Positions 1 to 33,379 of a DNA stretch of 33,379 nucleotides are shown here, piece after piece (within the stretch, counting starts at the first letter, position 1; every line of letters begins with the position of its first letter). This stretch comes from a virus: the IMG/VR virus record IMGVR_UViG_3300025141_000405, positions 1 through 33,379 of that record; one strand, written 5' to 3'. A program made the translations under genes and the position numbers. Below the pieces are notes generated by a model. It ran no database searches. It was not told the DNA's origin and saw only the letters and a list, made by a program, of their open reading frames with translations.

Positions 1-355
1 GGGAGGTTGTGGGGGCTATGATGAATATGACTGGAACCTGACGAGCCGAACTGAACTACGAGGTGAGATGCCTGACGACTACCATTACTTGGGGGATGAA
101 GTGGCGGGCAACCTATTCTACTTTGTCAATCCGCACGGCGAGACAACCTTTACAAAAGTGTTGGGCTTACAGATGGGGAAAGGAATAATAAATTGTTTTG
201 GCGACTTGTTTGACGACTGCTGTGACGGCTCCAACCCTGTGGAATTCCACGATGGAGGTTTCTATATCAACGACTACTACTTGGATGAAGTGATGTGTTG
301 GATGGAAGAAAATAAAGAAAGCTGCACCGAATGGGTGAGCGAGGAGGATAAATAA
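1..355 (+). CDS. C-terminal part of Api92/YubB-like protein (continues from window end)
   Basis: This is the 3' part of the gene that starts at 32792 and runs off the right edge. The frame is open from base 2, and bases 8-133 repeat the last 126 bases of the window, so the two pieces form one protein of about 269 aa. The ATG at 68 is internal, not a separate start. This C-terminal half (from PDDYHYLGDEVAGNLFYFVNP) is acidic and aromatic-rich with several Cys (DDCCDG), and I recognise no domain in it. The family name comes from the N-terminal half. The stop TAA overlaps the next ATG as TAATG at 353-357, so translation is probably coupled to the following gene. Left of base 8 this copy differs from the right-edge copy by an in-frame 3-bp deletion. 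Confidence 0.8.
   Translation, partial: GGCGGYDEYDWNLTSRTELRGEMPDDYHYLGDEVAGNLFYFVNPHGETTFTKVLGLQMGKGIINCFGDLFDDCCDGSNPVEFHDGGFYINDYYLDEVMCWMEENKESCTEWVSEEDK
8..133 (+). repeat. Terminal direct repeat, left copy
   Basis: 126 bases identical to 33254-33379. It lies inside the Api92-like gene, and joining the copies restores one open frame, so the contig is a closed circle or a circularly permuted genome rather than a phage with fixed terminal repeats. Confidence 0.93.
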
Positions 356-1071
356 TGGATGAAGCCAGATTGAACTGGCTTTTGGTGGATGATGGTGGGG
401 TTGCTGGGTTTTACCTAGCCTCCCTCAACCATCGTCATCCTAACAAGGCGAAGTGGATGAGAGAAATGCTGAACCGCTTTGAGCCTACTGCCCCTTTGAT
501 ACGACAAGAGCAACAAATGAGTACGGATTTTTATTTATCTAAACACCTCGTCTTGGAAGCCTTTGAGGGAGAGCACGATGACTTTGCCCGATGGGCTTAC
601 AAGTGTTTTGAGAATTGGTGGCATAACAAGAGGAGGAATAACCAAAAGCATTATGAACGAGCCGTCTTCGTGGCGACGACTTGGGAAGACAACCCTGCTA
701 CGAAAAAAGCAATAACAATAACAGAAGAGGAAGACACCATTATGAATATTATGGAACTGAAAAAAGTGTGGAGGCTATTGCCTATGCTGAATGAGCGAGA
801 GCAAGTTTTGTTTGAGGTGATGCTTGGCTTGGTGGAACTGGAATGGGATGAGAACGGCGACTGCCTGAACTACCCCCCTGCTTACATCGCAAGTCACGGG
901 AGGTGGATGACTGGAAAGAAAGACACCATCCGCAAACACAAGAGAAAACTAAGAGAAAAAATAAAAAACTTTTTGGAGAACTACGATGATGAACTGGAAG
1001 AAGCCATCTTGGAAGAACTGCGAATAGAAAGAAACAGACAACAACTAATAGGAGAAGAAAAGGATGGATAG
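355..1071 (+). CDS. Unrecognised 238-aa protein with a sigma-region-4-like HTH candidate
   Basis: I do not recognise this protein as a whole. Residues about 140-210 (VWRLLPMLNEREQVLF... then IASHGRWM... then TIRKHKRKLREKI) have the spacing of a sigma-70 region 4 or similar helix-turn-helix: an ERE-x-VL helix, a second helix, then a basic recognition helix. An extra loop (ELEWDENGDCLNYPP) lies between the helices. The C-terminus is a charged helix. A role as a transcription regulator of this rightward block is inference only. The start at 355 is supported by a GAGGAGG site just upstream and the TAATG overlap with the previous gene. The 3' end overlaps the next gene by 8 bp. Confidence 0.75.
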   Translation: MDEARLNWLLVDDGGVAGFYLASLNHRHPNKAKWMREMLNRFEPTAPLIRQEQQMSTDFYLSKHLVLEAFEGEHDDFARWAYKCFENWWHNKRRNNQKHYERAVFVATTWEDNPATKKAITITEEEDTIMNIMELKKVWRLLPMLNEREQVLFEVMLGLVELEWDENGDCLNYPPAYIASHGRWMTGKKDTIRKHKRKLREKIKNFLENYDDELEEAILEELRIERNRQQLIGEEKDG

Positions 1072-1687
1072 ACAAAAGATAATTGAGAAGAGCCTTCGTT
1101 ATGCCGAAGTGACTGAGCCATTCGTGGCGAGGATGCTGAGAGAATATGAAGGGGTAAAGGCAGAGGCACCTATGATAATGCCTGACTTTACAGCACCAAG
1201 AGGAACACCTGCGAGACACCCCGCAGATATTGTTTTTACCGAATGCCCCTACTACTATGGGTGGGAGGTGAAACACGATGGAACGAGCAACAGAACAGGC
1301 AACATCTTTGTTGAGAGGAATGCTTTGGTGGAGGTGAAAGCATTTTGCGATGCTGTTATTTACTTTTCTTACCGCGACAAAAAGCCCCTCATACACCACT
1401 ACAAGATAGAGAAACTATTGGAGGTGGCAAAAGAGCAAGGGCATTTCGTTGCTGATGCTGGCGACACGGCGAAGGGGATGAGAGGCAACCCCACACCCGG
1501 CTGGATACTACCATGCACAACTGCTGAGAAGCACGGGAAGAGGATGGTGAGTTGGGAAGGGGAATGGGAGTTGGAGATGATGCGACACGAAGACATCGTC
1601 TTCGCTCAACCACCTGAACCTACACAGGAAGAAATGCGAAAACTACTAAGAGAAAAATACACACAATTCAAAAGGGAAAATAAATAA
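1064..1687 (+). CDS. PD-(D/E)XK-type nuclease candidate, 207 aa
   Basis: Residues 53-84 hold the layout of a PD-(D/E)XK nuclease core: Asp55 in ADIVF, then Glu68-Val-Lys70 in WEVKHD, then a TGNIFVE segment (78-84) with a further acidic residue. The ExKxD...TGN(I/L)xxE pattern is familiar from phage and archaeal Hjc- or restriction-like nucleases that cut DNA with a divalent metal. A helix-rich N-terminus precedes the core, and the basic C-terminal tail (LREKYTQFKRENK) could contact DNA. The likely role is a phage nuclease in host DNA breakdown, recombination or competitor exclusion; the sequence does not decide which. The start at 1064 follows GGAGAAG and overlaps the previous stop by 8 bp. 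It is translationally linked to the next gene by TAATG at 1685-1689. Confidence 0.72.
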   Translation: MDRQKIIEKSLRYAEVTEPFVARMLREYEGVKAEAPMIMPDFTAPRGTPARHPADIVFTECPYYYGWEVKHDGTSNRTGNIFVERNALVEVKAFCDAVIYFSYRDKKPLIHHYKIEKLLEVAKEQGHFVADAGDTAKGMRGNPTPGWILPCTTAEKHGKRMVSWEGEWELEMMRHEDIVFAQPPEPTQEEMRKLLREKYTQFKRENK

Positions 1688-1908
1688 TGACTAAGAAAAT
1701 AGAGACAGAAGTTTGCGGGAGCATATGCTACAACGATAGGAGAGTGGGCGATAGACTTGACTACTTCACCAATATCTTTGAGGCTGCCCTTGTTGAGGGC
1801 TGGGATGCTAAACTGGAAGCAGTTGGAAGAGAGCAGTTCATCAACGACAAGGCGGCTTTGGAATGGCTTGATAAGATGCTTGCGAAAGCGAGAGCGACAG
1901 AAGAATAG
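1687..1908 (+). CDS. Small hypothetical protein, 73 aa
   Basis: A short soluble protein with no recognised domain. The first half is polar, with two Cys (EVCGSICYNDRR). The second half is probably helical, ending in EWLDKMLAKARATEE. The TAATG overlap with the preceding gene and the terminator starting 4 bases after the stop mark it as the last gene of the rightward operon. No function can be assigned. Confidence 0.7.
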   Translation: MTKKIETEVCGSICYNDRRVGDRLDYFTNIFEAALVEGWDAKLEAVGREQFINDKAALEWLDKMLAKARATEE

Positions 1909-1911
1909 GGT

Positions 1912-1960
1912 GCCCTACCACCCTTGCCTCATCCCTTCACGGGGGTGGGGCTTTTTTTTT
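1912..1960 (+). terminator. Rho-independent terminator ending the rightward operon
   Basis: Bases 1912-1922 pair with 1941-1951 to give an 11-position GC-rich stem with one G-T pair and one A-G mismatch, closing an 18-base loop. Nine T follow at 1952-1960. It begins 4 bases after the stop of the last rightward gene. Confidence 0.88.
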
Positions 1961-1993
1961 ATTTATTTATCGTCGCGGTATGCCATCCCAATG

Positions 1994-2002
1994 TGTTATT
2001 AT
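1994..2002 (+). promoter_or_regulatory. Extended -10 promoter candidate in the convergence gap
   Basis: TG-T-TATTAT is an extended -10 match without a clear -35. The GTGTTAT core also occurs at the two divergent promoter candidates (minus strand near 29255 and plus strand at 30024-30030). It lies after the rightward terminator and reads into a gene-free stretch, so any transcript would be short and non-coding. This is inference from sequence. Confidence 0.45.
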
Positions 2003-2107
2003 TAGTAAGATGGGATGACTTGTTTGTTCTATTTTCCCGTACAGCCAGCGGCTGCACTGAGATAGAAGGGCGGGATGACTGGGGATAAATAAAAATAATT
2101 AATTAAA

Positions 2108-2148
2108 TAATAAAAAGTTGATGACTTTGGTTTGTTGGGGGCATCAAC
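2108..2148 (-). terminator. Second, weaker leftward terminator
   Basis: GTTGATG (2117-2123) and CATCAAC (2142-2148) form a 7-bp stem. Read on the minus strand it is followed by TTTTTATTATT. It lies immediately beyond the main leftward terminator and gives a tandem arrangement. The loop is long (18 bases), so efficiency is doubtful. Confidence 0.5.
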
Positions 2149-2187
2149 AAAAAGAACCCTCTTGGTTGCGGAGCAGCCAAGGGGGTT
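2145..2187 (-). terminator. Terminator of the leftward late operon
   Basis: An 11-bp stem is formed by 2155-2165 and 2177-2187 (one G-T pair). On the minus strand it is followed by CTTTTTG. It lies 23 bases beyond the stop of the last leftward gene. The stem is also followed by TTTCTT on the plus strand, so it may act in both directions. Confidence 0.82.
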
Positions 2188-2209
2188 TCTTAATTGAGAC
2201 TGATGAGAA

Positions 2210-2503
2210 TTAGATTGCTTTTCTTTGGTTGTCTTCTATTCTTCGTAAGTCGCTCTTAATTATTTCTATGTTTAGGGAGCACCCATCCATCTTATTGTAA
2301 ATAGTAGTTAGTGTCTGATGATATAACTTTCTATCTTCTTCGTGTTGCTCTAAGGTTCTATTGAATGCATCCTTTTGATTATCAACATAAACCTTGATGA
2401 CTGGAACAAAATGCTTTATCAATAAATAAATAACTATCAATAAGATTAAGACTGATGAGGCTGGTCCGCTCAGATATGGTAAGATTTCAATAAAAGTTTC
2501 CAT
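2210..2503 (-). CDS. Holin-like small membrane protein, 97 aa
   Basis: Residues about 13-36 form one strongly hydrophobic span (SSVLILLIVIYLLI) followed by a long charged helical tail (DNQKDAFNRTLEQHEEDRK...). One N-terminal membrane span with a coiled-coil-like tail, about 100 aa long, at the end of the late operon, fits many phage holins or holin-associated proteins. These make or time the inner-membrane lesion at lysis. No endolysin gene is recognisable next to it or elsewhere. AAGGA precedes the ATG at suitable distance, 12 bases after the stop of the giant virion gene. An anchored spanin-like role is the alternative. Confidence 0.65.
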   Translation of the reverse strand: METFIEILPYLSGPASSVLILLIVIYLLIKHFVPVIKVYVDNQKDAFNRTLEQHEEDRKLYHQTLTTIYNKMDGCSLNIEIIKSDLRRIEDNQRKAI

Positions 2504-2515
2504 TAGTTAGTTTCC

Positions 2516-5500
2516 TTATGGTCTGATATCATAATAAGTTTTTCTTCTATTCATTCTCTCAACCTCTTCTATGGTTGGCTCTTGAATAGGTGTGGTTATT
2601 CCCAGTGACTGAGCCCAGCTTGGGTCATACTTCATCTCAACCACATCACCTTCTGCTCGTCTCTCTTCAACTTCGCCAATTACCTTAGAGCCAATAGGCA
2701 GCCATTCTCTCAGCCCTCTCTCTTGCCCTGTCATCATCATTGAGAACTTCCACCTGTTCCATCTCTTTCTCGCAGCCTCATCATTCTTATCAATAGCCCA
2801 TTGTCTTCCTTGGAAGGTTGAGCCACCGGGATATTCTTTATTTTTTGGTACTGCCTTGACATTGAATTCATTCTTGAACCATTCCCAAGTTTCAGGTTGT
2901 TGTTGTAATCTAAAAAGTAACCAGCCATCAACGAGATTTGTTACTTGCCTATCTGGTCCTCTTCTGATATCTATGCCGAATGCTTGGGAAGCAGCGAGGT
3001 TTATCCAAGGATTTACATTCTCTCCTGCTGCTCTTACATAAGCTTTCATCAATTGATTGGTGGGGTCTGTAACAGGAATGTCGCCTGATGAGATAAGAAT
3101 ACTTTCTCCGTGTGCCTGCAAGATGTTTGCGAAATCTTGTGCTGCCTCCATCTGAGGAATAGGTGGGCTGTAATAACCTACCCTTTGATTAGTCTCCTTG
3201 TCTTGCTTGCTGTTAAAATACATTCTTGTCGCAGCCCATTCAGTCGGTGCTATGTGGGCTCTCCACTTACCTTGGATGTCATCTTCGGGTATGCCTCGTG
3301 TAGTAAGCATAATGTTTTTTAATCGGTTCGGGTTAGTCACAGCATTCTTAGCGAATGTCTTCCAGTTATTTTGACGGAAGGTGAGGAACCAAACCCAACG
3401 ATGAAGCCCCTTGATAGACTTGGAATAATCAAACAAACTTTCTCTTGATAGCTTGATGGCTTGTTCCAAAGGTAAGCCATTTTCTATTCCAGCAATCAAG
3501 ACACCGCTTCGGAAAGCATTATCAGTCTCATTAGCAAACTTACCCCAAATATTTGTTCCTTTCCAAGCGGTAATATTTCTCTGCATCCAAGCCCGGGCTG
3601 CTCTATGTTCGCTCTCTGGTAAAGTCTTTAAAAACCTTTGGAAGTCAATGTCTGTCTCTCTCATAAAGTCTTTGGCTACATTAGATGTAAGTTCGGCTGA
3701 TGCCTGTGAGCGAGACAAACCATTCGTTCTCATAATCTCTGCTAACATTTCAGTTGTGTAAGCTTTACCCGATGGTGCGACTGCTAGGATTTCTGTGGCT
3801 GATGCCTTGCCTGTGCCAACATAAATAGGATTGCTGAAAGCAACGACACGAGCACCTCTTGTTAAGTTTCCTGCTCCCTCTAAGCCCATCGAGCCGATAG
3901 TAGAATACATTATTGATGGAGCAGTTGAGAAGTTATTCATCATGTATCTAACAGCAGGAAGGGTGGTGCCGGCTAGCATGCCAGACTTCATAACATTATT
4001 TGTATAGCCAGCCCCAGTCCAAAATGAATTGAATAGCTGTTGCCCTAAATTTTGGTCGTAACCGCTGTAATAAAGTTTGGGTGTGCCTCGCTGCTCGCTA
4101 AACCATTCAAGCATTCGCAAGGCAGCATTTGTTTCCTCTGGTGTGAGAGGATTGATGTCATTCATTTGACGACTTTCTTTAAGTCTTATTCGTGTTAGGG
4201 TTTCATCAACACCTTGAATTCCTGTTCTCTCAGTCATTCTTCTTATTTGTGAGGTGATAGCAGCATCGATGCTTATTGCTTCTGCTATTTGCTGTGCCGC
4301 TCCCATTCCCGGCTTCGGCTGTGCTATGGCTGCTCGCAGTAATGCTTCTATTCTATTTGTCTGAGCCTTAGTAATTATTGTTGGGTTTAGACTTTCAGCA
4401 TAAGCTCTACCCGGTCGCCAAGCAGGTTTAAGCGAACCGGTTTCACCAAGCATCCACTTTAAAACTGCCTTCGAATGTGTAGGGTTAGCTTGAAGTTGTC
4501 TTACTATTTCTTGCGGAGACAATGAGCCACCCTCTATTGGAACATCAGACAGCTTGGCTATTTGTGCTTCATCCAAAGAAAGTAATTTTTTAACTGAGCT
4601 ATTCATCATTCTATCAAAAGCTTTTACTTCTCCTACCCCTTTCATATTCATCATATTATCGACAGCATCATCAACCCATAGCTTGTGTCGTAGTCTTCTT
4701 GTAAGCTCTAACAGGGCTTCTTCTATTGGCTCTCCACTTACCTTCTCAAACGGCATCCCGCCTCCGCCTTCACCACCGACATATCTTTTGCCGGGTGGGG
4801 GTAAGAGACTTGGGTCTCTTGGTGGCAGTGGTTCTGTTGCTCGCGGAGTAAAAGGAAGCGGTTTGGGAGCCGCAGCAGTGTGCGCTGCCTTTCCGATGTT
4901 GTAATTTTTATTAACAATAAGACCTGAGAAAGTGAACATGTCTTCATCAACAGCTTTGCTATTTAAGAAGCGATTAAGTTCATCTCGAAGTTGACCCTCA
5001 GCCATCTTCTTCGCACGCGAACGGGCGGCAATTGCTTTCATCATCTCTTCACCGCGCTCTGTCGTTAGCTCACTAATCTTTGCTTCCGCGGTTGAGATGG
5101 GACCTTCTTGAATGTTAGTGACACCTTGTTCATAGGGGTCTTTTGGAAACTTCTTATCTAAAAATTGTTTAACGACATCATCTTTATGTCTAAGGATTAA
5201 GTCGGGCTCAATAGTTATTCCCTCTGAATAAGCTTTATCTAGTCTAGCTTCTAATGCTGTTACGATTTCTTGGACCTCGCGCTCAGTTAGCCCAACATCT
5301 GCATACTTCTGCCATAAGTCGTATTCGCGGAGCTTCTTAGCAGTTGCATAAACACTGGTACCGACAGGCTCAGTCCATTCTGGCTCCATCTTCGTCCAGC
5401 TTTCGCTTGGTTTTTGTCCTTTAAACCCCTCAACCGGCGCGCTGCTCGGTGGGATGTCATCTGGATATAGAGGAACAACTTCTCCACCTTCCAGCGGGCG

Positions 5501-8500
5501 AGAGCCGCCTCCCCTAGGTGGCGGAGAACCTCCCATCCACTTCTGTACCTTATTTCTTAATAAGACATTCTCAAACCAAATAGTAGATTGGTCATCAATA
5601 ACTTTTCTATTTGGGAAGATTTGTGGATACTTTTTAGCAGCATTAGACATAACATCATTAATGATATTGGCTTTCTGTTGCTGTAAAGTTACGATGTGAA
5701 CCAGTTCAGTAGCATCTTTTTGACGATAGATGGGAGACATTGTATCAGCAGCTTCTATCAGTCGTTTAGTTACTGGGGAAACAGTTAGTGGGTCAATAGC
5801 CTGCTCTACCTTTGCTGCTTGTTGTAGTGTTTCAAAGATGTTATTTAGTTCTGCTTTCACACCAAAGACTTTCTCGACGCTCTGACCTTCCATCATACGA
5901 TGCCAGTCATCTAAAAGAATTAGGGCGCCAATATCATCACCATGAGAAATAGCCATTTTAATCTTTTCTAAGTGTGCTTTTCCTTTCTCCGATGAAAGGA
6001 TAACAGAAGTAAGCTGGTCAATATCTTCTGGGCTAATGTCTACTTTTGCCTTGCCTTTGGTGAGAGGCTTTCTTATTATTCTTTCGTGCCCTCCCAAGAT
6101 AAGGTTAGTGTATTCTCTTAGTAAAAGTTCAGGGTTAGAAGAGAAGGCATCCTGAACAATAAGTTTTGCTCCTGCTTGGGTAGGTGTTAAGCCCTCGGCA
6201 CGATATCTAGTTAGTGTAGAAGCATTATTCTCGGATAAAGCACCAAGTCTTGATGCAATATTCTCAACCACTTCTCCTGCTATTGGGTCTCCTGAAAGTT
6301 TAGAAGCAACACTATCATTAAATTTAGCCACAACTTGCTCTACCTTTTCTCCTATTAGATTATTTCTAATTGCTTTCGGAGCTAAGACACGGTTAGCATA
6401 CTGTGCTCTTTGTTTTGGGCTTGCTTTTCTAATGTCTGCTGCGACATCTTCAACAGTTCTAGAACCAAACTTTGCTGCCGCCAAGCTTTCTACTTTTGAT
6501 GACGCCATCTGGTTCCATTCAGCCAAGCCCAAGGCGAATTCATCAATGCCCTCATCGACACCTTTTTGAATATCACGCATCACCCTATTAAAATCTTTGC
6601 TACCAGAAACAAAGAGGTCTAATGTCTCATCTCCTGTTGGGGTTAAGCCACTAGTTCTGGGCTCCAAGTCATTAAGAATGCGAACCATCTGTTCCCGTGT
6701 TAAAACTATCATCAGCTGACCGTCTGGTCCGACTATGGTTCTCTCAGGATTAGCAGCTATTTCTTGCATAACCTTATGCATTTCGCTCTTATTAACGAGA
6801 GCAATTATTTCTCTCTGTTGAGCCTCATCAAGGAACCTACCTCCTATCTTTACCTGTTCCTGAATGCCTAGCCTACCTGTGGCTTGAAGCTCATTAACAA
6901 GGTCGCTAACGCCTTTACCAGCATAAGCTGATGCTATCTTCTCAGCGGCTAATGTGTCGTCAAGTTTCGGAATAATCGGTTTAGCATATGTTCCTGACAG
7001 GCTGGGCTGTACAGCGTTTCTTATTTGAACCGTCCAGTGATTAGATAAGCCATTTTCCAAGGCTTCGTCAGCCATTCTATTTAAGACATGCAGAAAAGAG
7101 GCTTCATTCTCTCCAAGAGCATCCCAGTTCTTTATGATATCATTTACTAAATCATCTGTGCCAGCCATCCCTCTTGCTAGGATGTCCGATTTTGTTTCAA
7201 GGGATAAAACATCATCCAATGAAGCAATCCACATAGCTTCCATTGCTTGTTTATTAAAAGTAGCATAGTCTATTGGGCTTTGTACTTTAAAGCCTCCTTG
7301 TTCAGCAACCTTTACAAAATCTTCCCAACTAACACCTTCCTGTGTCCGCGCAAAGAACTGCTCTGGTGTTTCTGTAACCCCTTCAACTATCTTTCTATTT
7401 TGGAGATAGTCTGTTTTAAAGTTGTAAACCTTTTTGGCGTTTTGAATATTGGTGGGTTGAGCAGCAAACTTCTGTGCTACCCTAGTAACTATGCTTATTT
7501 CCCCCTGCCCCTTAATCATCTTTTGAATTTTTGTGTCTTTTAAAATGTTTGTTACTAGTCGAGGCGGCATTAATAGGTCTCCCCACTCACCTTTCCACAT
7601 GGCATCCACTTGCGCGCCTGCCGCTTCTTCTGCTCTCGCCGCGGCAGCCGCTTCATCTGATGTTAGCTTTTTACCTAATTTCTTTTTAGCCCATCTCTTG
7701 GCTGTTTGCGCTGTTGCCTTAGTTGACTTAGTTCCCTCAATAACTACCCTACCGGGCAAGGTAGCGCCACCAACAACACGAGATGCTCCGCTTCTTGCTG
7801 CTGTTCCAATCGCCCGTGCACCCTCTGAGACAGCCGCTCTTGCCGCAACTTGTGTTGTGCCACCCAACGCGCTGGATACTTTAAAAGCAGTCGTTCCTTT
7901 TCTCGCCACGGACCCTATGGTTCCAAGAGCCCCCAAGTCAAGAGGAATGTAAAGGTCAATTGCTAAACCAATGGTGCCACCGACATATCCGCCGGCGGTT
8001 TGAAATGTTCCGGGAATGCCCTTCTTCTCATCAGCGCCTGTGTCTATTCCAAGCCATTCAGCCGCGCCATCTAGTTCAGCGCCAAATGCCGCTCCTGCAT
8101 CATGACCTCCACCCATCACACCCAAGCCACCTTCAATGCGTTCAGAGACAGCATCAGCCAAGTCTTTATCTGTAAACGCAGCTTCAACACCACCGACAAC
8201 AGCACTAATAGGCGCCTGAGCCAATCTGGCGGCGTACATCAAACCGCTTTCTGTAACACCTTGACCGGGTCGTCGTGTCTGTGTGCCCCATTCCAAGCTA
8301 TCCATGAAAGCAGTTGTGAAAGTGTTTGGAGCATCTTCAAACATTTCTTTTATTTCATCTTCTGACATTTGCCCATTGACAGCATCTTTGGCATTGCGCA
8401 CGGGAGGAATTTTACTGCCCATAATAAGTTTCATTCTATGTTCAGTTCTTTCTGGTGTCCAGTCTTCCGGGTCGACGCCTTCATATTCAAACTGTTCGTA

Positions 8501-9160
8501 AGCTATTTTTAATGCTTCTCTTTTAAAATCATTTTGAGCAAGATAATCTTCCTCAGTTAAAATCCTTCTAGGTTTTAGTGACTTCCAGATTTTACCCCAA
8601 TCAGTAGTAGGAATGCTATCTAAGTCAACGGCATTGTATATCATTTCAATAATGCCGGGAAGAACCCAAGGCATGCCTCCGGGCAATTGCATCATTGTGA
8701 AAGTATCACCCTCTTCCTCTTCTTGCTCTAATGCTTCTTCTGCTTTCTTCCAAGCATGGCTAGCCAAAGGGATATCACCGTGGACTGTGCGAGGTGTATC
8801 AGCAAACTGTCTTAGCTCATCTCTTCTTCTTCTAGCCTCGTTAATAAGTTCTTGTTTAATACCTAAGTCTAGACTGATGTCGTCATCTTCCCATTCAGCA
8901 TCAAGCCTAGCATCAATAGCTTGTTGCATCTCTGCGTTAAAAACCGGTGCCTTACGACTTTCCCAATTCTCAGCCCTTGCTTCTTGTACTTCTGCTTCTT
9001 CATCAATTTTAACCATAACCGGTTCAACGATGGCTGCCTGTTGCATCCTAGTTTCTGCTGGTGGATACATGTAGTTCCACTGCCCATCTGTCCAAACTTG
9101 AAGCTCGGCTGGTGTAAAACCAGCTGCGATAGCTTTATCCCATTGTGCTTGTGTAGCCAT
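2516..9160 (-). CDS. Giant internal-virion-type protein, 2214 aa
   Basis: This one gene takes up a fifth of the genome. It is mostly helical and alternates acidic and basic segments. A Gly/Ala-rich hydrophobic stretch lies near residues 385-470 and two Pro-rich linkers near 1210-1250 and 1430-1460. Near residue 1909 the motif LFDYSKS...(16 residues)...RQNNWKTF resembles the FDYS...PFYxFxRxN signature I associate with very large phage virion proteins. By position, after the tail genes and before the holin-like gene, it probably sits inside the capsid and is ejected with the DNA, like T7-type core proteins. I see no lysozyme or transglycosylase catalytic motif. The start ATG overlaps the previous stop as TAATG. 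The function is inferred from size, context and the one motif. Confidence 0.75.
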   Translation of the reverse strand: MATQAQWDKAIAAGFTPAELQVWTDGQWNYMYPPAETRMQQAAIVEPVMVKIDEEAEVQEARAENWESRKAPVFNAEMQQAIDARLDAEWEDDDISLDLGIKQELINEARRRRDELRQFADTPRTVHGDIPLASHAWKKAEEALEQEEEEGDTFTMMQLPGGMPWVLPGIIEMIYNAVDLDSIPTTDWGKIWKSLKPRRILTEEDYLAQNDFKREALKIAYEQFEYEGVDPEDWTPERTEHRMKLIMGSKIPPVRNAKDAVNGQMSEDEIKEMFEDAPNTFTTAFMDSLEWGTQTRRPGQGVTESGLMYAARLAQAPISAVVGGVEAAFTDKDLADAVSERIEGGLGVMGGGHDAGAAFGAELDGAAEWLGIDTGADEKKGIPGTFQTAGGYVGGTIGLAIDLYIPLDLGALGTIGSVARKGTTAFKVSSALGGTTQVAARAAVSEGARAIGTAARSGASRVVGGATLPGRVVIEGTKSTKATAQTAKRWAKKKLGKKLTSDEAAAAARAEEAAGAQVDAMWKGEWGDLLMPPRLVTNILKDTKIQKMIKGQGEISIVTRVAQKFAAQPTNIQNAKKVYNFKTDYLQNRKIVEGVTETPEQFFARTQEGVSWEDFVKVAEQGGFKVQSPIDYATFNKQAMEAMWIASLDDVLSLETKSDILARGMAGTDDLVNDIIKNWDALGENEASFLHVLNRMADEALENGLSNHWTVQIRNAVQPSLSGTYAKPIIPKLDDTLAAEKIASAYAGKGVSDLVNELQATGRLGIQEQVKIGGRFLDEAQQREIIALVNKSEMHKVMQEIAANPERTIVGPDGQLMIVLTREQMVRILNDLEPRTSGLTPTGDETLDLFVSGSKDFNRVMRDIQKGVDEGIDEFALGLAEWNQMASSKVESLAAAKFGSRTVEDVAADIRKASPKQRAQYANRVLAPKAIRNNLIGEKVEQVVAKFNDSVASKLSGDPIAGEVVENIASRLGALSENNASTLTRYRAEGLTPTQAGAKLIVQDAFSSNPELLLREYTNLILGGHERIIRKPLTKGKAKVDISPEDIDQLTSVILSSEKGKAHLEKIKMAISHGDDIGALILLDDWHRMMEGQSVEKVFGVKAELNNIFETLQQAAKVEQAIDPLTVSPVTKRLIEAADTMSPIYRQKDATELVHIVTLQQQKANIINDVMSNAAKKYPQIFPNRKVIDDQSTIWFENVLLRNKVQKWMGGSPPPRGGGSRPLEGGEVVPLYPDDIPPSSAPVEGFKGQKPSESWTKMEPEWTEPVGTSVYATAKKLREYDLWQKYADVGLTEREVQEIVTALEARLDKAYSEGITIEPDLILRHKDDVVKQFLDKKFPKDPYEQGVTNIQEGPISTAEAKISELTTERGEEMMKAIAARSRAKKMAEGQLRDELNRFLNSKAVDEDMFTFSGLIVNKNYNIGKAAHTAAAPKPLPFTPRATEPLPPRDPSLLPPPGKRYVGGEGGGGMPFEKVSGEPIEEALLELTRRLRHKLWVDDAVDNMMNMKGVGEVKAFDRMMNSSVKKLLSLDEAQIAKLSDVPIEGGSLSPQEIVRQLQANPTHSKAVLKWMLGETGSLKPAWRPGRAYAESLNPTIITKAQTNRIEALLRAAIAQPKPGMGAAQQIAEAISIDAAITSQIRRMTERTGIQGVDETLTRIRLKESRQMNDINPLTPEETNAALRMLEWFSEQRGTPKLYYSGYDQNLGQQLFNSFWTGAGYTNNVMKSGMLAGTTLPAVRYMMNNFSTAPSIMYSTIGSMGLEGAGNLTRGARVVAFSNPIYVGTGKASATEILAVAPSGKAYTTEMLAEIMRTNGLSRSQASAELTSNVAKDFMRETDIDFQRFLKTLPESEHRAARAWMQRNITAWKGTNIWGKFANETDNAFRSGVLIAGIENGLPLEQAIKLSRESLFDYSKSIKGLHRWVWFLTFRQNNWKTFAKNAVTNPNRLKNIMLTTRGIPEDDIQGKWRAHIAPTEWAATRMYFNSKQDKETNQRVGYYSPPIPQMEAAQDFANILQAHGESILISSGDIPVTDPTNQLMKAYVRAAGENVNPWINLAASQAFGIDIRRGPDRQVTNLVDGWLLFRLQQQPETWEWFKNEFNVKAVPKNKEYPGGSTFQGRQWAIDKNDEAARKRWNRWKFSMMMTGQERGLREWLPIGSKVIGEVEERRAEGDVVEMKYDPSWAQSLGITTPIQEPTIEEVERMNRRKTYYDIRP

Positions 9161-10755
9161 TAGTTAACATACCTTCCTAGCTCGAAAAGTTGCCAAGCTA
9201 GTGCCGTTGCTTCATCTTGTTTATTTGGAAACATTTTCTTCATTAATTCTATGGAAGTCGCGACATCCCCACCAGAAGCCTTTGCTTTCTCATATGCTGT
9301 AAAAACTTTATGTTCGAACCCTTCTGGGTCTGAACCTTCTATTGACTTATACCATTTCCTTATGCTATCAATCTTCGAAGCTCGCGATGATTGGCTATCA
9401 GCTTGTGTCGGCATCATAAGTCTAAATTGAGCTTGGCTTTTCTGGATGACTTGACTAATTTTTTGTGCATTCACTAGTGCTGGTGTCGCGGTAACATCCT
9501 CTGGCTTTTCTGCTGCTATCTTAGCATCGGTTTGTCCCACCGCGCCCTGCGCAACGACATCTAAATCGGCTAGCCCGGGGTCTTCTGGCGCATAAGGAGC
9601 GCTATCCCCAGAGCCGCTATATGCCTCTATGGCTTTATCCCTAATTTGTTCTTGTGTTCTCCAATCTAGTTTGCTCATTGCCGACTGCATTGCTTCCTGT
9701 CCGTAAAGTTCTCCAACTTCTAGAAGTTTTCTAATATCTGTTTTGGCTTGTTCCTTTGAGCCTCTACCAAACTTATCACCATAAATTTGTCTAGTGTCTC
9801 CAATAAGGTCAAAGCCACTAGTTAAACCGGGCGCTTGTAGAGCTTCTCGTTCCGTTATGGTATCCGCAATAGCCTTATCGATGTTCTCGTAATCGGTATC
9901 AATTACTGTCTGTTTGTCTAGGCTTACTTGCTGTGGTGTGGGGGCTTTAAACCTTCCGGCTCTCCTGCCCGTGACACCGCCGGTTCCAGCAGTTGTAGTC
10001 GTTGTTGATTGCAGAGCCTCCCAGCTATTTTTCATTCTATTTAAAACCTCAGTCTTACCTTGGTTTTCATAAATAGCTGCAAGTTTTGCTTCTGCCATGG
10101 CAGGGGTTATCGCATTTCCTTGGTCCGAGGCGTCAGTAATAATTTTACTTTTCTGTTGGAGATAAACATTTGCCTCGCCTGCCTGCTTCACTATTGGAGC
10201 AGTGTTAGCTACATATTCGGCGCCGTGGACTGCGGTTCTTCCGACATTAACAAATTGCTCATCTGTCACTGCGTTCCGGACACTATCACCTTGTTCTTGT
10301 AGAATATCTGCGTTACCGAATTTACTGATAAGGTCTACTACATCGGTGGTTTTTGTTGTGGCGCCGCTTCCGCGTGATGTACCTGCGCTACCCGGTGTCG
10401 CTGTTCCTCTGGCAGTCGCCAATTCAACAGTTGCTACCTGACCTTTATTCCATGTCTGTTGTTGATTGCCGATGGTAACATTGGCATTTGAAACTTTCTG
10501 CTGATTAGATAATTCACTAGCTTCCATTCCCCTTCTTTCTTTTTTGAGGCTATCAAGTTTACCGTCTAGATATTCTAATCTCTCACGATAAAGCTTCATT
10601 CGAACTTCTTGGTTCTTCATATCAAGTTGGAAATTCATTGATGCTTGCTGTTTAGCAAGCTCCCATCTCTCCATTATCCCATCCATAAAGATAAAAGAAT
10701 ACTTCCCACTTCTGGATAGTCTTACTGGTTTGATTATACTTTTCTTTGGTGCCAT
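9160..10755 (-). CDS. Probable internal virion protein, 531 aa
   Basis: I do not recognise a domain. The N-terminus is basic. Residues about 20-80 (ERWELAKQQASMNFQLDMKN... to KLDSLKKERRGMEASEL) look like a coiled coil. A Thr/Gly/Ser-rich low-complexity segment (about 110-140) and a helical remainder rich in Ala and Gln follow. It lies between two other genes of internal-virion type and is joined to both by TAATG stop/start overlaps, so the three are probably made together and packaged in the head. A role in DNA ejection is inference from context. A tail-associated structural role is the alternative. Confidence 0.65.
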   Translation of the reverse strand: MAPKKSIIKPVRLSRSGKYSFIFMDGIMERWELAKQQASMNFQLDMKNQEVRMKLYRERLEYLDGKLDSLKKERRGMEASELSNQQKVSNANVTIGNQQQTWNKGQVATVELATARGTATPGSAGTSRGSGATTKTTDVVDLISKFGNADILQEQGDSVRNAVTDEQFVNVGRTAVHGAEYVANTAPIVKQAGEANVYLQQKSKIITDASDQGNAITPAMAEAKLAAIYENQGKTEVLNRMKNSWEALQSTTTTTAGTGGVTGRRAGRFKAPTPQQVSLDKQTVIDTDYENIDKAIADTITEREALQAPGLTSGFDLIGDTRQIYGDKFGRGSKEQAKTDIRKLLEVGELYGQEAMQSAMSKLDWRTQEQIRDKAIEAYSGSGDSAPYAPEDPGLADLDVVAQGAVGQTDAKIAAEKPEDVTATPALVNAQKISQVIQKSQAQFRLMMPTQADSQSSRASKIDSIRKWYKSIEGSDPEGFEHKVFTAYEKAKASGGDVATSIELMKKMFPNKQDEATALAWQLFELGRYVN

Positions 10756-11495
10756 TAGTATTCGTCCCCTGTGTACGGTATCGCCAGCGGCATGCCATCA
10801 GTCGGCGCACGCCGATAAGTTTCTATCGGCGGACGCGATGTTGAGCCTTGTCCTGCTATTAAATTAATGTATGCCGCGGCTACATCTGGGTCGCTTTGCA
10901 TAGTTTTGTAAAGCATCTTTGCTTCATCGTCTTTAAGCCCAGTCATCTTCGCAAAAGAAGCCATCTCTTCTCCCGATAGTTCTGCTCCTTCTAGAAGCAT
11001 TTTAGCATCAACATATTCTGTACCGGCAGCTAGACCGGTTACCACCCCAGTCATTACACCTTCAAATCTATCCTGTTGGCTCTGAGCAACACCGGCTTCC
11101 AAAGCATACAAACGCTGTTCTTGTGCTTGTGCCTTTTTAAAACTTCTTCCAGCGGCGCTAGCGGCTGCTTCTCTTTTAAGCTGTGCTCCGGCTTCATCCA
11201 TTATTGTTGCTTCTTTCAGCGCTGCGCCTGAGCCAGCCATCAAAGCAGTTCCTCTCATTGCTGCTGCTTTGTCTGCTTGTTGTTCTCGAAGCGCTCTGGT
11301 TGGGGCAATCTGTGCTTCAATGTCTCTTGTGTAATCAGCAGAAGTATAACCTAGGGTTCCCATTTCTAGCCTTCTTCTTAGGTCTTCTGCTTCATCTTCG
11401 TCTGCTCTTTCTTGCGGACCTTTGTAAAGCGCAGCACCCCCTTGTACTGCGGCGGTACCTAAACCATACAGTAGCATCATTGTTAATGGGTCCAT
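10755..11495 (-). CDS. Ala-rich probable internal virion protein, 246 aa
   Basis: The protein opens with a short hydrophobic helix (MDPLTMMLLYGLGTAAVQGGAALY) and continues as Ala/Glu/Gln-rich helices with charged repeats, such as the stretch EATIMDEAGAQLKREAAASA. The last 40 residues are less helical. This composition matches the small internal virion proteins that precede large core proteins in podovirus genomes, where they help form the ejection conduit; the link is by context, not a defined domain. AAGGAG precedes the start. The stop overlaps the next start (TAATG). Confidence 0.62.
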   Translation of the reverse strand: MDPLTMMLLYGLGTAAVQGGAALYKGPQERADEDEAEDLRRRLEMGTLGYTSADYTRDIEAQIAPTRALREQQADKAAAMRGTALMAGSGAALKEATIMDEAGAQLKREAAASAAGRSFKKAQAQEQRLYALEAGVAQSQQDRFEGVMTGVVTGLAAGTEYVDAKMLLEGAELSGEEMASFAKMTGLKDDEAKMLYKTMQSDPDVAAAYINLIAGQGSTSRPPIETYRRAPTDGMPLAIPYTGDEY

Positions 11496-11507
11496 CGTTG
11501 TTTCTCC

Positions 11508-12263
11508 TTAATTATTAGTGTCTGTGTAAAAGACTTCAATCGTCATTTGTCTTGCTCTAACGGCACTTTTAGCATTTCTTGAATTGTAAACTAGTCTTAT
11601 GTCGTGCCATCCCTTTGAGAGACCTATCTCTAAAAATGAACAAAAGAATGGTCGCTGTAAGCTTCTTCCAAATTGATACCACGCGTGGTCATCATAAGCA
11701 CTTCTCGCAATACTAACCCCGCCGGCTGTCGGAAGGTCTTCGAACAATTCTTCAAATGTGTAGCTTTTTGTATAGTCTTCAACTACACCATCTATCTCTA
11801 ACCAAATATTATCGTCTACATGCTTCTGTGTGTCGCCGGCAATCCAAGTTTCATCAACACCAGCCTTGTAATCGTGCTGTGCCAAAGGACAACACATCGC
11901 TTCAATAATAAGATTAGCAGTATTTTCTAGATAAATTCTTTTACCACATTCTGGAATAGGTTGGTGAAGTTCCCACCCATAAGGCTCCGAACCTTTGGCT
12001 GTTGCTGAATAAAAAGACCTTTCGTTAAAAGAAACATTAACATCGCGAGCAGTGTACATATCACCGCTAGTGAATAAGTAATCTTCTGTTACACCAAGAG
12101 GCTCACCAGATAAAAAGTCTTCTGATGTTAAGGTAGTGCTATCAAAATCTCCAATAGCAACACCAGCATTTAGATAATCTCGTGCCTCTTGAAAGTTTTC
12201 GTTTATCTTATCAATGTCGACAGTAGCTCCATCTGAGAATGTATTGGTTGGTGAATAAGCCAT
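11508..12263 (-). CDS. Appendage or tail-fibre-like structural protein, 251 aa
   Basis: The N-terminus (TVDIDKINENFQEARDYLN) resembles the short helical lead-in common in phage fibre proteins, where a set-up helix is followed by beta-rich domains. The remainder is rich in aromatic and beta-forming residues (YGWELHQPIPECGKRIYLE, WYQFGRSLQRPFF, IRLVYNSRN) with no recognised enzyme motif. It is the last of three consecutive proteins of similar length (244-266 aa) and layout, probably virion-surface or tail-tip components. CTAGGAGAC gives a good ribosome site. Function is inferred from position and composition. Confidence 0.6.
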   Translation of the reverse strand: MAYSPTNTFSDGATVDIDKINENFQEARDYLNAGVAIGDFDSTTLTSEDFLSGEPLGVTEDYLFTSGDMYTARDVNVSFNERSFYSATAKGSEPYGWELHQPIPECGKRIYLENTANLIIEAMCCPLAQHDYKAGVDETWIAGDTQKHVDDNIWLEIDGVVEDYTKSYTFEELFEDLPTAGGVSIARSAYDDHAWYQFGRSLQRPFFCSFLEIGLSKGWHDIRLVYNSRNAKSAVRARQMTIEVFYTDTNN

Positions 12264-12272
12264 AGTTGTCTC

Positions 12273-13007
12273 CTAGTTCCTTTGAACCATTCCATAAACT
12301 TTGGTGCTAGCCAAGTAAACAGTATTTGATGTATTTTCTACATGACATTTTAAAACTATCTTTTCAATTGTAGCATCCTGTGCCGCTGGAAAGATAAAAG
12401 CACCTGAAATAGTTTGTCTTAAATAAAGATTTGTCAAGCCCGGTGTACCATGTGTCCAATCAATCGATGTGTAATCACCCGCGGAAGTATAAGAATAAGG
12501 ACCATTAGTTATTGACCAGCCAAAGTTTTTTGTTGAAAGCCAATAATCAGGGTCGCCATTAGTAGGTGAAAATTTAAACCAAACAGAAAGATAAGCTTGC
12601 TGCTCAACACGAGCCGTAGCGTTCGCAAAGCTAACAGACGCCGCTTGTGGTCCGCCTCTTACCATAGCATCTCCACAATAACGAATAACTTCTCCTTGGC
12701 TAATGGTTGTTCCTGATAACCCTGTTACTTCTCTTACTGTGGTAGCAACAATGGGCGCGCCGGTGTCAGTGCTACTGGTTGAGAAAAAATCTCCTGTGGT
12801 AGTATTAGCAGCGTTTGTGGCACCTCCTATGAATATATTATCAGATAGATGTTCTCTATCGATAGCGCCAGTACGAAGGTTTGTAGTGTCTATTTTACTA
12901 GTAGTTCCGTCTGTGTTATCTTCTAAATCTGTAAAGATGGTGTTAACATCGCTGTGTGTTATTATTGCTTGGTCAAGCATGTGTTTTGGTGTGAGAACAT
13001 TAGCCAT
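12273..13007 (-). CDS. Appendage or tail-fibre-like structural protein, 244 aa
   Basis: It opens with a helical lead-in (LDQAIITHSDVNTIFTDLED), then a Thr/Asn/Gly-rich beta segment (NLRTGAIDREHLSDNIFIGG) of the kind found at fibre necks. The remainder is an aromatic beta-rich domain (AYLSVWFKFSPTNGDPDYW). The layout matches both flanking proteins, although similarity at residue level is low. The start overlaps the previous stop as TAATG. It is probably a receptor-contacting or neck appendage protein. I cannot identify a carbohydrate-binding motif. Confidence 0.6.
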   Translation of the reverse strand: MANVLTPKHMLDQAIITHSDVNTIFTDLEDNTDGTTSKIDTTNLRTGAIDREHLSDNIFIGGATNAANTTTGDFFSTSSTDTGAPIVATTVREVTGLSGTTISQGEVIRYCGDAMVRGGPQAASVSFANATARVEQQAYLSVWFKFSPTNGDPDYWLSTKNFGWSITNGPYSYTSAGDYTSIDWTHGTPGLTNLYLRQTISGAFIFPAAQDATIEKIVLKCHVENTSNTVYLASTKVYGMVQRN

Positions 13008-13807
13008 TATCTGAATTGGTTCCTTACTGAAAGTTGTGATGAGAAGACATAAAACAAAATAGTGCTACGAGCCGCGGCATTGCCGGTCCACAACACGGGG
13101 GTAGTATCGTCGCCTTGATGTTCTTTGACATTTACTTTAAAACGAATGTCTATCTCAACCGGTTGAGAGCCAATAGGAACAGCGAAAGGAAGCATAGTTG
13201 TCCATCTTCCGCTGCATGTGTTAAAGTCTGTGTCAGCCACAAGAACATCATTTACAAAAATACCTAGGCGCCTAGCCCAATCATCTCCATCTGCCCATGG
13301 CACCGGAGGCGCATAATCTGGACTAACAAATTGTAATGGAAGGTCAGTGTCAATCACAGCTGTTCCTTTAAGCATCCCTTCTTTTGCATCAAAGGAGAGA
13401 TAAGCACCGGCATCGATGTTAGCACCAATGCTAGTCCAGCCTGCTCCCCAACCAGAAGTTAAAGAGAAAACCTTAGCTGCTGCTGGGACAGAACCGGCGC
13501 CAGTCGTGTAAGGCGCTTGTGTTTGGTCTGGGTCATAAGTTCCAGAACCAGTCTTTTCTGTGAAGTAATAATTTTGTGTAGCCATTTCTGTTTTGATGCC
13601 GTTAGTAGAGCCATCGCTGGAAGAAATAACACCAGTCCCATAGACGGGAGCTTCTATTTTAGCATTAGTAATTGAATTTATTGGAAACTGATGACCGCTT
13701 AGGGCACCGTTAAAAGCACCAAAAACACCATTTGTTTCTTTGTTAACACCTTCTGCCTTTGAAATGTCAACTGCTTTTGGTTTTGATTGTGTGTAAATTC
13801 TAGCCAT
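13007..13807 (-). CDS. Appendage or tail-fibre-like structural protein, 266 aa
   Basis: This is the first of three size-matched proteins after the nozzle-like gene. The N-terminal 60 residues are polar, with a fibre-like stretch (FPINSITNAKIEAPVYGTGV). The C-terminal half is beta-rich, with a jelly-roll-like feel (LGIFVNDVLVADTDFN, PVEIDIRFKVNVKEH). There is no catalytic motif. The start ATG lies inside the end of the previous gene (8-bp overlap). The position directly behind the tail genes suggests a tail-attached structural or host-recognition part, which is inference. Confidence 0.6.
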   Translation of the reverse strand: MARIYTQSKPKAVDISKAEGVNKETNGVFGAFNGALSGHQFPINSITNAKIEAPVYGTGVISSSDGSTNGIKTEMATQNYYFTEKTGSGTYDPDQTQAPYTTGAGSVPAAAKVFSLTSGWGAGWTSIGANIDAGAYLSFDAKEGMLKGTAVIDTDLPLQFVSPDYAPPVPWADGDDWARRLGIFVNDVLVADTDFNTCSGRWTTMLPFAVPIGSQPVEIDIRFKVNVKEHQGDDTTPVLWTGNAAARSTILFYVFSSQLSVRNQFR

Positions 13808-16079
13808 TCAAAGTTGCTCCTGCGCCAGAAGCAATTGTGTTTCTGGTTCCTGCTGTGATATTTGTTTTGTAAGTTGAGACGAAGAAATAGTTTCCAGACT
13901 TTATTCGCCATTTAAAATTAGTGATAAGACCAGTTGAGACATCCCATCTAATATTACTAAGTCTATCGTTTTCCCATTTGCCGGCTCCAAATAAAGCTTC
14001 TGGTATCTGTACCGCGGCATTGGTTACTGGTCCGAAAATGTAATCAGCACTAGTAGTGCTTTCTGTTTCTGGTTCTACGGGATAAATAGCTGAACCAGCG
14101 GTGTAGGAATTCTTCCAATTTGTAGCATATTCCAAAGTTAATGGGTTGTATCCAGTAGAAATAGTCGACAATTCAACAGAAAGTACCCTTTTTTTCAAGT
14201 TGGGATTACCATAGTCATCCCACTTACTAGCATAGACACTATCACTTTTTTCAGTATCAACCTTGCTAGCCCAAGTGTATTCGCCAGCTTGATTAACTAC
14301 GGCTGTTACTTTATTACCAGCCTTATCGGCAGCGCTCCAAACTTGGATGCCTATATTTCCTCTAACTGCATTAGCACCATTGAAAGCCCCTATTACATAT
14401 CGCTTCCAATTTGGACCAAGAAGTATCCATCCATCTGGATGTGTCCCTAACCAATTGAATTCAAAGCCACCATCATCGGCATCGCCGTCTTCTATTTTGC
14501 TATCATTATTACGAAGGCTCCATTGCTTCGAAGGCATGTGAAGAACGGCGCCACGGCTAGGTCTAGGCTTCCCATCGGCTGCGTAATGAACCCAGTATTC
14601 TCCTTCTTTTGGTGAATAAACACCTGTCGCTCTTGCTAATGCTTGCACATTAATCCTCTTCATCTCTTCATCGATAGGGTTGGAAATCTTATCTACAACA
14701 ATTGTGGCGCCGCCAGCAGTGCCTCCGTGAATAGAATAAATACCATCCTTAGCTAAGAAACACAAACCAACTTTCGGAACAATAGCGGCGCTATTAACAG
14801 CAACCGTGCCTATGTTGCTAGAAATAGTTGTAATAGAATATTTACCCTCGCCAGCAGCGGTGTATTGTATCATGTCAATTGCTTTTTCACGGAAAACAAT
14901 AAGGTTATTGTAGAAAGGAACTAGCCCTGTGACTGCTCCTCCGTCTCTAACACCTACATCAAAATAATCAAACATAGCAAACTGTTCAGGTAAGCCTTGC
15001 GCTGAATAAATAATCTTATTAGGGTTAGCTTCGCCTCCACCTAGCCACATACTTCCATTCCAAGCAGTGCCGAACTTGTAGTTGTTTTCAATAAGAACAC
15101 TATCTGTAATAGAAACTTCATCACCTAAATGACCATCGGTAGCTACATCAACATATTCATCAGTTGTGTTATCATTTAACTGTGTAAGATAATACAAAGT
15201 GCTACCATTACCATCGGTACCGCCTCTCTGGTTTTTTGTTCTGTAAATTCTTCGCGCTAATGTGCCTTCTGGTCCTTTGGGAATGTTAGATATCAGAACA
15301 CCATAGCGCCCTAATGTTGTGTGTGCTGGGCTCGTCTCCGGTGTATCAATCCAGCTAACAGTAATAGGAGCAGACATCGGACTAGCAGAGCCAGTATCAG
15401 TAATAAAAGACACACGATAAGTGTAGCTATTATTTATGTCATCGCCGACATCACCCAAGCCTAATGGTTCTTTATTATCTCCCCTCCAATGTAAAGAAAT
15501 GCTATCTGTTGTTGGTCTTGGTCTTTTCCAATTAGTAGTATTACCTTCTTGATATTTAACATCAACATTAGAGAGATTTGGAGAAGGTGTTGGTAAAGTA
15601 AAACCAAACCTATTAAATCTTCCTCTTCCCCAAAACTTGTACATAGGGTCAACACCATTCATTATTAATAGCATCCTGCCAAAAGGAACATATTGTGTAC
15701 CGGGGTCATCTGCTTTCGGTAGCCTCCTATCAGAATTCCCAATAGTGACTTTCAGGTGTTTACTATTGGTGCCTCTATTACCATAGAGATAAAACAGTTC
15801 GGCTTTATCGGTACCATAACCATTCTCTTGAAGGAAATAAACCTCAGCACCATTACTTCTTTCCCAAACAAAACCTCCCATTACGCTATTCATTTCGACT
15901 GGATGGTAAGTTCTTCCAGTCAAATCAGGGATAAGAGGTTCCCATCCTCTATCATTTATCCATCCTATTCCATTATCGGCAACACGCATATTACGAATAA
16001 GAGAGGCGTTGCTTTGTGGAACAACTAACCTCTCATCCATTCCCAACGCAGGCTGTGCTTTTGTTTGTGTTGTTTTCAT
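13800..16079 (-). CDS. Tail nozzle/stabilisation-type protein, 759 aa
   Basis: The sequence carries the run of beta-propeller-like motifs seen in podovirus nozzle and packaged-DNA-stabilisation proteins: AWNGSMWLGGGEANPNKIIYS, then LPEQF, then ITGL-type VTGLVPFYNNLIVFREKAI, then FLAKDGIYSIHG and an SNPIDEEMKRIN segment. The first 60 residues contain MRVADNGIGWINDRGWEPL, a common lead-in of this group. Such proteins form the distal tail tube or plug that seals DNA in the virion. It follows the adaptor gene by 3 bases and overlaps the next gene by 8, consistent with a neck-tail module. The exact correspondence to P22 gp10 or T7 gp12 is uncertain. Confidence 0.72.
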   Translation of the reverse strand: MKTTQTKAQPALGMDERLVVPQSNASLIRNMRVADNGIGWINDRGWEPLIPDLTGRTYHPVEMNSVMGGFVWERSNGAEVYFLQENGYGTDKAELFYLYGNRGTNSKHLKVTIGNSDRRLPKADDPGTQYVPFGRMLLIMNGVDPMYKFWGRGRFNRFGFTLPTPSPNLSNVDVKYQEGNTTNWKRPRPTTDSISLHWRGDNKEPLGLGDVGDDINNSYTYRVSFITDTGSASPMSAPITVSWIDTPETSPAHTTLGRYGVLISNIPKGPEGTLARRIYRTKNQRGGTDGNGSTLYYLTQLNDNTTDEYVDVATDGHLGDEVSITDSVLIENNYKFGTAWNGSMWLGGGEANPNKIIYSAQGLPEQFAMFDYFDVGVRDGGAVTGLVPFYNNLIVFREKAIDMIQYTAAGEGKYSITTISSNIGTVAVNSAAIVPKVGLCFLAKDGIYSIHGGTAGGATIVVDKISNPIDEEMKRINVQALARATGVYSPKEGEYWVHYAADGKPRPSRGAVLHMPSKQWSLRNNDSKIEDGDADDGGFEFNWLGTHPDGWILLGPNWKRYVIGAFNGANAVRGNIGIQVWSAADKAGNKVTAVVNQAGEYTWASKVDTEKSDSVYASKWDDYGNPNLKKRVLSVELSTISTGYNPLTLEYATNWKNSYTAGSAIYPVEPETESTTSADYIFGPVTNAAVQIPEALFGAGKWENDRLSNIRWDVSTGLITNFKWRIKSGNYFFVSTYKTNITAGTRNTIASGAGATLNG

Positions 16080-16082
16080 TTA

Positions 16083-17606
16083 TTACCCTGCCGTAGAAAG
16101 GGTATCTGGGTTATACCAAGCCGAGACTTGACCTCCTGAGAATTGCCCTCTACGATAATTAACATCTGTGTGTTGAATGTATCTCTTCTCTGCTTTTTTT
16201 ATTTCTATCGCAGTACGCTTTGCGTAATGATTAGCCAAAGCTGTGTTCCCACTTTTAACAAAGATATCTTCAAGCGCTTTAAAAACAATAAGCGGATGAA
16301 ATTCAAAAGGCATCTGTGGGGTATCTGTTTTATTAGTTAGTTTTGCTGGTTTAAAGAAGTAACGACATTCCATCTGTCTGAACTTATCTTGAACGCGCAA
16401 AACTGTTGTACCCGGAAAGGTATCATAAACATTTGGATAAGAGAAGTCTTGGCTATCAATTCTAGGATAAGGTCTTATCCTTTCATAAATGCCATCATTC
16501 TCAATGTAACGGTCAGAGCCGGGTTGTAAGCATTGCGGATGTCTAACATTTCCGGTTGCATCAGTATCAGCAAACAATAAAGGACTATCTTCCTTATTCT
16601 TTATTCCAGACCTATCAAAGTCAGTTACAGTTCTCCAACTGGGCAAACCTCGTCTTGCTCCTGTAACAGTATCAAAGTTTGCATTGTAATAAAGAACTTT
16701 TTGTAAGCCCTCAAATGGTCTTGGGTCCCCGATAACACTAGTGTTTGCTGCGCGAGCCGCATAAACAGCATCATCCCATGTAAAAAAGCTAGCAGTAAGA
16801 TAATAATAGTTCGAACCATCTGGTGTTGTAACAGTAGTTGGTTCACTTAAAGGACCCATTCTTCCACCAGACACATTTGCCCAACAAAATTCATAAGTCC
16901 TTGCGCTGGGAAAGCTTCCAGTATCTAATGCCGAAGCTCCAACAGAAGTTGTTGCTATTGTTAGTTTCTCTCCGCTGGGAATAACAATAGGCGGAACAGT
17001 AACATAAGCTTCGGCATAGGTAGAAGTCTTATCCTCTCTAAGATTAAAGTCTTCTTCTCTTCGTCTTGCTAAACCAATAGCTTTGCCTTGGTTCGGTCCT
17101 GTGCTTCCGGGTACTGGCGCATCTCTATGCGCTAAATTAAATATCTCTATCATGTCATGAGGCATATGATAGAAGCGCGCCTTTATCTTCCAGTCAGTTT
17201 GACCAGCAATAGTAGCGGCAGTAGTAGTGTGCCTAATAGGCTCTGTAAGAATAATCTGTGTAAGAGAAACTATTTTAAGAATAGTATATTCTCTACCAGC
17301 TATTTCAAAAATGTTTCCAACCCAAATGTGTGCATGGGTTTCGTGTAAAGCATCTACATTTCCTGAGAAGGTAACTATGCGTTGCCCGTCGTTTGTAGAT
17401 GCCGTAACACCAGTAACTGTTGATGCATCAACATCTGGATAAACATTCATAAAAGCTAGTTTCTGTGCGAATTCCCATCGTCTTTCTGTCCAAATGGAAT
17501 AGTAAGCATCGTTAATAATACTATCCATTTGATTATCGTAAGCTAGAACTTCTGGTGAATAGTCAGAGACATTCTTAATCTTTTCTCTGATAGTTTTTAA
17601 ATTCAT
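16083..17606 (-). CDS. Head-tail adaptor or tail tubular-type protein, 507 aa
   Basis: The N-terminal 60 residues (MNLKTIREKIKNVSDYSP..., then INDAYYSIWTERRWEFAQ) form the helical lead-in I associate with connector/adaptor proteins that dock under the portal. It is followed by beta-rich domains (YEFCWANVSGG, ETTILKI-type segments) and a C-terminal helical part (HPLIVFKALEDIFVK... EIKKAEKRYIQ) also typical of adaptors. It is larger than a simple adaptor, so it may merge adaptor and tail domains. It starts directly after the terminator that closes the capsid unit, with GAGGAC before the ATG, so it depends on read-through or an unseen promoter. Confidence 0.65.
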   Translation of the reverse strand: MNLKTIREKIKNVSDYSPEVLAYDNQMDSIINDAYYSIWTERRWEFAQKLAFMNVYPDVDASTVTGVTASTNDGQRIVTFSGNVDALHETHAHIWVGNIFEIAGREYTILKIVSLTQIILTEPIRHTTTAATIAGQTDWKIKARFYHMPHDMIEIFNLAHRDAPVPGSTGPNQGKAIGLARRREEDFNLREDKTSTYAEAYVTVPPIVIPSGEKLTIATTSVGASALDTGSFPSARTYEFCWANVSGGRMGPLSEPTTVTTPDGSNYYYLTASFFTWDDAVYAARAANTSVIGDPRPFEGLQKVLYYNANFDTVTGARRGLPSWRTVTDFDRSGIKNKEDSPLLFADTDATGNVRHPQCLQPGSDRYIENDGIYERIRPYPRIDSQDFSYPNVYDTFPGTTVLRVQDKFRQMECRYFFKPAKLTNKTDTPQMPFEFHPLIVFKALEDIFVKSGNTALANHYAKRTAIEIKKAEKRYIQHTDVNYRRGQFSGGQVSAWYNPDTLSTAG

Positions 17607-17623
17607 TTATTGTCCTCAATAAT

Positions 17624-17655
17624 AAAAAAAACCCTCCTCCCATTAGGAAGGAGGG
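17624..17655 (-). terminator. Strong terminator after the capsid-decoration unit
   Basis: Bases 17632-17641 and 17646-17655 form a 10-bp stem (one G-T pair) closed by a TAAT-type loop. On the minus strand it is followed by eight T (17631-17624). It lies 30 bases after the decoration gene. Partial read-through would give less adaptor and tail protein than capsid protein. Confidence 0.9.
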
Positions 17656-17685
17656 CTGACTTTTATGTCTTTTTGTTTAGTTGTT

Positions 17686-18126
17686 TTAGAACGCTTGTTT
17701 GAGCATGAAGACAGTACCGAGACCGGTAGTGCCATCAACTGAGAAAGCAACGACGGGAGCCGCTGCGGCGCTTGTGTCCGCACTTCCGGCAGTAGCAGAA
17801 ATAGCGAGCGGGTCATCAGCAGCGTGTCCCAGACAAATACCCTCGACAGGTCCAGAGACAACCACCCGAACAGTTTTACCAGCAGCAGCTTCGGCTAGCG
17901 TTACAGCATCCAAAGTTACGCCGACACAACATTTACGGTTAGCACCGGTTGAAGCCTTCAAAACATACAGTGGAATGTTGTCAACAACAGCTTTACTGAA
18001 ATCCACAGAAACAAAGTTCCCAACGGACAACGCCTCAGAAGCCTTAAAGGTTTCAATTTGGCGACGGTTCGAACATCCAAGTCCAGAGCCTCCTTCCAAA
18101 TAGTTTACAATTGTAGATGTAGCCAT
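17686..18126 (-). CDS. Capsid decoration (DUF2190-like) protein, 146 aa
   Basis: The protein is small, Ala/Val/Gly-rich and beta-predicted. It has the DUF2190-type pattern of a GNFVSVDFS strand, then a CCVGVTLDAV strand, an AAAGKTVRVVVSG turn and a final GLGTVFML strand. Such proteins sit on the capsid shell and strengthen it. Being placed directly after the major capsid gene supports this. The ATG at 18126 overlaps the capsid stop as TAATG; an upstream in-frame TTG at 18132 is less likely. It shares the capsid's promoter-like element and ends at a strong terminator, consistent with the high copy number needed. Confidence 0.72.
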   Translation of the reverse strand: MATSTIVNYLEGGSGLGCSNRRQIETFKASEALSVGNFVSVDFSKAVVDNIPLYVLKASTGANRKCCVGVTLDAVTLAEAAAGKTVRVVVSGPVEGICLGHAADDPLAISATAGSADTSAAAAPVVAFSVDGTTGLGTVFMLKQAF

Positions 18127-19142
18127 TACCAAGCCTCCCCGTTATCTAGTGTACCCTGTGAACCGAGATGGTCAGCAATAAGCTGTCCCTTCCAGTACAA
18201 CTGAGCCGCACGAGCCGTGGTTCCCACAATGCTCTCGAATGGAGAAACTGCGAAGTCCGCGTCTTTATGCGTGATTAGTTTAATTCCGTCAAAGTTCAGG
18301 AAGTACATTGAATGGTCCGAGGTGGGCATCTCAACATCCTGCTCAACAGCAGCGCCAGCAAAAGCCAGAGCCATTCGTCCACCATCCAGAATTTTCTGGT
18401 CGATGTAACGCTCATTGGCTTGGAGAGCACGCTTGTAGAAGCCAAAAGCATTCTCAGAAGCGATAACCAAGTCAATAGCGCCCGTAGGAGCACGACTATT
18501 ACACTTTGTGTAAATGTCCCACATGCCGTTCAAGCCAGCAGTGCTAAACGCGCCACCAGCAGTAGCATATTGGTTCTGCCAACCGGGTGTGGTAGCATAA
18601 GTAGTTTTACTTATCTGACCAACCGTATTGGTTTGTGAACCAGCAGCAGCGCCTTCAATGAAACCATTGGAGGTTACACCACTATCACCATTCAAGGTGT
18701 TCATCCCTGTAAGGACGGTAGATGAACCAGCAAGAATTTGCTTGTTCAGTTCGCGACGCAACATTCCCATAACGGAACGCATACGCGCTTCAACAATCTT
18801 GACGATTGCCTTTTCAGATTGATTTTCCAGTTCTTCTTTCTTAGAAATAACAATTGGAGCAACGAAATCCTCCCAAGCATATTCTGCTGGGCGAAGGACA
18901 TCGGAGACTGCGAGAGACACGCTTTCGTATCCAGTTGGAAGTTCGGTAATTGAAGAATGCTCAACGAGCGAAAGAGGACGAACTAGCATAGTGCCACCGT
19001 CTTCCTTCTCAATACCGCCTGCCTTAGCAGCGTTATCTAGGAACGCCACCTTCTGGAAAAGCTCATCAACCTCGCCATCACGAATGCTATACAATGTAGA
19101 GCTAAGAAGGTCATTACTGATACTTGTTGATAAAGTAGCCAT
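18126..19142 (-). CDS. Major capsid protein, 338 aa
   Basis: Length, position after a scaffold-like gene and before a decoration gene, and composition fit an HK97-fold major capsid protein. The N-terminal arm (DELFQKVAFLDNAAKAGGIEK) leads to a beta segment (GGTMLVRPLSLVEH) and a long spine-like helix (LENQSEKAIVKIVEARMRSV). An A-domain part (GAIDLVIASENAFGFYKRAL) and C-terminal strands (FLNFDGIKLITHKDADFAV) follow. It forms the icosahedral shell. AAGGAG lies ahead of the ATG, and a ~200-base untranslated leader runs from the conserved 31-bp element. The fold is inferred, not matched to a named member. Confidence 0.85.
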   Translation of the reverse strand: MATLSTSISNDLLSSTLYSIRDGEVDELFQKVAFLDNAAKAGGIEKEDGGTMLVRPLSLVEHSSITELPTGYESVSLAVSDVLRPAEYAWEDFVAPIVISKKEELENQSEKAIVKIVEARMRSVMGMLRRELNKQILAGSSTVLTGMNTLNGDSGVTSNGFIEGAAAGSQTNTVGQISKTTYATTPGWQNQYATAGGAFSTAGLNGMWDIYTKCNSRAPTGAIDLVIASENAFGFYKRALQANERYIDQKILDGGRMALAFAGAAVEQDVEMPTSDHSMYFLNFDGIKLITHKDADFAVSPFESIVGTTARAAQLYWKGQLIADHLGSQGTLDNGEAW

Positions 19143-19330
19143 TAATTTTCTCCTTTTGAGATTTGTTTATGGCAAACAGAATGCTTACCATAAGGCTGAT
19201 TAAATTTATTTATTCACATAAAAGTTAAACAAAGTGTTCCTTGCGGAAGTTTATTTACCAGTTTGATTGTTTAAACCATTATGGTTGTCTCTCGCCAGAG
19301 GTCCGTAATAAGTTAAGGAATATCATTCCC
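19143..19330 (-). promoter_or_regulatory. Long 5' leader of the capsid transcript
   Basis: About 190 gene-free bases lie between the conserved element and the capsid start, unusual in this densely packed genome. They are AT-rich and contain small inverted repeats (TATGG/CCATA near the start codon and AACCAT/ATGGTT in the middle). The ribosome site AAGGAG is at the 3' end. A role in mRNA stability or translation strength is possible. No known riboswitch is recognisable. Confidence 0.4.
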
Positions 19331-19361
19331 CTCACTAATAGTAGAAATCGTCAACCCCCCT
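19331..19361 (-). promoter_or_regulatory. Conserved late element, copy A (before capsid gene)
   Basis: On the minus strand this reads AGGGGGGTTGACGATTTCTA, then CTATTAGTGAG. It matches 28 of 31 bases of the element at 26201-26231. It begins in the stop codon of the scaffold gene. TTGACG looks like a -35 box, but no -10 lies 16-18 bases further, so a standard sigma-70 promoter is not convincing. A phage-specific promoter or regulator site fits better. Confidence 0.6.
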
Positions 19362-20211
19362 ATCTTCCTTGGTTTTTATGCCATTGAAAAGCATCCCAAG
19401 CATTTCTGAATTGGGGGATACCCTGTGCGTTAACATTCTTCCCGGTTGAGGTAGAATTTAAAGTATCTCTTGCTGTCGCTTTCTTCTCTCTTTGGTCTCT
19501 CTTCAATTGAAGAATTTCTGCTTGGCTTAACTTTGCTTTCACAATGTAATAAGCATCTTCCAAAGAAAGTTCTTTTCTATCCATAAGCATTTTAGCAACA
19601 CTATCCTTTATCGATGGCTCCATCAAATCCGGATGGTCAGACTTAAAAGCATCTAACTGTTGCTTGCGCTGGTTAAGAGCCATCTCCTGTTGTAGCGGCT
19701 TCATCATTTCAGCCATCATTCTGCTGGCTTCCTGTTTAATTTTAGCAGCCATTCCTTCATCTGACCATGGGTCAACATCAACATCAGGCTGACCAGCCTG
19801 TTCTTTAATGTCTTGCGCAAATTTGCTATTCGTGAATGTTTCATTCTGGGCTAGTAGCTTTGCTTTTTCTGCATTAAGAGACTTTCTTAATTCAGCCATC
19901 TCTTGTGTCTTTTGCGTGTAAGACGCTCTGAGATTAGCAATAAGCTTCCTACCATTCTCAGGCAGGTGTTTAAGAACTTCATTGTAATGTGGCAAACCCT
20001 TATGTGTTTGTCCCATTATCTCATCATCGCCGAAGTCCGCTCCTAGAAGTTCTTCTAGTGAGAGCGTAAGTTCCTGTTCCGGCGCTTCTGTTGGTGTTTC
20101 TGTGGTCCCTGCCTCTTGGGTAGGGGTAGCACTAGTCTCAACTGTTTCTGTCGCCTCTGAGGGCGTTTCTGTGGCTTCTGAGGTAGCGCCTTCTGTGGCG
20201 GTCTCAATCAT
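19360..20211 (-). CDS. Scaffolding protein, 283 aa
   Basis: The N-terminal 50 residues are almost all Thr, Glu, Ala and Pro in imperfect repeats (SEATETPSEATETVETS). The middle is a probable coiled coil (LRASYTQKTQEMAELRKSLN) with more helices (KPLQQEMALNQRKQQLDAF). The C-terminus is basic and polar (NAWDAFQWHKNQGR), as needed to grip the capsid protein. Being acidic, helical and directly upstream of the major capsid gene is the hallmark of scaffolding proteins, which template the procapsid and then leave. AAAGGA is better spaced for the ATG at 20211 than for the ATG at 20217. The start overlaps the end of the zinc-finger gene. Confidence 0.75.
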   Translation of the reverse strand: MIETATEGATSEATETPSEATETVETSATPTQEAGTTETPTEAPEQELTLSLEELLGADFGDDEIMGQTHKGLPHYNEVLKHLPENGRKLIANLRASYTQKTQEMAELRKSLNAEKAKLLAQNETFTNSKFAQDIKEQAGQPDVDVDPWSDEGMAAKIKQEASRMMAEMMKPLQQEMALNQRKQQLDAFKSDHPDLMEPSIKDSVAKMLMDRKELSLEDAYYIVKAKLSQAEILQLKRDQREKKATARDTLNSTSTGKNVNAQGIPQFRNAWDAFQWHKNQGR

Positions 20212-20530
20212 TGTCATTATCCTTTTGGGTTTTAGTTTTATCTTTCCATAAGGTTCTGCCGTTTCTATTCCCTTTCTTCCATTGATAGGGAATGCGTCCA
20301 TCATATTCCACCCCACAAGCTTCTGCTACAATCATCCTTTGTTTATTGGCGCATTGGACGCATAACTTGTTGTGTTTCTTTGCTGGAAAGTATTTCCAGC
20401 TAGTGTAGTGTAATAACTTCTTGCATAACGGACAGTTCCTGTACTTATCATAGACCCTCTTCCTGTATTTCCCTTTTGGGGGAGGTAGAGGGAGCGCATC
20501 GCAGATTTCCTTAGCTGTCTTCTTCGACAT
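20204..20530 (-). CDS. Small zinc-finger protein, 108 aa
   Basis: Two CxxC pairs (Cys33/Cys36 in NCPLCKK and Cys57/Cys60 in CVQCANK), 20 residues apart, form a probable zinc knuckle. The flanks are strongly basic (KGKYRKRVYDKYR, then KKGNRNGRTLWKDKTKTQK), suggesting nucleic-acid binding. It sits between a small membrane protein and the scaffold gene, overlapping both, so it is expressed with the head genes. A role in packaging, transcription control or endonuclease activity cannot be told; no His-Asn-His motif is present. Function unknown. Confidence 0.65.
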   Translation of the reverse strand: MSKKTAKEICDALPLPPPKGKYRKRVYDKYRNCPLCKKLLHYTSWKYFPAKKHNKLCVQCANKQRMIVAEACGVEYDGRIPYQWKKGNRNGRTLWKDKTKTQKDNDND

Positions 20531-20696
20531 CTTTAAGTTTTTCCACGATTTCTACTGGTGATGTCTCTATGGACACATCGCCAGTTGTGTAATCTACTGC
20601 ACATTCTCCAAACAAAGTTGAAATAACGACAGCAGTTCCCACAATAGTAATGCTGATGTTATATTTATCAGCAAAGTCTTTTATTTTCGTAAACAT
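20511..20696 (-). CDS. Small single-span membrane protein, 61 aa
   Basis: Residues about 13-30 (ISITIVGTAVVISTLFG) are hydrophobic. A basic N-terminus (MFTKIKDFADKY) and an acidic tail (EIVEKLKDVEEDS) suggest the N-terminus inside. AGGAGA precedes the ATG at good spacing. It lies with the Flp-like pilin among head genes. No family is recognised. A second holin, a superinfection factor or a virion membrane-contact peptide are all possible. Confidence 0.6.
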   Translation of the reverse strand: MFTKIKDFADKYNISITIVGTAVVISTLFGECAVDYTTGDVSIETSPVEIVEKLKDVEEDS

Positions 20697-20709
20697 TTAG
20701 TCTCCTTTT

Positions 20710-21219
20710 TTAAATTCGTGCGGCGAATAGGTCATCAGTTTCCTCAACGGGAACCCCGACATCTTCTACCACAACATCTTCCTCAATAACTTGCTCATCT
20801 TCGGGCGCTGGCTCTTGAAGAAACTTTTTAAAGTCCTTGTTACGAGACAGAGCATCTATCTTACTAGCAACAGTAGTAAGCGAAGCATCGTCAGTAATTT
20901 CGTCTAATGAAATAGTTAGTTCAGGTTCGACAACCCCAGCAGTAATGGCATCACCGGCTGCTTGCCCAATCATTCCTAAAACACGAACAAATTCTTGTGG
21001 AAGAACTTGAACATCTTCTGAAAACTTTGGATAAGGTTCTTGTCCAAACAGAGGCAAAGCCCTGTTAACTGAACCAACAAGAGCATTTAGACTTTTCTGA
21101 TGGAAGTCGCCTCGTGGTGCGGCATCAGCAAACATTGCGTCTTCCTCACCTTGAACTTCTCCCATAGCGCTATTTAGTTCTTCTTCTAGAACTACTTCTT
21201 CATCAAATGGTGTTGGCAT
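20710..21219 (-). CDS. Acidic hypothetical protein of the head-gene cluster, 169 aa
   Basis: The start at 21219 is chosen because AGGAGA lies just before it; an upstream in-frame alternative start would overlap the Flp-like gene. The protein is very acidic at both ends (FDEEVVLEEELN and DEQVIEEDVVVEDVGVPVEE), with helical stretches between (LNALVGSVNRALPLF, FVRVLGMIGQAAGDAITAGV). No motif is recognised. Size, acidity and position between portal and scaffold suggest an assembly helper or minor virion protein. This is inference. Confidence 0.65.
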   Translation of the reverse strand: MPTPFDEEVVLEEELNSAMGEVQGEEDAMFADAAPRGDFHQKSLNALVGSVNRALPLFGQEPYPKFSEDVQVLPQEFVRVLGMIGQAAGDAITAGVVEPELTISLDEITDDASLTTVASKIDALSRNKDFKKFLQEPAPEDEQVIEEDVVVEDVGVPVEETDDLFAARI

Positions 21220-21230
21220 TTTTCTTTCTC

Positions 21231-21476
21231 CTAATAATCGTGGGGGAACCATGAAGGCGACCCACCTGTATCTGCGTTAAACGCGGTTTGATTTGCATGG
21301 ACGCTGTAACATTCTGGGTCAAAGCCCATTGCGATACAGTCGCCCAAACTGTAAAATAGTGAGGAGAACATGTCGCCAAAGTAATAAGTACAAACTGCAA
21401 TAGCGGCGCCAAGTGTCGCTGTTATTACACCATATTCCATAGCGGTTGCTCCCTCTTCATCTTTAATAAAATTCAT
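21231..21476 (-). CDS. Flp-type (type IVb) pilin-like protein, 81 aa
   Basis: The N-terminus FIKDEEGATAMEYGVITATL has the Flp/Fap prepilin signature GxxxxEY: a short charged leader, Gly9 at the cleavage site, Glu14 and Tyr15 at +5/+6, then a ~20-residue hydrophobic helix. In bacteria such prepilins are cut after the Gly by a TadV/CpaA-type peptidase and assembled by the Tad machinery. The tail after the helix is longer than in typical Flp pilins and holds Cys47 and Cys57, with Cys29 in or near the helix. AGGAT precedes the ATG by a normal distance, and it is packed tightly between head genes, so it is a regular phage gene. Its role in the phage is unknown. Confidence 0.82.
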   Translation of the reverse strand: MNFIKDEEGATAMEYGVITATLGAAIAVCTYYFGDMFSSLFYSLGDCIAMGFDPECYSVHANQTAFNADTGGSPSWFPHDY

Positions 21477-21479
21477 TTT

Positions 21480-21944
21480 TTAATATCCTGTTGTTGTTGT
21501 ATCGTTAAGACAAGCTTTCGCATCAAAGGTTTCAGTAACAGCCTTTATTTTATCTCCACCAAACTTCTTGATGTTATCTTGGTAAGTCTCGTTGACCTTA
21601 TCCTGTGCTACTACCTTTTCTCTTCTATCATCTGTAAAATCTTTAATAAAGTGAGGCGCGAAGTCGCTTTCCCTCACTAGACCTCTGCTCTCGGCAATCT
21701 TATCAGCTTCCCAAGAACTATGCACACGGCATCCAAGCCCTCTATCAAAGTATCCATTAACACCCCCACCTGTTCCTGCTTGCCCAGCCCACATCCGGTT
21801 CATGTCGGCATGAATAGCTATTTGTTTATTTGAAATGTCTCCACAAAATTCACATTCAATATTCTGTGGAATTTCAAAGTTAACTTTAAAAAGTTCTTCT
21901 GTAACTTTTTGACATGAGACACATTTAAAATCAAATAAAGGCAT
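21480..21944 (-). CDS. FmdB-like zinc-ribbon protein, 154 aa
   Basis: The start MPLFDFKCVSC with a second pair CEFC (Cys8/Cys11, Cys31/Cys34) is the FmdB-type putative regulatory zinc ribbon, frequent in phage head clusters. After the ribbon the chain continues about 115 residues, with a Gly-rich stretch (MWAGQAGTGGGVNGYF) and a helical basic/acidic part (FIKDFTDDRREKVVAQDK), which I do not recognise. The function of phage FmdB-like proteins is not established. Its start overlaps the stop of a second zinc-ribbon gene (TAATG), so the two are co-translated right behind the portal. Confidence 0.7.
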   Translation of the reverse strand: MPLFDFKCVSCQKVTEELFKVNFEIPQNIECEFCGDISNKQIAIHADMNRMWAGQAGTGGGVNGYFDRGLGCRVHSSWEADKIAESRGLVRESDFAPHFIKDFTDDRREKVVAQDKVNETYQDNIKKFGGDKIKAVTETFDAKACLNDTTTTGY

Positions 21945-22135
21945 TATTTTCTCTGGTACCCATCTTTCTCCCAGCCTCCTCCACGGAGCCCGAAGTCAGT
22001 TCCAAACATTTTTAAAGCAGATGCTTTACAATGTGGACATTCTATTTCTCTGGGGATATCCCCCATGATATCATAAAAACCTTGTGTTCTTTTCTCGCAT
22101 TTTATGCATTTGAATGTGTGTAAAACTTTTCCCAT
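21944..22135 (-). CDS. Short FmdB-like zinc-ribbon protein, 63 aa
   Basis: Cys10/Cys13 (CIKC) and Cys33/Cys36 (CPHC) form a zinc ribbon with the same spacing as the downstream neighbour, including the (D/N)IP(R/Q)xIEC lead-in to the second pair (DIPREIEC here, EIPQNIEC next door). The two are therefore probably paralogues from a duplication, this one ending just after the ribbon. The start overlaps the portal stop as TAATG. The role is unknown; binding to nucleic acid or to head proteins is possible. Confidence 0.7.
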   Translation of the reverse strand: MGKVLHTFKCIKCEKRTQGFYDIMGDIPREIECPHCKASALKMFGTDFGLRGGGWEKDGYQRK

Positions 22136-23799
22136 TATGCTATTCCCCCTCTTCCTTGGACTGGTAAATCAATAGTTCTTTGCTTTCCCAACATCTCCCG
22201 TGCTAGCGCGTCTGGTCCTGTCGCTTCTCGTTCAACGATATCTTCTGGTCCGGGTGGTTTACCTAAACCGGGCTGTTCTGGTGCTGCTGGTGGTGGTGGT
22301 GGCTCTTCAAGGAAAGCAACAGGTAAGTCAAACATTCTTACTAGCTCTTCTTTCATCTGTGAATTCGGCACACCTAACTGTTGTAGAATAGGCAATAGCT
22401 GAACTAGGTTCTGTCTCTGTAATGTTTCTGAGAGCGGTGTAGCTGCTTGGTCTAATGCCGCTAAACGATACTTTGCTGTAATAGCTTCCGGTGTAATTAC
22501 AACTGGCTTACCATTCAATGTAATCATCTGTCGTTCATTATCATCCAGAAGAACAGCTAGCATTCTTAAATAAACTAGCGCAAGGTCGCAAATAGCTTCG
22601 TCTCTTTCGATAGCCATTCTGCCAACTTCACTAGCCGAATATTGAGCCAGAGCAGTAATTTCAGTCGCGGTTGCTCTTGTGGCGATACCCTTAGCAAAGG
22701 GAGCCATAATAGAGCCACGCTGGATGTCTTGGTCAATAGCATTTGAATATCTATCAAAGTTAGAAGAAATGGGAGGTACTGTTATTGGCTGGATTAGCCC
22801 CTCTAATGTCTCGCTATCAACACCAATCATCGCACCATCGACACCGGCTGTGACCTTAGCGAGAGCTTCTTCATCTAGATGCTCTGACTTAAACAAATAC
22901 TGGCGACTATCCCTGCGAACACTGTTAGCCCAGAAAGTTCTCATAATGTTTTTCTCGTAAAGCTGGTCATAGATACGACCCATGGCAGCCATTCCATCCA
23001 AAGGTTTGTCTGGAACGCGAGAATAATAAAGTGGAACTATGCAGGATAAAGGCTCATCATCATAAGAGCGAACAGGAATATCTTCATTTACTAGAAGCTT
23101 ATTTCCCTGAGCATAGTTGGGAGACCAGATGTAAAGTCTATCAAACAAGAAGTCATAGAATTCTACAACCTCAATGTACATGTATTCATCTGAAAGTTCT
23201 TCCCGTGAGCTAAGACGGTTATTCTCATCAAAATAACCTACGCGTGGAACTGCGCTATATTGTTTGGCGCCATAAAGTTTCTTCGCTTCTTGAATAGGAA
23301 GATAGTAATGGTGTCCACAGAACCGCTGGTCATCCCATCCTCCTGCGTCCCTATCAACAATAACGCTCCATGGTTCAAGTGCCCTTGTCGTGCAGCGAGA
23401 CAGCACATCTGTGCTTTCTCTTGGTGCTAGTTTTAAAAAGGCATTAGGATAAATAAGAGCCATTCTGGAAGCGCTTTCAACAGACTTACGCTGGTCATAA
23501 AGAAAGCGGTTAGCTAATATCTCAGCTATTTCTGCTTCTTCTGTCTTAACTTCATCCTTACCAATCTCAACAGCAGGCGCCTTACTAAACAAAGAAGAGA
23601 TGTAACTTTCAATGTAGGCATAGCCTTCTGAAACTTCAACCCTAACCATCTCATCAGAATATCTTTCATTCTTCCAAAATTCAGTAAGGTAAGCATTACG
23701 ATATCGTTGCATCTCTGGGCGCTTATCATCCCAATGTTTTTTATGATAAGATAAAGCTTCTTGGATAAGTTTAACGATATCTGAAATTGTTCTGCTCAT
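22135..23799 (-). CDS. Portal protein, 554 aa
   Basis: It lies directly after the large terminase and has the length and pattern of a podovirus-type portal: an N-terminal helical part (LIQEALSYHKKHWDD... MQRYRNAYLTEFWKN), a segment about adjacent membrane-like helices (YAYIESYISSLFSK), a central wing (ALEPWSVIVDRDAGGWDD), and the crown-like C-terminus. A Pro-rich tail (EEPPPPPAAPEQP) and FAKGIATRATATEITALAQYSASEVGRM are also typical of this group. Twelve copies form the ring through which DNA is packed and ejected. AGAGGAAT precedes the ATG. Confidence 0.85.
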   Translation of the reverse strand: MSRTISDIVKLIQEALSYHKKHWDDKRPEMQRYRNAYLTEFWKNERYSDEMVRVEVSEGYAYIESYISSLFSKAPAVEIGKDEVKTEEAEIAEILANRFLYDQRKSVESASRMALIYPNAFLKLAPRESTDVLSRCTTRALEPWSVIVDRDAGGWDDQRFCGHHYYLPIQEAKKLYGAKQYSAVPRVGYFDENNRLSSREELSDEYMYIEVVEFYDFLFDRLYIWSPNYAQGNKLLVNEDIPVRSYDDEPLSCIVPLYYSRVPDKPLDGMAAMGRIYDQLYEKNIMRTFWANSVRRDSRQYLFKSEHLDEEALAKVTAGVDGAMIGVDSETLEGLIQPITVPPISSNFDRYSNAIDQDIQRGSIMAPFAKGIATRATATEITALAQYSASEVGRMAIERDEAICDLALVYLRMLAVLLDDNERQMITLNGKPVVITPEAITAKYRLAALDQAATPLSETLQRQNLVQLLPILQQLGVPNSQMKEELVRMFDLPVAFLEEPPPPPAAPEQPGLGKPPGPEDIVEREATGPDALAREMLGKQRTIDLPVQGRGGIA

Positions 23800-23811
23800 T
23801 TGTTTATTCCT

Positions 23812-25557
23812 CTAATAGCGGCGATGGGACTTCCCTGCGCCTCTTTCTGTTATTTTGTTCCTCTTCTGCTTTTTTATCCAAGCGGGCAAGAATTCTCTTG
23901 CTGGAAGAGGAACTGATTTTAAGCATTGTAATCCGAGCGCCATGGCAATGACACCATCACCGTGAGAAGGCAAGCCTTTTGGAAAATCAATGTTGCCTTT
24001 TTCATTAACAAAATAAGCTCTAATCTCTGCTAATGTAACTTTATCACAAAGGCGAATGACACCTTGTCTGAATGCTTGTCTAAGTTCTTCAAACATTAAT
24101 GGTTTGTTTTGCTGGTTTGTAACCCAGTCTTTTTGCTTGGCGCTTTTCCAGCAGTTCCTGTAACCAATGTGTCTAAGCTCGTTTATCACTACGCCACCAA
24201 AACCATTGCTCTCTACTAAGACTTTTGCTTTATTGTATGTAGTAGCGATAGTTGCCAGTTCCTCTGCTAATGCTGCTGGGCTCACTTGGTTAGTCCGAAA
24301 AACTGCCACAGGTTGATAGGTGACTTTGTCCATAACAACAATAACACTATCATCTGCTCCAACACCAGAAGCAACATCCACACCAATAGCATATGGGCGT
24401 CCCTCAACTGGGGGCTGCAACATTGTGAAAGTTTCGTTCGGCACGAGGACATCTTTGACATGATGTAAGTCGTGAGCGGTGAAATAAACATTTTCGCCTT
24501 GTGTGTAAGCCTCATCAATAGTAGCAGGATATTCTCTCTTGAACTGGATGTAGCCAAACTTCTCAATTTGTTTTCTACGCCAGTACATTTGTTCATTGGT
24601 TAATCTGTGTTGTAATTTGTAAGTTTGCTCGTCTTCATCCCAGAAGTCATCATGCTGAAAGTCTAAGCTTTTCTTATATTCTTCTTCGTCTTCGCCATTC
24701 CAAATAGCGGTGCGATAATCATAACGAGCATTTGTTTCATTTGTTTCTCTTGGGAATTCCATTTTGTATTCTTTATGTTGGTACCAAGGGAAGAAAAGAA
24801 AATCCCAGCTTCCTTCCCCTCTTTCATCTTTTAGAATTTCTTGATGCAAGGCATCGTTGTAAAAATTAGCAGTGCTTTCGATAATAAGTTTATTTCCGTT
24901 CAGCGCAGCCAGCGCTGTTGCTTTTAGTTCTTCTGGGTTAGGCGCAAAGGCATATTCAGAAATGTGTAGATAGTTTGCCGAGAATGAACGCAAGCCCCCT
25001 TCTCCGCCAGCAGACATAGCCATAACAGAAGCTCCGGTGTCTTCTAGCTTCATTTCATAAGCGGTGTTTATTTCAAATGGTCTTTGTAATTGTTTAGGTA
25101 AGCATCGATAGAAACTACGATACATGTTGTAAATGTGTTTAGAAGAAGAAAGCTTATGTGAAAGAACAACGATAGTAATGGGAGCTTTGCTAGTGTACCA
25201 TTTCCAGAATAGCCACGCGGCGGTGATAGTTGTTGAGCCTATCTGTCTGGGTTTAAGAATAATGGTGTCTTTATCGCTATTCTGAAAACTTTCTAGAATA
25301 GCCATTTGTTCTTCATTAGGTTTTAGATGAACAACTTTACCTTGTTTATTCTTTATTTTTAAAAGAGGAATAAACTTGTAAGGGTCAGAAAAAATAGCAG
25401 CAAGAGAATTAGAAACACCCTTGTTGCGGCGCATTTTTAAATCTTCATTAGCTTTTAAAAGTTTATCCTTATCTTCTTCTTGTAAAACTTTTTCATACTT
25501 CACCCTATTTTTGGTGCCTTTCTTCCTTCCTCCGTATTTAGTTCTTTTGTTCGACAC
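23812..25557 (-). CDS. terL: Terminase large subunit, 581 aa
   Basis: This is the packaging motor and DNA-cutting subunit. The ATPase domain shows a terminase-type Walker A (LKPRQIGSTT, residues 101-110) and Walker B with catalytic Glu (YLHISEYAF, Glu201). The C-terminal RNase-H-like nuclease domain has Asp394 (AIGVDVASG), Glu449 (VLVESNGFGG) and Asp534 (HGDGVIAMALGL). The N-terminus is very basic. The start is a GTG at 25557 overlapping the previous gene by 20 bp; no ATG occurs until residue 42, too close to the ATPase domain to be preferred with confidence. It is followed by the portal. The packaging mode (cos or headful) cannot be read from the sequence. Confidence 0.95.
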   Translation of the reverse strand: MSNKRTKYGGRKKGTKNRVKYEKVLQEEDKDKLLKANEDLKMRRNKGVSNSLAAIFSDPYKFIPLLKIKNKQGKVVHLKPNEEQMAILESFQNSDKDTIILKPRQIGSTTITAAWLFWKWYTSKAPITIVVLSHKLSSSKHIYNMYRSFYRCLPKQLQRPFEINTAYEMKLEDTGASVMAMSAGGEGGLRSFSANYLHISEYAFAPNPEELKATALAALNGNKLIIESTANFYNDALHQEILKDERGEGSWDFLFFPWYQHKEYKMEFPRETNETNARYDYRTAIWNGEDEEEYKKSLDFQHDDFWDEDEQTYKLQHRLTNEQMYWRRKQIEKFGYIQFKREYPATIDEAYTQGENVYFTAHDLHHVKDVLVPNETFTMLQPPVEGRPYAIGVDVASGVGADDSVIVVMDKVTYQPVAVFRTNQVSPAALAEELATIATTYNKAKVLVESNGFGGVVINELRHIGYRNCWKSAKQKDWVTNQQNKPLMFEELRQAFRQGVIRLCDKVTLAEIRAYFVNEKGNIDFPKGLPSHGDGVIAMALGLQCLKSVPLPAREFLPAWIKKQKRNKITERGAGKSHRRY

Positions 25558-25885
25558 TACTTTCTTGTATCCAATCAGAAATAAATTCTAGGTTTTCTAG
25601 TTCTTCTAGTGTGCTTATCCCATTATCTTGCATAGTTTGAAGAACGGGTGCTCGTTTAAGAAGTTCTGAAACAGCGCCCTTAATGAAGGTGTCTCCCAGA
25701 GAAGGCTTCTCCCCTTGGCTCCATTCCCAGATGCTTATCTGTAATAGCTGCCATAAAACCTCTTCTGCATTTCTATCGTCTATTTTCCCCATAAGGTGGT
25801 TACGACCTTGCTTGGTCATGTAAGCGTGGTTGGGAGAATGTCTATTTCTATCACCAGCGGTTCTAGGTATTTTCTTCTTCGCCAT
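25538..25885 (-). CDS. Probable terminase small subunit, 115 aa
   Basis: It lies immediately before the large terminase, overlapping it by 20 bp. It has a basic polar N-terminus (MAKKKIPRTAGDRNRHSPNH) and then helices (EEVLWQLLQISIWEW... FIKGAVSELLKRAPVLQTM), with the last part (ISTLEELENLEFISDWIQES) helical and acidic. Small terminases recognise the packaging site and stimulate the motor; they are poorly conserved, so position is the main evidence. No clear helix-turn-helix is visible. A hypothetical accessory protein remains possible. Confidence 0.5.
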   Translation of the reverse strand: MAKKKIPRTAGDRNRHSPNHAYMTKQGRNHLMGKIDDRNAEEVLWQLLQISIWEWSQGEKPSLGDTFIKGAVSELLKRAPVLQTMQDNGISTLEELENLEFISDWIQESSVEQKN

Positions 25886-26186
25886 CTAATGCCCTCCTTA
25901 TTTTTTTACAAGCTCTCTTGTAAATAAAGTGTGCCCTTTGTTTTGACACACCATAATCATTACCAATTTCAGTAAAGGATAGTCCATCACCTAAATGCAT
26001 GTCAACTATCCTAGCTTCTTTTTTATCCAACATCTCATCAATGAAATCGTGATATGTCCATTCGGGTTCAGGTTCCTCTTCAAAGTCTCCATCAATCCTA
26101 GCTATCCATTCATCTTCTGGGTTGTAAGATAGATGTTTATCCAGAACGAAGTCTGGAACCAACTTGTAGCGCCAGTTATCTTTCAT
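25863..26186 (-). CDS. Sigma-70 region 4-like DNA-binding protein, 107 aa
   Basis: After a 40-residue acidic N-terminus, residues 45-100 read as a sigma region 4 helix-turn-helix: FIDEMLDKKEARIVDMHL, then LSFTEIGNDYGVSKQRAHFI and KRACKKIRRAL. Region 2 (core-binding, -10 recognition) is missing, so it is not a full sigma factor. It could be a late activator that recruits host polymerase. The 31-bp conserved element lies just upstream and again before the capsid gene, so the element may be its target and the gene self-regulated. That pairing is inference. It overlaps the next gene by 23 bp; the nearest AGGGAG is rather far (about 11 bases) from the start. Confidence 0.75.
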   Translation of the reverse strand: MKDNWRYKLVPDFVLDKHLSYNPEDEWIARIDGDFEEEPEPEWTYHDFIDEMLDKKEARIVDMHLGDGLSFTEIGNDYGVSKQRAHFIYKRACKKIRRALDGEEENT

Positions 26187-26200
26187 TTGAAACAGTTCTC

Positions 26201-26231
26201 CCTACTAATAATAGAAATCGTCAACCCCCCT
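26201..26231 (-). promoter_or_regulatory. Conserved late element, copy B (before sigma-like and terminase genes)
   Basis: On the minus strand this reads AGGGGGGTTGACGATTTCTA, then TTATTAGTAGG. It matches copy A (19331-19361) at 28 of 31 positions. Its first bases are the last codons and TGA stop of the MT-A70 gene, so its conservation runs through both coding and non-coding sequence. It lies about 15-45 bases before the start of the sigma-like gene. Likely a phage late promoter or regulator-binding site. Confidence 0.62.
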
Positions 26232-26772
26232 TGCTAGCCTCCTTAACGAAGTCAAAGACATCTAATCCATCAAGTTCATTGCCTGTACAGGTCCAACCCA
26301 ACCGGTTCCGGCGAGCGAATAGTTCAAGCTTGTTCTGTGTTGGAAACATTTCTTCAATGTTCTTCTGGATGCCCTCTGGCTTCTGAGAATGAACCGTGCT
26401 TCTCTTTTCACTGAAAAGCTGCCGTGTGTTTCTGCTACCACGAGGCTGTGGTATCTTTCCTCTCTTTCCGAGGATAACAAATTCACAACCAGTCACAGTG
26501 TAGCTACCCGGTACAACCCTTTGCTTATCCCAGACAAAGGCTATCTGTTTGTAAGTCCATCCCCAAGCTTCCATTAGTTCGATAGCTTGTTTTAAAACAG
26601 GACCAGAGCACCACATAAATAGTATACTATCATCTTTCGCAATGTCTGTCAAGTTTAATTTATGAAAATCTTTGCTATGTGTTACATCATAATGGTCATC
26701 ACTAGTTGTAGCGACACAAGTTTTTCCATCATAGCTCCAAGGTGGGTCAGCAATAATGATATCATACTTCAT
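26221..26772 (-). CDS. MT-A70-family DNA adenine methyltransferase, 183 aa
   Basis: The N-terminal DPPW at residues 9-12 (IIIADPPWSYDG) is the catalytic motif IV of MT-A70 methyltransferases, which put a methyl group from S-adenosylmethionine on N6 of adenine. Following segments (ILFMWCSGPVLKQAIELMEAWGW, AFVWDKQR) and VHSQKPEGIQ...ELFARRNRLGW with a GNEL end are family hallmarks. In phages these usually modify the genome against host restriction. AGGAGA precedes the ATG at 26772. The longer in-frame alternative starting upstream overlaps the previous gene more and lacks a ribosome site. The coding end overlaps the conserved late element. Confidence 0.88.
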   Translation of the reverse strand: MKYDIIIADPPWSYDGKTCVATTSDDHYDVTHSKDFHKLNLTDIAKDDSILFMWCSGPVLKQAIELMEAWGWTYKQIAFVWDKQRVVPGSYTVTGCEFVILGKRGKIPQPRGSRNTRQLFSEKRSTVHSQKPEGIQKNIEEMFPTQNKLELFARRNRLGWTCTGNELDGLDVFDFVKEASKGG

Positions 26773-28258
26773 TTTCTTTCTCCTCTTTCCAAGCTTCAAT
26801 GCGAGCGCAAGCTATTTTAAAATATCTTTCATCCATTTCAATTCCATAGAAGTCTCTCCCTTCTAAGACACAGGCACCCCCCGTTGAACCTGCGCCCATA
26901 AAGGGGTCAAGGACAGTCTCCTTGGGTGGCGTAATGAGCTTCACAAGCCATCGCATAAGAGCAACCGGCTTCAAGGTTGGGTGGTCATTCTCTATCCCAT
27001 TGTTTCTTTCTTTCCTTGAAACCTTCGCACAATAAAAGAAACGAGAGGCTCCCCCAAGCCCATCATAAAGTCCATTGTCTTCTCCCTTCTTATTTCCACC
27101 ATTGGTCCAACTATCACCTGAACCACCAGAGGTATCTTTCTTTCTTTTTGCTTTGTACAGGGAGCCAGTCTTTGGTGCTTGCTCGTCTAACAACCTAACA
27201 GGGCAGTCATCAACACAATCATAAACATCTCTAATAATAGTTGCTTCCTTATGTTTGAAGTTCTTATTCATAAACAGCATCGATGAGGGTGTTTCGAAAG
27301 AGCCTTTATCTTTATCATTGACAGCAAAACTATCATCTGCTTCGCCAACTTTTACGCAGCCGTCGCTATGGGATAAGACAAGGTTTGCTGGGAACCTACC
27401 CTTTGTCTCATCCCAAGCGCCACCGCCCATCCCCTTACCCCAAACTTTATTTTTGTTGTTAGGGACATAAATGGGTTGATTGTCTCCAACCTTTACACAT
27501 CCTTCGCTATGCGACAGAACAAGGTTCGCTGGGAACCTTCCCTCAGTGTTAGGCTCTATTGCATCACCCATTGCTTTATATCCATAGCCATCACCTCTTC
27601 CGTGTTTTGCTCTTCCCCCTACATTAGGAACTTCACCATTGTATCCAATTCGACAATCATTAATGTTTAAGCCTCCAACCCCATGCTTCATACAGTTGTT
27701 AGCATAAGTCCCTTCTCTTGGTTTCTGTGCGAGAACAATGAATTCAACAGCAGGTTTTAGTGCTGTTCCATAACCTTCCCACTTCTCTGCTTCATCAGAA
27801 CCAGCGGTTGTAATGTCTGGTTTGGTATCAGTCCCTGAATAAGTGTGAGGCTTTCCAAAGGAATGAATGTTGGTGTGCTTTCCCTTTCCAATAACCTTTC
27901 TATCAGCCCCCAACTTCTTATCAATAGCCTTACTAATATTATGGCTCTTAGGAAATCCTTGCCCGTAAAGCCAAGTCAATGTATCTTTCAGTTCAAACCC
28001 TGCTCCTTCAAGTGCATTCATTATGTGGTGGTGTGTTCTGGAATGACCAAACACAGCAGCATAACCACCCGGCTTCAAAGCTTTGAAACATTTTTTCCAA
28101 AAGTCAGGGGAGCCGGCAATGTTATCCGCCGTATCCCAAGACTTATTCATAAAGTCTATTAGGTAGGGTGGGTCAGTAACAATGCTTCCAATGCTATTCT
28201 CCTCCATTCTATCTAGCTCTATCATACTATCGCCGTTTATTAAAATCCCACTATTCAT
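26762..28258 (-). CDS. Site-specific DNA methyltransferase (beta-type), 498 aa
   Basis: Motif IV DPPY (residues 29-32, SIVTDPPYLIDFMNKSWD) comes near the N-terminus and the SAM-binding motif I comes last (DPFMGAGSTG, 451-460), the order of the beta class that methylates adenine N6 or cytosine N4. Between them lies a large variable region, which should hold the target-recognition part. It contains a near-exact internal duplication (GRFPANLVLSHS(E/D)GCVKVG at 240-258 and 287-305). The GRFPAN motif is common in phage methylases. Likely role: protection from host restriction, together with the second methylase just downstream. The start ATG overlaps the RusA-like stop by 8 bp. Confidence 0.88.
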   Translation of the reverse strand: MNSGILINGDSMIELDRMEENSIGSIVTDPPYLIDFMNKSWDTADNIAGSPDFWKKCFKALKPGGYAAVFGHSRTHHHIMNALEGAGFELKDTLTWLYGQGFPKSHNISKAIDKKLGADRKVIGKGKHTNIHSFGKPHTYSGTDTKPDITTAGSDEAEKWEGYGTALKPAVEFIVLAQKPREGTYANNCMKHGVGGLNINDCRIGYNGEVPNVGGRAKHGRGDGYGYKAMGDAIEPNTEGRFPANLVLSHSEGCVKVGDNQPIYVPNNKNKVWGKGMGGGAWDETKGRFPANLVLSHSDGCVKVGEADDSFAVNDKDKGSFETPSSMLFMNKNFKHKEATIIRDVYDCVDDCPVRLLDEQAPKTGSLYKAKRKKDTSGGSGDSWTNGGNKKGEDNGLYDGLGGASRFFYCAKVSRKERNNGIENDHPTLKPVALMRWLVKLITPPKETVLDPFMGAGSTGGACVLEGRDFYGIEMDERYFKIACARIEAWKEEKENEV

Positions 28259-28628
28259 TAGCTATTCTCCTCATTCTAATTGTTGTTCGGGGGTTGCTCT
28301 TGTCTCTTGCTTTATTAACCAAGAGAACCAAGACGCGTCTATCGTTTTCAAAGATGATGCCTTCTAATGCATCAAGAACTGGCTTTATTGAACCATCAAC
28401 ATCATTGCGAGACGAAGGATAATAAAAAGTTATCTCAACAGCCCATTTAGATAGTTTATCAATAGGACGGTCTCTCCACATCTTCCTAGCTTCTTCTCTA
28501 ATGGCTCTCTGAAATTCCTTTAAAGCCTTAGTCTTGTAAAGCCCTTTACCTTTACCTCTCTTGTAACCATTGTTAGTAGAGACTTGTTTATGGTGAGCAG
28601 TAAATTCATAGATGGTTGGTTCAGTCAT
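28251..28628 (-). CDS. RusA-like Holliday junction resolvase, 125 aa
   Basis: The core YYPSSRNDVDGSIKPVLDAL...FENDRRV shows the RusA active-site pattern: Asp76 and Asp78, Lys82, then Asp96, with spacing close to that of the E. coli enzyme, whose catalytic acids are Asp70, Asp72 and Asp91. Length (125 aa) fits the family. RusA dimers cut four-way junctions, in phages usually to clear branched DNA before packaging, which fits its place near the terminase genes. The ATG at 28628 overlaps the TadE-like stop (ATGACTGA); an in-frame TTG lies 9 bases upstream but is less likely. Confidence 0.88.
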   Translation of the reverse strand: MTEPTIYEFTAHHKQVSTNNGYKRGKGKGLYKTKALKEFQRAIREEARKMWRDRPIDKLSKWAVEITFYYPSSRNDVDGSIKPVLDALEGIIFENDRRVLVLLVNKARDKSNPRTTIRMRRIANE

Positions 28629-29022
28629 CTGTATCAACCTCTTCTAGTTGTTCCATCAAGTCATCAACCATCTCTCTAAGTTCACCTGTCTTTCTCTGTA
28701 AGGTGTCAATTCTTATTTCAATAGGGCGCATCTCATCTGGAATAAGCCCAACCAGAGGTTCCACCTCATCGTAGAAGGCACAGTAGTAATATCCACTATC
28801 CTCCTCCAAACCAGCATAACATGTTTCACAGTCGGGCAATGCTGTTGCTATGTCTTCCTGATAGTTCTCACCACAGGTAGCTACCACAGCTGCTGTGCTT
28901 AACTGTCTGACATGGTTGTAGTGGCTCATCTCAATGAAGAAAACTACTATCACCATAACTATGGGTAGTAAGAGAGAGAATTCAACAGTGTAAGAACCTT
29001 GTTCATTTTTAGTAATCATCAT
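28621..29022 (-). CDS. TadE-like pseudopilin protein, 133 aa
   Basis: The N-terminus NEQGSYTVEFSLLLPIVMVI has the TadE/TadF prepilin-type signature GxxxxEF: Gly9, Glu14, Phe15, then a hydrophobic helix to about residue 31. TadE-type proteins in bacteria are processed by the Tad prepilin peptidase and support Flp pilus assembly. After the membrane helix comes a Cys-rich part (Cys50, 65, 68, 81), then an acidic coiled-coil tail (about 100-130, IRIDTLQRKTGELREMVDDL) that I do not know from bacterial TadE. AAGGA precedes the start. A second Tad-type protein (Flp-like) is encoded in the same operon. What the phage does with it is unknown. Confidence 0.75.
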   Translation of the reverse strand: MMITKNEQGSYTVEFSLLLPIVMVIVVFFIEMSHYNHVRQLSTAAVVATCGENYQEDIATALPDCETCYAGLEEDSGYYYCAFYDEVEPLVGLIPDEMRPIEIRIDTLQRKTGELREMVDDLMEQLEEVDTDD

Positions 29023-29032
29023 TTATTTTCCT

Positions 29033-29224
29033 TTATTCAAAAACTGTATCAAAGTAGCCCATTACTTTTTCTTCCAAGAAGATTAGAAGCCTGACTATTT
29101 CATCAGCTTCTTCTGCTGTACATTCAGGTGAATTTATTAAGTAGTTGTAAGATAGGGTGTAAGCTCCCTGAGCTTTTAAAACTTCTTCTTTATCACTAGT
29201 GTAGATTAAGACCTTATCAGTCAT
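29033..29224 (-). CDS. First gene of leftward operon, 63-aa hypothetical
   Basis: Small acidic soluble protein (MTDKVLIYTSDKEEVLKAQG..., then TAEEADEIVRLLIFLEEKV), mostly helical, no recognised family. AAGGAG ahead of the ATG and a promoter-like extended -10 about 25-35 bases upstream mark it as the first leftward gene. As the promoter-proximal gene it may be made early, but its role is unknown. Confidence 0.68.
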   Translation of the reverse strand: MTDKVLIYTSDKEEVLKAQGAYTLSYNYLINSPECTAEEADEIVRLLIFLEEKVMGYFDTVFE

Positions 29225-29249
29225 TTCCTTTTTCTCCTTGGCTGTATGG

Positions 29250-29258
29250 TTAATAACA
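29250..29258 (-). promoter_or_regulatory. Extended -10 promoter candidate of the leftward operon
   Basis: The minus strand reads TG-T-TATTAA within AATGTGTTATTAAC, sharing AATGTGTTATTA with the site at 1991-2002. No good -35 box is seen 16-18 bases upstream. Its position before the first leftward gene, with an about 20-base leader, supports a host-type promoter. Confidence 0.55.
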
Positions 29259-29472
29259 CATTAGCAAGACAAAACGGGATGCTATTTCTCAAAAAAAAAT
29301 AAATAGATGCGTGAGGAGGGGCTTTATTGTATACAGTGGTATTCACTATCTGGGGGGGTCATGTCTCCTCATCGCTCGCTCGTCCCTCGCTCGCCTGCCT
29401 GCTTGCTACCCCCACCTCCCATCCATTATTATCCTCAGCCACCCCCCCACCACCATTCACCACCACCACCCA

Positions 29473-29683
29473 CCCCCGTAGGGGGAAGAGGTGTAGTGTA
29501 GTGTAGCCTGTGTGTGGTAGGTGCTGGCTCGGGCGGAGCCCTCGCTCGCTTGTGTGTGGTAGTGTGTGTAGTGTGTAGTGTAGTAGTGTGTAGTGTGTGG
29601 TAGTGTGGCTTGGGTAATGGCTCGCCCAAAGGGCTCGCCTCTTGGCTCGGGCATAGCCCTCGCTCCTGCCTCGCCCAAAGGGC
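29473..29683. repeat. Set of five triloop hairpins in GC-rich repeats
   Basis: Short perfect stems with 3-base loops occur at 29473-29485 (CCCCC-GTA-GGGGG), 29531-29541 (GGGC-GGA-GCCC), 29624-29634 (GCCC-AAA-GGGC), 29649-29659 (GGGC-ATA-GCCC) and 29673-29683 (GCCC-AAA-GGGC). The last four are embedded in CTCG-rich flanks, and stem orientation alternates. None is followed by a T run, so they are not simple terminators. Confidence 0.6.
29491..29608. repeat. GTGTAGT low-complexity repeat tract
   Basis: Degenerate units of GTGTAGT/GTGTGG fill 29491-29518 and 29551-29608, interrupted by the GGGC-GGA-GCCC hairpin. Unit lengths vary from 5 to 9 bases, so it is neither a clean microsatellite nor a CRISPR array. 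It gives one strand free of A-T-rich coding and strongly skewed in G+T. Confidence 0.7.
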
Positions 29684-30004
29684 TCGGTTATGTTTATTAC
29701 TTGTGTAGCCTCGTGTAGCAAAGTGTAGTAGCGGCATAGCGACACCTGCCTACCTTCTCCGTAAAGCCCTGTGAGCGGCTCGTGAAAGCCCGCAAAGGGG
29801 AAAGGAGGGGTAAGGCAAGGGGAAGCCTCGCAAAGCCTCGTAAGGGGGCAAAGAATGGAAGGGTTGTCGCGGGGCTGTTTTACAGGGCATTCGCCCCCGT
29901 GCTGGAAACCCTCCCATCGGCAAGTCGTTGGCTCCCCCGTCAAACGGAAAAGACAAACTTTTACACCCTGAGATAATATGAGACACCAAGAGACATCCTA
30001 TGAC

Positions 30005-30033
30005 GAGACAAGCCGCTCTTCCCGTGTTATATT
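30005..30033 (+). promoter_or_regulatory. Rightward operon promoter candidate
   Basis: GAGACA (30005-30010, 4 of 6 matching TTGACA), a 17-base spacer and TATATT (30028-30033), with an extended TG at 30025-30026, give a good host-type sigma-70 promoter. It shares GTGTTAT with two other sites. GAGACA also occurs at 29980-29985 and 29990-29995. Expected start near 30040, 16 bases before the first ATG. Confidence 0.65.
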
Positions 30034-30055
30034 ATAAGTAAGAAAGGGAGAGAAG

Positions 30056-30238
30056 ATGAACTTTTTAGCGACACCACCGAGCCGGGACCCGGACCGGGAC
30101 CCCGGAAAGCGAGCCGAAAAAACTTTGCTTTGGGGGAAAATAAAATGGCTTTTGGGTTTGCTCGTGACTATTTACTTTACAACAGACAGAAAACAACACC
30201 TGTTTTCTACGAACTATTCTGGGAGGAATAACAGATGA
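30056..30238 (+). CDS. First gene of rightward operon, 60-aa membrane-type peptide
   Basis: AAGGGAG precedes the ATG, and the ORF follows the promoter closely. Its TGA overlaps the next ATG in the same ATGA style as the following genes, so it is probably real despite its size. The first 28 residues are Pro/Arg/Asp-rich (TPPSRDPDRDPGKRAEK), coming from a GC-rich repeat shared with the next gene. Residues 31-43 (WLLGLLVTIYFT) are a short hydrophobic span, and the tail is basic. Function unknown; an early host-takeover or membrane peptide is possible. Confidence 0.55.
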   Translation: MNFLATPPSRDPDRDPGKRAEKTLLWGKIKWLLGLLVTIYFTTDRKQHLFSTNYSGRNNR

Positions 30239-30522
30239 GAGACAACAACGAAATATTAGTGGGAGACTTGGTAAAGATGAGGGCAATAACCCCCGAGCCC
30301 GGGACCCCGGAAAGGCTGACTTTTCTGGTGAAAGGCTACTTGGCGGAAGACGACGAACTGGTTGATGCTTGGATGATGACGGCTTTATCAACAGGCGACA
30401 CCTTCCGTGTCTTCCGTCAGTTTTTACCTGACGATGGAAACCATTATCGCTTGTCGCCTACTTGGGGCGACAGAGGATACAACGAGGGCTACGACGATGC
30501 TTGGGTGAGGGTGGAACTATGA
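30235..30522 (+). CDS. Tandem paralogue 1 of 5 (GDLVK small protein), 95 aa
   Basis: Founding-type member of a five-gene family found only here in the window. Shared layout: start MRDNNE, then GDLVKM, then a strand ending FLV, a middle ALSTGDTFRV segment and the C-terminus DDAWVRVEL. The pattern suggests a small beta-barrel (SH3-like) fold, which is inference. At DNA level it shares exact blocks of 23 and 26 bases with member 2 (30259-30281 and 30427-30452), so the duplication is recent. The ATG overlaps the previous stop and the TGA overlaps the next ATG (ATGA), suggesting coupled translation. Function unknown. Confidence 0.78.
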   Translation: MRDNNEILVGDLVKMRAITPEPGTPERLTFLVKGYLAEDDELVDAWMMTALSTGDTFRVFRQFLPDDGNHYRLSPTWGDRGYNEGYDDAWVRVEL

Positions 30523-30836
30523 GAGACAACAACGAAATGAAAACTTTTTCTTCGCCTCGCATATCAGCGGCGAGAGACAACAACGAAATAAAAGTGGGAG
30601 ACTTGGTAAAGATGAGACAAGAATACAGACACCCCCCCGAGCCCGGCACCCCGAAGTCGCTGACTTTTCTGGTGACGAGGCACGAGCCTGAAAGCAGCGG
30701 AAGCATACAAGTTTGGGAGATGACGGCTTTATCAACAGATGAAACCTTCCGTGTTATTCGTTTGATGGTGCCTGACGATGGAAACCATTATCGCTTCTTA
30801 GGCTACGACGACTGCTGGATGGAGGTGGAACTATGA
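30519..30836 (+). CDS. Tandem paralogue 2 of 5, 105 aa
   Basis: Closest relative of member 1: GDLVKM, PEPGTP, LTFLV, MTALST.ETFRV and VPDDGNHYR are shared, ending in DDCWMEVEL. The N-terminus carries an in-frame duplication: GAGAGACAACAACGAAAT occurs at 30521-30538 and again at 30572-30589, so RDNNE appears twice, 17 codons apart. This looks like an insertion or slippage event between the start and the GDLVK core. The ATG at 30519 is chosen because of the ATGA overlap; an upstream in-frame start at 30462 would run deep into member 1. Function unknown. Confidence 0.78.
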   Translation: MRDNNEMKTFSSPRISAARDNNEIKVGDLVKMRQEYRHPPEPGTPKSLTFLVTRHEPESSGSIQVWEMTALSTDETFRVIRLMVPDDGNHYRFLGYDDCWMEVEL

Positions 30837-31126
30837 GAAACGACAACGAAACGAAAACGGGAAAGTTGCTGAGGATACAGCGAGATGCGGCATTTTCATC
30901 AAGCCCGAACCTTCACGATGAAAACGGGTGGGAGCAAAAACTATTCTTGGTGTGTGATGAGCCCGCCAACCGAACCTACTACGAAGGGCATACTTCTGGC
31001 TGGTGGAACCTGATGGAGGTGGCGACTGGGATAAAGGTGGAAGGCTGCGGGTTGGCTGATGGATGGTGGTTGTTGAGAGAAGAAGACGACGAGGAAAACA
31101 ACTTTTGGATGGAGGTGGAACTATGA
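30833..31126 (+). CDS. Tandem paralogue 3 of 5, 97 aa
   Basis: More diverged: MRNDNE start, TGKLLRI in place of GDLVKM, KLFLV, a Trp-rich middle (HTSGWWNLMEVATGI) and the family ending NNFWMEVEL. The end repeats the DNA TGGATGGAGGTGGAACTATG of member 2, which supplies the ribosome site and start of the next gene. ATGA overlaps on both sides. Acidic overall. No enzyme motif; function unknown. Confidence 0.75.
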   Translation: MRNDNETKTGKLLRIQRDAAFSSSPNLHDENGWEQKLFLVCDEPANRTYYEGHTSGWWNLMEVATGIKVEGCGLADGWWLLREEDDEENNFWMEVEL

Positions 31127-31527
31127 GAAACGACTACGAGTTTTACAACAGCATTAGCAGCGAGAGCGAGGAGCCGATGAAACCCGGCGACTTGATAAAG
31201 TTGGAGGCATATGCCCGTGTGCCTTCTGGATGGTATGAGCCCGTTGAGGAACTGAAAAAAACCTCGTTGGCTGGCTACACGGATGATGGGAAGCAGGGGG
31301 TTATGGAACTGAAAACGAAGATAGTTTTACTGGTGAAGAAATACCAACCCGACAACAGGAGATGGGAGCGAACCTACTGGGCTGAGGATATTGCGACGGG
31401 AGAAGAATGGATGTTGCAGCCGAAGGAAAGTCAAGCATTTTCATACACGGGAAATAAAACTACGGAAGAGGGAAGCATCAAAACTGAATGGAACCCCGCT
31501 GACTATTGGATGAGGGTGAGGCTATGA
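31123..31527 (+). CDS. Tandem paralogue 4 of 5, 134 aa
   Basis: Start MRNDYE, then MKPGDLIKLEAYAR, KIVLLVKKY, AEDIATGEEWML and the end ADYWMRVRL keep the family layout. It is about 35 residues longer than members 1 and 3 because of extra loops (SGWYEPVEELKKTSLAGYTD and QAFSYTGNKTTEEGS). The ATG at 31123 overlaps the previous stop; an earlier in-frame ATG at 31063 would lie inside member 3. Function unknown. Confidence 0.75.
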   Translation: MRNDYEFYNSISSESEEPMKPGDLIKLEAYARVPSGWYEPVEELKKTSLAGYTDDGKQGVMELKTKIVLLVKKYQPDNRRWERTYWAEDIATGEEWMLQPKESQAFSYTGNKTTEEGSIKTEWNPADYWMRVRL

Positions 31528-31901
31528 TGTGGGAAGCCAAAATAAATGAGGATGAAGTTATGCGAGGCGAAGTAAAAGCGGGCGACTTGATGAAAGTGAA
31601 AAAGTTTATTTTACAGGATAGTGAATGTGGGGCACCACCAACCAAGTTATTCTTGGTGATGAAAGTGTCGCATTATTCTGCCGACGACTATGAGTGGATG
31701 GGCTTACGACTACGAGAAGTGAAGAGCGGAAAAGAATATCGTGGCTCTTTGAGCCCGTCATTTCATAAAAAGGAAGGAGAGATGGTTGATGAACGACTGG
31801 CAATAAAGAACCCCCCTCACCCTACAATTCCCGCCATCAAGGTGATGAGGAATGATGAATACCCTTATGATGAAACCATCTGGAAGAGGGTGAAGTTATG
31901 A
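31524..31901 (+). CDS. Tandem paralogue 5 of 5, 125 aa
   Basis: The family core is recognisable: MRGEVKAGDLMKVKK, TKLFLVMKV, LREVKSGKEYRGS and the end DETIWKRVKL. An extra 12 residues precede the MRGE, so the family start may be internal, but the ATG at 31524 keeps the ATGA overlap with member 4. More basic at the end than members 1-3 (KRVKL versus MEVEL). Function unknown; sequence drift suggests it is the oldest copy or under different selection. Confidence 0.72.
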   Translation: MMWEAKINEDEVMRGEVKAGDLMKVKKFILQDSECGAPPTKLFLVMKVSHYSADDYEWMGLRLREVKSGKEYRGSLSPSFHKKEGEMVDERLAIKNPPHPTIPAIKVMRNDEYPYDETIWKRVKL

Positions 31902-32104
31902 TGCTGAAAGTTTTACAGAGGAGAGAAGATGCTGAGGTTGAGAAGGTTGATGCCTCTTGGGAAAAGATAAATAAAAATAAATGTTCTTTTGATGTCGCGA
32001 CGAACTACTTACTAGTAGAGAAGAGAGAAAACAAATGCCTATTATTCGCGGGCGGTGCGGATGAAACAAACAACAAACAGGCGGAAGCCGAAGAGAGAAA
32101 ATAA
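31898..32104 (+). CDS. Small hypothetical protein, 68 aa
   Basis: Starts in the overlapping ATGATG after paralogue 5. Charged, helical, ending in a Glu/Lys-rich tail (TNNKQAEAEERK). A central NYLLVEKRENKCLLFAGG may form a beta hairpin. It does not show the GDLVK core, so it is not counted in the paralogue family. Function unknown. Confidence 0.6.
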   Translation: MMLKVLQRREDAEVEKVDASWEKINKNKCSFDVATNYLLVEKRENKCLLFAGGADETNNKQAEAEERK

Positions 32105-32107
32105 ACT

Positions 32108-32677
32108 ATGGAAACTACAACTTGGAAAATAATTATGAGGGAAGATGGAAGAGAGAAGGAGGTGTTGGTGGAAGTGCACGACTGGGTGGATGATGCTGAT
32201 GTCATCTTGGAAACACTTACGGAACACCTGAAAGAGGAACACGGCTTTGACTACCTCCGTGAATATAATGCGGCGGTGAAAGCGGGTGGTGCCTACCCCT
32301 ACACTTTTGAGAGCGAGTGGGAAACTGACTACTTTGAGGATGGAACTATTCTTATTGATAATAAACCTGTCGTCTTTGATAGTGTGCCGACTGGAATGTT
32401 TAGGGTGGTGGCTCATACCTATTACAAAAATGAGATGCCTTACTGCTTTATTGATGAAGTTTATGAGAGCGAGGAGGAGGCAAACCTACGGAAGGCGAGT
32501 GTTGAGAAGCAGCGGTTCGTGCCCTCTTACTTTGGCGAGGCTGACTTGGGTGGAACGATAGGAGAGAATGGCTGTGTTGAGGTTGCCGTTGTTCCCCTCT
32601 ATTCGCAACGAAGACGAAGGGCTTGGAGGCAGGAAGAGATAAACCACGAGAAACTGATGAAAGAGTTATGCGGATAG
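32108..32677 (+). CDS. Hypothetical early-region protein, 189 aa
   Basis: No recognised domain. The protein is acidic with many Tyr and Glu. The first part looks alpha/beta (TWKIIMREDGREKEVLVEVHD, then DADVILETLTEHL), then MFRVVAHTYYKNEMPYCFID and a basic C-terminus (SQRRRRAWRQEEINHEKLM). The start at 32108 is 3 bases after the previous stop, with only a weak ribosome site (GAGAGAAAAT). It is the last gene before a weak terminator and a 114-base gap. Function unknown. Confidence 0.68.
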   Translation: METTTWKIIMREDGREKEVLVEVHDWVDDADVILETLTEHLKEEHGFDYLREYNAAVKAGGAYPYTFESEWETDYFEDGTILIDNKPVVFDSVPTGMFRVVAHTYYKNEMPYCFIDEVYESEEEANLRKASVEKQRFVPSYFGEADLGGTIGENGCVEVAVVPLYSQRRRRAWRQEEINHEKLMKELCG

Positions 32678-32694
32678 GGTGAGATGATAGGAAA

Positions 32695-32725
32695 GCGGGG
32701 ATGCCTGAAAGAACCCGCCCTTTTT
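32695..32725 (+). terminator. Weak terminator within the rightward block
   Basis: GCGGG (32695-32699) pairs with CCCGC (32714-32718) and CCTTTTT follows. The stem is only 5 bp with a 14-base loop. A further 6-bp hairpin TGCCTG/CAGGCA (32732-32737, 32750-32755) follows. Together they may attenuate transcription before the Api92-like gene. Confidence 0.45.
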
Positions 32726-32791
32726 CCCTACTGCCTGATGGGATAGAGACAGGCATAAACAACAAACAAAAAATAATAGGAGGGCAAGACT

Positions 32792-33379
32792 ATGCCTAAT
32801 TGGTGTGAAAATAATATGACGATAGAGGGAAGTGAGGAAGCGATAGATGGGATAATGAAACTTATTCTTGATGCGAACCCTGACTGCTATATCAACGAAG
32901 AGACAGGATACTTGATGATGAAATGGGAATGCAGAGGTGAGTGGAGAGATGAGGTGGCATCGCCACCTGATAAATTCTTTGAGGCTCTTTACCCTGAACC
33001 TGATGGCTATGAAAGTAAAGATGGCTGGGCGAGAGACAAGTGGGGAACCAAGTGGGATGTGGGTGATGGAACTTATATCCAACGGGTTGATGGTGGCATC
33101 TATGCTTGCTTCCAAACTGCTTGGAGCCCGCCCGATGGTGTTTATCAACACCTGATAGAGAACCACGAGGTGTTTATTTCCGCTCAATATGAAGAGCCCG
33201 GCATGCAATTCTGCGGGGAATGGAGAGGCGAACACGACGAGGAGGGAGGCTGCTGTGGGGGCTATGATGAATATGACTGGAACCTGACGAGCCGAACTGA
33301 ACTACGAGGTGAGATGCCTGACGACTACCATTACTTGGGGGATGAAGTGGCGGGCAACCTATTCTACTTTGTCAATCCG
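32792..33379 (+). CDS. Api92/YubB-like protein, N-terminal part (continues at window start)
   Basis: The N-terminus MPNWCENNMTIEGSEEAIDG is the typical opening of the Api92/YubB ferredoxin-like fold family found in phages and plasmids. The middle Trp/Pro-rich part (WARDKWGTKWDV, then FQTAWSPPDGVYQHL) and ISAQYEEPGMQFCGEW also fit that family. Its molecular function is not established. A perfect AGGAGGG stands 8 bases before the ATG, the strongest ribosome site in the rightward block. The frame is open to the last base and continues at the window start, total about 269 aa, longer than the core domain. A Gly/Cys stretch (EEGGCCGGYDEYDW) at the contig join differs by one Cys codon between the two ends. 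Confidence 0.85.
   Translation, partial: MPNWCENNMTIEGSEEAIDGIMKLILDANPDCYINEETGYLMMKWECRGEWRDEVASPPDKFFEALYPEPDGYESKDGWARDKWGTKWDVGDGTYIQRVDGGIYACFQTAWSPPDGVYQHLIENHEVFISAQYEEPGMQFCGEWRGEHDEEGGCCGGYDEYDWNLTSRTELRGEMPDDYHYLGDEVAGNLFYFVNP
33254..33379 (+). repeat. Terminal direct repeat, right copy
   Basis: Identical to 8-133. Left of the repeat, GGGAGG occurs at both ends, but the right copy has CTGC where the left has T, an in-frame 3-base difference. Confidence 0.93.

Follow-up and report, generated by a model that had tools for sequence, protein, structure and literature searches.

The stretch of DNA analysed here (the window) is a 33,379-nt virus record from IMG/VR (IMGVR_UViG_3300025141_000405), and the genome looks complete given its 126-nt terminal repeat (positions 8-133 = 33254-33379). 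It encodes a podovirus-type major capsid protein (MCP; NF033394), a terminase, a portal, RusA, two methyltransferases and a sigma-70 region-4 protein. The genes are arranged in the order p63, TadE, RusA, methyltransferases, sigma-like protein, TerL, portal and zinc ribbons, followed by Flp, an acidic protein, tm61, a scaffold-like protein and the capsid. The structural genes, Flp and the TadE-like gene all lie on one strand, and the position of the two pilin-like genes suggests that they are expressed late. Elsewhere in the window, a 2214-aa protein (2516-9160, minus strand) without any Pfam or PHROGs match may have a role inside the virion or in ejection, and a series of small ORFs at 30235-31139 (plus strand) that have repeated segments in common, as diverged tandem copies, is apparently a duplicated gene family. 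A search with an anti-phage defence library returned nothing convincing.

The Flp-type gene (Table 1) encodes a protein whose short leader is charged; Gly9, Glu14 and Tyr15 are all present, and a hydrophobic helix is followed by a tail of ~35 residues with two cysteines. Its product reads MNFIKDEE followed by GATAMEYGVITATLGAAIAVCTYYFGDMFSSLFYSLGDCIAMGFDPECYSVHANQTAFNADTGGSPSWFPHDY, the second part starting with Gly9, after which the cut is predicted. A sequence-only reading of this DNA had proposed an 81-aa protein with a class III prepilin signature, encoded in phage orientation with zinc-ribbon genes before it, an acidic head gene after it and a normal ribosome site; each of these points is borne out, with AGGA found 9 nt 5' of the ATG. 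The profile search that it had suggested gave a match to Flp_Fap (PF04964; E=3.1e-7, 30.5 bits, profile positions 1-25 of 46), slightly below the curated cut-off of 32.2 bits. The likeness to bacterial Flp pilins had been described as exact for the signature and helix; the Cys-containing C-terminal tail is left uncovered by the match. A motif scan for ORFs combining GxxxxE with a hydrophobic helix identified two in the window, compared with a mean of 0.14 and a maximum of 1 in 100 third-order Markov simulations. No relative of the window Flp was detected in an 84,980-species genome scan, and a search of solved structures by sequence yielded nothing useful. AlphaFold models were of low confidence (pLDDT 53 and 49) and are unfit for interpretation or fold search.

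Table 1. Features of the pilin-like genes and associated small genes in the window.
Feature	Positions	Strand	Basis
Flp-type prepilin gene, 81 aa	21231..21476	(-)	Pfam Flp_Fap match, podovirus homologues, purifying selection
Prepilin leader MNFIKDEEG, predicted cleavage after Gly9	21450..21476	(-)	Sequence; Gly invariant in all phage homologues
Hydrophobic pilin helix	21378..21449	(-)	Sequence, Pfam; low-confidence AlphaFold helix 7-33
Glu(+5) codon, inside pilin helix	21435-21437	(-)	Sequence
Tyr(+6) codon, inside pilin helix	21432-21434	(-)	Sequence
C-terminal tail with Cys47/Cys56	21234..21341	(-)	Alignments of podovirus homologues
TadE-like pseudopilin gene, 133 aa	28621..29022	(-)	Pfam TadE PF07811
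tm61, 61-aa membrane protein	20511..20696	(-)	Restricted to Flp-bearing phages or near-identical siblings; alignment
63-aa zinc-ribbon protein	21944..22135	(-)	Largely co-distributed with Flp and tm61

The second ORF recovered by the motif scan is the TadE-like ORF, which the earlier reading had overlooked. Its N-terminus reads MMITKNEQG followed by SYTVEFSLLLP, and it matches Pfam TadE (PF07811) at E=2.1e-7 and 31.4 bits (33.3 bits in a whole-record scan), above the curated cut-off of 22.9 bits. RusA lies directly downstream in the same direction. The protein shares with bacterial TadE-like pseudopilins a profile match over the cut-off, a leader ending in Gly and Glu(+5), but the phage version stands outside a tad operon and differs in its C-terminal part. 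In bacteria, the Tad prepilin peptidase processes TadE as well as Flp.

We aligned the capsid protein against IMG/VR and obtained 278 encoded relatives, from which 80 loci were kept; these relatives of the window virus come from environmental virus datasets. Flp was also present in two further contigs of the window virus (L002 and L003), and homologues were identified at 59% in the virus represented by L004, L005 and L048 and at 62% in L053. The L005 homologue matches Pfam Flp_Fap above the cut-off (32.8 bits), and the L053 homologue has no Pfam match. Gly(-1) and Glu(+5) are invariant in an alignment of the window, L004/L005, L053 and two Flps from the large phages described below (L123 and L125); for the podoviruses this invariance is that of three independent sequences only, and Gly and Glu alone are weak evidence. 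The conservation of Gly9 and Glu14 that had been anticipated for other phages is thus found in divergent relatives, but Tyr15 does not follow it: Tyr(+6) is kept in the window and T4-like Flps and is replaced by Val in L004/L005 and by Thr in L053. The podovirus homologues strongly conserve the tail motif DC[IV]xMGF[DE]PECYS[VI]H. Between the three podovirus lineages, Flp presents pN values of 0.24-0.32, well under pS values of 0.71-0.88, which indicates purifying selection. Flp/Fap type IVb (Tad) major pilins such as Caulobacter PilA have in common with these proteins the short leader ending in Gly, Glu(+5), usually Tyr(+6) and one hydrophobic helix, whereas the podovirus versions carry the additional ~35-aa tail with cysteines, two of them are without Tyr(+6), and the phages are without Tad machinery.

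Homologues had been expected at the same position in other phages, but Flp occupies three different places: between Zn154 and the acidic head gene in the window, between two tail-region genes in L005, and upstream of the sigma-like gene and TerL in L053. Most relatives with the same head genes are without Flp, and the Flp-bearing viruses are split in the capsid tree. An AU test on concatenated TerL, portal and MCP yielded p=0.032 against a single Flp clade, a borderline value obtained with long branches. A single clade of Flp phages was therefore not supported by the tree or the test, and the distribution of the gene fits gain, loss or movement. The distribution of tm61 tracks that of Flp, with a position that shifts between phages too, and it is possible that tm61 is a partner of the pilin mimic. 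The 63-aa zinc-ribbon protein was also found in L006, which does not span the Flp sites. These patterns bear on the idea that a host Flp gene was acquired by chance without benefit, or that it entered the contig as contamination. Temperate prophages do carry orphan Flp genes (PMC12482185, PMC12429752), but chance acquisition is hard to reconcile with a gene found in L002, L003 and divergent phages, at three positions and with pN well under pS. Contamination is ruled out by the L002/L003 copies, the divergent phages and the apparently complete genome of the window virus. This explanation is largely refuted and we consider it the least probable of those weighed here.

We also scanned IMG/VR for the canonical signature GATAIEYG, which returned 35 stretches. 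Three of them lie in large phage contigs (L123, L124 and L125, of 183, 94 and 77 kb), and the 183-kb contig carries a T4-type gp23 capsid gene (E=3e-62) and a PhoH gene. The Flps of the large contigs are 51-52 aa long, which is the normal minimal length, with a mutual identity of 75% and the full GATAIEY motif. In protein scans, Pfam Flp_Fap matched L123 at 32.4 bits and L125 at 36.1 bits (cut-off 32.2). Whole-record scans of the three contigs gave 31-35 bits for Flp and 45-51 bits for TadE (51.5 in G001/G002 and 44.8 in G003; cut-off 22.9). A similar small ORF precedes TadE in both large-phage sub-lineages, and TadE is therefore a stable gene there. The TadE matches of the whole-record scan were these three contigs and the window; TadE was absent from 38 of 38 podovirus relatives without Flp and from 30 of 30 other Flp-signature virus records, and the contigs of the two Flp-bearing podovirus relatives (L005-type and L053-type) end short of the TadE region. 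The Flp and TadE pair is common to two unrelated phage groups.

Orphan Flp genes were observed beside a tRNA-Met gene in five provirus-like IMG/VR records of 22-54 kb (L015, L017, L028, L030 and L034). These genes are mostly near terminase genes, a NusG-like ORF is found nearby in several of the records, and the proteins appear sphingomonad-like by eye. None of the five records presented TadE, an A24 peptidase or T2SSE.

Two genes were used to define a complete Tad system, the A24 prepilin peptidase (PF01478) and the T2SSE assembly ATPase (PF00437), and neither was detected in the window or the large-phage records (G000-G003). The tyrosine integrase by which we defined temperate prophages (PF00589, the sole integrase type searched) was absent from G000-G003 and G005. 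Among the 50,697 phage records of INPHARED, no Flp was found with the window or consensus query, the T4-like query produced chance-level matches only, and there was no TadE match. The same consensus query recovered 134 plasmid records, which indicates that the search works for canonical Flps. A host search, in which genome-collection contigs were scanned with the Flp and MCP alignments, found nothing. Flp-family pilins have been reported in the Vibrio harveyi prophages phi345/phiGANI1709 (PMC12482185) and in Sinorhizobium phiLM21-like prophages (PMC12429752). The earlier statement that Flp pilins have no settled role in phages is right as far as role is concerned, but it missed that orphan prophage genes had already been tabulated in these studies. 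Those prophages share with the window virus a phage-borne Flp-family pilin; they differ in being temperate, and their Flp is annotated as a possible virulence trait or listed as a table entry only. Orphan Flp in temperate prophages is therefore on record, whereas we found no description of Flp with TadE in phages in the open-licence literature, nor of the pair in phages without an integrase.

The recurrence of the pair without its machine in two unrelated groups is the strongest argument that these proteins act on the host Tad system. Three roles had been put forward from the sequence: a decoy that blocks or jams host Tad pili, a membrane-contact peptide of the virion and a small lysis protein. 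The first is favoured, though not proven, because TadE, a second substrate of TadV-type peptidases, co-occurs with Flp in two unrelated lineages. A small membrane-contact or ejection peptide that came to resemble Flp by convergence or domestication would fit the podovirus gene's location within the structural region, flanked by head genes or by tail genes, or a short way upstream of TerL. However, its position varies among relatives, most of those with the same head genes are without it, and such a role leaves unexplained both the prepilin-type leader and the pairing with TadE; we regard it as improbable. A holin or pinholin is less probable again. Its small size, single hydrophobic helix and structural-gene surroundings are those of a small late lysis protein, but the prepilin leader, the Glu(+5) within the helix, the Pfam Flp match and the co-occurrence with TadE are not holin features. 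Moreover, the 97-aa single-helix protein encoded at 2210-2503 is a more conventional candidate, and the gene is missing from most relatives that share these head genes.

In Caulobacter, the hydrogen-bond network at the core of the Tad pilus filament is made by Glu(+5) and Tyr(+6), both of which are required for pilus assembly and dispensable for pilin processing (PMC11067988). Since Glu(+5) is needed for assembly rather than processing, its retention in the phage proteins fits contact with pilin subunits and not mere cleavage. Likewise, a subunit through which the filament does not extend in the usual way would be consistent with the loss of Tyr(+6) in two lineages; this loss, together with the added tail, suggests subunits that may cap or stall filaments. 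Deletion of the Caulobacter minor pilin genes cpaJ/cpaK results in an absence of pili and in phiCbK resistance, and the predicted location of minor pilins is the tip of the pilus (PMC12607857).

The best explanation, which we hold at about even chances, is that the phages make Tad substrates that join or jam host Tad pili. The phage would imitate two subunits of the host Tad pilus, with a Flp-type pilin whose gene lies in the head cluster and a TadE-type minor pilin encoded farther upstream on the same strand. Both would insert in the host inner membrane, where a host prepilin peptidase of the TadV/CpaA type would cut them after Gly. The N-terminal helix and Glu(+5) would then allow entry into a putative host Tad assembly complex, and the unusual C-terminal ends, together with the loss of Tyr(+6) in two relatives, may stall or cap the filament or change it. 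Produced in surplus, phage TadE could compete with host minor pilins at the pilus tip. The benefit would be superinfection exclusion, or progeny kept from re-adsorbing to the pili of dying cells; superinfection exclusion is the most likely purpose.

It is possible, although we lean against it, that two unrelated and apparently lytic lineages, the ~33-kb podovirus family and the T4-like phages, independently acquired Flp and TadE as poisoned substrates that would turn the host peptidase and assembly machinery against the Tad pilus during infection, capping it or shutting it down, a form of superinfection exclusion by pilin mimicry. Against this model, Tyr(+6) is retained in the window Flp and the T4-like Flps have the usual minimal length, which makes normal assembly of these proteins possible. 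Alternatively, phage pilins might be built into functional host Tad pili and alter adhesion, retraction or the release of infected cells, for example for dispersal or progeny encounter. This remains a serious rival, if an unlikely one: the T4-like Flps have the full motif and a normal length, the Tyr15 kept in the window makes assembly possible, and the predicted tip location of minor pilins (PMC12607857) is compatible with it. Conversely, Tyr(+6), which assembly requires, is missing in two podovirus relatives, and a lytic phage would profit less directly.

Phage factors acting on type IV-like pili are already known. The Pf phage protein PfsE binds PilC and thereby suppresses type IV pili (PMC8764522); like the proteins proposed here, PfsE of Pf4 is a small phage protein directed against a pilus of the type IV family, which it disables, thereby excluding superinfection. 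PfsE differs in that it binds the inner-membrane protein PilC without imitating a pilin, and in that it targets Pseudomonas type IV pili, not Tad; the route suggested by our results is pilin mimicry. If true, mimicry of substrates by a pilin together with its matching minor pilin would set this strategy apart from that of PfsE.

These results suggest that phages with Flp and TadE meddle with host pili, and the targeting of Tad by the two proteins is well supported, as known here from the phage genes alone. Tad pili are widespread bacterial surface appendages and serve as receptors for known phages, such as Caulobacter phiCbK and phiCb5. If true, pilin mimicry points to Tad-bearing hosts for these uncultured viruses, and the phage pilins would constitute small genetically encoded probes of how Tad pilus growth starts and stops.
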